Assembly: GCA_027619975.1 (NCBI GenBank)
Contig: JAQCGX010000024.1
Location: 1 to 52,644 of the forward strand
Reading direction: 5' to 3'
Origin: Nitrospinota bacterium
GTDB lineage: Bacteria; Nitrospinota; Nitrospinia; Nitrospinales; VA-1
Length of the DNA stretch: 52,644 nt
Program-made: the position numbers and the translations under genes
Shown here: positions 1 to 52,644 of the stretch, in pieces
Numbering within the stretch: position 1 is the first letter of the stretch
How the letters are laid out: every line of letters begins with the position of its first letter
Notes under the pieces: model-generated
Databases searched by the model: none
Told to the model about the DNA's origin: nothing
What the model saw: only the letters and a program-made list of their open reading frames with translations

Positions 1-522
1 CAGGTTGAAGTGACCTTTGATATTGATGCCAATGGCATTATCAACGTGACTGCCAAAGACAAGGGAACCAACAAGGAACAAAAAATCACCATCACCGATT
101 CCACGGGTCTGTCGGATGCTGATATCGAGAAAATGGTCAAGGATGCCGAAGCCAATGCCGATGCCGATAAACAACGCCGTGAAAAGATCGACGTTAAAAA
201 CCAGCTCGACTCCATTATCTATTCCACGGAAAAAACAATCCGTGAGAACAAGGAGAAGTTGAAAGAAGAAGATATTAAATCTACCGAAGAAGTGATTGAA
301 GAGGCCAAAAAACATCTGGAAGACGAGGTTGAGCCGATGAAGGAACAGATAGAAAAACTCAACCAGGTCGCGCATAGCCTCGCCCAGACCATTTACTCCC
401 AAGCTCAGGCCCCGGAGGGCGGTGATGCGGGTGGTGAAGCTCCGGGTCCCGATGCAGAAAGTAAAGATAAGTCGGATGAAGATGTCGTCGATGCCGAGTT
501 TGAGGATATCGGCAAAAAATAG
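1..522 (+). CDS. dnaK: Chaperone DnaK, C-terminal part (5' end outside window)
   Basis: The reading frame is open from base 1 and gives the last 173 residues of the Hsp70 chaperone. It starts in the substrate-binding domain with the hallmark [19 protein letters not shown] helical lid follows ([19 protein letters not shown] region), then a Gly/Ala/Asp-rich linker and the conserved acidic tail [10 protein letters not shown]. DnaK binds exposed hydrophobic segments of client proteins in the cytoplasm in an ATP cycle driven by DnaJ and GrpE, both encoded just downstream. The ATPase domain lies upstream of the window. Identification is secure; only the 5' boundary is unknown. Confidence 0.98.
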
Positions 523-545
523 CATCATCACCGGAACAGGTACCA

Positions 546-605
546 GGGAGGGGATTTCTAACGATCCTGCTGTTATCAGGGTTATGGATTGTTGAAGCCC
601 CTCCC
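546..605 (+). terminator. Possible hairpin after dnaK
   Basis: GGGAGGGG at 546-553 can pair with CCCCTCCC at 598-605 across a loop of about 45 bases, followed by a T-rich stretch (TTGCTTTATTT). It lies between dnaK and grpE and could attenuate read-through. The long loop makes it weak. Confidence 0.3.
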
Positions 606-699
606 TTGCTTTATTTAACTGCCTTAAATATACCGCTTCTCCCGATAAATTTTATTTTTGTCAGGTTGTCTGCAAAAGAAAGAAAATCAAGAGTCCCTT

Positions 700-1320
700 A
701 TGATGGAAAACAATAATTCTAGCGATGACCAAGAGCCAAAAGAAAAGCCCAAGATACAAGTTGTCGACCGCCGCCATTGGGTTGCCGAGGAGGATGACAC
801 AGAATCAAGTGATGGAGAGAATATTGAAGAACGCTACCCTTCTTTTGTCGAAAAATTAAAAAAAGAGGCTGAGGAAAAAGACCAGCGGCTGAAAGAATAT
901 ATTGCCGCCTACAAGGAAAAAACTTCGCAAACGGATGAATTGCGGGCCCGGCTTCAGCGTGACAACGAAGTCCGGCTCGATCAGTTCAAAGCAAATTTAT
1001 TCGCCAGGCTGTTGCCAATCCTCGATAATTTAAAGCGGGCAGAGGATTCTGCAAAAAACACCAGTGATTTCGAAAGTCTAAAGCAGGGGATTAATCTGGT
1101 CATCAATCAATTTGTCCGGGAACTCAAGGATAATGATGTCCATGCATTTAAGACCCAAGGAATGAAGTTCGACCCTAAAATCCACGAAGCCTTTCTGGTC
1201 ACGGAAACCGATGATCCCGAACAGGACAATGTGATTTTGGAAGAATTAGAACAAGGATACATGTTCAAGGAGAAGTTGATTAAAGCCGCTAAAGTAAAAG
1301 TTGCAAAGTTAAAAAGTTAA
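700..1320 (+). CDS. grpE: Nucleotide exchange factor GrpE
   Basis: This is the 206-residue cofactor that releases ADP from DnaK. The N-terminus is acidic and probably disordered. A long charged coiled coil follows (about residues 40-90, rich in K/E/R), then the beta-domain signature FDPKIHEAF and EELEQGYMFKEKLIKAAKVKV at the C-terminus, typical of GrpE. The frame is also open from a TTG at 658, but the ATG at 700 (or 703) gives the usual family length. The gene follows dnaK and precedes dnaJ, whereas many bacteria have grpE upstream of dnaK. The 180-bp gap to dnaK is long, so separate transcription is possible. Confidence 0.95.
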   Translation: MMENNNSSDDQEPKEKPKIQVVDRRHWVAEEDDTESSDGENIEERYPSFVEKLKKEAEEKDQRLKEYIAAYKEKTSQTDELRARLQRDNEVRLDQFKANLFARLLPILDNLKRAEDSAKNTSDFESLKQGINLVINQFVRELKDNDVHAFKTQGMKFDPKIHEAFLVTETDDPEQDNVILEELEQGYMFKEKLIKAAKVKVAKLKS

Positions 1321-1347
1321 AGCGTATCATACTCCTCTTTGTTCCTT

Positions 1348-1376
1348 AAAAAGGGCGATTCCATGCCTTTTTTTCA
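1348..1376 (+). terminator. Weak hairpin with T-run after grpE
   Basis: AAAAAGGGC and GCCTTTTTTT flank an eight-base loop shortly after the grpE stop. The stem is short with a bulge, but it ends in seven Ts. It may be a weak intrinsic terminator or attenuator between grpE and dnaJ. Confidence 0.35.
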
Positions 1377-1478
1377 ATCCCACGGTACTCTTATTTTTTA
1401 AAAGAGGCTGCCCCGGCGGAGAATTTCCGATAATTTCCTAGCCGGGTCCGTTCCTCACAAAACCAATTAAAGGACTCC

Positions 1479-2567
1479 ATGACAAAGCGCGACTACTACG
1501 AAATACTGGGTGTAAATCGAAACGCGTCCGAATCGGAACTCAAAAAATCCTATCGCCAATTGGCGCTCAAATATCATCCTGATAAAAACCAGGGCGATCC
1601 GGCTGCTGAAGAAAAATTCAAGGAAGCCGCAGAAGCGTATGAGGTCTTGAAGGACCCGGAGAAAAGACAAACGTATGACCAGTTTGGCCATGAAGGGTTA
1701 AAAAGAAATGGCTTCTCAGGTCCCCAGGGATTCGATGATATTTCTTCCGCCTTTGGGGATATTTTCGGCGATTTTTTCGGCGGCGGACGACGCGCCACAA
1801 CCGGCGCTGATCTTCGGCTGGACCTTGCCGTCACTTTTTCAGAAGCGGCTTTTGGTACCAAGAAGGACATGGATGTTTCCAAACATGCCTCCTGCAAAAC
1901 CTGCAGAGGCTCTGGAGCCAAAACAGGCTACCCGCCCAAACAATGTTCAACCTGCAGGGGAACCGGTCAGGTGATCCGCTCCCAGGGGTTTTTCAGCGTG
2001 AGCAGCCCGTGTCCGGACTGTCATGGCGCCGGTCAGGTCATCACCCACCCTTGTGGAGAATGCCGAGGTGAAGGCCGGGTTTTAGAGAAAAAGACCGTCT
2101 CCATAAATATTCCAGCAGGCGTTGATGACGGCTCCCGACTCCGTTTACGCGGCGAAGGGGAAACCGGCCCCGGTGGATTGCCACCAGGGGACCTTTATGT
2201 ATTCATTCATATGGAAGCCCATGATTTTTTCCATCGGGAAGGATACGACATTCACTGTCGACTGCCTTTATCTTTTTCCCAGGCGGCGCTGGGGGCAGAG
2301 ATTGAAATTCCCATGTTGGATGAGGGCAAGACGAAAGTAATTTCTGTATCTCCAGGAATCCAATCAGGCGCAACAAAAAGAGTCTCCGGGGCAGGAGTTC
2401 CTAACCTCAGAGGCCATGGTCGGGGCGATCAAATTGTCCACTTCATCGTGGAAACTCCGAAGCATTTGAACAAACAGCAAAAAGAACTGTACAAGGAACT
2501 AGCTGAACTGGACGGCAAACCCGTTAAGGAAACGCTGAAAGGATTCTTTGAAAAGTTAATGCCCTGA
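1479..2567 (+). CDS. dnaJ: Chaperone DnaJ (Hsp40, type I)
   Basis: This 362-residue co-chaperone stimulates DnaK ATP hydrolysis and delivers unfolded clients. The J-domain occupies about residues 1-70 with the catalytic HPD at 33-35. A Gly/Phe-rich linker follows (about 72-105). The zinc-binding domain has four CxxCxGxG repeats with cysteine pairs at 139/142, 156/159, 178/181 and 192/195. The C-terminal client-binding beta domains follow ([18 protein letters not shown] and related). All hallmark residues are intact, so this is a canonical DnaJ rather than a J-like paralog. It ends in front of a clear hairpin terminator. Confidence 0.98.
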
Positions 2568-2608
2568 CTCCAGGTAAAAAGATTTACTGTCGCCCCAAAA
2601 AAAACAAA

Positions 2609-2645
2609 AAAAGCCGACCTGATTGCTCAGGCCGGCTTTAATTTT
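2609..2645. terminator. Bidirectional intrinsic terminator between dnaJ and the convergent secreted-protein gene
   Basis: AAGCCGACCTGA (2611-2622) pairs with TCAGGCCGGCTT (2627-2638), one G-T wobble, with a TTGC loop. It is preceded by an A-run and followed by TTAATTTT, so it can terminate both dnaJ and the gene ending at 2661 on the other strand. Confidence 0.85.
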
Positions 2646-2660
2646 ATAAACTTGTATCAA

Positions 2661-3071
2661 TCAACCACAGTTTACATTTATTGGAACGGTACCGGTGTTG
2701 GTGATTTTAACTTCACCACTGATATCGCCAATAGAATCGCCGCGGCTGAAATTATTTTGTTTACCCAAAATTATAGCTTTTCTGCCCATGCTATGTTTAT
2801 CTGCCATGCCCACGCCTCTTTCGCCTTCCAACCCATGATCATCCGTCGGTCCCAGAGTGATCGGAACCGTGGTGTAATTGGAAGATTTCCAAAGCACCGC
2901 ATTGGCATTCCCTCTGTCACCAGCGGTTGAGGTTCCTGCCGCTTCCAAGGAGATAGAGTTGGCATTCTTACAGCTAGTAGATTGACCAGGATTGATCGCT
3001 CCGGCATAAGCAGATACTGCAAAACAAAAAACAGATACAGAAACCAGTAAAACGAGTGCGAGTTTTTTCAT
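2661..3071 (-). CDS. Small secreted protein of unknown family
   Basis: The product has 136 residues with a textbook Sec signal peptide (basic MKK, hydrophobic core to about residue 18, cleavage probably after AYA near residue 23). The mature part of about 113 residues is Gly/Asn/Ser/Thr-rich and carries two cysteines, one near the new N-terminus (TSCKNA) and one in the C-terminal NVNCG, which could form one disulfide. The segment EVKITNTGTVPINVNC resembles a beta strand-rich fold. I do not recognise the family. A good ribosome site (GGGAGG) precedes the ATG. It is transcribed toward dnaJ and shares the terminator. Function not assigned. Confidence 0.8.
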   Translation of the reverse strand: MKKLALVLLVSVSVFCFAVSAYAGAINPGQSTSCKNANSISLEAAGTSTAGDRGNANAVLWKSSNYTTVPITLGPTDDHGLEGERGVGMADKHSMGRKAIILGKQNNFSRGDSIGDISGEVKITNTGTVPINVNCG

Positions 3072-3605
3072 TACATGATCCTCCCTTACCCTAGTTAAAA
3101 ATCAGTCTCTACAAAAAAATGGATGCTGTAAGGTGTTTGGATAGAGCCACCTCCTCCCAATTATTTAACACCTTGGATTTTTAATTTTTTAAAGAACAAA
3201 ACCCAAATACGGGATTATTTTAACTTTGACGGTCTCAAATATTATCTTCAAGCCATTCTCATCGGCTGATGTCGCATACAGTTCGTAGTGCACTCAAACC
3301 TTATTCAGGCTCGAAGATGCGTAAAGTATACTTGGGAATCCATTCATGTCAATAATTTTTTCCTACCAAACATAAGAATTTTCCCACAAGCAATTAATTG
3401 ATTAAAGGGCAATAAAATTGTACACCATCGGCAAGGCTGACCGAAAAAATTTTAATACTCTTTCCTCTCCGATGCTCTATAATAAAACAAGTCCTTTTAA
3501 ATCAAATATATTATGCACCTTATCGAAGGTTGACATCCAGAACGACCAGTTTTTAAACTTAAAAAGCTATCCCTACCTCATCCTATGACCAGTAGGAAAT
3601 AACTT
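3072..3605. other. Divergent intergenic region, 534 bp
   Basis: This AT-rich stretch separates the leftward secreted-protein gene from the rightward TVP38 gene. No convincing ORF, RNA gene or known riboswitch was recognised. AAGGTGTT near 3130 and AACACCTT near 3167 form a loose inverted repeat. A candidate promoter for the rightward gene is listed separately. Confidence 0.6.
3530..3558 (+). promoter_or_regulatory. Candidate sigma-70 promoter of the TVP38 gene
   Basis: A perfect -35 TTGACA (3530-3535), a 17-base spacer and a weak -10 TTAAAC (3553-3558) lie 48 bases before the start codon at 3606. Confidence 0.45.
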
Positions 3606-4349
3606 ATGAGCAAAACTTCGTCCCAATCCCGGTGGAAAAAACTCTCGACCTTTCTCCTGGGTGGAAATCCGAAAAAACGGTTCATATCATTTATCATCAT
3701 CATTCTGGTCGGACTGCTTACCAGCTATCTTACGGTAATAAAAGGCGTTCGTCTGACACCGGAAAGTTTTCGGGATTTTGTCCTCTCGCTGGGAATCGCA
3801 GGCCCTCTTATCTATACCGGGGTTTTCATCGTCCGGCCCCTGCTCCTGATTCCGTCTATCGCCTTATTTATAGGTGGAGGTCTTGCCTTCGGCCCTATTT
3901 GGGGTCCGCTTTATGCTTCGATAGGGGCGGCGCTGGGAGGAACGGTTGGGTTCTGGATTGCACGACGATTGGGCCGTGATTATGTCAAAAGCAAATTGAA
4001 GTTCGGAGCGGGAGTCATTGACAACACTAAATTCAGTTTTTCTGTGGTATGGCTGTTGAGCCTGATTCCGGTGATGCCGGTCACGGTCATCAATTACGGG
4101 GCCGGGTTGTCGAGTATGAAATTTGGCAATTACATCGCCGCTCATATTTTAGGGTTGACCCCCAGGGCGTTTGCCTTCGGTTTTTTTGGCAGTACCCTGC
4201 TTGATATCGGATCGCCACGGTTCCGTGGAGCCGCCATGATGCTACTTTTGCTGGGGCTGGTGACCGTTTATTTTCGTATGAAAGGAAAATCCTCTTTTCG
4301 AGACAAGGCATCCCCTGCCCCGCAGAAAGCCTTGCAGGAAGGTGATTAG
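3606..4349 (+). CDS. TVP38/TMEM64 family (VTT domain) inner-membrane protein
   Basis: This 247-residue polytopic membrane protein has a basic cytoplasmic N-terminus, a first transmembrane segment at about 25-45, then the VTT/SNARE-associated core. That core includes the half-hairpin with FIVRPLLLIPSIALFIGGG, the glycine-rich FGPIWGPLYASIGAALGG and the ARRLG motif near residue 120. Hydrophobic segments continue to about residue 225, followed by a charged tail. Relatives of this superfamily (DedA/VTT) are linked to lipid scrambling or transport; the substrate here is unknown. The stop codon TAG is part of a 4-bp target duplication of the element that follows, so an insertion landed exactly at the gene end without truncating it. 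Confidence 0.85.
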   Translation: MSKTSSQSRWKKLSTFLLGGNPKKRFISFIIIILVGLLTSYLTVIKGVRLTPESFRDFVLSLGIAGPLIYTGVFIVRPLLLIPSIALFIGGGLAFGPIWGPLYASIGAALGGTVGFWIARRLGRDYVKSKLKFGAGVIDNTKFSFSVVWLLSLIPVMPVTVINYGAGLSSMKFGNYIAAHILGLTPRAFAFGFFGSTLLDIGSPRFRGAAMMLLLLGLVTVYFRMKGKSSFRDKASPAPQKALQEGD

Positions 4350-4571
4350 CAGGTTGCTGAAAAAGTCCTTTGCGGTATTTCACCACTGCCTTCATGCCTC
4401 GAGGGGGTATTGGGACCAGAAAATGTTAATCCCAAGCTTTGCGGTTTAACTTAAGAAATGGTGGCACAGGCTTTCCAGCCTGTGGGCACAGCCTGGAAAG
4501 GCTGTGCTACTAACAAGCAAAAACCTGCAAAACTTACTCGCTGACAGAGTTTTTCCTCTTTCAGCAACCTG
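4350..4571. mobile_element. 222-bp miniature inverted-repeat element, type A, with TTAG target duplication
   Basis: The element begins CAGGTTGCTGAAA and ends with the reverse complement TTTCAGCAACCTG. It is flanked by TTAG at 4346-4349 and 4572-4575. It contains no coding capacity. The centre (4461-4510) is a large imperfect palindrome built from two hairpins, CACAGGCT-TTCC-AGCCTGTG and CACAGCCT-GGAA-AGGCTGTG, resembling REP sequences. It sits between the ends of the convergent TVP38 and UDP-glucose pyrophosphorylase genes and could also act as a bidirectional terminator. The mobilising transposase is not in the window. Confidence 0.75.
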
Positions 4572-4584
4572 TTAGGGATATTCC

Positions 4585-5934
4585 TTACTGCTCCACCACC
4601 TGATCCTTCAGGACGGCCCCGTCTTCGATCACCAGCGGTTGTTTGAGAGCCGTCAGTTGCACTTTCCCTTGCAGTTGCACCCCTTTGCCAAAACGGACAT
4701 CTCCCTTCACCTCAAGAGAATCCAGCTCCAGCATTGAGGGAGCAGATGGAATCCGGGCCTGGTAATCATCCAATTGCGTAAATTCGCTTCCCAGTTCAAC
4801 CTTGGGCAATTCTTTTTGTTTTCTTTGCGGATTGCGTGTCAGTTTTCCATTTTCTAAAACAAACAGATCCGACTGAACCAATAACAGATCGTTCGTCGTT
4901 TTGACCGGCATGAACCGATCGCGGGACACGATCAGCCCTTCGGCTCCCGGAAAGCATTCCAATGCGGACCCGATCGCGGTTTCAAGCTGAATGACATTCT
5001 TCCCGGAGACGGTTTTGCGGTTCACGATCACGTTCAAATCCAGAGGACCAGCTTCCAGTTTTTTGCGCAAATGACGCAGGTGGATCCAGATATTGTTGGT
5101 ATTGAATACCTTGAACTTGCGTTGACTGCAAAATTCTTCCTTGTGCTCTTCGGGAACGCTGGCTATTTCCAGAAGTTTTAGCTGACCTCCATCCTGATAA
5201 ATCGTTCCCCCCTTCACATCCGCCGGGGTTTTGGGTGTCATCTCGATCAGGAAAGGAATGTCGTTGTCCAGGATGTGGGCCAGGATGCCGGGGTCGATCA
5301 CCGCTCCCAGATTATCTGCATTGGCAACAAACAGGACCTCCCTCCCCTCTTTAAGCAATTGATCGAGAAACCCCAACTCGAAAATGCAGGAATAAAAATC
5401 GCCATGACCGGGAGGGTACCAGGCGCCCTGGCCAAACTCCTCTTCGGACAGCGGCTCAAGTGAATCTTCCAACAATCGGGGAAACTTATTTTGTTGAAAA
5501 GTTTTCACCTCAAGACGGCCCTTATATTTTTCGATGACCTTTTTGGTTTCTTCATGCGTGTAAAAACTGTTCATCAAAATCAAGGGAACTTTGACACCGA
5601 AATCCTTTTCAACCTCGCATAACTGATCGACAATGAGATCCAGAAAAGTTTTGTTTTCATGAACGGCGATGGTGGATTTTGGCATCTGACAGCCCATACT
5701 CGTCCCCAACCCACCGTTTAATTTGCATACGGCAATCCTGGCAAGGCTTTCCTGAGCCACCTTTCTGTCTGGAATTTTTAATGAGGTATAGGAGAGCAGA
5801 TATTTTTCATCCGGGGACTGCACCGAGTCCCAGTCGTTGATTCTGGAGGGTCCTTCCCGAAACTTTTCGATCAACCGGAGAAAATTTTCCCTGACATTTT
5901 CACTAAGGGGAAGTTGAGACAGTTCTTTATTCAT
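4585..5934 (-). CDS. UTP--glucose-1-phosphate uridylyltransferase, eukaryotic UGP2 type
   Basis: This 449-residue enzyme makes UDP-glucose from UTP and glucose-1-phosphate, a precursor for cell-surface glycans and storage sugars. It belongs to the large UDPGP family found in plants and animals, not to the short bacterial GalU family. The nucleotide-binding loop KLNGGLGTSMG is at 71-81. It is followed by NSFYTHEET, the PPGHGDFY motif, VANADNLGA, the KGGT segment, FNTNNIWIHL and QLETAIGSA with SRDRFMPVKTTNDLL. A C-terminal beta-helix-like tail follows. All key motifs are present. It is transcribed away from the paralog pair, with a repeat-rich shared upstream region. Confidence 0.93.
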   Translation of the reverse strand: MNKELSQLPLSENVRENFLRLIEKFREGPSRINDWDSVQSPDEKYLLSYTSLKIPDRKVAQESLARIAVCKLNGGLGTSMGCQMPKSTIAVHENKTFLDLIVDQLCEVEKDFGVKVPLILMNSFYTHEETKKVIEKYKGRLEVKTFQQNKFPRLLEDSLEPLSEEEFGQGAWYPPGHGDFYSCIFELGFLDQLLKEGREVLFVANADNLGAVIDPGILAHILDNDIPFLIEMTPKTPADVKGGTIYQDGGQLKLLEIASVPEEHKEEFCSQRKFKVFNTNNIWIHLRHLRKKLEAGPLDLNVIVNRKTVSGKNVIQLETAIGSALECFPGAEGLIVSRDRFMPVKTTNDLLLVQSDLFVLENGKLTRNPQRKQKELPKVELGSEFTQLDDYQARIPSAPSMLELDSLEVKGDVRFGKGVQLQGKVQLTALKQPLVIEDGAVLKDQVVEQ

Positions 5935-5989
5935 TACAAACCCGTTTCTATAAAATAATCTTCATTAAATTGATGTGCTAATATAAACA

Positions 5990-6053
5990 AAAACGCCGGC
6001 GTTTTAAACCTGTAACCACAGCTATGGCGTTTTAAACCTGTAACCACAGCTAT
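5990..6053. repeat. Palindrome plus two tandem 28-bp repeats in a divergent promoter region
   Basis: A perfect 16-bp palindrome AAAACGCCGGCGTTTT spans 5990-6005. Two identical abutting 28-bp units occupy 5998-6025 and 6026-6053, each starting GGCGTTTT and ending CAGCTAT. A partial third unit follows (CACGTTTT). They lie between the UDP-glucose pyrophosphorylase gene (start 5934, leftward) and the unknown gene starting at 6077, a position suited to a regulator-binding array. No regulator is known. Confidence 0.7.
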
Positions 6054-6076
6054 CACGTTTTCCGTCTAGGGGGTCT

Positions 6077-6667
6077 ATGCTTGTATTCAAAAGAAATATC
6101 TATAGCCCTGTCGAAAGACCCCAGTCAAGCGACACTAATAATCATCTATTGGATTGCTATAATTTTGTTTTTAACTCTCTACTGGCGGATCGCGATCTTT
6201 TCCTGGGCCTGGACCAACTCAATCAGGAGGAGGGGGATGATCGTTTCAAACTGTTTTTTCCGCACGCGTCCCGGTTTGGTTCTCTTGGGATCATAAATGC
6301 GATTTCCAAGCAACTTCTCGAAGGCCTGGTGAATCCCGATAAATGGTATCAAATGAATGCCTACCACCTATGCTATTTGTATGACAGCCTGACTTCGACC
6401 CTGGAAGAATACAGTTACGAGTCTCCAGAGCAACGGATAGAACTGTTTCCCGAGTTAAATGGCGAGCCGATCGACTTCGATCAATTTCTTGAAACCTATT
6501 TTATGAATACGGCTTTTCTTATGGACCCGGACCGATTCAATGGTATGGATTCGGAAGAAAAAGAAGACCGGGGTTTTATTGATTCCTGTTTATTTGGAGC
6601 CATCAACAGACTGGTTCCTTCAAAAGAGGAAATCAACCTCCAGCAAATAGATAACCCTTATATTTAA
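6077..6667 (+). CDS. Unknown protein, paralog 1 of a tandem pair
   Basis: The product has 196 residues, predicted soluble and acidic, with no signal peptide or membrane span. It opens MLVFKRNIYSP. The central part contains FFPHASRFGSLGIINA and WYQMNAYHLCYLYDSL, and the C-terminal part contains FPELNGEPIDFDQF and FLMDPDRFNGM. These motifs recur in the gene 200 bp downstream, showing a tandem duplication with considerable divergence. A GGGGG ribosome site precedes the ATG. I do not recognise the family and assign no function. The gene is preceded by tandem repeats that may control it. Confidence 0.75.
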   Translation: MLVFKRNIYSPVERPQSSDTNNHLLDCYNFVFNSLLADRDLFLGLDQLNQEEGDDRFKLFFPHASRFGSLGIINAISKQLLEGLVNPDKWYQMNAYHLCYLYDSLTSTLEEYSYESPEQRIELFPELNGEPIDFDQFLETYFMNTAFLMDPDRFNGMDSEEKEDRGFIDSCLFGAINRLVPSKEEINLQQIDNPYI

Positions 6668-6866
6668 TAGAGCTTTGCATAACCCGTCATTGTGAGAAAC
6701 CAACGGAGCCGTATCAGATGGGCTCAGGATAAACTTCATGAAGATTCTCGACTCACGCAAAGACCACTATACTAAAAGCGACAGGGACTCTTAAAGATTT
6801 TTGAATATTCATGAGTTCCGGCTTAAAATGCATTGATATTGATTGTTAGCGGATCACAAAATAACC
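6668..6866. other. Intergenic region between the paralogs with a possible decayed repeat
   Basis: The segment near 6677-6775 (GCATAACCCGTCATTGTGAG ... GATTCTCGACTCACGC) looks like a degraded copy of the CGTCATTGCGAG type of dispersed intergenic repeat known from several proteobacterial genomes. No ORF of note. Promoter elements for the second paralog are not clear. Confidence 0.35.
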
Positions 6867-7487
6867 ATGCTGATTTTCAAGAACAATATTTACAATCAAA
6901 ACGAGCTCGGGTTTGCAGGGTTTTTCAGGTCACCGGATCCGGATTATGATGCGTGGTTCGACCCAAGGCATTTTATTGAAACGGCTTTGACCGAAGAGGA
7001 AGAAATTTTTTCGTTCATCGAAAAACAACCGAGTCAATATTGGAGAGAAGATGTCAGTAAATTTTTCCCCAATGCCTGCAAAATTGGCAATCTGATCATC
7101 CTTCGCAAGGTTTTTGAAATTATTCGAACTGGTTTTACGGAACCAGTCATCTGGTATCAGATGAACACTTACCACTTTTGCTTTTTGTACGATATTCTGG
7201 CCCGCCACACCTTCAACTACAATCATGATAACCAGGAAGATCGATTGAATACTCTTCCTGAACTCAAGGGGAAATCTATACAGTTTGATTTATTCGTAAA
7301 GAATTATTTTTTCAATTTAGTATTTCTTATGGACCCGGACAAGTATGACGCCCTCTCCCGTGATGAGAAGTTAGCCAACGGATTCGATTGTCCCTGCCAG
7401 TTCGGGGTCATTCACGGGCTGATTCCCACCCTTGAGGAAATGGAACTCAAAGAATCCAAGGATTATCCTTACTCTATCTATGTTTGA
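6867..7487 (+). CDS. Unknown protein, paralog 2 of a tandem pair
   Basis: The product has 206 residues from the ATG at 6867. The frame is open from a TTG at 6843, but the ATG aligns with the first paralog (MLIFKNNIYNQ against MLVFKRNIYSP). Shared blocks are FFPNACKIGNL, WYQMNTYHFCFLYDIL, LPELKGKSIQFDLF, FLMDPDKYDAL and a C-terminal Gly-Leu-Ile-Pro turn. Spacing of all blocks is conserved, so the proteins share one fold. There is no signal peptide, membrane segment or known catalytic motif. The ribosome site is weak. Function unknown. Confidence 0.75.
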   Translation: MLIFKNNIYNQNELGFAGFFRSPDPDYDAWFDPRHFIETALTEEEEIFSFIEKQPSQYWREDVSKFFPNACKIGNLIILRKVFEIIRTGFTEPVIWYQMNTYHFCFLYDILARHTFNYNHDNQEDRLNTLPELKGKSIQFDLFVKNYFFNLVFLMDPDKYDALSRDEKLANGFDCPCQFGVIHGLIPTLEEMELKESKDYPYSIYV

Positions 7488-7536
7488 CCCATAGAGTCGC
7501 AACTACTGTCAATCCACCCTGACTTGGAGATAATTT

Positions 7537-9087
7537 TTGCAAAAAATTCTCACCGCCGCAGAAATGCAGGCCATTGATAAATACTCTATTGAAGAGTGCG
7601 GAATCCCCGGAATGATCCTTATGGAAAACGCCGGACGGGGGGCGGTTGATTCTCTAAAATGCAGATTTCCTGATCTCAGCACGAAAAGGGTCATTGTATT
7701 TGCCGGCAAGGGCAACAACGGCGGCGATGGTTTTGTGATGGCCCGACATCTGCTGAATATGGGAACGGAAGTATCGATCCTCCTGCTTGGCAAAATCTCT
7801 GAACTAAAAGGAGATGCAAAGCTCAACGCCGAGATTGCGCATAACATCGGCGTGGAAATCCATGAGGTAAACGCTGGCAATTTCAAATCTTTCGATCACC
7901 GTCTTCGTCATTCCGACCTCATCATCGACGCCATTTTTGGCACCGGACTGACGAAGCCCGCAAGCGGCTTTTTTGAGGAAGTTTTCGGGAGAATAAACCA
8001 ACTGCATAAATTTGTGGTCTCCGTGGATATCCCGTCAGGGGTGGACTCGGATTCCGGCCAGTTGATCGGCCCGCATGTGAAGGCCAATCTGACCCTGGCA
8101 CTGGCAATGTTGAAACGCAGTCATGTGACATTTCCCGCCGTCGGAGTGATGGGAGACATCGAAGTCATCGATATCAGTCTTCCGCAAAAGGCCATTGACG
8201 CTCAACCCCATCCGGTTCAAATGGTCGAGCAGAGTGATATCGCCGCATGGTTTAAAGAACGCCCACGTGACGCCCACAAGGGCGACTTTGGGCATGTGCT
8301 GGTCATTGCCGGTTCGCTTGGAAAAGGTGGAGCGGCAGGCCTCACGGCCCTCGCAGCCCTCCGCGCCGGATGCGGTCTGGTGACCCTGGGCATCCCGGAG
8401 AGCTGTCAGAAAGCCCTGGAGTTTCACCCTTTGGAGGTGATGACCGTTCCCCTGCCGGAGACTCCCAATGGCACACTGGCTGTAAAGGCAAAAAACCTGA
8501 TTTTAGAACACCTCCAGGGGAAATCGGTCCTTGCCATCGGGCCGGGAATTTCTACCGACCCGGAAACCGTCCAGTTGTTGCGTGAGGTCCTTCCCGCCGT
8601 CCAGATCCCTATGGTTCTGGACGCGGATGCGGTGAACTGCCTGGCTTTGGATGGGGGTCTGGAGTTACTGAAAAACTCTGAAGTCATACTAACCCCCCAC
8701 CCCAAGGAGATGTCGCGAATCTCAGGCCTGAGTACCCAGAAAATTCAGGCAAACAGAATCGAAACCGCGTCCCGGTTCGCGCAGGAAAATTCCGTCCATC
8801 TGGTTCTTAAAGGGGCACGCACCATTCTTGCCTTTGCGGATGGATCGGTCTTCATCAACCCCACCGGTAACTCCGGAATGGCGACCGCCGGCTCGGGCGA
8901 TGTTTTGACGGGAATCATTGCGGGTCTCATTGCCCAGGGGTTGGAGGTCCGGCAAGCGGTGTTAGCGGGAACCTATCTTCATGGGCTTGCTGGCGATATA
9001 TTTGCCGAAAAATCGGCTGAGGCCAGTCTGATCGCCGGGGACCTGTTAAATGGCATCCCTGAAAGCCTGAGCCGAGTCCTCTCCTGA
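7537..9087 (+). CDS. nnr: Bifunctional NAD(P)H-hydrate epimerase / ADP-dependent NAD(P)H-hydrate dehydratase
   Basis: This 516-residue enzyme repairs hydrated NAD(P)H. The N-terminal YjeF domain (about 1-215) epimerises the R form to the S form and carries the GNNGGDGFVMAR loop near residue 56 and VDIPSGVDSDSG. The C-terminal ribokinase-like domain (about 225-516) dehydrates the S form at the cost of ADP and shows KGDFGHVLVIAGS, LDADAVN, LTPHPKEMSR, LKGARTI and the anion-hole motif GNSGMATAGSGDVLTG. It starts with TTG at 7537, preceded by GGAGA at good spacing. It is followed 17 bp later by tsaE, the same neighbour pair as in many bacteria. Confidence 0.96.
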   Translation: MQKILTAAEMQAIDKYSIEECGIPGMILMENAGRGAVDSLKCRFPDLSTKRVIVFAGKGNNGGDGFVMARHLLNMGTEVSILLLGKISELKGDAKLNAEIAHNIGVEIHEVNAGNFKSFDHRLRHSDLIIDAIFGTGLTKPASGFFEEVFGRINQLHKFVVSVDIPSGVDSDSGQLIGPHVKANLTLALAMLKRSHVTFPAVGVMGDIEVIDISLPQKAIDAQPHPVQMVEQSDIAAWFKERPRDAHKGDFGHVLVIAGSLGKGGAAGLTALAALRAGCGLVTLGIPESCQKALEFHPLEVMTVPLPETPNGTLAVKAKNLILEHLQGKSVLAIGPGISTDPETVQLLREVLPAVQIPMVLDADAVNCLALDGGLELLKNSEVILTPHPKEMSRISGLSTQKIQANRIETASRFAQENSVHLVLKGARTILAFADGSVFINPTGNSGMATAGSGDVLTGIIAGLIAQGLEVRQAVLAGTYLHGLAGDIFAEKSAEASLIAGDLLNGIPESLSRVLS

Positions 9088-9104
9088 AACTAAAATTTAC
9101 TAAT

Positions 9105-9590
9105 ATGACCATCCTGACGACGAATACCCGCGAAGAAACCCTGAGTTTGGGAGAAAAACTCGGCAAATGCCTGAAACCCGGCGATATTGTTCTGTTATTT
9201 GGAGATCTGGGCGCTGGAAAAACCACCCTCACACAGGGAATTTGCTATGGATTGGGTCTTCCCAGAGGAGAGTACATCCGCAGCCCCACATTCACCCTGA
9301 TTAACGAATATCAGGGGAAATTCCCTATCTACCATATAGATCTTTACAGAATGGAAACTCAGGAGGAAATCGAAGCCCTGGGGCTGGAAGAAGTCCTTTT
9401 TGATAAAGGAGTCGCCATTCTGGAATGGGCTGAAAAACTGCTTTCTCCTGAAGATGGCCAGACCCTGGGCCTCGGAATCCAGGGCAGGGTCGAAGTTCGC
9501 CTTTCCTATATAAATGAAAATAAACGATCTTTCTCCATTGAGCCGATAGATTTGGACACCCGAACATTCCCGGTTTTTTCTTTACAATGA
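9105..9590 (+). CDS. tsaE: tRNA threonylcarbamoyladenosine biosynthesis ATPase TsaE
   Basis: This 161-residue P-loop ATPase is needed with TsaB and TsaD to form t6A37 in tRNAs that read ANN codons. The Walker A motif GDLGAGKTT is at 33-41. It is followed by the family signatures SPTFTLINEY, IYHIDLYRM and ILEWAEKL. Length is normal for the family (about 150-160). It lies directly after nnr on the same strand, probably in one transcript. No other t6A gene is in the window. Confidence 0.95.
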   Translation: MTILTTNTREETLSLGEKLGKCLKPGDIVLLFGDLGAGKTTLTQGICYGLGLPRGEYIRSPTFTLINEYQGKFPIYHIDLYRMETQEEIEALGLEEVLFDKGVAILEWAEKLLSPEDGQTLGLGIQGRVEVRLSYINENKRSFSIEPIDLDTRTFPVFSLQ

Positions 9591-9616
9591 CGAAACAATA
9601 TGTCATTATTTTAGCC

Positions 9617-9632
9617 TTGGTATGCCATTTGC
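9617..9632 (+). promoter_or_regulatory. Weak sigma-54-like promoter before lptC
   Basis: TTGGTAT at 9617-9623 and TTGC at 9629-9632 place the GG and GC doublets at the -24/-12 spacing, but the -24 element matches TGGCAC only partly. It lies 35 bases before the lptC start, in a cluster that includes rpoN. Confidence 0.3.
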
Positions 9633-9666
9633 ATATTTCTCTAATTAATTAATTTTACATTGATTA

Positions 9667-10089
9667 ATGGTCGATAAGGTTCGTAAAATACTCTTGATCC
9701 TGACCCTTGGCATCCTGGGATTGTCCTGTTATCATATTTTTTTTAAAAGCCAGATTACTGTTGAGGATGTTGTCCTCAAAGCTTTGGATACGGGAGTTGA
9801 TATCGAGATAGAGAATTTTGAGGTCGTCCATGAACCTAAAGATGGAAAGAAATGGGAATTAAAGGCCGACCTTGCCCAAATCAACCAGGAAAAAGATTTA
9901 ACCCTGCTGACCAACGTGGAATTAAAAATAATACAGGGCGATAAACAGGAGTTTTGGGTGGTTGCCGATTCAGGAAGTATCCAAAATGGAAGTAAAGATA
10001 TTCTTCTGGACGGAAATGTAAAAATGATTGGTGCATCCCAAATGGTACAAGAACGAGTCGGCAAAGAAAAAACACAACCTGACAAATAA
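9667..10089 (+). CDS. lptC: LPS export protein LptC
   Basis: The product has 140 residues with one N-terminal transmembrane segment (about 7-26) and a periplasmic beta-jellyroll domain. It contains IEIENFEVVHEPKDGKKWEL, LLTNVELKII, GSIQNGSKDILLDGNVKM. LptC docks on the LptB2FG extractor and hands lipopolysaccharide to LptA. Sequence conservation in this family is low; the call rests on the topology, the beta-strand repeats and the lptC-lptA-lptB order. It overlaps none of the true lptA coding sequence. The start lacks a good ribosome site. Confidence 0.85.
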   Translation: MVDKVRKILLILTLGILGLSCYHIFFKSQITVEDVVLKALDTGVDIEIENFEVVHEPKDGKKWELKADLAQINQEKDLTLLTNVELKIIQGDKQEFWVVADSGSIQNGSKDILLDGNVKMIGASQMVQERVGKEKTQPDK

Positions 10090-10105
10090 CTTTCTCTTTC
10101 CAAAT

Positions 10106-10699
10106 ATGGCAGATTTTAAACAAAGCCTTTTTATAACCGTCATTTTCCTGATTCTGTGTTTCGTGGCCCCGGATTTCGCTCTTTCGCAAGGGATCATCAA
10201 GAGCAATAAGGCCGCCAACAAGGACAAACCCATTGAAATTACGGCAGAAAGAATGCGTTCCGAGGATGGCGGAGTAAAAATCGTTTTTTCCGGAAATGTT
10301 ATTGGGATTTGGGGGGATTTGACCATCAATTCAGATATTCTTGAAATTTATAACTCGGGCGAAGAAAAAAAGGAAACCGATGAAATAGTGGCGATCGGCA
10401 ATGTCATCATCACCCGGGATAATAAAAAAGCGAAGGGAGACCGCGCGGTTTACCTGGACAAATTGCAGAAAATTATTCTGACAGGAAATCCCACCGCGAC
10501 CGCCTGGGAAGATAAAAATATCATTCAGGGGAAGGAAATGATTTTTTTACTGGATAAGGACAGGTTCGTCGTCAACGACCGAGTTCGCATGAAACTGTTC
10601 CCGGAAAAAAAAACAGACAAAGACGATAATACAGCGGCCCAGGGTAGTAAAAAAAAAGTCTGGGTAGACGCTAAAAACAACTCCCCATCAGGAAATTAA
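10106..10699 (+). CDS. lptA: Periplasmic LPS bridge protein LptA
   Basis: The product has 197 residues from the ATG at 10106, which gives a clean signal peptide (MADFKQSLF then a hydrophobic core, cleavage near ALSQG). The frame also extends upstream to 10028 over lptC, but that would bury the signal peptide. The OstA-like jellyroll domain contains PIEITAERMRSEDGGVKIVFSGNV, GNVIITRDNKKAKGDRAVY and a repeating beta-strand pattern. LptA polymerises between LptC and LptD to carry lipopolysaccharide across the periplasm. The C-terminus is charged and probably flexible. Confidence 0.9.
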   Translation: MADFKQSLFITVIFLILCFVAPDFALSQGIIKSNKAANKDKPIEITAERMRSEDGGVKIVFSGNVIGIWGDLTINSDILEIYNSGEEKKETDEIVAIGNVIITRDNKKAKGDRAVYLDKLQKIILTGNPTATAWEDKNIIQGKEMIFLLDKDRFVVNDRVRMKLFPEKKTDKDDNTAAQGSKKKVWVDAKNNSPSGN

Positions 10700-10708
10700 A
10701 AGTTAAAC

Positions 10709-11431
10709 GTGGATGGTTTAAGAGCAATAAAATTAGTCAAGTCGTTTCGTAAACGCCAGGTTGTCAGAGAGGTCACGATCAATGTCAAACGGGGAGAAAC
10801 CGTTGGCTTGCTTGGTCCCAACGGAGCGGGAAAGACCACAACGTTTTACATGGTCGTGGGGCTCACCCGGCCCGAGAGTGGGCAGGTTCTACTGAATAAT
10901 GAGGACGTGACTAATTTCCCTATGCACCTCAGAGCCATGAAAGGGATGAGTTACCTGCCTCAGGAAGCTTCTGTTTTTCGAAAACTGACAGTGGAAGAAA
11001 ATATTATTGCGGTCCTGGAAACTCAGAATCTGTCTAGTTTTGAGAGAAAAAAGCAGGCTCGGTCCTTGCTCCGGGAGCTCAATATTCTTCATATTAAAGA
11101 CTCGATGGCTTACACCCTTTCAGGAGGAGAGCGCAGGAGAGTGGAAATCAGCCGGGCCTTGGCAACCTCGCCTACTTTCATCCTGCTGGACGAACCTTTT
11201 GCGGGGATTGATCCCATTGCGGTGGCGGATATTCAATCGATTATTTCCCACTTGAAGGACAGGGGAATTGGGGTCCTTATCACGGACCACAACGTCCGTG
11301 AAACATTAAGCATTACTGACAGGGCCTATGTGATTAATGAAGGTGAAATTATCTGTTCAGGATTGCCTTCCGAAGTGGCACAGGATGAAAAAGTGAAACG
11401 AATCTATCTGGGAAATCAATTTTCTTTTTAG
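10709..11431 (+). CDS. lptB: LPS export ABC ATPase LptB
   Basis: This 240-residue ATP-binding subunit powers lipopolysaccharide extraction from the inner membrane. Walker [10 protein letters not shown] is at 36-44, the Q-loop is in YLPQEASVF, the ABC signature is LSGGERRR, and Walker B plus catalytic Glu is [13 protein letters not shown], with the H-loop in [10 protein letters not shown]. It starts with GTG 9 bp after lptA and is followed by rpoN after 15 bp, the classical lptB-rpoN arrangement. The partner permease may be the LptF/G-like gene at 44219. Confidence 0.97.
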
Positions 11432-11446
11432 GACGGAGCTGATTGT

Positions 11447-12883
11447 ATGGCAATGGAATTACGACTGAATATGAAGTTGAGCCAGAAGCTGGTAATGACT
11501 CCCATGCTTCAACAGGCCATCAAGTTACTGCCACTCGCCCGAATGGAACTTGCTCAACTTGTAAGACAGGAAATAACCGATAATCCGGTTTTGGAAGAAA
11601 TTCAGGAAGAGGAAGAGGATTTCAAATCCGAATCTGAATCCGAAGAAAAATCACCCCAAAGCGAATCCACTGATGATTTTGATGGACCGATAAGCGACAA
11701 TTCTCCCGCCGATCCAGAAGTGGACTGGGAAAGTTTCTTTCAGAATAATATCGATCGGGGAAGTTCCATCGAAAGCTATTCGGAAATGCCCCCGATTGAA
11801 GCCACTTATAAAAAAGACCCCTCTCTACACGATCACCTGCAATGGCAACTCGACCTCACGGCAAACTCGGAGCAGGACAATTTTATCGGTCAATGCATCA
11901 TCGGTAATATTCAAAACGATGGATATCTCTGTGCCGACCTGGAAGAAATTTCCGGAATTGCTCAAGTTTCTGAAGATGAGGTGCTCCGGGTTTTAAAATT
12001 TATCCAGGGGTTTGAACCAACAGGCGTAGGCGCACGGGGGTTGAAAGAATGTTTAATGATTCAGGCTCAGGCACTGCCCGAAAGAAATCCGCTGATGGAA
12101 ACCCTGATCGACTCTTATTTGGAACGACTGGAGGAACGGAATTTCCATAAAATTGCATCCGAGCTCAAGATCAATGTTGAGAAAATTTTAGAAACCGTAA
12201 AACTAATTCGTGAGTTTTCCCCAAAACCCGGATCGCTTTACAACAGTGAAGGCATCGATTATGTCACCCCCGATTTGACGGTGGTAAAAACCGAAGAGGG
12301 ATACGACATCGCTTTGAATGATGAAGGGGTTCCCAGGCTCCGCATCAATCCATTTTATCAAAATCTGCTGAACATGACCAATGAAGGGCAGACAAAAGAA
12401 TACCTTGAAAACAAATACCGCTCTGCATTATGGCTGATTAAAAGCATTGATCAGCGACGGCAAACAATTTATAAAGTAGGCAAAAGCATCATAAAACTAC
12501 AGATGGAATTCCTCGACCGCGGGTTGACCTATTTAAAGCCAATGGTCTTGAAAGATGTCGCTAAGGATATCGAAATGCACGAATCCACTGTGAGCCGGAT
12601 AACCACCAATAAATATATCGATACCCCTCAAGGAATATTTGAGCTTAAATTCTTTTTCCATAGCGGCATAAAATCCTATATGGGGAGCAACCTTTCCTCG
12701 GTCCGGGTTAGAAATATGATCAAGGATGTGGTTGCCAGCGAAGATCCTAAAAAGCCGCTGACAGATGACGAGATGGTACAGGCTCTGATGCGGAAAAATG
12801 CTAAAATCGCTAGAAGGACCATTACTAAATATCGAAAAGAACTAAATATTCCTCCGGCCAGTAAAAGAAAAAAAATATTTTGA
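11447..12883 (+). CDS. rpoN: RNA polymerase sigma-54 factor
   Basis: This 478-residue alternative sigma factor recognises -24/-12 promoters and needs an AAA+ activator. Region I is Gln/Leu-rich (KLSQKLVMTPMLQQAIKLL, residues 10-28). Region II is very acidic (about 50-110, EEIQEEEEDF and similar). The core-binding domain and helix-turn-helix follow (MHESTVSRITTNKYI). The RpoN box ARRTITKYR lies near the C-terminus. All regions are intact. At least two strong -24/-12 sites occur in this window (38216 and 43106). Confidence 0.98.
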   Translation: MAMELRLNMKLSQKLVMTPMLQQAIKLLPLARMELAQLVRQEITDNPVLEEIQEEEEDFKSESESEEKSPQSESTDDFDGPISDNSPADPEVDWESFFQNNIDRGSSIESYSEMPPIEATYKKDPSLHDHLQWQLDLTANSEQDNFIGQCIIGNIQNDGYLCADLEEISGIAQVSEDEVLRVLKFIQGFEPTGVGARGLKECLMIQAQALPERNPLMETLIDSYLERLEERNFHKIASELKINVEKILETVKLIREFSPKPGSLYNSEGIDYVTPDLTVVKTEEGYDIALNDEGVPRLRINPFYQNLLNMTNEGQTKEYLENKYRSALWLIKSIDQRRQTIYKVGKSIIKLQMEFLDRGLTYLKPMVLKDVAKDIEMHESTVSRITTNKYIDTPQGIFELKFFFHSGIKSYMGSNLSSVRVRNMIKDVVASEDPKKPLTDDEMVQALMRKNAKIARRTITKYRKELNIPPASKRKKIF

Positions 12884-12980
12884 CTCTACGGCTTTTCCCT
12901 GCTTAAATCCTCACTACCACCTGAATTTATAAGTGGCCCTGGCTAAAAGTTTTGAATTTTCGTTGCTCAGGAGATAACTA

Positions 12981-13310
12981 ATGAAGTTGACTGTTACTGG
13001 TAGAAATATTGAAATAACCGATGCTATTCATAACCACCTGGATAGCAAGATGCAAAAAACCATCCAGGAGTTAGGTGAAAAAGCCGATGTTCATGTCGCT
13101 CTTTCCGTTGAAAAACGTCGCCACTTTGCTGAAATCACAGTAAAAACAAAAGGCTTTACCGTTCATGGAGAAGATGAAACCACTGACCTTTATGTCGCCA
13201 TGGATAATGCTTTAACGAAAATTGAAAAACAGTTAAGAAAGCATAAAGATCGAGCCAAGGATTTGGCTATCAAGCAAGCCGCAGCCGTAAAAAATAAAAT
13301 ACTGGAATAA
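12981..13310 (+). CDS. hpf: Ribosome hibernation promoting factor (short form)
   Basis: This 109-residue protein has the beta-alpha-beta-beta-beta-alpha fold of the HPF/YfiA family (MKLTVTGRNIEITDAIHNHLDSK; KTKGFTVHGEDETTDLYVAMDNALTKIEKQLRKHKDR). It binds the 30S decoding region and stabilises idle ribosomes. The short length, without the dimerising C-terminal domain, is the proteobacterial type. A good AGGAG ribosome site precedes it. It lies between rpoN and ptsN, the conserved neighbourhood for this gene. Confidence 0.95.
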   Translation: MKLTVTGRNIEITDAIHNHLDSKMQKTIQELGEKADVHVALSVEKRRHFAEITVKTKGFTVHGEDETTDLYVAMDNALTKIEKQLRKHKDRAKDLAIKQAAAVKNKILE

Positions 13311-13355
13311 ACCGGCCTTCTTAAACATTCACCCGTTAGAATATAAAAGACTTCT

Positions 13356-13820
13356 ATGAAGATCAGCGAGATTCTGGGGCAGGATTTCATCATTGCCGAT
13401 TTATCGGGAAAAGACAAACAGAGCATTCTTACAGAGTTGACCAATTTCCTCGAAACAAATGGAACTATTAAAAATAAGGATGCCCTTTACGAAGCTCTTG
13501 TAGAACGAGAAAAACTGGGCAGTACGGGAATTGGTGAAAACGTTGCCATTCCACATGCAAAATCTGAAGAAGTTGAGCAGATACTCACCCTGTTTGGCAG
13601 GTCCGTTGAGGGGATTGATTTTGATTCTCTGGACAAAAGACCGGTTCACTTTGTCTGCCTGGTTGTTGCCCCTACCAACTCCACGGGGCATCATTTGAAA
13701 GCATTGGCGCGAATTTCCCGACTCCTTAAAAACCAGAATCTGCGCGAAGGAATTTTGAAAGCCCAAAATAAAGATGAAATCTATTCCATTCTTTTGGATG
13801 AGGATTCAAAGTTTATATGA
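13356..13820 (+). CDS. ptsN: Nitrogen-type PTS EIIA protein
   Basis: This 154-residue phosphoacceptor of the regulatory (non-transporting) PTS has its active-site histidine at residue 67 in NVAIPHAKSE. The fold elements EALVEREKLGSTGIGENV and HLKALARISRLLKN are typical EIIA-Ntr. It signals nitrogen and potassium status by its phosphorylation state. It sits between hpf and ptsI. No ptsH (HPr), hprK or rapZ gene is visible nearby, so the carrier between EI and this protein must be encoded elsewhere. Confidence 0.95.
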   Translation: MKISEILGQDFIIADLSGKDKQSILTELTNFLETNGTIKNKDALYEALVEREKLGSTGIGENVAIPHAKSEEVEQILTLFGRSVEGIDFDSLDKRPVHFVCLVVAPTNSTGHHLKALARISRLLKNQNLREGILKAQNKDEIYSILLDEDSKFI

Positions 13821-13883
13821 TCTTTTGGTATCTTCCATAAAAATCAAATCTCACTTAACCAGCCAATTTTAAAGGTATCTTAC

Positions 13884-15677
13884 GTGCTCAAAGGAATTGC
13901 ATTATCCAAGGGTGTTGCCATTGGCAAGGCGTATCTTCTGGATAGTTCCAAGTTCTGCATCCTCAAACAAAAGTTGGACTCAGATGAGGTGGAAGCAGAA
14001 GTCAAGCGATTCCGGCAGGCGATTGAACTGTCCAAACAACAAATGCAGGAGATCAAACAACGCGCCAGCAAAGTTGCAGACAAATATGCGGTTATCCTGG
14101 ATACTTACTCTCTGTTGCTGGAAGACGAGGTCATTGTCAATGACACCATCGAAAATATAAAAGTTAACAAGTTAAATGCGGAGTGGGCATTAACCGAGAC
14201 CCTTTCCAAGTTCACCAAACTCTTCAATAACATCAACGACGATTACCTGAAAGGCAAAAAGGACGATCTCGACCTTGTCGTCCATGGGATCATCCGTAAT
14301 CTGATCGGCCACAGCCAGGAAAAACTTTCGGAAATTGATGAACCTGTCATCCTGATTTCCCACACTTTAAGCCCATCCGATACCATTGCCATGCCCAAAA
14401 ACCTGGTATTGGGAATGGCCACTGAAGTGGGCGGAAAAACTTCCCACGTAGCAATTTTCGCTTCCGCTTTGGGAATCCCTCTGGTAGGAGGCATCAGGAA
14501 TTTGACTGGCCGGGTCAACTCAGGCGATCAAATAATAGTCGATGGGATCGACGGGAGCGTCATCGTCAATCCGTCAGAAAAACAACTCAGGAACTATCAG
14601 AAAAAGCAGGGGAATTACCGGCATTACGAGCAAACGCTGCTGAAAAATATTCACGAACCGGCTCGAACTCTGGATGACGTTCCCATCAAACTCATGGCCA
14701 ATATTGAGTCGCCGGAAGACGTAAAATCCTTAAGAAAATACGGTGCTGAAGGGGTCGGACTTTACAGGACGGAGTTTCTCTACCTGATGGCGAAAACGCT
14801 CCCCACCGAGAACGACCTCTACGAAAATTTCAAAAAGGTGGCACAGGAGATCGCCCCGCAACCAGTGGTCATTCGGACCCTGGATATCGGCATGGACAAA
14901 CAACTCGTGGTTATGAACGGGGACCCCGAAAACAACCCTGCATTGGGATTGCGGGGAATTCGCATGTCGCTTTCCAACCCGGAAATATTCATGCGCCAGT
15001 TAAAAGCCATCCTGCGGGCGAGTCTTTATGGAAATGTTAAGATCCTTTTTCCCATGATATCCTCTGTGGATGAATTCATTGAAGCAAAAGAGCTTCTGGA
15101 AATTGCAAAGCATGACCTGCAAAAAAAACAAATCCCTTTCAATGAGGATATCCCCGTCGGAGCCATGGTGGAAACACCAGCCGCAGCTATTTGTGTCGAG
15201 CACCTGCTGAAAGAGGCTGATTTTATCAGCGTCGGGACCAATGACCTGATTCAATACCTGCTCGCTGTGGATCGAACCAATGAAAATGTAGCGCAATTGT
15301 ATCAGCCCTTTCATCCATCCGTTCTTAAAACTTTGAAAGGTATTTTTGAAGCCGGAAAAAATTCCGGGAAAGAGTTCTCCGTTTGTGGAGAACTGGGGGG
15401 AGACCCGCTGGCCACCGCTGTCCTGTTAGGTTTGGGAAATCATCAGGAGTTGAGTATGGAACCCCATTCCATTCCCAAGGTAAAAAAAATAATCCGAAAA
15501 ATAACTCTGGAAGAAGCCAGGCAGATGGCGAATCATGTTTTAAGCCTCTCTTCCACGGAAGAAATCAACCGTTTCATATTGAAGGAAATGCAATCGAGAT
15601 TTCCTTCTGATTTTGACCGGGATCTATCTTTTGCGGAAAAACTGATCCCTACCGTGAAAAATACAAACTCAATTTAA
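13884..15677 (+). CDS. ptsI: Phosphoenolpyruvate-protein phosphotransferase (enzyme I)
   Basis: This 597-residue enzyme I moves phosphate from phosphoenolpyruvate to HPr. The phosphohistidine is near residue 188 in GGKTSHVAIFASALGIP. The PEP-binding TIM barrel includes GLYRTEFLYL, RTLDIGMDKQ, NPALGLRGIRMSL, the FPMIS segment, GAMVETPAAA, FISVGTNDLIQYLLAVDR and the catalytic cysteine in SVCGELGGDP. There is no GAF domain, so it is PtsI rather than PtsP. It starts with GTG, preceded by AGGT at proper distance. With ptsN it suggests a regulatory PTS; no sugar permease is present here. Confidence 0.96.
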   Translation: MLKGIALSKGVAIGKAYLLDSSKFCILKQKLDSDEVEAEVKRFRQAIELSKQQMQEIKQRASKVADKYAVILDTYSLLLEDEVIVNDTIENIKVNKLNAEWALTETLSKFTKLFNNINDDYLKGKKDDLDLVVHGIIRNLIGHSQEKLSEIDEPVILISHTLSPSDTIAMPKNLVLGMATEVGGKTSHVAIFASALGIPLVGGIRNLTGRVNSGDQIIVDGIDGSVIVNPSEKQLRNYQKKQGNYRHYEQTLLKNIHEPARTLDDVPIKLMANIESPEDVKSLRKYGAEGVGLYRTEFLYLMAKTLPTENDLYENFKKVAQEIAPQPVVIRTLDIGMDKQLVVMNGDPENNPALGLRGIRMSLSNPEIFMRQLKAILRASLYGNVKILFPMISSVDEFIEAKELLEIAKHDLQKKQIPFNEDIPVGAMVETPAAAICVEHLLKEADFISVGTNDLIQYLLAVDRTNENVAQLYQPFHPSVLKTLKGIFEAGKNSGKEFSVCGELGGDPLATAVLLGLGNHQELSMEPHSIPKVKKIIRKITLEEARQMANHVLSLSSTEEINRFILKEMQSRFPSDFDRDLSFAEKLIPTVKNTNSI

Positions 15678-15747
15678 ATCATATGCTGACTTTCCTTACC
15701 AAAACCCCCATCATAATTCCAGGACCATCTAACTCAGAGGACAAAAA

Positions 15748-16908
15748 ATGAACTTAGGCAATTTTCTTTTTACATCCGAATCGGTTTCCGAGGGCCACCC
15801 GGACAAAGTCGCTGACCAGATTTCCGATTCCATTTTAGATGCAATTCTTGAAAAGGATTCCAAAGCCAGGGTTGCCTGCGAAACTATGGTCACCACGGGA
15901 TTTGCCGTCGTTGCCGGAGAAATTACCACCGATTGCTACATAGAGGTTCCTCAAATTGTCCGCAATACCATCAAAGACATTGGCTACAGCCATTCGGATA
16001 TGGGATTCGACTTTGAAACCTGCGGGGTTCTGGTGTCGTTTGACCAACAATCCAGAGATATTGCTCAGGGAGTCAACGACGACAAACACGAGCAGGGAGC
16101 GGGCGACCAGGGAATGATGTTCGGATATGCTACCAATGAAACCAAAGAATTGATGCCAATGCCCATCATGTATGCGCATAAACTGGTTAGAAAACTGGCT
16201 GAATTAAGAAAAAATGGAGTTCTCCCCTATCTCCGGCCAGACAGCAAGTCTCAGGTCTCCGTCCGCTACGAGAATCACAAACCTGTCGCCATTGAAACCG
16301 TTGTCATCTCGACCCAGCACACCCCCGAGACTAAAAATAAACAAATGCGTGCTGAGATCACAGAGCAGGTCATCAATAAAGTCATACCGGAAAAATATCG
16401 GGCCAAAAAGATGAAGATCCACATCAACCCGACAGGCCGGTTCGTGGTTGGTGGTCCTCATGGGGATTGCGGCTTGACCGGAAGAAAAATAATCGTCGAC
16501 ACCTACGGTGGGTTTTCACGTCATGGCGGCGGCGCCTTTTCCGGAAAAGACCCGTCCAAAGTGGATCGGTCCGCGGCTTATATGGCCCGCTACATTGCAA
16601 AGAATCTGGTTGCCGCTAAAATCGCCGATCGGTGTGAAGTCCAGCTCGCCTACGCCATTGGAGTGGCCGACCCGGTATCCATTTACGTGGAAACTTTCGG
16701 AACTTGTAAAGTCAATCCCGAAATTCTGGAGGATTTGATCCGCTCTCACTTTCTTCTCAAACCTGCAGGGATTGTCAAATCTTTGGATTTGATGAAACCT
16801 CGATACAAAAAGACCGCCGCCTATGGCCATTTTGGACGCACGGAAAAGGAGTTTACCTGGGAGCAAACAGATAAAGCCAAGGCATTGGCAAAAGATGCGG
16901 GGCTGTAA
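15748..16908 (+). CDS. metK: S-adenosylmethionine synthetase
   Basis: This 386-residue enzyme forms SAM from methionine and ATP. Signatures include [20 protein letters not shown] at the N-terminus, [12 protein letters not shown], and the P-loop-like [19 protein letters not shown]. The C-terminal [13 protein letters not shown] is normal. A GAGGA ribosome site lies 7 bases before the ATG. The 70-bp gap to ptsI is too short for a SAM riboswitch. No methionine-cycle partner (ahcY, metF) is adjacent. Confidence 0.98.
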
Positions 16909-16937
16909 ACACCCTCTGGCCTGGGACTCATTAATCG

Positions 16938-16961
16938 ATTCCGGCCTCAGGGCCGGAGTCA
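16938..16961. terminator. Strong hairpin after metK without T-run
   Basis: A 10-bp stem starting GATTCCGGCC (16938-16947) closes with its near-complement (16952-16961) around a TCAG loop. There is no T-tract, so it may be an RNA-processing or stabilising structure rather than a full intrinsic terminator. Confidence 0.4.
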
Positions 16962-16996
16962 CCCTGCCCTTCTCAGTTTCCCTTGTGAGGAAAAAA

Positions 16997-17074
16997 ATGG
17001 ATTGCTCCACCATCGAATGTTCCCGGACTAAACTGATTGAGGATTATGAGGAATCAGGGCTGGCAATTTATTAA
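16997..17074 (+). CDS. Possible 25-residue small protein
   Basis: The ATG at 16997 is preceded by GTGAGG at six bases. It opens MDCSTIECSRTK and is acidic, with two Cys and an aromatic end. It lies after the metK hairpin and overlaps the 3' end of the opposing methyltransferase gene by four bases. The only support is the ribosome site; chance is quite possible. Confidence 0.2.
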   Translation: MDCSTIECSRTKLIEDYEESGLAIY

Positions 17075-17823
17075 GAAGTCTCGGAAGGCCGCCGTCCCGT
17101 CACCAGATGCGCACCGCCTGCATACAGGGATTCGGTATGAACCACTGGTAATCCCACGGATTCTATCTCTTCACATAATTCTTCCAGACTGAAAGCCTGC
17201 CACTTATCCTGCTTTAATTGTCGTTCGATGAACTTCAATCCCAGATAGTAGGTGAAGGGATATACAAGCCACCTTTTAGTCCATGCGGCCCAAACCCCTC
17301 TTTGCGCCCTCACCTCTTCAGCGCTTTCCCTGATAATACGCTTTGCATCGTATTGCCTGGAAGGGTTGACGATCACCATCAAACCTCTGGGTCTGAGAAT
17401 TTCTTTCAAATTTGATAAAATTCTTTTTCGGATTTCAACATCGATAATGGTGTACAGCGAAAAGTGTGCCACAATGATATCAATAGATTCTTTTTTAATG
17501 GGAAGGGGCTGAGTCAAATCACTATTAAAAAATAATGTCTGCAATTCTTTTCCTTGTGGCGTCTTTCCCATAGCTCGTTTCAGGCCCGGAAACTGAATAT
17601 CGGTCCCCAAATACCGCACACCAAATTCCAGCTGGTCCTGTAAATATTCAATCAGTAATCCAGACCCACATCCGACATCCAATAGCACCTGCCCTTTTTG
17701 GATGGGGATGCTCTGGATACAGCGACGGGCGGACTCTCGATAGGCCTGGGGTGTTAAAAGATCGTATAAACTGGTTTTAAAACCGAGCCGCCAGTAATTC
17801 AATTGATAAAATTTCCCCCACAT
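17071..17823 (-). CDS. Class I SAM-dependent methyltransferase
   Basis: The product has 250 residues with motif I VLLDVGCGSGLL at about 46-57, an acidic strand-2 residue in YLGTDIQFPG, motif II-like DIIVAHFSLYTI and a post-motif LRPRGLMVIVNPS. The N-terminus (FYQLNYWRLGFKTSLYDLL) resembles enzymes acting on lipid or quinone substrates, but the substrate cannot be read from the sequence. It is convergent with metK, the source of its cofactor, which is probably coincidental. A GGAGGG ribosome site precedes it. Confidence 0.85.
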   Translation of the reverse strand: MWGKFYQLNYWRLGFKTSLYDLLTPQAYRESARRCIQSIPIQKGQVLLDVGCGSGLLIEYLQDQLEFGVRYLGTDIQFPGLKRAMGKTPQGKELQTLFFNSDLTQPLPIKKESIDIIVAHFSLYTIIDVEIRKRILSNLKEILRPRGLMVIVNPSRQYDAKRIIRESAEEVRAQRGVWAAWTKRWLVYPFTYYLGLKFIERQLKQDKWQAFSLEELCEEIESVGLPVVHTESLYAGGAHLVTGRRPSETS

Positions 17824-17864
17824 TTTATGACTGTTCCCTCCCCCCTCTATTCATTCAAACGACC

Positions 17865-17900
17865 TTGAGTCTGCGTGTTCAACTGAATATACTGTTGAAC
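17865..17900 (+). promoter_or_regulatory. Sigma-70 promoter overlapped by an inverted repeat
   Basis: TTGAGT (17865-17870), a 17-base spacer and TATACT (17888-17893) form a good promoter. GTTCAAC (17877-17883) and GTTGAAC (17894-17900), ten bases apart, flank the -10 and look like an operator. It would drive the gene at 17932. Confidence 0.55.
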
Positions 17901-17931
17901 ATAATCATGGTTACTTACGGAGAAAATTCTA

Positions 17932-18369
17932 ATGGCAAAAAAACCTTTTATCAATAAATACGGGTTTGTGGAATATCCGTTTTTACACGATCAACGAAAA
18001 GGGAAAAACTGGTGGTTCTTTAATCTGCTTGAAGATCATTTAAAACGCAGGGCGCGACAAAAACATGGGATCGATTATACAAGAGACCACATGGATAAAG
18101 ACATGATGGAGTTTCTGGCTGAAACCAATTTAAAAATTTTTGTCTTGCTTCCCTCCGGAATGGGAATGGAGTTTAAATTGATCGGCAAATACGAAACACC
18201 CGAACTGGTTCACCTGGAAGACCCGGTGCCTTTTATTCAAGAGACATTTGGTGGAGGAAAGTTCAAAGTCAATATCTACCAAAAGGGTACCTTTGCCGGC
18301 ACCCAAAACTATAAAACTCATGGGGACCCTAAATGGGTAGAAATTGTGGATGAAAATCCCACCGGATGA
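17932..18369 (+). CDS. Conserved-looking unknown cytoplasmic protein
   Basis: The product has 145 residues with no signal peptide or membrane segment. The N-terminal third is basic and aromatic (FINKYGFVEYPFLHDQRKGK, then NWWFFNLLEDHLKRRARQKH). The remainder has alternating hydrophobic residues compatible with a beta sheet (KIFVLLPSGMGMEFKLIGKY, FKVNIYQKGTFAGTQNY). The family is not recognised. GGAG lies 12 bases before the ATG, and the upstream promoter carries an inverted repeat, so expression may be regulated. It is followed by a miniature element 33 bp after its stop. Confidence 0.7.
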   Translation: MAKKPFINKYGFVEYPFLHDQRKGKNWWFFNLLEDHLKRRARQKHGIDYTRDHMDKDMMEFLAETNLKIFVLLPSGMGMEFKLIGKYETPELVHLEDPVPFIQETFGGGKFKVNIYQKGTFAGTQNYKTHGDPKWVEIVDENPTG

Positions 18370-18402
18370 TGAAGGGGGCTACTGCTTTTAAAAGTTACTT
18401 TA

Positions 18403-18624
18403 GGGCACCTCTAAAAATTGACTAAATGTTCTTATATCGTCAATTCAAAGAAGTGTCTTTGTTATAGTGGGACAGGCGACCTACCCTTAAAGGCTATACG
18501 GAAGTGCGGAATTTAATTCCGCCTTTCCAGCCTGTCCGCACGGGCTGGAAAGCCCGTGCCACTGATTTAAGAAACTCTTTACAATCTTCAATTCCCTTTT
18601 AAAAACTAATTTTTAGAGGTGCCC
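18403..18624 (-). mobile_element. 222-bp miniature element, type B copy 1 (TTTA duplication)
   Basis: Starts GGGCACCTCTAAAAATTG and ends TAATTTTTAGAGGTGCCC, with TTTA on both sides (18399-18402, 18625-18628). Inside are a palindrome GCGGAATTTAATTCCGC and REP-like hairpins around GGCTTTCCAGCC. It is in the opposite orientation to copies 2 and 3. No ORF. It ends six bases past the stop of the leftward Rieske gene. Confidence 0.9.
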
Positions 18625-18630
18625 TTTAGC

Positions 18631-19044
18631 CTAAAGCTCCTCCTCGCGATTGATAGGTTTTTGAATCGTCGGAACCTTGAAATTCAAGGCCGATGGAACA
18701 ACCGACGCCTCTTTCCCGTATATTTTCTTATCGTTTTTCTTGAACCCCACATAAATTTTTTCATCCTTGACCCTGACAGGAAATACTTCAACTCTCATTT
18801 CCGGATTTTGCATGCTGTTGCCGGTTTTCAACTCAAACCGCCACTCGTGACTGGGGCAAACAATCACCCCTTCCTGAACTCGTCCTTCCCCCAACGGTCC
18901 CCCTTTATGCGGGCATTTGTTGGCAACGGCGTAAATTTCCTCTTTATAATTAAATAAAGCGACCTCCACATCGTCCACCAATACGATGGCCGACTTCCCT
19001 ATCGGAAGATCTTCTACTTTGAGCACCTTGATAAACCTGATCAT
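18631..19044 (-). CDS. Rieske-type [2Fe-2S] ferredoxin-like protein
   Basis: The product has 137 residues from the ATG at 19044, chosen because GGAGAA precedes it and the Rieske fold begins at once (MIRFIKVLKVEDLP). The frame is open back to 19086. The cluster ligands are C44 and H46 in CPHKGGPL and C63 and H66 in CPSHEWRF, the complete CxH...CxxH set. It resembles NirD/dioxygenase ferredoxin subunits and probably transfers single electrons in the cytoplasm. The tail of about 40 residues after the domain is Lys/Pro-rich and unassigned. No partner oxygenase or reductase is adjacent. Confidence 0.9.
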   Translation of the reverse strand: MIRFIKVLKVEDLPIGKSAIVLVDDVEVALFNYKEEIYAVANKCPHKGGPLGEGRVQEGVIVCPSHEWRFELKTGNSMQNPEMRVEVFPVRVKDEKIYVGFKKNDKKIYGKEASVVPSALNFKVPTIQKPINREEEL

Positions 19045-19150
19045 AATTCCATTTCTCCAATCAACCAGCGGCGTGCCAATCATCAAACAGAACCGAAGCC
19101 CCTGTTCATTAGCCTATTAGAATAAAGTTCCCGAATTGGTTTTATTATAA

Positions 19151-20131
19151 TTAATTTTTCCCGGAAGTTTCCACCCCGATCTTCTCTGTAGCCATGAATT
19201 GGATCGTTTCTCCCGATTTTTGAAAAGCGTTGTCTGGAATTTTCAATTGCTGGCGAAAGGCATTTTTCCCGACAACAGCTTTATTTTGGGGAAGAATATA
19301 GCCGGTCAAACGGCTCACAAGCTCACTGGTGCGGCTGATCTCTCTTGTATCCACGCTTGTTTCGACTCCAAAATAGTCTTTGCGGGAATTTAGCGCCATG
19401 ACGATCTCTTCTAAAGCGGCATTACCGGCTCTCTCGCCAATTCCGTTGATCGTGCATTCCACCTGCCGTGCACCCGCTTTTACCGCCGCAAGTGAATTGG
19501 CAACGGCAAGCCCGAGGTCGTTATGACAATGAACGCTTAACACCGCTCGGTCACTATTTTTCACATTGGCCATTAAATAGGCGATCAAATTCCCAAACTG
19601 TTCGGGAACCGAATAACCAACCGTATCGGAAATATTGACCGTGGTGGCTCCCGCATCAATCGCCGCCTCCAGCAAATCGGTCAGAACTGTTTCATCAGTC
19701 CGTGAGGCATCCAATGGGGAAAACTCAATATCATCAGCAAATTTTTTGCCAAGCCTGACCGCGTTACGGATTTCTTCCAACACCTCCTGACGGGCATTGG
19801 GGTTTTCTCCGGCTTCCCCGGAATTACCCGTGGCTACATAGATATGAATTCGGGCCGCATCGGCTTTTTCCAGAGCCTTTGCCGCTAACTCTATATCCTT
19901 TTGCACGCCCCTGGCAAGAGCCGCCACCTTTAAACCGCGAATATTGCCAGCGATCTCCTTGACACACAGGAAATCTTCCTCAGAGGTCGAAGGAAAACCG
20001 GCCTCAATCACATTCACCTTGAGCCGGGACAGTTGTCGGGCCATTTCCAGTTTATCTTTTAGCGACAAACTGAAATCGCGGCAATGCCCACCGTCTCTCA
20101 AAGTCGTATCAAAAATAAGGAGATCATGCAT
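19151..20131 (-). CDS. Truncated, divergent 2-isopropylmalate synthase-like DRE-TIM metallolyase
   Basis: This 326-residue TIM-barrel enzyme is clearly related to Leu[10 protein letters not shown] at 7-15, the metal ligands H201 and H203 in SVHCHNDLG, and NGIGERAGN at 229-237. Full LeuA has about 510 residues; here the C-terminal leucine-sensing domain is absent and the protein stops after [13 protein letters not shown]. The usual RDGEQ is RDGGH, and the HQDG segment of the catalytic subdomain is replaced by RQQLKIPDN. It is therefore probably an acyl-CoA or aldol-type lyase of unknown substrate rather than the leucine-pathway enzyme. No other leu genes are nearby. Confidence 0.8.
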
Positions 20132-20249
20132 CAGAGGTAAAACCTTCGATTTGAAAAATCAGACACTCATTTTTACTAAGATTAAATGTCAGATTTTACA
20201 GCTATTTGGTGACAAAAGAAATGAGCTATCCAGACCTGAACAGCGAAGT

Positions 20250-20738
20250 TCAGGTTTTAGAGGAATTCCAATCCGGAAACTTCAATTCCTTGGTGATGAC
20301 CGGAATTCCTTTAGAGTCCAGATAACCTTCGACGATGAGGAGGCGACGGTCATTATCAAATTTTACAACTATCTGTTTTTCAAATTCTGGGTTTGGAGAC
20401 AACGGTAAGATCCTGACACCTTTAGGTATGAGGGGAGCGCCAATGGATTTTGCCTGTTCTGCTATCATTGGGTCCATTTCAGCCATGTCTTCGGTGTCTG
20501 GCCATACTGCAGCACCCAACGCTGAAAACATCCAATTCACATAATCGGAGGGCTTTCCCTCGGGGTGGGTAAATCGAAAGGAAGATCTTTGTATTTGACG
20601 TTTTGCGGCCATGTACTGGACCACATGAACCCCTCTCTTTATTTCGGAGGATATGGTTTCAGTTTCAGAGCACGAATAAAGAAATACAACACTTAAAACA
20701 AGACTCAGGGTCTGAACAAGTTTTTTAGTCATATTCAT
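20250..20738 (-). CDS. Putative lipoprotein of unknown function
   Basis: The product has 162 residues with a lipoprotein signal: basic MTKK, hydrophobic stretch and lipobox LYSC with the acylated Cys near residue 23, followed by Ser-Glu, which would favour outer-membrane sorting. The mature part contains SSFRFTHPEGKPSDYVNWMF and, near the end, a beta-hairpin-like EKQIVVKFDNDRRLLIVEGYL. The family is not recognised. It begins 7 bp after the stop of a 32-residue membrane peptide on the same strand and is probably cotranscribed with it. Confidence 0.75.
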   Translation of the reverse strand: MNMTKKLVQTLSLVLSVVFLYSCSETETISSEIKRGVHVVQYMAAKRQIQRSSFRFTHPEGKPSDYVNWMFSALGAAVWPDTEDMAEMDPMIAEQAKSIGAPLIPKGVRILPLSPNPEFEKQIVVKFDNDRRLLIVEGYLDSKGIPVITKELKFPDWNSSKT

Positions 20739-20745
20739 TTGTTGA

Positions 20746-20844
20746 TTATTGAGGGATCATATTGAGAACAACAGCCTGAGCTCCTATAGCGGTGACAATT
20801 AAAACAACCAAAGCCAAAAATACATACTTTTTATTGTTTATCAT
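20746..20844 (-). CDS. 32-residue single-span membrane peptide
   Basis: The ATG at 20844 is preceded by GGAGG at nine bases, a strong ribosome site. The peptide opens MINNKKYVFLAL with a positive N-terminus, has one hydrophobic helix to about residue 27 and ends LNMIPQ. Its stop is 7 bp before the lipoprotein gene. The topology (K-rich inside, short tail) fits a small inner-membrane protein; an uncleaved or cleaved signal (AQA) is also possible. It resembles no family I know. Confidence 0.5.
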   Translation of the reverse strand: MINNKKYVFLALVVLIVTAIGAQAVVLNMIPQ

Positions 20845-20870
20845 GCTGTACAGCCTCCAATAAAACTGCT

Positions 20871-21251
20871 TCATCTTTCGGCGCGGTTGTCCAATAAAAG
20901 CGATTCCACGGCTGAACGGCCAAGAATGATTGATAAATACAGGGGTGACAAATCATTTCCATTATCGCCAATGGTTTTGGCATTGACATCCGCTCCGTTA
21001 TTAATCAGAACCTTCGCCACACCAGTATTTCCCTGCTGAATTGCAAGATGAAGGGGGGTATAACCATGAACATCCCTTTCATCCACATCAGCGCCATTGG
21101 CAATCAGAATTTCGACAAGCTCTATTTCCCCCTCCAAAACGGCATCGTGAATCGGGGAGGCCACCCCTGGGGAGTGAACCGCGAAAATAGCCAGGAAAAT
21201 TAAAAACCCCACAAATCTGTAGTAATTTCTCTGCAAAATAAAGCCCTCCAT
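20871..21251 (-). CDS. Secreted or periplasmic ankyrin-repeat protein
   Basis: The product has 126 residues. After a short leader with RNYYRF comes a hydrophobic segment (FLIFLAIFAVHSPGVAS), probably a signal peptide. Three ankyrin repeats follow: PIHDAVLEGEIELVEILIANGADVD, GYTPLHLAIQQGNTGVAKVLINNGADVN, and a last one beginning DLSPLYLSIILG. The repeats form a protein-binding surface; no enzymatic domain is attached. It lies 26 bp upstream of the 32-residue peptide and lipoprotein, suggesting an envelope gene set. The partner is unknown. Confidence 0.85.
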   Translation of the reverse strand: MEGFILQRNYYRFVGFLIFLAIFAVHSPGVASPIHDAVLEGEIELVEILIANGADVDERDVHGYTPLHLAIQQGNTGVAKVLINNGADVNAKTIGDNGNDLSPLYLSIILGRSAVESLLLDNRAER

Positions 21252-21260
21252 CTATTTATA

Positions 21261-21288
21261 ATTTAAGGGGTTATACTATTTATGTCAA
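21261..21288 (-). promoter_or_regulatory. Candidate sigma-70 promoter of the ankyrin operon
   Basis: On the minus strand, TTGACA (21288-21283) is followed after 16 bases by TTAAAT (21266-21261), close to the ankyrin start at 21251. The short leader makes this tentative. Confidence 0.3.
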
Positions 21289-21416
21289 TGGATCTCTTAA
21301 AGGCGGGCCCTATCTAACGGATTATCAAACTATCTCATTCTGCTACCGGGTGCGATTTTTAATTCGGTAGAATATCTCTGAAGGTCAAGCGGGAGAGTTG
21401 TCTGGTAAAAATATAT

Positions 21417-22073
21417 TTACCGTCTCTGTGTGAGTTCGTAGTCAGTTTTCCCTTTCCAGGTTACTTTAAAATTATCCGGAAGTCTTGTGGCTTGATCCAT
21501 TTTAGCGGAACGTATTTGTTCCAGTGAAAGATCTTTTGTCAACCGAAGGTCTGCACGAATGAGACTGGCACCATTCATATCCGCATCGGTAAAAAGTACG
21601 CCAGTCAAATCACACTCCGCAAAATCAACACCTCGCAAATCCGTTCGGGTCAAATCGGCCCCACTCAAATCCGCTTTTATAAGGTTTGCCCGAACCAATC
21701 TGGCTCCGGAAAAATCGCAACCTTTAAGATCGGCTTCCCCCATGTCGCCTTCGCTCAAGTTGGCTCCGCTGAGGTTGGCTTCAAAAAGATTGACTCTACG
21801 AAGGTCCGCTTTATTCAGGTCGGCCCCACTGAGATCGCATCCACTGAGGTCCGCACCAATGAGTTTAGCACCAATGAGTTTGGCGCCAATGAGCTTTGCG
21901 TTCTGAAGATGGGCTCTCTCTAGCTTTGCCCCGCAAAGATTAGTCGCAATAAGTATAGCGCCTGCCAGATCAGCGCCTCTCAAGTCCGCATAACTCAAAT
22001 CGCCACGGCTAAGATTGACCCCAAAAATGGCGGGCAGGATGGTTGAGTCGGTACTCTTTCTTAAAAAACCCAT
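21417..22073 (-). CDS. Pentapeptide-repeat protein
   Basis: The product has 218 residues. From about residue 20 to 180 it is a nearly unbroken series of A(D/N)LxX pentapeptides (GADLAGAILIATNLCGAKL, LIGADLSGCDLSGADL and so on), which fold into a right-handed quadrilateral beta helix. Such proteins often bind other proteins; some mimic DNA and protect gyrase. Nothing here shows the target. There is no signal peptide, so it is probably cytoplasmic. The C-terminal 35 residues (QIRSAKMDQATRLPDNF) are a common capping segment. It is separated from the ankyrin gene by 165 bp. Confidence 0.92.
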   Translation of the reverse strand: MGFLRKSTDSTILPAIFGVNLSRGDLSYADLRGADLAGAILIATNLCGAKLERAHLQNAKLIGAKLIGAKLIGADLSGCDLSGADLNKADLRRVNLFEANLSGANLSEGDMGEADLKGCDFSGARLVRANLIKADLSGADLTRTDLRGVDFAECDLTGVLFTDADMNGASLIRADLRLTKDLSLEQIRSAKMDQATRLPDNFKVTWKGKTDYELTQRR

Positions 22074-22390
22074 GTCATTATAATTTCGCTAAAACTCACC
22101 GTTGATATTTTTGTTCAATCAGCCTTTCCAGCCATTCACACTGGCATTTCATAGTGAATATTAGGGTTTGGATATCCCAAAACGATCAAGGGATTGTTAC
22201 AAAACCGTCATGTTTGTCGCTTTAATCAATTCTGAAGCAATGGTAGGGGATTTTTTTGGATGTGAGTATAACAATTTAAATAATTTCTGATCTTGTATGC
22301 AAACCGGAACAAATCCTTAACAGGTTCTCAACGCAGGTCTGGCAATTTAGACACATCAGCAATTTATTCAACGCCAAGGGACTTGCTCTT
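22074..22390. other. Divergent intergenic region, 317 bp
   Basis: This AT-rich stretch between the leftward pentapeptide gene and the rightward J-domain gene has no ORF with a plausible ribosome site and no clear RNA structure. It presumably holds promoters for both genes, but none is convincing by eye. Confidence 0.5.
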
Positions 22391-23248
22391 ATGAGATTAT
22401 CTGAATGCTATAGTACATTGAATGTAACCCCTGACTCAGCCTGGGTGGAGGTCAAAAGGTCATATCACTATCTGGCTAAAAAATACCATCCTGACGTTAA
22501 TGCGGGGAAGCAGGGACTCTCATACAAATTTAGAAAAATAAACCATGCTTTCAAAACTCTGGAAGCTTCTTATAAAGCGACCAGTAGTAAAGCGAATGTT
22601 AATAATAACGAGATTAGAAAACCCTCCATCAGCAGGGCAGTCCCGACCAGAAATTCGGCGCCCTCAAAGCCAACCAAACCTCTGGTAGCCGTCCCGCATA
22701 AAAATTCCCTCACCCAACTGGATGCCTACAAAAGGCATGAATCTGGAAAAATTTTTGGTTTGGGTAACGGGTTGAGGTCTTTACGGCAAACCCTGTTTGA
22801 ATGGGAAAAAACATTATTCCTTCTTGATACGAATAAAAATATCCATATAAAGAAACGCCTGGCCAGTCAGGCAAACATTGTTCGGATAAAGAAGGGAGAG
22901 GATACTTTTCAGGTAAGAATTCCGCCGGGGCCCTGGACCCGCATGTTCATCAGGATTCCCGATAAAGGCAATAAAAGTCTGTTCTCTAAAAAACGTGGCG
23001 ACCTGCTTTTAAACATTCATGTTCCAAATAACGAAGCCCTGAGCCCGACAAACCCGACATTTTATTACAAGGTACGCATCCCAAAAGAGAGCCTTGGAAA
23101 ATATAAGGTCTGGACCTTAAAATCAACCGACGGCCCCATCCGGTTCACTCTGCCCGCAAACACTGCAGAGGGACAAAAATTCACCCTGAAGGCGAACTCC
23201 GGGGAGTCAACTTGTTCCAGCCACATCATCACGGTGCACCTGGTATAA
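22391..23248 (+). CDS. Atypical J-domain protein with DnaJ-like C-terminal domains
   Basis: The product has 285 residues. The J-domain (about 1-65) has intact HPD at 33-35 in KKYHPDVNAG. A Ser/Thr/Asn/Pro-rich linker (about 65-120) replaces the Gly/Phe region, and there is no zinc-finger domain. The C-terminal part holds two modules reminiscent of DnaJ client-binding domains: VRIPPGPWTRMFIRIPDKGN with GDLLLNIHV, then VRIPKESLGKYKVWTL with FTLPANTAEGQKFTL. It should activate DnaK on particular clients. AAGGGA precedes the ATG at nine bases. Neighbouring accessory genes may provide the client, but this is only inference. Confidence 0.8.
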   Translation: MRLSECYSTLNVTPDSAWVEVKRSYHYLAKKYHPDVNAGKQGLSYKFRKINHAFKTLEASYKATSSKANVNNNEIRKPSISRAVPTRNSAPSKPTKPLVAVPHKNSLTQLDAYKRHESGKIFGLGNGLRSLRQTLFEWEKTLFLLDTNKNIHIKKRLASQANIVRIKKGEDTFQVRIPPGPWTRMFIRIPDKGNKSLFSKKRGDLLLNIHVPNNEALSPTNPTFYYKVRIPKESLGKYKVWTLKSTDGPIRFTLPANTAEGQKFTLKANSGESTCSSHIITVHLV

Positions 23249-23316
23249 ATAAAAAGAAAAGCGGGAAATAACACAGGATAACCAATTTCTGATTGCGCTG
23301 GAAAAGCCCTGACTTT

Positions 23317-23475
23317 TCACTGATGGTCTTTGTTTTGGTTTTGAGTTTTTTTTCTCAAATTCCGCTTCAATTCCAAAAGCTTTCTTTGGCTGGTAAAATA
23401 CATCTGCCCGGAACTTTCCCTGTTGATCCGGCCCATTCCTTCTAAACCCCATTTCTCATCGATTTTAGTTTTCAT
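23317..23475 (-). CDS. Possible 52-residue basic protein
   Basis: The ATG at 23475 is preceded by GGGG at about seven bases. The peptide opens MKTKIDEKWGLEGMGRINRE and ends in a highly basic helix (RKLLELKRNLRKKTQNQNK). No homolog recognised. It lies between the J-domain gene and a miniature element, and the open frame continues upstream into the element, so chance cannot be excluded. Confidence 0.35.
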   Translation of the reverse strand: MKTKIDEKWGLEGMGRINRESSGQMYFTSQRKLLELKRNLRKKTQNQNKDHQ

Positions 23476-23519
23476 TTTATATCCCCATAGACAGTTGGTT
23501 GTTCTACTTATTAATTTCA

Positions 23520-23740
23520 GGACACCTCTAAAAATTAGTTTATTACGGGAAATCGAACATTGCACAAGATTTCTTATATCGGTGGCACGGGCTTTCTAGC
23601 CCGTGCGGACAGGCTGGAAAGGCGGAATTAAATTCCGCACTTCCGTATAACCTTTAAGGGCAGGTCGCCTGTCCCACTAAAACAAAGCCATCTCCTTAAA
23701 TTAACGATTAGGAACATTCAGTCTATTTTTAGAGATGCCC
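23520..23740 (+). mobile_element. 221-bp miniature element, type B copy 2 (TTCA duplication)
   Basis: Termini GGACACCTCTAAAAATTAG and CTATTTTTAGAGATGCCC, flanked by TTCA at 23516-23519 and 23741-23744. The same REP-like core and GCGGAATTAAATTCCGC palindrome as copies 1 and 3; one base shorter. Same orientation as copy 3. No ORF. Confidence 0.9.
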
Positions 23741-24023
23741 TTCATCCACGGTTTTACATTAGAGAAATAATACCACTGTCAATTCCCTTTCCTTAGGAAG
23801 GGCATCACAATCCAATGTGATTAAAATTACAAGTTCTCACACTCAAGTTTTACATCGCCCACGCATATAAAATAGAGCGCATCAGAGGTTCCGAAGCGGT
23901 TGTGGTCTTGCCCTGGAATTTTTTTTATTATTAAAACAGGGGAAGGTTCCCCAAAGGGGGGATTGCAGGTATCTTCCAACTCATTATTTCCTTCGCCCTC
24001 GTAGTGTGGCGACGCGGTCCAGC
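23741..24023. other. Intergenic region downstream of tig
   Basis: About 280 bp without a credible gene. It contains small inverted repeats (CCCTTTCC/GGAAGGG near 23785) and the possible tig terminator listed separately. Confidence 0.5.
23926..23958 (-). terminator. Possible terminator of the ispG-tig operon
   Basis: GGGGAAGGTTCCCC (23939-23952) is a compact palindrome followed, in the minus direction, by TGTTTTAATAAT. It lies 72 bp past the tig stop. The tight loop makes it uncertain. Confidence 0.4.
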
Positions 24024-25394
24024 TTAAGGGGTTTTGGCGGTTTCCTCGGCGTCCAATTCCTTAACGTATTCAAACTCGCAGTTGGAATAGACAAAGTCCA
24101 TGGTCTTCAGACCCAGGATTTTGGAAGTGGTCTGGTTGAGGGATTCGGCATTGGCCATCATCCTTCTTTTGATATCCTCGACCCTTTGCTTGGTCTGCTC
24201 GGCGAGCTTCTTGTATTCCTCGTCCAGGTCCGTTTGGGCTACATGGATATTTTCCCTCGCCGCAATGGCTTCCAGAACCAGGTAACCTTTCGTGTTGAAT
24301 ATGGCCTTATCCCTCCACTCCTCTTCGGCCTTTTCCTGCTCGAACCCTGAGTCCTCCAGTTTCATTCCGGATTGTTCGATCTGATATTTCATGCCCTCAA
24401 TCATGAACCTGAGTTCTCTCTTAACCATTGTTTCAGGAGGCTCAACCTTGTTCTCTTTAACCAGTTTATTGAAGATATCCTCTTTGATCCGAATTTCCTC
24501 TTGCTGCTCTTTGTATGCCTGAAGGTCGGTTTTGACTCCTCGCCTGAAGAGATCAACGTTGCTGAATCCTTCTTTTTCTGCAATTTCGTCGTTCAACTCT
24601 GGAAGCACCTGGTATCTGACTTCCTTGATTTTCACCTTGAAAGTTGCTCGATCATCATGGCTTTCCCCCTCGGTACCGGGGACAGGCATACTGATCCGTT
24701 GGATTTTGTTATTCCAGTTGGCCGGTAGCGCGACTTTGATTTCAAATTCCTCTCCCACTTTATGCTCGACCAATTGATCTTCAAAACCTTCGATCATGCG
24801 TTTATCGCCCACACGGACTTTATAGTCGGTGGCGGCTCCATCTTCCAAAGGTTGACCTTCCATGAAGCCTTCAAAATCGAGGAGCAAAAAATCACCCTTT
24901 TGGATTTTATGTTCCTCATCTTCATAATGCTCAAGGTTCCCGTACCGCACAAGAATGTCATTAATGGCCTTTTCCAGTTCTTCTTCGCTGACCCTGGCTT
25001 CCTTCATTTTATACTTAAGGCCCTTATAGTCCTTAACCTCGAGAGTCGGCTTGATGTCGAGAACAACAGAAAATTTAAACGGCGCGTCTTTTTTGATATT
25101 TTCGAGTTCGGTGTTTTCGATCTCCGGCGCACCGGCAGGAATGATCCCCGATTCTTTCAGGGCCTTGTCATAATATTCCTGCATCATTTCCTGAAACATA
25201 TCCTTCAGGGACTGAATCGGCACCTGCTTTTCCAAAATTTTCTGTGGAATTTTACCCTTGCGAAACCCCGGCATGGTGATTTGACGGTTTAATATTTTAT
25301 ACGCATTGTTCACCCGGCTGCAAACCTCATCCTCGGGAACGGTGATATTCAACTTCCGCTTCAGGTTGTCCAACTCTTCAACTGCAAATTCCAT
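24024..25394 (-). CDS. tig: Trigger factor
   Basis: This 456-residue ribosome-bound chaperone and prolyl isomerase has the ribosome-docking signature GFRKGKIP near residue 45 in the N-terminal domain. The FKBP-like PPIase domain spans about 155-245 (GDFLLLDFEGFMEGQPLEDG, GFEDQLVEHKVGEEFEIKV), with an extra loop of about 15-20 residues (SMPVPGTEGESHDDR) before the last strand. A helical C-terminal arm domain follows. It is the last gene of a pair with ispG, 12 bp apart. The usual downstream clpP-clpX are not present. Confidence 0.96.
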   Translation of the reverse strand: MEFAVEELDNLKRKLNITVPEDEVCSRVNNAYKILNRQITMPGFRKGKIPQKILEKQVPIQSLKDMFQEMMQEYYDKALKESGIIPAGAPEIENTELENIKKDAPFKFSVVLDIKPTLEVKDYKGLKYKMKEARVSEEELEKAINDILVRYGNLEHYEDEEHKIQKGDFLLLDFEGFMEGQPLEDGAATDYKVRVGDKRMIEGFEDQLVEHKVGEEFEIKVALPANWNNKIQRISMPVPGTEGESHDDRATFKVKIKEVRYQVLPELNDEIAEKEGFSNVDLFRRGVKTDLQAYKEQQEEIRIKEDIFNKLVKENKVEPPETMVKRELRFMIEGMKYQIEQSGMKLEDSGFEQEKAEEEWRDKAIFNTKGYLVLEAIAARENIHVAQTDLDEEYKKLAEQTKQRVEDIKRRMMANAESLNQTTSKILGLKTMDFVYSNCEFEYVKELDAEETAKTP

Positions 25395-25406
25395 GATCTG
25401 ACCTTT

Positions 25407-26561
25407 CTAATTCCGGGCCGGTTCCGGCGTTCCGTGCCGTTCACTGATTAATTGATCGACTTCAGTTTTTAACTTATTCAATATCTCATCATATGAAAAA
25501 GACCCGAGTTCCTCCGTGCCCTTTTTCAAGTTCACTCTTGAGGGGCCGCACCACAACCCGAGATCGGCGTCGTCCGTTTCCCCCGGCCCGTTTACCCTGC
25601 AACCCATCACGGCAATGGTGAGCTTATATTTTGCCGCATATTCCGTCATCTTGCGAACATCCTGCGCGAGATCGACAAACTTATCGTTCTCCACCCTGGA
25701 ACAACTCGGGCAGGCAATGATGTTGATGCCATCGAAAAAATTCTTCGGCACCGAACGGAACCGGCCCTCGCTGATATCCTTTAAAATTTCGCGGCCCACC
25801 GTGATCTCCTGCCCCTTTTCCTCATTGGGCAGGGTGAGGGAAACGCGAATCGTATCGCCAATGCCTTCGGAAATGAGCTGCTCGAAGGCGATGCGGGTTT
25901 TGATGATTCCCTCCGGCGGCAATCCCGCCTCCGTCACACCCAGGTGCAAAGGCACATCGGGCCGCTCCGCCGCAAAGCGGCGATTGGCGTCAATGACCTG
26001 ATTGGTGTCGGAATCCTTGAGCGACACCACATAATTCTCAAACCCCAGATCATCGAGCATTTTACAGTGATCCACCGCGCAACGCACCATCGCCTCGGTC
26101 GAGTCGTCAGGATACCTTGCCTTATAATCCGGATCGACGGAACCGCAGTTGACGCCAATGCGGATGGCGCAATCATTCTCTCGTGCGGCATCGACGATGA
26201 ATCGTACCTTTTCGGCAATGGATTTGTCTTTTTCCAGATGGAACAGATGCCCTGGATTATACCGGATTTTATTGACCAAAGGGGCGACGATGGGGGCCAG
26301 CTTGTAGTTTTCCTGCAAATCCACCGATAAAATGCTGTTCGGGAACTGTTTGCGCAGGATTTTGAGGGCCTCCACATCCTTCTCACTATCAACGGCGATG
26401 CGAATGATATCCGCATGGGCATTTTCTAGAATCTCGATCTGACGGGCGGTGGCCGTTAAGTTCTGCGTCTGGGTGGCGGCCATGCTTTGCACGGCAATCG
26501 GCGAATCCCCGCCAATGACCAGGGAGCCTATATGGATTTTACGGGTCGGTCTGGGTTTCAT
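25407..26561 (-). CDS. ispG: Flavodoxin-dependent HMB-PP synthase (GcpE)
   Basis: This 384-residue iron-sulfur enzyme of the MEP isoprenoid pathway converts methylerythritol cyclodiphosphate to HMB-PP. The N-terminal TIM barrel opens with [20 protein letters not shown]. The C-terminal [4Fe-4S] domain has CPSCSR and GCRVNGPGE, giving three cysteine ligands with the conserved Glu. Length matches the short bacterial form. It is transcribed with tig, an unusual partner; the link is probably only positional. Confidence 0.97.
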
Positions 26562-26758
26562 AAGTTTATCGATAGAAAAGTTAAGTAAGACACCTTGAAG
26601 GAGCCATGAAATGAACGGAAAATAAAGATGTTAGCAGAAATACAACCGGTTCACAAGCGATGAGGATTGCAGAGGTAAATATTTGAATTGGTGTGGATTT
26701 CGAGGTCAATAAGGCGGGATTTTAAATTGAACTGGAATCGCGGGTCAAACTGGCTGCT

Positions 26759-27688
26759 TCATTCTGAGAATTGAGCCTGATTGATACAGCACCGGTTTCT
26801 GCCCTGGTTCTTGGCTTGATAAAGAGCGTTGTCCATTTGTTTGAATAAAGTTTCCCATGGTATCTCAGATTTATCATATACCGTTCCTCCTATGCTGATG
26901 GTCAAAGGAACTTCTCTTGTGCCATCGATGATTAAGGGGTTTTGTTCAATGGCCTTGCGCAGTTTTTCAGCCACCAGTGAAATTCCTTCCGAACCGACTT
27001 CCGGCAATAAAACAATAAATTCCTCCCCTCCCCATCTTCCAAAAAAATCCACCTTGCGCAAATTATCCTGGCAAACAGCGACCAGATGCTTCAACGCCCG
27101 GTCACCAATATCGTGGCCAAAATTATCATTCACTTTTTTAAAATGATCTATGTCGAGGAGCAACAGGGAAAACGCCCGGTCATACCGTAACGCACGGTCC
27201 ATTTCCTGCTTCACAACTTCCTCAATTTTCCGGCGGTTCAAGATACCCGTCAAAGAATCGTACTCGGATAAAATTCTCAGTTCATTCTCCAGTTCTTTAT
27301 GCCTTGTAATATCCCTCACAATAGCTACAAAAACTTTTTTCTCATCAAACTCCATCTTCAGCAAAGATATTTCGCCGGAAAATTCACTGCCATCGTGGCG
27401 TAAACATTGAACCGTCAGATTATTCCTCTTATTCATCAACCGGGCGACAACCTCACCCTCAGAGAAGTCCCGCACATGAAGAGCATGTTGTTTGTGAAAT
27501 CTCTCGGGGATCAGCATATTTAAATGCTTCCCTTGAATTTCTTCGGAGGTATAGCCAAATGTTTTTTCAGCTTCCTTATTCAAATAAAACAATTCCATTT
27601 TTTCGTTGAGGGCCACAACAGAGTCCGCCGCCAATTCGATAATTTTACTAAAGAACGGCTCTTTTTCTTCGGTGGAGTGTAAAGCCAT
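26759..27688 (-). CDS. PAS-GGDEF diguanylate cyclase
   Basis: The product has 309 residues from the ATG at 27688, which has GGAGGT ten bases upstream; an earlier in-frame ATG at 27709 lacks one. A PAS domain (about 12-130, ELAADSVVALNEKMELFYLN, FGYTSEEIQGKHLNMLIPERF) senses an unknown signal and ends in VRDITRHKELENEL. The GGDEF domain has the active-site GGEEF at about 220-224 and an inhibitory I-site RKVD five residues before it, so it should make cyclic-di-GMP and be feedback-inhibited. No membrane segment, thus cytoplasmic. A lone gene with no adjacent effector. Confidence 0.93.
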   Translation of the reverse strand: MALHSTEEKEPFFSKIIELAADSVVALNEKMELFYLNKEAEKTFGYTSEEIQGKHLNMLIPERFHKQHALHVRDFSEGEVVARLMNKRNNLTVQCLRHDGSEFSGEISLLKMEFDEKKVFVAIVRDITRHKELENELRILSEYDSLTGILNRRKIEEVVKQEMDRALRYDRAFSLLLLDIDHFKKVNDNFGHDIGDRALKHLVAVCQDNLRKVDFFGRWGGEEFIVLLPEVGSEGISLVAEKLRKAIEQNPLIIDGTREVPLTISIGGTVYDKSEIPWETLFKQMDNALYQAKNQGRNRCCINQAQFSE

Positions 27689-27829
27689 TTTAATTAAGAC
27701 CTCCGTCATTAATAAAATGTGAAGAATATAATACTATAAGATCGAATTCATTTCTTCTTGAAATTCCCCGGTTTGTAATCGCAGGTGAAGGGGAAAAATT
27801 CCCTTTAACCGGGCCTGTCACCCTGTGGA

Positions 27830-27938
27830 GCTCTCTAAACTTGGTCCATCCAACGGAAACGGGTTTTCTTTCTTACAAAAATCCGGAAGGTTGTGCTGTT
27901 CGGCTTCAAAATCCTGGGTAAACACGGTTTCGATTCCC
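27830..27938 (-). pseudogene. Relic of the 3' end of a PflX-like radical SAM gene
   Basis: About 105 bp on the minus strand repeat the 3' end of the intact gene at 28344-29345 with mostly single-base changes. In the same frame it reads GIETVFTQDFEAEQHNLPDF then CKKENPFPLDG, against GIETVFTQDLEDEQHNLPDF and RKKENPFPLDG in the intact copy. No start codon or upstream part survives. It is a partial duplication, now separated from the parent by a 90-residue gene. Confidence 0.85.
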
Positions 27939-28007
27939 CTTGGGGCTACTTTGTTTTCAATAATTTAACCACTCGATCAATTTTTATTCTTCAATTTGTG
28001 TCCGCCA

Positions 28008-28280
28008 TCAGATTGAATCGTTTGAATCGCAACCATACAAAAATACATAATGAATCATGCCAGAAGGATGCTTTGCATTAACTTCAAAAAATTCTGTTTT
28101 TTCTTCACTGAAATCTTTACATTGATAAAGATTGATCTTTTTACCAATCACACTGAAATATCCATTTTCTAACGCTTCTTGGAATTCCGGGCTTCGCATT
28201 AGATGAAGCATTAGCAAATGGGCATGTAATATTTCTCTTTGCTCATCTGGGTCATCCCTCCTTAATTCTTCATTTTCCAT
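28008..28280 (-). CDS. Small acidic protein of unknown function
   Basis: The product has 90 residues with no signal or membrane segment. An N-terminal charged helix (MENEELRRDDPDEQREILHA) continues into LLMLHLMRSPEFQEALENG, then a beta-like half (YFSVIGKKINLYQCKDF, EFFEVNAKHPSGMIHYVFLYG). GGGATGG precedes the ATG. It lies between the intact radical SAM gene and the relic of its 3' end, so it may have arrived with, or caused, the rearrangement. Family not recognised. Confidence 0.6.
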   Translation of the reverse strand: MENEELRRDDPDEQREILHAHLLMLHLMRSPEFQEALENGYFSVIGKKINLYQCKDFSEEKTEFFEVNAKHPSGMIHYVFLYGCDSNDSI

Positions 28281-28343
28281 TTTTCCATCCCCTATTTGTG
28301 ATTATTTAACATCAAAAACTTTCATAGCTTCTTTCTTCTTGCC

Positions 28344-29345
28344 CTATCCCGCTTCAATCCTCTCCCTTAAACTCGCCCCATCCAACGGAAACGGGTTTTC
28401 CTTCTTGCGGAAATCCGGAAGGTTGTGCTGTTCATCTTCAAGGTCCTGGGTAAACACGGTTTCTATTCCCAGTTCCCGCGTCATTTGCAGGGCCGCTTCA
28501 TATTCCTCCGAATATATCCTTCTGGATATCCGGGGGTTCGCACCTGCTTTGTGGACGGGCTGGTACTGACTCATTAAGCTCACAGGAACTTTCGGGGACA
28601 ATTCCAGGGCGATGAAACACAACGTTTCCCAGGTTCCGGCGGTATCGTCCGGCAAGACCAGATGCCGGACCACCACACCGCTCTCGGCCAATCCGGATTC
28701 GTTCAGGGTCAACGGCCCCACCTGCCGGTGCATCTCCAGCACGGCGGAACGGGAATGATCTACATAATTCTTGATATGCGAAAACTCACGGGCCACTTCA
28801 TTTTTGGCATACTTGAGGTCGGGCAGATAAATATCGACGATGCCGTCCAGAAGTTTCAAAGTGGGCAATGCATCGTAGCCGTTGGTGTTATATATAACGG
28901 GCAGATGCAGTCCCTTTTCCCTCGCCAGAGCCAGGCTTCTCAGCAATCCTGGAACCACATGCGAAGGCGACACCCAGCCGATAAAATGCACTCCCTGCGT
29001 CTGTAGGTCCAGCATCTGCTCCGCAACCTGCTGACAGGAATACTCCTTGCCCAGGTTATCTTGCGAGATCTGAAAATTTTGGCAATAGTCGCAACGAAGA
29101 TTACAGGACGTGACAAAGATGTTTCCCACGCCTCGGGTCCCCGTGAAGGGAGGTTCTTCTCCAAAGTGCTGGACCGATGCTCCTACCACCAAGCGGTCGC
29201 TTTGTCCGCACACGCCCCTGCCCTCTCCGGTACGGTCCACTTCACAGGCATGCGGACACACGGTGCAATTGCGATACAGCGCGTAAGCTTCTTCCGCCCT
29301 TTGCTGCAATTCGCCTGGAGATAAATTGAGATAAGCCGCTTGCAT
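28344..29345 (-). CDS. PflX-like radical SAM protein (COG1313 type)
   Basis: The product has 333 residues. The radical SAM cluster motif is CNLRCDYC with Cys at 81, 85 and 88. The N-terminal segment has four further cysteines (27, 30, 34, 46 in CTVCPHACEVDR and VCGQS) typical of PFL-activase-related proteins of this group and likely to bind another metal. The remainder is a TIM-barrel (VIYNTNGYDALPTLKLLDGIVDIYLPDLKYA, LVLPDDTAGTWETL). The substrate is not known for the group; activation of a glycyl-radical enzyme is a guess, and no such enzyme is in the window. It is divergent from yejA. Confidence 0.85.
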   Translation of the reverse strand: MQAAYLNLSPGELQQRAEEAYALYRNCTVCPHACEVDRTGEGRGVCGQSDRLVVGASVQHFGEEPPFTGTRGVGNIFVTSCNLRCDYCQNFQISQDNLGKEYSCQQVAEQMLDLQTQGVHFIGWVSPSHVVPGLLRSLALAREKGLHLPVIYNTNGYDALPTLKLLDGIVDIYLPDLKYAKNEVAREFSHIKNYVDHSRSAVLEMHRQVGPLTLNESGLAESGVVVRHLVLPDDTAGTWETLCFIALELSPKVPVSLMSQYQPVHKAGANPRISRRIYSEEYEAALQMTRELGIETVFTQDLEDEQHNLPDFRKKENPFPLDGASLRERIEAG

Positions 29346-29431
29346 TTGTTTTCCTGAATAATGGATACTGGTTTTCGGTCATGCGACGGTGTTATTATGG
29401 AATTTTACACCATTTTTGAAACAAAAAACAA

Positions 29432-31324
29432 ATGCCCCTGAAATCCATCCTTTTCAATAGACTGTTTTTAATCACCCTTTTTCTGATGACCAGCGCTCTG
29501 CCGGTCATCGCGGAACCGCAACACGGGTTGTCCCTTTATGGTCCCGAGGGACTGAAATACAAGGCGGACGCCGCCTACGAGTACGCCAACCCCAAGGCCC
29601 CGAAAGGCGGGCACCTCGTGCTTTCAGATTTTGGCGCCTTCACCAAACTAAACCCCTCATCTTTGAAGGGTGTTCCCGCTCCCGGAATATCCGGGCTGGT
29701 GTTTCAAACGCCGATGGACAGTTCCTCGGACGACAACGAACCGTTCTCGCAATACGGCAACCTCGTGGAAACGGTCGATCTGGCCAAGGACCACATGTCG
29801 ATGGTCTACCATCTTTATAAAAATGCCCGGTTTTCCGACGGACATCGGGTCACGGCGGATGATTTCGTTTTCTCTTTTGATATCATCAAAGACCCGGAAT
29901 ACCACCCGGTGTATAAGCAATATTTCAAAGATATAAAAAAGGCCGAAAAAATCGACGAGCACACCGTCAAATATCATTTCGCCATTTACAATCAGGAACT
30001 GCCGCTGATCACCGGGCAGATGCCAATTTTCCCCAAGCACATCTACGGTCAGAAAGGAAAATCCTTCGGAGCGGATTTCGACAACATCGCCATCGGCAGT
30101 GGCCCTTATGTGGTCGATAAATATGAGTTTGGAAAATACATCTCCCTCAAGCGCGACCCCAACTGGTGGGGCAAAGACCTGCCGATAAACCGCGGACGCT
30201 ATAACTTTGACGATATTACCTGGAAAATTTTTCTCGACCCGGTGGCCATTCGCGAAGGGTTCAAGGGCGGCGAATTCGATGTCAACCTCGTCAACAGTTC
30301 CCGTGACTGGGCTTTGGATTACAAGGGAGACTTCGTCAAAAAGGGCTATTACATCCGCGAGGGAGTTCCTCATCAGCGCGTGACGGGCATGCAGGGATAC
30401 GCGATGAACACCCGCAACGAGCTTTTTAAATCGCGCAAAGTCCGGGCGGCCATTGCCTTGGTCTTCGATTTCGAATGGAGCAATAAAAATCTTTTTTACG
30501 AGCAATACACCCGCAACGAAAACTATTTCGATAATAACCCGGAAATGAAAGCTCAAGGTTTGCCGCAAGGAGAGGTGAAGCAAATCCTCGAACGATTGCG
30601 AGAAAAATATAAAACCCATGTGCCTAAAACAGCATTGACCAAACCCGTCGGCACACCTGGAGAAGGACAGCCTCTGGAAAAAAATATTCAACTGGCCAAT
30701 GAACTTCTGGATTCCGCAGGTTGGAAAGTGGGAAAGAACGGAATCCGGGAAAAAGACGGAAAGCGGTTCGAGTTTGAGCAATTGCTCACCAGCCCGGATT
30801 TCATGCGAATTTCAGAACCTTATAGAAACAACCTGCTTAAAATCGGCGTCGATATGAAAATAAGAATCGTGCAGGTCGCCGAATATGAAGAGCGCTTGCG
30901 GAACTTTAAGTTTGACATGCTGGTTGTCGGCTACCCGCAAAGCCGGTCACCGGGAAACGAGCAACGGTCCATGTGGGGAAGCGAAGCCGCCAAAACTCCA
31001 GGTTCCCGGAATTACATGGGAATCGAAAACCCGGCCATTGATGAATTGATTGAAATGATCGTGGAGGGAAAAACCCGCAAGGAACTGGTGACCGCCATTC
31101 AGGCGATGGATCGCATTCTGACCCACCAATACTACGTCGTTCCCCACTGGTATATCCGTATCGACCGGGTCGTCTATTGGAACAAATTTTCCCGTCCTAA
31201 AATCAATCCATCCCAGGCTTCCATTTTGAACAACATCATCGAATGGTGGTGGTGGGACAAAGAAAAGGCGGCACGTTTAGAGAAAGCTCAAGCCTCGGGA
31301 GAAGCTTTAGGGTTAAACAATTAA
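29432..31324 (+). CDS. yejA: Peptide ABC transporter substrate-binding protein, YejA type
   Basis: This 630-residue periplasmic binding protein of the SBP_bac_5 family has a signal peptide at about 1-27 (cleavage after VIA). The mature start HGLSLYGPEGLKY with YANPKAPKGGHLVLSDFGAF is typical of YejA. Other landmarks are RFSDGHRVTADDFVFSFD, FPKHIYG, IGSGPYVVDKYEFGKYISLKRDPNWWGKD and the C-terminal VVPHWYIRIDRV. It captures peptides for the YejB/YejE/YejF importer; in enterobacteria this system takes up microcin C and other peptides. The permease genes begin 1.95 kb later, separated by an unrelated gene. Confidence 0.93.
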   Translation: MPLKSILFNRLFLITLFLMTSALPVIAEPQHGLSLYGPEGLKYKADAAYEYANPKAPKGGHLVLSDFGAFTKLNPSSLKGVPAPGISGLVFQTPMDSSSDDNEPFSQYGNLVETVDLAKDHMSMVYHLYKNARFSDGHRVTADDFVFSFDIIKDPEYHPVYKQYFKDIKKAEKIDEHTVKYHFAIYNQELPLITGQMPIFPKHIYGQKGKSFGADFDNIAIGSGPYVVDKYEFGKYISLKRDPNWWGKDLPINRGRYNFDDITWKIFLDPVAIREGFKGGEFDVNLVNSSRDWALDYKGDFVKKGYYIREGVPHQRVTGMQGYAMNTRNELFKSRKVRAAIALVFDFEWSNKNLFYEQYTRNENYFDNNPEMKAQGLPQGEVKQILERLREKYKTHVPKTALTKPVGTPGEGQPLEKNIQLANELLDSAGWKVGKNGIREKDGKRFEFEQLLTSPDFMRISEPYRNNLLKIGVDMKIRIVQVAEYEERLRNFKFDMLVVGYPQSRSPGNEQRSMWGSEAAKTPGSRNYMGIENPAIDELIEMIVEGKTRKELVTAIQAMDRILTHQYYVVPHWYIRIDRVVYWNKFSRPKINPSQASILNNIIEWWWWDKEKAARLEKAQASGEALGLNN

Positions 31325-31419
31325 TCTCCATCCTACACCATTCAACCTATTTTTAAATTTTATCCTAATACTACCAGGAACGTTTACATCGAAACTTTAA
31401 TTGCACCCCAGACAGGTCC

Positions 31420-32919
31420 ATGCAAATTCAAAAATTCATAAACTTTATCAATGATCGAAATCCGGCTTACCTGATTTTCACGTTCCTCTGTTGCCTGTTT
31501 CTGAACTCTGTGGTCACAGGGAACGAAGAAATTTACCTTGGCTGGGCCAAGTCTTATTTCGATCCAGACTGGCTGCCCAATTCATTCGTCTACGATCACT
31601 GGGTGAGTCACCGATATGCCTTCGAAATATTTTTTGGATTCCTGCTAAGCCATCTCAGTTTTGAAACCGTCGTGGTGATTGGCAGACTCCTTGCCGCCAC
31701 CGCCATGGCCTATGCACTGTCCAGGTTATTCAGACAAATAAAATTTACCAATCTGGATTCGTTGCTAGTGCTGATGGTGTTTATTTCAATGGGACAAAAT
31801 TTTCTTCCCGGCGATTGGGTATTTATGTCTGTGGAGTCCAAAGTTTTTGCTTATCCGTTAGTTTTTCTCAGCCTGACGGAACTTTTGAGAGGCAATCTAA
31901 AACTATCCACGCTCTACCTGATTGGGGCGACTTATTTTCATGTGCTGGTTGTGAGCTGGTTTTTTATTTACTTTATAATTTACTTGATCTGGAACAGAAC
32001 AAATCTACTCACCGTGGCCAAGGTTTCGGGAATTTATCTGGCAGGCACCCTTCCTCTAGCGGTCTATCTAGCTCCCACGGTCCTTTCAGGCCCCAGTGAC
32101 GTGAATGGACTTCATCTCAATTGGATCTATGTCTTTTATCGGATTCCTAATTTAGCTCCATTCGTGGATGGAGAATTAAATGTAGCCGCAAGTTGGGAGG
32201 GACTGAGAATTTTCACAGTAGCTGTTTGTTTCGTTTTCGCAATATTTTTATACCGCAAAAATGGGCTTCCAGCGGAAGCAAAATTTCTCACTCGTTTTAT
32301 TCTAATAATAGGTTCCTTTATTTTTATATTTCTGGTAGTGGCCTATTTTGATCGTTCGGGCGATATTTTAAAATACCGTCCTTTCCGGGGAGCCTCGCTT
32401 TTCACATTTTTTGTTCTGATATGGATAGTTCTTTATAGCAAACTGAAACTTACCAGCCCAAATTCCCTTGTATCGAGTCTATCCATAGCCATCCTGGCTG
32501 TTCTTTTCACTTACGGCATCGGTCGCAATATAAATGAAAAATATATTAATGTTTATTTCCTGCAAGATGGAGAAAAAACAGCCTGGAACGAAGTGACATC
32601 TTTCGCAAAGAATCACACGAAGAAGGAGTCCATCTTTCTAATTAAAGAAATTCCCGAAAGTACCAGCTGGACGTTCTCCAGAAATTCTGACCGAGATGTT
32701 TTTGTTTTGAAAAAATTTGTCCCCATAGACAAAAACAAATGGTACGAGTGGTATCAGCGTCTTCAGGTGCAGGTGGAAAATGAAGAACAGATGGCGGCTC
32801 TGAGAAAAAAATATCAACTGGATTATTATGTTACGACCCCAAAAAGGCCCAGAATTGGGGAAGTCGTGTTTGAAAACGCCTACTATGTTGTTTCGCGTCT
32901 ATCTGATTCCGAAAAATAA
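31420..32919 (+). CDS. Polytopic membrane protein of unknown function
   Basis: The product has 499 residues with about ten hydrophobic segments through residue 375, followed by a soluble C-terminal domain of about 120 residues (ending VVFENAYYVVSRLSDSEK). The layout and motifs such as YDHWVSHRYAFEIFFGF and the HVLVVSWFFIY helix resemble the lipid-linked-sugar glycosyltransferase (GT-C-like) or DUF6798 type of bacterial membrane proteins, but no catalytic residues can be named. It interrupts the yej operon between yejA and yejB and looks inserted together with the miniature element 16 bp after its stop. Codons look more AT-rich than in the yej genes. Confidence 0.8.
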   Translation: MQIQKFINFINDRNPAYLIFTFLCCLFLNSVVTGNEEIYLGWAKSYFDPDWLPNSFVYDHWVSHRYAFEIFFGFLLSHLSFETVVVIGRLLAATAMAYALSRLFRQIKFTNLDSLLVLMVFISMGQNFLPGDWVFMSVESKVFAYPLVFLSLTELLRGNLKLSTLYLIGATYFHVLVVSWFFIYFIIYLIWNRTNLLTVAKVSGIYLAGTLPLAVYLAPTVLSGPSDVNGLHLNWIYVFYRIPNLAPFVDGELNVAASWEGLRIFTVAVCFVFAIFLYRKNGLPAEAKFLTRFILIIGSFIFIFLVVAYFDRSGDILKYRPFRGASLFTFFVLIWIVLYSKLKLTSPNSLVSSLSIAILAVLFTYGIGRNINEKYINVYFLQDGEKTAWNEVTSFAKNHTKKESIFLIKEIPESTSWTFSRNSDRDVFVLKKFVPIDKNKWYEWYQRLQVQVENEEQMAALRKKYQLDYYVTTPKRPRIGEVVFENAYYVVSRLSDSEK

Positions 32920-32935
32920 ATCTTCAATTATTGAA

Positions 32936-33157
32936 AGGCACCTCTAAAAATTAGTTTTTAAAAGAGAATCGAACATTGTAAAGAGTTTCTTAAATCAGTG
33001 GCACGGGCTTTCCAGCCCGTGCGAACAGGCTGGAAAGGCGGAATTAAATTCCGCACTTCCGTATAACCTTTAAGGGTAGGTCGCCTGTCCCACTATAACA
33101 AAGACACCTCTTTGAATTGACGATATAAGAACATTTAGTCAATTTTTAGAGATGCCC
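32936..33157 (+). mobile_element. 222-bp miniature element, type B copy 3 (TGAA duplication)
   Basis: Starts AGGCACCTCTAAAAATTAG and ends CAATTTTTAGAGATGCCC, flanked by TGAA at 32932-32935 and 33158-33161. The core matches copy 2 almost throughout. It begins 16 bp after the stop of the membrane-protein gene and 113 bp before yejB, so any terminator activity would separate yejB expression from upstream transcription. Confidence 0.9.
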
Positions 33158-33270
33158 TGAAATGATTCGTGCAATGCAAAATAGTGACTGAAACTAAAAT
33201 GTAATCATAGTAGAATAAATTGTGTCTTTCTGAATATTAAAAACTACCCCCCCTTTTCCTAAGTTTTTCA

Positions 33271-34410
33271 ATGCCCAGTTATATCCTCCGTCGATTACTC
33301 CTGATGTTTCCCACCCTTATCGGAATCGTAACGATCACCTTTATCGTCACGCAGTTCGTTCCCGGCGGCCCCATCGACCAACTGCGGACCCTCCTCAGAG
33401 GACACAGTGGGGTCCTGACAGAAGCGGGAGGCGGAGCAATGGAAAGACAGGGCTCAAAATCCGGAGAACTGGACCCCAAGCAGATGGAGCAGTTAAAAAA
33501 AATCTATCATCTCGACCGCCCTCTTTGGGAAAGGTATTTGCGGACCTTCTTATGGTATTCGCCGCAAGACCCAAAAGCTCCGTTGGCAGATAATTTTTTC
33601 AATTATGATAACTGGGAGGGGTTTCTGGTTTTTAAGTTCGGCGATTCTTTTTACCGCAATCGGTCTGTTTTAGAGCTGATTAAGGAAAAACTCCCGGTCT
33701 CCGTTTCTCTCGGCGTTTCCAGTTTTTTCATGACCTATATCATTTGCATCGTTTTGGGAATCGCTAAAGCCGTAAAAAATGAGACGCGATTTGACACTGT
33801 GAGTAGCGTGATCGTTCTGGTTGGATACAGCGTTCCCGGATTTGTCATGGGAATTTTTCTCATTGTGTTGATCGGCCCCGGTGACGGAGCCATCGCCCAC
33901 TTGATCCCCCTTGCCGGTCTCACTTCCGAAGGAACTCCCGGATATGCGGATTGGTCCATGGGAAAGAAAATTATCGACTACCTGCATCATCTGGCCGCAC
34001 CCCTCTTCTGCTATGTGCTGGGGGGCTTCGCCACCCTCACCATGCTGACCAAGAACGCAATACTAGAGGAAATGAGAAAGCAGTACGTCATCACCGCACG
34101 AGCCAAAGGATTATCTGAAAAAAAAGTGCTGTTCAAGCATATTTTGAAGAACGCCTTGATCCCTCTAGTGACCGGATTTCCCATCGGCTTTCTCACCATG
34201 TTTTTCTCCGGGTCACTTCTCATCGAACAGATATTCACCCTCGACGGGTTCGGTCTGCTCTCTTACCAAGCTGTGATCCAACGTGATTATCCGATTGTGC
34301 TGGGCTCAATGTTTATTTTTTCCCTGATCGCTCTCTTAGGTCAACTCCTGACTGACCTCTCCTACGTTCTCATCGACCGGCGAATCAGTTTTGATGAAAG
34401 CCAGGGTTAG
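33271..34410 (+). CDS. yejB: Peptide ABC transporter permease, YejB type
   Basis: This 379-residue inner-membrane permease starts MPSYILRRLLLMFPTLIGIVTITFIVTQFVPGGPIDQL, the standard DppB-like N-terminus. A periplasmic loop follows (about 45-130), then five more membrane helices. The cytoplasmic EAA loop is EEMRKQYVITARAKGLSEKKVLFKHILKNALIP, where YejF docks. It pairs with YejE, 9 bp downstream. The upstream 113 bp after the miniature element must hold its promoter unless transcription reads through the element. Confidence 0.94.
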   Translation: MPSYILRRLLLMFPTLIGIVTITFIVTQFVPGGPIDQLRTLLRGHSGVLTEAGGGAMERQGSKSGELDPKQMEQLKKIYHLDRPLWERYLRTFLWYSPQDPKAPLADNFFNYDNWEGFLVFKFGDSFYRNRSVLELIKEKLPVSVSLGVSSFFMTYIICIVLGIAKAVKNETRFDTVSSVIVLVGYSVPGFVMGIFLIVLIGPGDGAIAHLIPLAGLTSEGTPGYADWSMGKKIIDYLHHLAAPLFCYVLGGFATLTMLTKNAILEEMRKQYVITARAKGLSEKKVLFKHILKNALIPLVTGFPIGFLTMFFSGSLLIEQIFTLDGFGLLSYQAVIQRDYPIVLGSMFIFSLIALLGQLLTDLSYVLIDRRISFDESQG

Positions 34411-34419
34411 AGATAATCC

Positions 34420-35670
34420 ATGCTGTCCTTGAATAAAGAATTCAAAATTAAACTGCAACGTTTTCGGCGCGATCGACGGGCATTTTATAGTTTTCTCTTT
34501 ATCACCATATTTTTTCTCGTGTCGCTTCCCGCCGAATGGTTATGCAACGTGCGTCCCGTTCTATTATCCGTGGATGGTCGGCTCTACTTCCCTATTTTAT
34601 TTTCATACAATGAGAAAGACTTTGGAGGCGATCTACTGAGCGAACCAGACTATAAATCCGACCGGTTCCTCCAGCTCATCAGCGGAAAGCAAGACGCAAC
34701 CGTCGCCGCCAATAAACTCCTAATGGATTTTGAGGAAGACGATGCTGGTGAAGAAAACCTGGGCCTGAACTTGGGAGATTTTGAGGACGAAGAAGATGAA
34801 AACATTACTGTCATCAGCCCACCGGACACAGTAAAAACACTGTCAACCAAAGTAAGAGACTTCTGGATTCTCTGGCCCATCATACCCTACGATTATAAAT
34901 ACATTCCCAGCCAATCCAAAACAGGCAGGGTGGTTTTAGCCGCTCCCTACAAAACTCTTTCTTACGATGGAAAAGAAACCATCGATTCGTCCCTTAGAGA
35001 CCAACATTACCTGGGGACCGATGACCGCGGACGTGACGTTCTTGCCCGTCTCATCTACGGATTCAGAATATCCATGATATTCGGATTGTCCCTGGCCGTA
35101 TTTGGGACTCTCATTGGTTGCCTGATCGGCGGGACGCAGGGGTTTTTTGGCGGTCTGGTGGATCTTATCGGCCAACGGCTAACGGAAATCTGGGGGTCGA
35201 TTCCCAGACTTTATATATTAATCATTCTCAGTTCGTTTTTTGTGCCTTCAATTTTGTTGCTGTTTGCCATCCTGAATTTGACCGCATGGATGGGAATCGC
35301 GGCGTATATCCGCGCGGAATTTTTAAAAATCCGCACTCTGGAATTCGTCAAAGCCGCCAAAGCTATGGGAGTTTCTAATTTTAAAATCATGCGTCGGCAC
35401 ATTCTGCCCAATGCCCTGACTCCGGTGATTACCTTTTTTCCCTTTGAAGTCACGGCGGGCATTTTGGCGTTGGTGAGTCTCGACTACCTCAATCTCGGTG
35501 TGCCCAGTCCGGCGCCGAGCCTGGGAGAATTACTGGCACAAGGGAAAAATAATCTGCATGCCCTGTGGATTCTTCTCCCCACCTTCACGGTATTAACGGT
35601 GATGATCACCAGCTTGACCTTCGTGGGTGAGGGCGTCCGCAACGCTTTCGATCCGAGAAAATCGGTGTGA
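34420..35670 (+). CDS. yejE: Peptide ABC transporter permease, YejE type, with acidic periplasmic insertion
   Basis: The product has 416 residues, longer than the usual roughly 340. After the first membrane helix (about 25-42) the periplasmic loop carries an extra, very acidic segment (about 100-130: DFEEDDAGEENLGLNLGDFE then DEEDEN). The family hallmark HYLGTDDRGRDVLARLIYGFR follows, then the transmembrane core and the EAA loop LEFVKAAKAMGVSNFKIMRRHILPNAL. It follows yejB by 9 bp and is followed by yejF, whose start lies 25 bp after this stop. The acidic insertion may bind cations or basic peptides, which is a guess. Confidence 0.94.
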   Translation: MLSLNKEFKIKLQRFRRDRRAFYSFLFITIFFLVSLPAEWLCNVRPVLLSVDGRLYFPILFSYNEKDFGGDLLSEPDYKSDRFLQLISGKQDATVAANKLLMDFEEDDAGEENLGLNLGDFEDEEDENITVISPPDTVKTLSTKVRDFWILWPIIPYDYKYIPSQSKTGRVVLAAPYKTLSYDGKETIDSSLRDQHYLGTDDRGRDVLARLIYGFRISMIFGLSLAVFGTLIGCLIGGTQGFFGGLVDLIGQRLTEIWGSIPRLYILIILSSFFVPSILLLFAILNLTAWMGIAAYIRAEFLKIRTLEFVKAAKAMGVSNFKIMRRHILPNALTPVITFFPFEVTAGILALVSLDYLNLGVPSPAPSLGELLAQGKNNLHALWILLPTFTVLTVMITSLTFVGEGVRNAFDPRKSV

Positions 35671-35695
35671 CCATGCATTCGTTAGAGACAACGCC

Positions 35696-37726
35696 ATGCT
35701 GTTAGACGTACAAAATCTTAAAACGCACTTCAAGGTCGGCTTCGATAAAACCGCCAAAGCGGTGGATGGCGTGTCGTTCCAATTGGAACAGGGGAAAACC
35801 GTGGCCCTGGTCGGAGAGTCGGGATGCGGGAAAACCCAGACCGCTTACTCGATCATCCGGTTGCTTGCCGAAAACGGAACCAACCCCTCGGGAAAGGTGC
35901 TTTATCAAGGGAAGGACCTGCTCCAGTTCAGCGAGGAATCCATGCGCCAGCTTCGCGGCAACGACATCGCCATGATTTTCCAGGAACCCATGTCCTCCCT
36001 GAATCCCCTGTACCGCATCGGCAACCAGTTGGAAGAACCGTTAAGACTGCACCGCAAAGTTAATCAGGGATCGGCAAGAACACGTTGCATCGAACTGCTC
36101 GATCGAGTCGGGATTCCCGAACCGCAAAAACGCATCGACGATTTTCCTCATCAGTTGTCGGGCGGCATGAAACAGAGAGTGATGATCGCGATGGCTTTAG
36201 CCTGCGAACCCAAACTGCTGATCGCCGACGAACCCACAACCGCCCTGGATGTCACCATTCAGGCGCAGGTCCTGCATCTGATGTCCGAGCTCCAACAGCA
36301 GACGGGGATGGGCATTCTTCTGATCACCCACGACATGGGCATCGTCAATCAGATGGCCGATTCCATCTGCATCATGTACGCCGGAAAAATCGCCGAGCAG
36401 GGCCCCAGGGAAAAAGTATATCAAAATATGTTTCACCCCTACACGCGGCGGCTCTTTGACTCCATTCCCAAGCCGGGCGACACCCCATACCTCTTGAACA
36501 CCATTCCAGGCATGGTTCCGCCAGCGACCGAGTATGGCGAAGGTTGCCTGTTTGCCAATCGCTGTGAATTCGTTATGGACATTTGTACTAAAAAGGAAAG
36601 TGCTGTCTATTCGATGGAACCTAAGCATCAGGTCACCTGTCACCTGTTTGATCAGGGGAAAAACCCGGCATTGGATCACGACCGTGAACGGCACCCCGCC
36701 CCACCCCGAAATATTGAACCCACCGAGATTCTTTCCGTGCAGTCGCTCAAAACCCATTTTCCCGTCCGGAAAGGTGTTTTCAGACGAGTGGCGGAGTACG
36801 TCAAAGCCGTGGATGATGTCAGCCTGAATTTCAAACGCGGTTCCACGCTGGCGCTGGTGGGGGAATCCGGGTGCGGAAAAACAACCTTTGGCGAATCCCT
36901 CTTGCGCTTGAATCGAAACACCAAAGGGACCGTGATGTTTCATGACAAAGACATCATGAAATTAAAAACCCCGGAACTGAAACTCATCCGCAAGCACTTA
37001 CAAATTGTTTTTCAGGACCCCTATGGTTCTTTGTCGCCGCGAATGACAGTGGAGAATATCATTGGTGAAGGGCTCGAAATCCATTTTGCCGAGCAAAGTG
37101 CGGAAGAAAAAAGCAAGCGCATTGCTGATGTATTGGGAGAAGTAGGACTCGCAGAATCAGTGCGGGAACGCTACCCTCATGAGTTTTCAGGAGGGCAACG
37201 GCAAAGAATCGCCATAGCCCGGGCGCTTGTCCTCGAACCCGAGTTCCTGGTGCTGGACGAACCGACGAGCGCGCTGGATGTGTCCGTTCAGGCGCAAGTG
37301 TTAAACCTGCTGAAAGAACTACAAAGCAAACACTCCCTGACCTATTTGTTCATCAGCCACAACCTGAGCGTTGTGCGCTATATGGCCGACACGGTGGCCA
37401 TCATGTACCTGGGCCGAATCGTGGAACAAGCACCGGTAACGGAATTGTTCAAAAATCCCCGTCATCCCTATACCCGATCGCTTCTGGATGCCGTTCCCAG
37501 CTTGGAGGAGCGAAAACCATTTAATCCATTGGTGGGAGATGTCCCGTCCCCTCGCAACCCTCCAGCAGGCTGCCATTTTCACCAGCGCTGCCCCATCTAT
37601 TTAAACGAACCTGAGGGATCGCCACTGGCCCAAAAATGCCGTTCCGAATACCCCAAAAAAACCGGAACCGAAACGGACTTTGTCGCCTGCCACGCCGCCG
37701 GCTACCCCATACCAGGAAAACTTTGA
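35696..37726 (+). CDS. yejF: Peptide ABC transporter double ATPase, YejF type
   Basis: The product has 676 residues from the ATG at 35696; the frame is open further back over yejE, but the protein proper begins [12 protein letters not shown]. It has two ABC domains in one chain. First: Walker [10 protein letters not shown], signature LSGGMKQR, Walker [13 protein letters not shown]. Second: [29 protein letters not shown]. Each domain ends in the oligopeptide-transporter extension with cysteine motifs ([15 protein letters not shown] and [11 protein letters not shown]) that may hold an iron-sulfur cluster. It powers YejB/YejE. Confidence 0.96.
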
Positions 37727-37737
37727 AATTCAGGAAA

Positions 37738-37827
37738 TCACTTCTTTGCAGAAGAATAGAAGTAAAACAGAACAGCGACAATCACAATCCCCGTTATCCC
37801 CCATGCAAACAAACACCCTATAGACAT
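37738..37827 (-). CDS. 29-residue single-span membrane peptide
   Basis: The ATG at 37827 is preceded by GGAGAG at eight bases. The sequence MSIGCLFAWGITGIVIVAV continues as LFYFYSSAKK, one hydrophobic helix with a basic C-terminal end, so probably N-out/C-in. It is transcribed toward yejF and overlaps nothing. Such tiny inner-membrane proteins often bind a transporter or oxidase. No family recognised. Confidence 0.5.
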   Translation of the reverse strand: MSIGCLFAWGITGIVIVAVLFYFYSSAKK

Positions 37828-38215
37828 AATTTTCTCTCCGGTTCACATTGACCAAGGCTTTGCAAAAAGCGGCCGACTCAGGATGATTTGATGGCCTGCG
37901 TTTCAAATTGTCCTGAGGAATCTTCCCGCCGACCAGCTCCAGATTTTATCAGGGTTGGAAATCTGGGGATAAAATCACTTTCTCTTCAAGATACTCGCGC
38001 TATTAAACTTAATATTCATTCAAAAATCAATATATTGTACAATTAACTGAAAAATAAATAAGCCGCGATTTCTCAACCATTCTTCCTTTATGCCGTTTCA
38101 GGCAATTCAGGCAAGGAATTATCATTATTTAATCAAGCTTAGTGCCTAATTACATATTTTGTCACTTTTCACTACTATTCAAATAAACCCACTTTGATTT
38201 TTCGAATGTTACTTT
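37828..38215. other. Structured intergenic region
   Basis: About 390 bp without a gene. At 37877-37890 and 37904-37917 lie the arms of a 14-bp stem (CTCAGGATGATTTG with its near-complement). At 37939-37976 two mutually exclusive stems overlap: CCAGATTT/AAATCTGG and GATTTTATC/GATAAAATC. This could be a leader of the 29-residue peptide or an unlisted small RNA. The rest (38000-38200) is AT-rich with no visible feature. Confidence 0.4.
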
Positions 38216-38231
38216 TGGCACAAGGATTGCT
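38216..38231 (+). promoter_or_regulatory. Sigma-54 (-24/-12) promoter
   Basis: TGGCAC (38216-38221), five bases, then TTGCT (38227-38231) match the RpoN consensus exactly. The start codon of the lipoprotein gene is 45 bases beyond the -12 GC, giving a leader of about 35 bases. An activator binding site upstream is not identifiable by eye. Confidence 0.8.
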
Positions 38232-38275
38232 ATTAATGCGACTACTGGACTAATTTAAATATAGCGAAAGTGCTC

Positions 38276-38734
38276 ATGAAACAAGTTCCGATTTTTATAG
38301 CTTTTATGGCAACTCTGCTTTTGTACAGTTGCTCTGTAGTTCCCAAAAATTGGCAGGGAACCAATTTGGGAGGAAATGATACGCAAGCGACCTCTGTTAC
38401 TCATAACTATTCTTTGCAATGGGTGGATAAAGCCATTGTTGAAGTTCTTGATCAAATGGAAATAATGGTTATCGATGTCACCCCCTCCCCTAATGGCAAA
38501 TCCATTAAAGCCGCCACTTTGGATCAGGATATTTCCATTGAATTGATATCGGTGACGCAATCCTCCACCCGCATGCAAGTTGATATAAAATTAACCAGTC
38601 GCGAAGAGCCTGCCTCCATAGGCAATGATATAATGGTTCAAACTGAAAAATATTTACTCGGCAATTCCCAAATTGACACAGTCAACTTTGCGGAAGGCTT
38701 GGACTTCAGCAAAGAAAATCTCCCTGCCAAATAA
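38276..38734 (+). CDS. Lipoprotein under a sigma-54 promoter (DUF3568-like)
   Basis: The product has 152 residues from the ATG at 38276 (a GTG at 38270 is also in frame). Signal peptide with lipobox LYSC, Cys near residue 20, followed by Ser-Val. The mature domain has the pattern of small DUF3568-type periplasmic lipoproteins: SLQWVDKAIVEVLDQMEIMVID, then SIKAATLDQDISIELISVT and TRMQVDIKL. The family match is by pattern only. Function unknown. The sigma-54 promoter suggests expression under a specific stress, nitrogen or motility signal. Proline dehydrogenase starts 92 bp later and may be cotranscribed. Confidence 0.75.
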   Translation: MKQVPIFIAFMATLLLYSCSVVPKNWQGTNLGGNDTQATSVTHNYSLQWVDKAIVEVLDQMEIMVIDVTPSPNGKSIKAATLDQDISIELISVTQSSTRMQVDIKLTSREEPASIGNDIMVQTEKYLLGNSQIDTVNFAEGLDFSKENLPAK

Positions 38735-38826
38735 CTCCAGCACCTTTTCTGCCTGAATTCCCTGAGTTCCTGATTTATCAATCATTTACTTCATTTTTTA
38801 TTGGCGGTATATTGGAAGGGCAGTGA

Positions 38827-39819
38827 GTGGTTTACCGCCTGCCTTCTGTTTATTATGATGCCATACACACCCTGAAATGTGAGATCGCTTTCCACTGGTT
38901 CGCCCTTTCCGACCGCCAGAGGGAGGCTATTTTCTTTCCGTGGATAGACTTTATGCACCTTTTATATCCTTTTGCCAAAAGATTTATTGCCGGGGAAGAC
39001 TCACCTTCCGCTCTGATATCCATTCAAAAACTTTATAAAGCAGGTTTCCTGGCATCGCTGGATATCCTTGGCGAGAATGTCACCAGCCGTGAACAGGCCA
39101 ATGCGGCTCGAGAGGTCTATATCGATCTGATTAAAACCGTTGATCAGGGAAATTTGACGATGGACTATTCGGTCAAATTGACTCAGATGGGATTGGACAT
39201 TGATAAAAAATTTTGTAGAGACAACCTTGAAAGCCTCTTGTTGACTGCGGGAAGCCAGACCGTACGCTTTGATATGGAGGGATCAACATACACCCAACCC
39301 ACTCTGGATATGTGCTTTGATTTTCATTCCCAGTACAAAAACCTGGGGCAGGCGGTTCAAGCGTATTTGTTCCGATCGCAAGGCGATATCGACGCATTGA
39401 TTGAAAAACAGATCTCCGTCCGCTTGTGCAAGGGAGCCTACAAGGAAGCTTCATCCATCGCCTATCAGTCCATGGACGATATACGTCAGAACTTTTTGAC
39501 CTTAGCCTTCAAATTATTAAAGGAAGGACATCTACCAGCCATCGCCACTCACGATGAATATTTACTGGCAGAAATTCTGTCCTTTATCTCCAAGGAAAAA
39601 ATCGACCCCGATTCTTTTTATTTCGAGATGCTTTACGGAGTCGGCAGGGACTTGCAAAAAATTCTTTTGGCAAAAGGTTTCCAGGTTCGCATCTACACGC
39701 CCTTCGGAAACGCCTGGCTCCCCTACACGCTAAGACGGCTGATGGAGAAGAAGGAAAATATGCTGTTTGTGATAAAAAATTTGTTCAGGGAAACGTTCGG
39801 CCTTAGAAAAATCAAATAA
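38827..39819 (+). CDS. Proline dehydrogenase
   Basis: This 330-residue monofunctional PRODH oxidises proline to pyrroline-5-carboxylate with FAD and passes electrons to quinone. The distorted TIM barrel carries SLDILGENV, YSVKLTQMGLD, VRFDMEGS, VRLCKGAYKE, the ATHDEYL segment, FEMLYGVG and the substrate-binding YTPFGNAWLPYTLRRLMEK near the C-terminus, where the last two arginines bind the proline carboxylate. The start is GTG at 38827, with GGAAGGG upstream. No P5C dehydrogenase is adjacent. Proline use could be placed under sigma-54 by the upstream promoter, which is inference. Confidence 0.93.
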   Translation: MVYRLPSVYYDAIHTLKCEIAFHWFALSDRQREAIFFPWIDFMHLLYPFAKRFIAGEDSPSALISIQKLYKAGFLASLDILGENVTSREQANAAREVYIDLIKTVDQGNLTMDYSVKLTQMGLDIDKKFCRDNLESLLLTAGSQTVRFDMEGSTYTQPTLDMCFDFHSQYKNLGQAVQAYLFRSQGDIDALIEKQISVRLCKGAYKEASSIAYQSMDDIRQNFLTLAFKLLKEGHLPAIATHDEYLLAEILSFISKEKIDPDSFYFEMLYGVGRDLQKILLAKGFQVRIYTPFGNAWLPYTLRRLMEKKENMLFVIKNLFRETFGLRKIK

Positions 39820-39838
39820 ATTGCATACTGACTTCATA

Positions 39839-41061
39839 ATGGCCCCTCACACAAACTCAAAAGAAAAATTGAAAGTCACTCTCCTGACCACCTCCTTCCC
39901 CCGCTATGAAGGGGATTTTGCCGGACACTTCATTTATAAATACCCCAGCAACTTGCCCGTTTCGACTACAATGTGAAGGTCATCGCCCCGCATGACTCTG
40001 AGGTGAAAGAACCGGACAAATGGTGCGATGTGAAGGTGGAATATTTCAAATATTTCCTGCCGCAAAGTTTCCAGACTTTAGCCTACGGTGCCGGCATGAT
40101 CAGCCGCATCAAACAAAATGGTTTGCGCCTATTGTTGATTCCCTTTTTTCTGGCATCTTTCTTTTTATCGGCGCTTCGGGCAAGCCGAGATTCTGACTTG
40201 CTCCAGGCATACTGGATTCCGGCAGGAATGATCGCCTTGCTTGTCAAGTGGTTCACAAAGGTTCCCGTCGCCATAAACTTGTGGGGCTCTGATTTTCTTT
40301 TATTGCGAATTCCAGGCTTCGCTTTTATTTGCAGAAACCTGCTCCGGGGAGCCGATGCCATCATTTGCGAGAGCGATTATTTTCGCGACCTCTTGCATCA
40401 ACTGGGTATTCCCAAAGGCAAAATTTTCGTGATTGCCAACGGCATTGACCTGGAAAAATTCAAGGTCGGAGACAAGCCGTCCGCCCGCCAGCAACTGGGT
40501 TTACTCGAAGGCAAAACAATTATCCTTAATATTGGCGGCATGTCCCCTGTAAAGGGACAGAAATATCTGGTAGAAGCCATTCCCGAAATTATTGCCAAGG
40601 ACAAACATGTTCAATTCATCTTCGTAGGTGACGGGGAGGTGCGGAAAGAGTTGGAATCTCTGGTGAGCGCAAGCGAATTGAACCCATATGTCCTGTTCGC
40701 TGGAATGCAAAATGTTTCGCAAATCCCCCTTTGGCTCAATGCTGCGGACATCTTTGTTTTACCCAGTCTGTCCGAAGGCAACCCCAACGTCCTGCTGGAG
40801 GCCATGGCTTGCGGCCTTGCCGTTGTTTCCACAGCGGTCGGCGGCATTCCTGATATGATCCGGGATAAGCAGGAGGGATTACTGGTCCTGCCCAAATCTC
40901 CCCAAGCACTTGCCCGGCAAATCACCACTTTGATCCGGGATAAAACCCTGCGGAAAAAATTAGGCCAAAACGGCTTAAAAATGGTTCAGGCCAATTATGG
41001 AACCTGGAAAAGGCAATCCGCCAAATTAAAAACCATCTATGAAAACCTGACGGCAAAATAA
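39839..41061 (+). pseudogene. Family 4 glycosyltransferase, interrupted by a -1 frameshift
   Basis: The first frame from the ATG at 39839 reads KVTLLTTSFPRYEGDFAGHF then IYKY, a classic GT4 start, then runs into a stop at about 39974. The second frame, open from before 39943 through 41061, continues QQLARFDYNVKVIAPHD and a complete GT-B C-terminal domain (GGMSPVKGQKYLVEAIPEI, FVLPSLSEGNPNVLLEAMACG). Restoring one base near 39943 (TAC-CCC for TAC-GCC) joins the halves into about 407 residues. Either a real inactivating mutation or a sequencing error in a run of Cs. A shortened product could start from GTG at 39973. Confidence 0.85.
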
Positions 41062-41070
41062 GACACCAGG

Positions 41071-42222
41071 ATGACGAAACCAATCAAAATCCTAACCATC
41101 TATTACAGACACAAGCCGGGCGGGTTCTGCAAACGGCTCAAGATGAAAATCGAAGCCTACCTCGACCGTGGCTGGACGGTTCATTATGTCGCGGTGGAAC
41201 CTTTCCCCTACAATCACCCAAACCTGATTCCTCACATCCTGCTCACTCCCATGCGGAACCATGACTCTATTCCCTTCTGGATTTATTTTTTTCTCACCGC
41301 TCCCTTTTACATGGCGTTGGTTGGAATAAAACACAGGGTTGATCTTATTTCTGTTTTTTCCCCGCTGTACGCCCTCATTTCGGCTCCGGCAAAATGGGTT
41401 TTACAGGTTCCCATGATCACCTTGGTTCGCTTTCCGCCACATCAGAACCCGATTTTTTCATATCGGGAATCGTGCCTCATCACCTGGGTGGAAAGTTTTC
41501 TAGAAAAACTGGGCCTGGCTTTTTCAGACCGGGTTCTTGCTACCTCAGAAGCAGTCCGCGATGCCGTGATCAAGCGCTACCCACGGGGGAGACTAAAAAC
41601 CGCAGTCCTTTATAACCATTTGCAGGAAGTTAATTTTGATAAAACCTTTCGCAAAGACCGCCTGATCCAGGAATTCGCCCTATCCGAAAATCCTTTCATC
41701 GTTGCCACTACAGGAATTTTGCACAAGCGAAAAAATCAAGATTGTCTGCTACGGGCGTTTGCCGAAGCCGGGAAACTGGAATCGGTTCTATTAATCATCG
41801 GCGATGGGGAGCAGAAGGAACCGCTAAAGCAACTGACTGCGGAACTGGGTGTAGAGGAAAGAACGATATTTACCGGGTGGAGGGAGGACGTTTTGGAACT
41901 CATTCAGGGAGCCGACCTGTTTGTCTTTGGCTCTGCCCAGGAGGGTATGTCCAATTCCCTTCTCGAAGCTATTGCCGCAGACCTTCCCTGCCTGGTGAGC
42001 GATGTTCCCGAAAACCGGGAGGTGGTCACGAATCCCGAACAGCATTTTTGTCCCGACCAGCCATCCGCTCTGGCCGGAAAAATAGTCCGTGCGATCGAAG
42101 ACCCTGAGTATTACGACAAGTTATCGGAATCGACACTGGAAGATAAGAAACGGTTTGTCTTTGACTGGAGTGGGGAAATCATCAAGGAGGCCGAGCAACT
42201 GTTGAATCGTTCCCAGGGATAA
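41071..42222 (+). CDS. Family 4 glycosyltransferase
   Basis: This 383-residue GT-B glycosyltransferase starts KPIKILTIYYRHKPGGFCKRL and has the C-terminal nucleotide-sugar site GADLFVFGSAQEGMSNSLLEAIA with the E(x7)E pattern (EGMSNSLLE). GTGILHKRKNQDCLLRAFAEAG marks the interdomain linker. One hydrophobic stretch (IYFFLTAPFYMALVGI, near residue 75) may associate with the membrane. Acceptor and donor are unknown. It follows the frameshifted glycosyltransferase by 9 bp, probably in the same operon for a surface glycan. Confidence 0.9.
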   Translation: MTKPIKILTIYYRHKPGGFCKRLKMKIEAYLDRGWTVHYVAVEPFPYNHPNLIPHILLTPMRNHDSIPFWIYFFLTAPFYMALVGIKHRVDLISVFSPLYALISAPAKWVLQVPMITLVRFPPHQNPIFSYRESCLITWVESFLEKLGLAFSDRVLATSEAVRDAVIKRYPRGRLKTAVLYNHLQEVNFDKTFRKDRLIQEFALSENPFIVATTGILHKRKNQDCLLRAFAEAGKLESVLLIIGDGEQKEPLKQLTAELGVEERTIFTGWREDVLELIQGADLFVFGSAQEGMSNSLLEAIAADLPCLVSDVPENREVVTNPEQHFCPDQPSALAGKIVRAIEDPEYYDKLSESTLEDKKRFVFDWSGEIIKEAEQLLNRSQG

Positions 42223-42232
42223 AAAGGAAAAC

Positions 42233-43057
42233 TCACTTCAAACGATCGACATACCCAATCGTCTCCTGCGCTCTGGAGCCGGTGATTCGGTGCAGTTCCT
42301 TGGCCACTCGATCCCATTGCGTCTGATCCCCACCTTCCAGCAACTCCATCGCCTTTGTGATATCGCTGATGCCTGCGTTATAGGCTCCCGTCGCAAAACG
42401 CCAGGCCTCACCGACAGATACGCCGCGTTCAATAAACTGGTCGTATAAAGCACTCAGATGACGGGCCGACCCGTCCAGGTTGGATGCAGGATGCCAAACC
42501 GATCCTTCCAATCGATCTCCCCCGGTCCGCAATCCTAAATTTTCAGCGGTGTCCGGCATCAACTGACCCAGCCCCAGGCCGCCTCGCGAACCGATGGCGT
42601 TAGGGTTGAACGCCGACTCGTTTTGAATCAATTTCTGAAATAGCGGACCCGGCACGCCTCGCACTCCGCCCGCAAGCAGAGCGAGATCGGGAATAGAAAA
42701 TGATTGCGAACCTCCAGTATTCTGATTCTCCGCACCTAAAGAAATACGCGCGGCTTCCAATTCATAATATTTGACAACGAGGCTGGGATTGACGATGGAC
42801 GGACGGGTGGTGGTTGGGCTTTCGGGAGTTTGCTGTCCTCTGGCCTGCTCCAGAATGATCCGGTATTCATTAAACAAATTCACCGGCTCAGGCGAATTCA
42901 GATCGGTCTGGCTCCAGGCGTTCAGCCTTTGCAGTTGGGTTTCAAGAAGAATAGATTGGAAGGATAAAGCGTCCCGCTCATCGGAGCCCCCTCCTTGGGA
43001 CGCTTTAATCCCGATCTTTTCGTACCCCTCGGCGCTGATTGAACTTATATCGACCAT
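42233..43057 (-). CDS. Lytic transglycosylase (SLT domain), signal-less
   Basis: The product has 274 residues. The C-terminal SLT domain (about 135-274) has the catalytic Glu at 147 in LIQNESAFNPNAIGSRGG, then GLGQLMPDTAENLGL and AYNAGISDI, all conserved. It cleaves peptidoglycan between MurNAc and GlcNAc. The N-terminal 130 residues are hydrophilic and Gln/Ser-rich with no Sec signal. With the sigma-54-like promoter upstream this suggests export by a flagellar-type apparatus, like the muramidases that open the wall for the flagellar rod. That link is inference; no other flagellar gene is present. Confidence 0.88.
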   Translation of the reverse strand: MVDISSISAEGYEKIGIKASQGGGSDERDALSFQSILLETQLQRLNAWSQTDLNSPEPVNLFNEYRIILEQARGQQTPESPTTTRPSIVNPSLVVKYYELEAARISLGAENQNTGGSQSFSIPDLALLAGGVRGVPGPLFQKLIQNESAFNPNAIGSRGGLGLGQLMPDTAENLGLRTGGDRLEGSVWHPASNLDGSARHLSALYDQFIERGVSVGEAWRFATGAYNAGISDITKAMELLEGGDQTQWDRVAKELHRITGSRAQETIGYVDRLK

Positions 43058-43105
43058 TTTTTGACCGTTAAATCTTTGACGCCTTCCGTTAGTAACTTAA
43101 ATTAG

Positions 43106-43121
43106 AGCAAACCTCGTGCCG
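43106..43121 (-). promoter_or_regulatory. Sigma-54-like promoter before the lytic transglycosylase
   Basis: On the minus strand CGGCAC (43121-43116), five bases, then TTGCT (43110-43106). Only the first base differs from the RpoN consensus. The start codon at 43057 gives a leader of about 37 bases. Confidence 0.6.
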
Positions 43122-43145
43122 AAAAATACCACTTCTGAACAGACA

Positions 43146-44036
43146 CTATTTTTGATTCAAAATCTGTGACTGTTTTTCAGCGTGATAGGAACTTCTGACC
43201 AAAGGCCCGGCCTCCACATGGTCAAAACCAAGAGATTCGCCGATTACCTTGTACTCGGCGAAAATCTCTGGAGGAAGGTACTCCACCACTTCCATGTGCT
43301 GGCGCGACGGGCGTAAGTACTGACCGAGCGTCAAAATATTGCACCCGATACCGACCAGGTCGCGCATGGTTTGAATCACCTCTGGCTTTTTTTCTCCCAA
43401 TCCCAGCATCAAACTGCTTTTAGTGATGCGGTCGAAATTTTTACCGGCGAAGTACAAAGTATCCAATGACCATTGGTACCGGCACTGGGGTCGAACCTTT
43501 GCCTGGAGCGAAGGCACCGTTTCCAGATTATGCGCCAACACGTCCGGCTCCGCCTCGCACACGATCCGGATGCAACCGATCTCGCCTTTGAAATCTGGGA
43601 TCAACGCTTCCACTTTCATTTGCGGACAATGACTTTTCACCGCCCGCAACGTTTCCGCCCAGTGAGAAGCTCCCCCATCTTTAAGGTCATCGCGGTCCAC
43701 GGACGTGATGACCGTATAGCGGAGGTTCAGTTTGGCAAGCATTTCGGCCACTTCCTGCGGCTCTTCCTGCCGGGGCGAGAGCAAATTTCCGGTGGGAACA
43801 TCACAGAAGCGGCAGGCCCGTGTGCAGGTATCGCCAAGTATCATGATCGTCAATGTTCCCGCATCCCAGCATTCGCCAATGTTGGGACAGGAAGCCGATT
43901 CGCAAACAGTATGCAGGGAATGCTTGCGCACCAGCGATTTTAAACGGAAATAATTTTCTCCCTTGGGCAATTGAACTTTGACCCAGTCCGGAAGCCGTCT
44001 TTTGGGAGCATTTAAAGAAGAGTTCATTGGAGACAC
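43146..44036 (-). CDS. lipA: Lipoyl synthase
   Basis: This 296-residue radical SAM enzyme inserts two sulfurs into octanoyl groups on dehydrogenase and glycine-cleavage subunits. Auxiliary cluster cysteines are 45, 50 and 56 in CESASCPNIGEC. The radical SAM motif CTRACRFC has Cys at 71, 75 and 78. The C-terminal EAGPLVRSSYHAE holds the Arg-Ser-Ser-Tyr motif with the serine ligand. Complete. No lipB is adjacent. It is divergent from the LptF/G-like gene across a palindromic region. Confidence 0.97.
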   Translation of the reverse strand: MSPMNSSLNAPKRRLPDWVKVQLPKGENYFRLKSLVRKHSLHTVCESASCPNIGECWDAGTLTIMILGDTCTRACRFCDVPTGNLLSPRQEEPQEVAEMLAKLNLRYTVITSVDRDDLKDGGASHWAETLRAVKSHCPQMKVEALIPDFKGEIGCIRIVCEAEPDVLAHNLETVPSLQAKVRPQCRYQWSLDTLYFAGKNFDRITKSSLMLGLGEKKPEVIQTMRDLVGIGCNILTLGQYLRPSRQHMEVVEYLPPEIFAEYKVIGESLGFDHVEAGPLVRSSYHAEKQSQILNQK

Positions 44037-44108
44037 AAAAATAAGGAAACTATTTTAAATTAGAGGGTTAAGAGAATCTCTCAATATCCCGAGAAAGACA
44101 AAAGACAT

Positions 44109-44144
44109 GTGCAAAATTTTGCACTTTTTAACGAATACTATAAT
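44109..44144 (+). promoter_or_regulatory. 16-bp perfect palindrome with adjacent -10
   Basis: GTGCAAAATTTTGCAC (44109-44124) is a perfect palindrome. A perfect TATAAT follows at 44139-44144. The palindrome would cover the -35 region of a promoter for the gene at 44219, the position of a repressor or activator operator. Its leader would be about 70 bases. Confidence 0.5.
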
Positions 44145-44218
44145 CAATCCGGGATAAAAGAAAGTTTTTATAGGCACCCAAAAACCTTTAAAAAACGCTC
44201 TCCATTTATTTTAACTCT

Positions 44219-45340
44219 ATGAAAATCCTCGATCGCTACATTATTGGTGAGTTACTGAAAGTATTTTTCATCAGCATGGGCGCCATCACCGGGGTTCTGT
44301 ACCTGGACAAATTTCTGCTGATGGCGGAAATGCTGGTCCGCTGGGGCGTTGGCATTCTGGATATGCTCAGGTTGATCGTCTACCTCGCTCCGGCCTATCT
44401 TGCCGTCACCATTCCCATGAGTGTGCTGGTAGCCACGGTGGTGGTTTTCAATCATTTTTCATCCACCAACGAATGGACCGCCATGAAAGTTGGGAAATGG
44501 AGTTTTTTTCGACTTTTGGGCCCAGGGGTTATTTTTGCCTGCACCGCTTATTTTATTTCCAGCGCCATCATTTTTGTCGCGCTTCCCTGGGGCAATCAAT
44601 CGTATAAAGATCTGATTCACACTCTTACTATCAACCACACTCCAATAAACATCAAACCAAATGTCTTCAACCGCGATCTTAATAATCTGACTCTATATGT
44701 CAAGGAGAAGGAGAAGGATTCTCATTTCAAAGGAATTTTTATTTCCAATATGAGAAAACCGGATGCCCAGCAAATCATCTCCGCTGAAGAGGGTTTTCTC
44801 ATCAAATCACCGGATGCCTCAAAAATCCACTTCCAGCTCAAAAAAGGGACGATTCATGAAGTCAACAGGAGCGTGGGAAATTACCAAACGATCAATTTCG
44901 ACGGGTACGATTTGATCATGGATGTTCCCGCCCCGGTCAAGACGACGGCCTATGTGGCAGACAGAGAACTCTCTCCCGGCGAACTCATCGAACGTATAAA
45001 ACTGTTCAAGCGTCAGGGCTTGAAGGCGTCTGGACCCGCCGTGGAGCTGAGCAAAAAATTCTCGATTCCATTTGCCTGCCTGGTATTCGCACTGCTCGGT
45101 ATCCCCCTCGGTATCCAATCCGGGGATTCCGGAAAGTCCGGTGGTTTGGCCATTTGTCTCGGAATCGTGCTTGCCTATTATTTCTGCCTCATCAGCAGTC
45201 AAAATCTTGGGATGCTAGGAACCCTCAATCCCTATCTATCGGTCTGGATACACAATATCGTGGCCTTACTGCCGGCGATTTATCTGACTTATAAAATGCA
45301 AAACGAAACCGGAATTCTACAAAAACTGATCCGGCATTGA
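44219..45340 (+). CDS. LPS export permease, LptF/LptG (YjgP/YjgQ) family
   Basis: This 373-residue inner-membrane permease starts MKILDRYIIGELLKVF, as is typical. Three transmembrane helices follow, then a periplasmic jellyroll domain (about 130-270, LYVKEKEKDSHFKGIFISN, GTIHEVNRSVGNYQTINFD) and three C-terminal helices with KKFSIPFACLVFALLGIPLG. It forms the channel subunit of LptB2FG with LptB (10709). LptF and LptG cannot be told apart safely here. The second permease is not in the window. Confidence 0.92.
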   Translation: MKILDRYIIGELLKVFFISMGAITGVLYLDKFLLMAEMLVRWGVGILDMLRLIVYLAPAYLAVTIPMSVLVATVVVFNHFSSTNEWTAMKVGKWSFFRLLGPGVIFACTAYFISSAIIFVALPWGNQSYKDLIHTLTINHTPINIKPNVFNRDLNNLTLYVKEKEKDSHFKGIFISNMRKPDAQQIISAEEGFLIKSPDASKIHFQLKKGTIHEVNRSVGNYQTINFDGYDLIMDVPAPVKTTAYVADRELSPGELIERIKLFKRQGLKASGPAVELSKKFSIPFACLVFALLGIPLGIQSGDSGKSGGLAICLGIVLAYYFCLISSQNLGMLGTLNPYLSVWIHNIVALLPAIYLTYKMQNETGILQKLIRH

Positions 45341-45471
45341 TTGCCCCTCTTAAAAATGGAACGATCTGTCTGTTTTTAGCCCACCCGCCAATAATAAAAA
45401 CCCGGAACGTCACCCAATTTGAGCTATAATCCAAGGATCAAAAAAATGTGGATGATTTCAAGGAGCAAGGA

Positions 45472-45918
45472 ATGAAGACCGCCAAAGACATCATGAGCAA
45501 AAACGTCATCACTGTAAAAAAAGACACCCCTATCAGTGAATTGTCGGACCTGTTAATCAGTTACAACATCAACGGATTACCCGTTGTGGACGACGATGAA
45601 AAAGTGATCGGAATCGTAACCCAGGGCGATTTGATCGAACAAAACAAAAACCTGCACATTCCTACGGTCATCACCCTGTTTGATGCGGTCCTATTTCTGG
45701 ATAGCGAAAAAAAATTCGAAGCCGATATCAAAAAACTTACAGCTAACAAGGTGCGGGATATTTACAGCACCGATGCGATCACCATTTCAGTTGATGCAGA
45801 ACTTGGCGAAATCGCCACGATCATGGCGGAAAAGGACGTTCACACTCTGCCGGTGCTGGATGATGGCAAGCTGGTGGGGGTCATCGGCAAACTGGACCTG
45901 ATCCGGGCAATGGCCTGA
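45472..45918 (+). CDS. Two-CBS-domain protein
   Basis: The product has 148 residues from the ATG at 45472, preceded by AAGGAGCAAGGA; the frame is open from a GTG at 45448. Two CBS domains (about 1-60 and 88-148) have the usual ISELSDLLISYNINGLPVVD, DEKVIGIVTQGDLI and GEIATIMAEKDVHTLPVLDD with KLVGVIGKLDLIRA. The domains usually bind adenine nucleotides and sense energy status. No effector domain is fused, so a partner is needed. Convergent with pyrG 9 bp away. Confidence 0.9.
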   Translation: MKTAKDIMSKNVITVKKDTPISELSDLLISYNINGLPVVDDDEKVIGIVTQGDLIEQNKNLHIPTVITLFDAVLFLDSEKKFEADIKKLTANKVRDIYSTDAITISVDAELGEIATIMAEKDVHTLPVLDDGKLVGVIGKLDLIRAMA

Positions 45919-45927
45919 AGGCTCCCC

Positions 45928-47571
<1,644 letters not shown>

Positions 47572-47600
47572 TTAGGCACCTGATAAAGTCCCAAAACCAA

Positions 47601-48389
47601 TTAATAAGACGTTTGACTCAACAATTTTTCGACCTCAGCCAAATCTTCCTTTCGGTCCACTCCTATCGAATCTTTTTCGGTTTCCATCACCCGAATGGGG
47701 GTTCCGTTTTCCAGAATTCGCAACTGCTCCAGCTTTTCTATCATTTCCAATTGGGAAACCGGCAAACGCGAAAACTCCATGAGAAAAGGTTTCCGGTAAG
47801 CGTAAAGGCCTATATGTTTATACGCCGTCATTCCCTTACTCTTGGGCCAGATACCCTCCCCCGCCTTTAAATCCTGTGTCCATCCGTCCCGATCAAAAGG
47901 AATAGGCGCTCGTGAAAAATAAAGTGCATTCCCTCGATGATCCACCACCACCTTGCAAATATTGGGATCAATGATTTGCTCGACTTCGTGAATCCTGATC
48001 TTCAATGTAGAAACTTTGAGGGAAGGGTCCTTTAATAAGGGAGAAACAATGAAATCAATATTTTCCGGGGGAATCAAAGGCTCATCCCCCTGCACATTGA
48101 CGACAATCTCGCAATAGCGGGTCTGCGCCACCTCGGCCACCCGGTCCGTTCCCGATGCATGGTCCCTGGAAGTCATAACGGCGGTTCCGCCAAAATTCTT
48201 GACCGCTTCCAAGATACGGTCGTCGTCCGTTGCCACGATCACCTCCGACACAGAACGAGCTTTGCTGGCTTGTTCCACCACCCACTGGATCATAGGTTTG
48301 CCGCGTATGATTGCCAGTGGCTTTCCAGGAAAACGAGATGAAGCCCAACGCGCCGGAATGACGGCGAGGACTTTTGGCTTAGTAGGCAT
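47601..48389 (-). CDS. kdsB: 3-deoxy-manno-octulosonate cytidylyltransferase (CMP-KDO synthetase)
   Basis: This 262-residue enzyme activates KDO with CTP for the lipopolysaccharide inner core. It has VIPARWASSRFPGKPL at the N-terminus, MIQWVVEQA, ATDDDRI, MTSRDHASGTDRVAE and VNVQGDEPLI, all family signatures. It overlaps the upstream sugar-transferase gene by 11 bp and lies 29 bp before pyrG. Confirms a KDO-containing outer membrane. Confidence 0.97.
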   Translation of the reverse strand: MPTKPKVLAVIPARWASSRFPGKPLAIIRGKPMIQWVVEQASKARSVSEVIVATDDDRILEAVKNFGGTAVMTSRDHASGTDRVAEVAQTRYCEIVVNVQGDEPLIPPENIDFIVSPLLKDPSLKVSTLKIRIHEVEQIIDPNICKVVVDHRGNALYFSRAPIPFDRDGWTQDLKAGEGIWPKSKGMTAYKHIGLYAYRKPFLMEFSRLPVSQLEMIEKLEQLRILENGTPIRVMETEKDSIGVDRKEDLAEVEKLLSQTSY

Positions 48390-49782
48390 GCCTATTTATA
48401 AAACCTTTCCACAGGGTCATGAACAGAATTTTGAGGTCAAAAAGCAACGACCAGTTCTTGATATAGTACAAATCGCACTCAATTCGTTTCTGTAACGACG
48501 TATTGCCGCGCCATCCGTTCACCTGGGCCCAGCCGGTCAAGCCCGCTTTCATCTTTAAACGTAACATATAATGAGGAATCGATTGTTTGAAATCTTCAAT
48601 AAAAACCGGCCTCTCAGGGCGCGGACCCACCAGACTCATCTCTCCGCTCAAAACATTAAATAGTTGCGGCAGTTCATCGAGACTGGTTTTTCGCAAAAAA
48701 GTACCGATCCATGTTCTGCGCTCATCGTTTTCCTTGGCCCAAACCGGGCCTGTGGATTTTTCCGCTTCCTGTTTCATCGACCGAAATTTGAGCATCCAGA
48801 AAACCCGCTGGTCCAACCCCATCCTCTCTTGCCGATAAAATACAGGCCCGCTAGATCCCATTTTGACCAACGCCGCGATCAACAACATGAGAGGGGCAGA
48901 AATAATCAGGGCCAGACTCGACAAAATAATATCGGAAGTTCGCTTGATCACAACATTCCAACCGTGAAGAGGAGACTCCGCCAGATTCACAATGGGCAAC
49001 CCGTCAAACTCCTCCACGCCAGAGTGAATATTCATGTACTTTAAGAGGTCGGGAACCACTTTGACATCGACCGTCTCCTCCCCTAAATACTTCAAGACCT
49101 GCTCCAATCTATCATGGGCCTTCAGCGGCAGGGCAATAAACAATTGGTCCACCTCGTGTTCGCGGATCACTTTGGAGACTTCGGGGTATTCGCCCAAAAC
49201 CGGGTGTCCCTGGAAGCTGCTACCGATTTTCCCTGCATGTCCAGTCAAATAGCCTACGACCTGAAATCCTATCTCAGGATGCAGGTTCAACTTTTCGGCA
49301 ACCGTTTGCCCCAGCTCTCCAGCCCCGACAATCAATACCTTTTGTAAATTCCATCCCCGGCCACGGACCAGTGAAAGAATTTTCCTGACCAGCCAATGAG
49401 AAATGACCATAAACAAAGTGGCCAAAACCCAAAAATAAACAACCACAACCCGTGAATAACTGAACTCCCGGTAAAAAAATGTGATGGCCGTCAGTATCAA
49501 AACGGAAATGGAGGTGACTTTTAGAATAGGAAAAATTTCACCCGCACCCGACTTACCCCGCAAGGGCTGGTAAAGATCGCAAATTTTAATATTGATCAGG
49601 AAAACGATCCAGATTGGAATCAGGGCGTCAAAATAATTTCCTACCGGAGGAATCCCCTGCGTCACTGGAATGAACGGAACCTGGAACCGGATGAAATACG
49701 CCAGTAACCAGGAAGAGAAGATAGCTAGACTGTCGGAAATAAAAATTGCGGAAAGGAAAAGTTGGCCGTGCTTTTTCAGCAT
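48379..49782 (-). CDS. Polyprenyl-phosphate sugar-1-phosphate transferase (WcaJ/EpsE type)
   Basis: This 467-residue membrane enzyme starts a lipid-linked glycan. It has an N-terminal block of about four to five transmembrane helices (to about 130), a Rossmann-like middle domain (VLIVGAGELGQTVAEKL, about 150-240), then the bacterial sugar transferase domain with RTSDIILSSLALI, FYRQERMGLDQRVFWMLKFR, the FLRKTSLDELPQLFNVL motif and SLVGPRPERP. The full domain set fits the undecaprenyl-phosphate glucose phosphotransferase group; the sugar is not certain. It overlaps kdsB by 11 bp, so translation is probably coupled. Confidence 0.92.
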   Translation of the reverse strand: MLKKHGQLFLSAIFISDSLAIFSSWLLAYFIRFQVPFIPVTQGIPPVGNYFDALIPIWIVFLINIKICDLYQPLRGKSGAGEIFPILKVTSISVLILTAITFFYREFSYSRVVVVYFWVLATLFMVISHWLVRKILSLVRGRGWNLQKVLIVGAGELGQTVAEKLNLHPEIGFQVVGYLTGHAGKIGSSFQGHPVLGEYPEVSKVIREHEVDQLFIALPLKAHDRLEQVLKYLGEETVDVKVVPDLLKYMNIHSGVEEFDGLPIVNLAESPLHGWNVVIKRTSDIILSSLALIISAPLMLLIAALVKMGSSGPVFYRQERMGLDQRVFWMLKFRSMKQEAEKSTGPVWAKENDERRTWIGTFLRKTSLDELPQLFNVLSGEMSLVGPRPERPVFIEDFKQSIPHYMLRLKMKAGLTGWAQVNGWRGNTSLQKRIECDLYYIKNWSLLFDLKILFMTLWKGFINRHAY

Positions 49783-50095
49783 TGATGTTTTCGATACCGG
49801 TTTTCAATAAAGCGCTGAATGCGATCAGAAAAAATATTTAAATCAAACTGAAATGCATGGTTTCTAATCAATTCGGGTTCATGAGGGTTCCCAATCACAC
49901 TAAAATACCAACTGAAAAACGGGGATTTTGCGGCATTGGTTAATCAAGAACAGGCCTATGGGATAATTCTTTTCCACCTGTTTCTAGTAATCGGAAGAGG
50001 ATAGCTTAAATTATTAAAACCTTCAACCGACAAATCTAACCATTTTCAAGATGAAGGTGGGGAGTCAATGCAGTAAAACGCCCATTTATCGTAGC
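49783..50095. other. Intergenic region between wecB and the sugar-transferase gene
   Basis: This 313-bp AT-rich gap lies within a run of same-strand genes. It contains no plausible ORF or RNA gene. It probably carries the promoter of the sugar-transferase-kdsB-pyrG set, but none is clear by eye. Confidence 0.5.
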
Positions 50096-51214
50096 CTAAA
50101 ATTCCCAGTCCTGAGGTCTCTTAGCAAGTCCCAACTTCCAGGCAACCGCTTGGGCAACTCTCTGACTGGCAAACCCATCCCCATAAGGGTTTTTACCGTT
50201 TCGCATTTTGGCCCGCTCACTGGGGTTTTTGAGGAGAAAGTCAACAATTTGAAAAATCTTTTCTGGCTCCGTTCCCGCCAGTTTAATGTTCCCCGCTTCC
50301 ACCCCCTCAGGTCGTTCGGTACAATTCCGCACAACCACCACGGGAACCTGCAACGTTGTTGCTTCCTCCTGCAAACCTCCAGAGTCAGTCACGATCAATT
50401 CACTACGTGCCAATAAAGATGCCATGGCTGAATATTCCAAGGGTTCCGTCAATTTGAAATTTGGGACCAACTCAAGGATAGGCCACACCTGCTCCCTCAC
50501 GATGGGATTCTTATGCACAGGAAAAATGAAGGTGAATTCGGGATGACACCCCGCTACCTTTGCCAGAATTCTGGCAATATCACCGAGGCGAGACCAGTTC
50601 TCCCGTCGATGAAGAGTCACCGTCACATAAGGCGTATCAGGCAGGTCCAAAGAAAGCTGGCCAAACTCCCTGGCATAGAGCACAGCATCAACACCTGTCT
50701 GTCCAGTGACAACAACCCCTTCAGGGGATTTTCCCTCTCGAATTAAATTCGATTTAGCAAGTGCGGTTGGGGCCAAATCAAGTTCCGTAAGAATATCGGT
50801 TAGGCGTCGGTTGGCTTCTTCAGGGAATGGCTCCTGCAAATTGAAGCTACGCAGTCCTGCCTCAACGTGGCCAATGGGGATTTGAGCTAGAAATGCCGCC
50901 CAGGCCACAGCAAACGTTGTCATCGTGTCGCCATGAACCAGAACATAATCCGCCTTCAGAGTTTCAAAAATTTTTGCAGCTCGAGGAAGAACACGGGCAG
51001 CCAGATCAGTGAGTGATTGCCGGTCGGTCATAACTTCCAGATCAGCGGCAATCGGAATCTTAAATATGGAAAGAGCCTGGTGCAGCTGCTCCTGATGTTG
51101 GCCTGTAAGGAAAACCACTGGCTCAAGACCTGCAATTTCCTTTAATGCGAAATAAACAGGTGCCATTTTAATGGCCTCTGGCCGAGTTCCAAAAGCCAGG
51201 ATCACATTTTTCAT
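50096..51214 (-). CDS. wecB: UDP-N-acetylglucosamine 2-epimerase (non-hydrolysing)
   Basis: This 372-residue GT-B-fold enzyme interconverts UDP-GlcNAc and UDP-ManNAc, a precursor of surface polysaccharides. It starts MKNVILAFGTRPEAIKMAPV, then FLTGQHQEQL, VHGDTMTTFAVAWAAF, HVEAGLRSF, FPEEANRRLTD, TLHRRENW and DSGGLQEEATTLQVPVVVVRNCTERPEG. All active-site motifs are intact. Its start overlaps the stop of the upstream glycosyltransferase by 4 bp (ATGA), so the two are translationally coupled. Confidence 0.97.
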   Translation of the reverse strand: MKNVILAFGTRPEAIKMAPVYFALKEIAGLEPVVFLTGQHQEQLHQALSIFKIPIAADLEVMTDRQSLTDLAARVLPRAAKIFETLKADYVLVHGDTMTTFAVAWAAFLAQIPIGHVEAGLRSFNLQEPFPEEANRRLTDILTELDLAPTALAKSNLIREGKSPEGVVVTGQTGVDAVLYAREFGQLSLDLPDTPYVTVTLHRRENWSRLGDIARILAKVAGCHPEFTFIFPVHKNPIVREQVWPILELVPNFKLTEPLEYSAMASLLARSELIVTDSGGLQEEATTLQVPVVVVRNCTERPEGVEAGNIKLAGTEPEKIFQIVDFLLKNPSERAKMRNGKNPYGDGFASQRVAQAVAWKLGLAKRPQDWEF

Positions 51215-52422
51215 GAGTTTATTGCCTGTCTTTCATGCAGGGTTTCCCTCAAAACGGTTTCAGTAGTTTTGGCAATGGCAGACCAATCGTATTGCCTCCT
51301 GACCATATTTAACGCCTCCATCGCTACGTCAGTCCGTCCAGGCTCATTAGATATTCTGTGAACTGCTTGAGCCAACTCATCAGGCTGGCCAGGATTAACT
51401 AAAAATCCCGTTTTACCCTCTTCAATGATTTCCGGCATTCCCCCCACATTTGTGCTGAGTACTGGGGTTCCGCAAGCCATAGCTTCTAATGCCGCCAAGC
51501 TCACCGCTTCCATCAGAGATGGAATAATGACCAAATCAGCCGATTGATAATAGGGTATCGTCTCGCCAACTTTTAACTCCCCCAGTCTGACCACCTGTAT
51601 TTTTAGATCGTTAAGTTCTGAATTAATTTTTTCAGTATACAAAGGGAACTGGGTATCATTACCCGCGAAAGCAAAAATTAGTTTTGATTTTAATTCATCA
51701 ACCTGATCCAACTGGCGAATTGCCTTAGCAAGAAAAATAATTCCCTTGGTCGGAGCCCATCGTCTCGGACATAAAATCACAAACCGGTCAGTCATTCCAT
51801 ATAGCTGCTTTCTTTTCTCAATGCGTTTTTCCAAACTCAAAGGGAAAAAGAGGCTTGTATCCACACCATTATGAATTGTATAAGCATTTCTGACAAAATC
51901 CGGTGTCAACTCTTTACTGGGACCGATCACCGCATTATAGTGCTTCAACGCCCATCGGAGCAATAGCCTTCCCAGGGCATGTCGTTTAAAGACCAGATAC
52001 TCGCCACGATGATTGGTCAAGACAATTGGAAATCGGCGGGAGAGTTTCCTGGTCGCCAACCATCCTGAAGAAAAATCATGTTGCCAAACCAACTCTGGTT
52101 TCCAAGATGCGATGGCCCTGGCTATTTCCCCTGCGGCAATCATATAAGCAACTTTGCCCAGGAAACCAGCCAAGTACCCAGACTTTCCCAAACTGGTCCA
52201 ACGCCGAAAATCGTAAGGGCGCTTGCCCAAATTAACATAAGCAATGGTTAACTTTTCATCCCACTTCCGCTCGGCCTCTTTATACTGGTCCTCCCAAACA
52301 GGTTTAAACAACAAAATCTCATGACCCAGTTGAATAAATTCCTTCGAGAGAAATAGGATATGATTTTCAACCCCTCCATTGGCATCATCAAAAAGGTTGA
52401 CAGATAAGATCGCAATTTTCAT
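51211..52422 (-). CDS. Family 4 glycosyltransferase
   Basis: This 403-residue GT-B enzyme is read from the ATG at 52422, preceded by GGAAAGG; the frame is open to 52455 but the fold starts MKIAILSVNLFDDANGGVENHI. The GGVE motif is near residue 16. LCPRRWAPTKGIIFLAKAI marks the second Rossmann domain, and IPSLMEAVSLAALEAMACGTPVL holds the nucleotide-sugar Glu residues. It is coupled to wecB by a 4-bp overlap, so it may use a ManNAc-derived or related sugar, which is inference. Confidence 0.92.
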   Translation of the reverse strand: MKIAILSVNLFDDANGGVENHILFLSKEFIQLGHEILLFKPVWEDQYKEAERKWDEKLTIAYVNLGKRPYDFRRWTSLGKSGYLAGFLGKVAYMIAAGEIARAIASWKPELVWQHDFSSGWLATRKLSRRFPIVLTNHRGEYLVFKRHALGRLLLRWALKHYNAVIGPSKELTPDFVRNAYTIHNGVDTSLFFPLSLEKRIEKRKQLYGMTDRFVILCPRRWAPTKGIIFLAKAIRQLDQVDELKSKLIFAFAGNDTQFPLYTEKINSELNDLKIQVVRLGELKVGETIPYYQSADLVIIPSLMEAVSLAALEAMACGTPVLSTNVGGMPEIIEEGKTGFLVNPGQPDELAQAVHRISNEPGRTDVAMEALNMVRRQYDWSAIAKTTETVLRETLHERQAINS

Positions 52423-52455
52423 ATCCTTTCCACACCAAATAGAAAAGGAACACAT

Positions 52456-52644
52456 ATTTTTTCAACAAAAAACAGCACTTAGCAGACCCTATTTGTAAAA
52501 TTCTAGGTATTTTTGATAGGTTTAAAAAAAAGGAAGTAACGCTTTTTGGAATACTTGTAAGAAGTGAACAAGTCAGAATCAACGCAAAGCCGGCAGAAAA
52601 CTTCAAGACATTTCTCCCCGCCCCGCATTCCTGTCAGCCAATCA
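52456..52644. other. Upstream region of the glycosyltransferase-wecB pair
   Basis: 189 bp to the window end. No complete gene is recognisable. Presumably the promoter of the leftward operon. Confidence 0.4.

Follow-up and report, generated by a model that had tools for sequence, protein, structure and literature searches.

A sigma-54 promoter-like site accompanies a small lipoprotein gene rather than the neighboring proline dehydrogenase gene in Nitrospinota

The window, by which we mean the whole 52,644-nt stretch of DNA that was analyzed, contains a small lipoprotein gene followed on the same strand by a proline dehydrogenase (PRODH) gene, and a 16-bp sequence resembling a sigma-54 (RpoN) promoter lies ahead of the lipoprotein gene (Table 1). 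An earlier note on this DNA had described both genes, and our analysis bore out their identities. The lipoprotein ORF encodes an N-terminal hydrophobic stretch and Cys19, and an ORF at 38827-39819 carries the Pro_dh domain (Pfam E 4.6e-31). The best four named relatives of this PRODH were from Nitrospinota and Nitrospinaceae MAGs (71-74% identity; records of the same genome were possibly left out of this comparison). Further, the rpoN, ptsN and ptsI genes that the note had placed in the window were found there, as a sigma-54 gene, a PTS EIIA gene (ptsN) and a gene for a PtsI-like enzyme. A search of the window against Rfam yielded no family at the gathering score.

Table 1. Coordinates of the features discussed in the text (positions in the window).
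Feature	Position	Strand	Basis and remarks
rpoN (sigma-54)	11447..12883	+	Three Pfam domains
29-aa ORF, probable single membrane span	37738..37827	-	Usually divergent from PRODH; homologues upstream
TTTTGTCAC element, candidate activator site	38157..38165	+	Alignment; kept in G000, G003 and G002, not in G001
TTGATTT box	38194..38200	+	Alignment; about 20 bp upstream of the -24 element; invariant in four genus genomes
Probable sigma-54 (-24/-12) promoter of the lipoprotein gene, TGGCACAAGGATTGCT	38216..38231	+	Exact match, conservation, recurrence at family members
Small lipoprotein, 152 aa, lipobox Cys19; divergent DUF3568 relative with predicted Flpp3 / Bet v 1-like fold	38276..38734	+	Alignments, weak Pfam matches, AlphaFold model compared with the PDB
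Extended -10-like box GGTATATT, proposed part of a PRODH promoter with TTTACT at 38785	38806..38813	+	Kept in six genomes
Proline dehydrogenase (PRODH)	38953..39819	+	Pro_dh Pfam domain; start corrected to ATG 38953

When the window was compared with the consensus TGGCAC-N5-TTGCW, the sequence at 38216-38231 (TGGCAC-N5-TTGCT) was the sole match with zero mismatches, which confirmed the exact RpoN match reported previously. The GG and GC of the two elements are in place at the correct spacing, and the site is intergenic. At up to two mismatches, there were 34 matches in the window against 23.5 expected, so loose matches to the consensus mean little here. Transcription from sigma-54 promoters starts 12 nt past the C of the -12 element. 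By this rule, the start would lie at about 38242, 34 nt ahead of the ATG of the lipoprotein gene.

In the genome to which the window belongs (G000; 2.93 Mb in 72 contigs), six sequences matched TGGCACN5TTGCW exactly, against one match to the reversed control pattern. Five of the six were intergenic, and the remaining one lay inside an apparent ald gene. An ORF was found within 300 bp downstream of four exact sites, namely those of a FliK-like protein, of fliL with fliM, of a 129-aa protein and of the window lipoprotein; at the fifth intergenic site, an FhaC/ShlB-like gene was slightly farther off (these gene names, ald included, were assigned by eye). Near two of the exact sites, we observed two genes, L002 (159 aa; 2051-2530, + strand) and L006 (129 aa; 1038-1427, - strand), whose short products resemble each other and have the motifs LTxNExLF and FDxxxWLKKVGxxF in common near the C-terminus. 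The L006 gene lies downstream of its site and the L002 gene is directed away from its own. A scan of the genome allowing one mismatch (at least 148 matches, against at least 59 for the control) was set aside because a palindromic repeat inflates the count. This repeat resembles a sigma-54 box and supplies many similar 16-mers in the genome; with TGGCACRGSCTTTCCAGCCTGTG as the query and up to three mismatches, it was located in the window at 4462, 4487, 18539, 23583 and 32999, and was absent from shuffled sequences.

We compared the region with those of other genomes of the genus. The lipoprotein gene was followed by PRODH on one strand in G000, G003, G001 and G002. At the equivalent position, the three congeners have TGGCACAAGGATTGCT (G003), TGGCATATTATTTGCT (G001, one change) and TGGCACAATGTTTGCT (G002), that is, two exact sites and one with a single change, and the site is thus present at the lipoprotein gene in all four genus genomes that carry the gene. 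The lipoproteins of G003, G001 and G002 are 44%, 34% and 36% identical to the window protein, respectively, and the DNA around the conserved site has diverged among these genomes. The fifth genome, G004, had no lipoprotein gene in the 400 bp of contig sequence preceding PRODH, nor was one found elsewhere in that genome, which is 84% complete.

To follow the gene beyond the genus, we searched 77 Nitrospinota genomes and obtained 22 lipoprotein matches in 16 genomes. Exclusion of a 126-base fragment (L184) and of a locus with no upstream sequence (L182) left 20 testable loci. A site was counted when its core was intact, at least 9 of the 11 consensus letters matched and it lay within 200 bp upstream, a threshold that was fixed after a first look. 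By this measure, 11 of the 20 loci had a sigma-54 site, against 0.4 expected from summed shuffles; three of these sites were exact, five scored 10/11 and three were weak at 9/11 (G010, G005b and G059). Seven site-bearing loci were outside the genus (G019, G028, G013, two in G005, G010 and G059). No PRODH was present in the stretches fetched for these seven, and PRODH, where found, was elsewhere in the genome. At the G010 locus (L061), where the lipoprotein gene and its site are beside an apparent ornithine aminotransferase gene (named by eye), the lipoprotein frame has an internal stop near its start.

The remaining 9 of the 20 loci had no site. Four of them, from G008 and the second copies in G001, G002 and G003, formed a clade with support of 100/100. 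These second-type proteins (L067, L070, L158 and L160, of G008, G003, G001 and G002, respectively) are DUF3568-like lipoproteins encoded among what appear by eye to be trp biosynthesis genes. In the same tree, which had six outgroup rows, the genus lipoproteins grouped with the second copies G005b and G013b (support 99/95); G005b has its 9/11 site with no PRODH nearby, and G013b is outside the 20 testable loci. The presence of a site requires three changes on the tree, against a mean of 7.3 when labels were shuffled, L182 being labeled as site-less despite its lack of upstream sequence. With three changes, a single origin of the site is not demonstrated. DUF3568 loci of another phylum had no site in 33 cases (0.6 expected). 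This control comprised the best-scoring 30 loci, from a search in which 69 of 297 genomes matched, and three more, all taken regardless of rpoN content; at one of them (L224) only 56 bp of upstream sequence was available. Absence of rpoN was rejected as the cause of missing lipoproteins, as rpoN was present in 56 of 60 genomes.

The 16-mer might have been a chance match to the consensus, as may be suspected from the exact match inside the apparent ald gene and from the existence of one match to the reversed control. However, a matching site is retained in three congeners although the lipoproteins themselves are only 34-44% identical, and sites recur at unlinked members of the family. Given these observations, together with the sixfold count over the control and the 11 of 20 loci, we rejected chance as a very improbable explanation. 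The earlier proposal of a sigma-54 promoter ahead of the lipoprotein gene is thereby supported, and 38216-38231 is very probably a genuine promoter of this kind.

PRODH itself gave a different picture. Its homology to most relatives starts near residue 43 of the ORF that opens with GTG 38827, and an ATG aligned with ATG 38953 of the window was present in 30 of 30 PRODH loci, the window's own included. The start is therefore most likely ATG 38953 and not GTG 38827, and the gap between the two genes is 218 bp, instead of the 92 bp given previously. Among 60 genomes searched for PRODH, 37 had the gene, in 40 match rows that yielded 30 loci. A sigma-54 site with an intact core and at least 9/11 letters was found within 400 bp upstream at 1 of the 29 loci with that much upstream sequence (L019, 9/11). 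At the four genus loci with the lipoprotein gene, the site is more than 400 bp from PRODH, ahead of the lipoprotein gene. Further, the extended -10-like box in the gap was kept in G000, G003, G004, G001, G002 and G008, in the form GGTGTATT in G002 and GTTATATT in G008. The PRODH locus of G008 has this box with no lipoprotein gene and no sigma-54 site of at least 9/11 within 400 bp. In the window, TTTACT lies 17 bp before TATATT, in a scan that gave 5 such promoter-like pairs against 4.7 in shuffles, and the box occurred in only 1 of the 23 other loci; the box pattern was derived from the six sequences that bear it, so that weight is given solely to its conservation in the alignment. PRODH probably forms a unit of its own, and its sigma-70-like promoter would lie at about 38785-38813.

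These results bear on the proposal of the earlier note that sigma-54 controls proline catabolism. If the lipoprotein gene and PRODH were one sigma-54 operon, proline breakdown would be under RpoN and possibly under nitrogen control, and the common strand and order of the two genes in four genus genomes would be accounted for. The terminator between the genes that had been named as a refutation was looked for in the 218-bp gap and none was found; the first part of the gap (38715-38830) folded no better than shuffled sequences (z -0.37). Some sigma-54 transcripts may accordingly reach PRODH. An operon would also suit the position of the G010 lipoprotein gene just downstream of the apparent ornithine aminotransferase gene, which represents a neighboring pathway step, and links between sigma-54 and PRODH have been published for bacteria of other groups (PMC12316311; PMC8871633). 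However, linkage of the lipoprotein gene to PRODH was seen in this genus only, and elsewhere the site accompanies the lipoprotein gene and PRODH is without it. The conserved box of PRODH, present in G008 where the lipoprotein gene is absent, also argues against a common transcript. We therefore consider an operon unlikely. The sigma-54 site was rejected as a regulator of PRODH in the main reading, being rare upstream of PRODH, a gene with a conserved box of its own. The proposed control of proline catabolism was left unsupported, and the link to proline is most likely accidental.

The neighborhood upstream of PRODH suggests how the two genes came to be adjacent. Homologues of the 29-aa ORF, for which no Pfam match was found, were encoded on the opposite strand upstream of PRODH at 21 of 30 Nitrospinota loci, the window's own included (queries were extended with relatives, and some matches were weak, with E up to 0.03). 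The distance from this ORF to PRODH was 142-408 bp in 17 of the 30 loci and 1010-1126 bp in the four genus loci with the lipoprotein gene, where that gene and its putative promoter separate the small ORF from PRODH, its usual divergent neighbor. The simplest account would be an insertion, in this genus, of the lipoprotein unit between two older neighbors. The 29-aa ORF perhaps encodes a conserved small protein linked to PRODH.

We next characterized the lipoprotein. Cys19 and the core residues were invariant or conserved in all four genus proteins. This conservation of the frame bears on a further alternative, in which the promoter mainly serves a regulatory RNA or a leader and the lipoprotein is incidental; with the lipobox Cys and core retained in every genus carrier, we give that reading almost no credence. 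No direct evidence for it was found, and the lack of an Rfam family in the window is neutral toward a new RNA. All four genus proteins gave some match to DUF3568 (PF12092; best 1e-6), and in the genome search the G003 orthologue, alone among the four, exceeded the Pfam cut-off (28.9 bits). The window protein was below it (12.2 against 23.2 bits) and matched DUF1425 about equally weakly (12.7 bits). Searches with it against NCBIfam returned weak matches to dissimilar families only (best E 0.01), and a sequence search of the PDB returned Flpp3 entries only, none significant (E 0.51 and 0.88).

An AlphaFold model of the lipoprotein, built from three sequences, had block means of pLDDT of 90-95 at residues 41-100 and 71.7 overall, with poor ends; the folded core comprises about 95 residues. 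When the model was compared with the PDB using Foldseek, the top two matches were Flpp3 (E 3.8e-5 and 4.8e-5), and most of those ranked below them were Bet v 1-like proteins. VIA gave Z 11.6 to Flpp3 (2mu4; rmsd 2.3 over 93 residues), and the next row, the Bet v 1-like plant protein 1vjh, had Z 10.7, which counts as a tie. The model thus supports a Bet v 1-like fold class, and Flpp3 itself less strongly. The lipobox suggests a location and role of the protein in the envelope.

The presence of rpoN, ptsN and ptsI in the window had been taken as support for nitrogen regulation. The usual gene order around rpoN is lptA-lptB-rpoN-ptsN. The presence of the three genes is explained by this order and has no bearing on the promoter, which is 25 kb away. 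Eleven AAA+ sigma-54 activator domains were found in the genome at E <1e-60, and none was encoded in the window or on its contig. Five weaker matches were left uncounted, because each of the 14 control genomes gave matches to this family as well. A search for an activator site upstream of the promoter, as had been advised, revealed boxes conserved locally within the genus and no inverted repeat common to the 11 upstream regions. No convincing 7-mer was common to these 11 regions either, the best being AT-rich and present in 5 of 11, and a dyad in G019 was only partly kept in G028. At the five further exact sigma-54 sites of the genome, the preceding 150 bp contained neither TGTCAC nor the TTGATTT box.

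Taken together, we consider it likely that the lipoprotein gene (38276-38734) has a sigma-54 promoter in this site and that PRODH is transcribed apart from it. At 38216-38231, RpoN polymerase would form a closed complex, to be opened by one of the eleven strong AAA+ activator candidates. The lipoprotein would then be produced when needed and delivered to the envelope, and PRODH would be transcribed independently, probably from its own sigma-70-like promoter. The analysis directly shows the site with its conservation, its association with the gene family and the arrangement of the genes; we infer the activity of the promoter, the activator, the independent transcription of PRODH, the envelope location and the insertion of the lipoprotein unit. 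The Nitrospinaceae are known from marine nitrite oxidizers. More tentatively, a lipoprotein of Flpp3 fold and its sigma-54 promoter might constitute a lasting unit in this family, moved or copied to various genomic locations with the switch kept, and serve as a surface or envelope-stress module under one AAA+ activator.

A tempting link between sigma-54 and proline thus gives way to a sigma-54 lipoprotein unit that is conserved within Nitrospinota, and the case illustrates that a perfect promoter may be credited to the wrong neighbor when the start codon and gene order go unchecked. Pairings of Nitrospina with rpoN and of DUF3568 with sigma were absent from the open-access literature searched, in which Nitrospina does occur together with sigma-54. 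The proline reading was neither absurd nor new, as judged from the reports available: a link between sigma-54 and PRODH has been predicted for Bacilli (PMC12316311), and the put genes of Pseudomonas putida are described as not expressed without rpoN, through a regulator that was not identified (PMC8871633). In those bacteria, as in the window, a PRODH gene and a sigma-54 site are in one region; the window differs in that the site accompanies a different gene and that a separate promoter-like box precedes PRODH.

Flpp3 is described as a member of DUF3568 with a Bet v 1-like fold (PMC7431613). The window protein resembles this family in being short, in its one N-terminal Cys and in its predicted Flpp3-like fold, and differs in its score under the Pfam cut-off, its equally weak match to DUF1425 and the tie in the VIA comparison. 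Francisella, the home of Flpp3, is listed among diderm genera without sigma-54 (PMC3162934), so the control of Flpp3 there must differ from that of the window lipoprotein. In that survey (Francke et al., 2011; PMC3162934), sigma-54 is presented as the controller of the 'bacterial exterior' and is associated with flagella, surface polymers and lipoproteins. Its main text contains no word beginning with 'Nitrospin'. The exact sites of G000 agree with it, since flagellar genes and a lipoprotein gene are among those that follow them.
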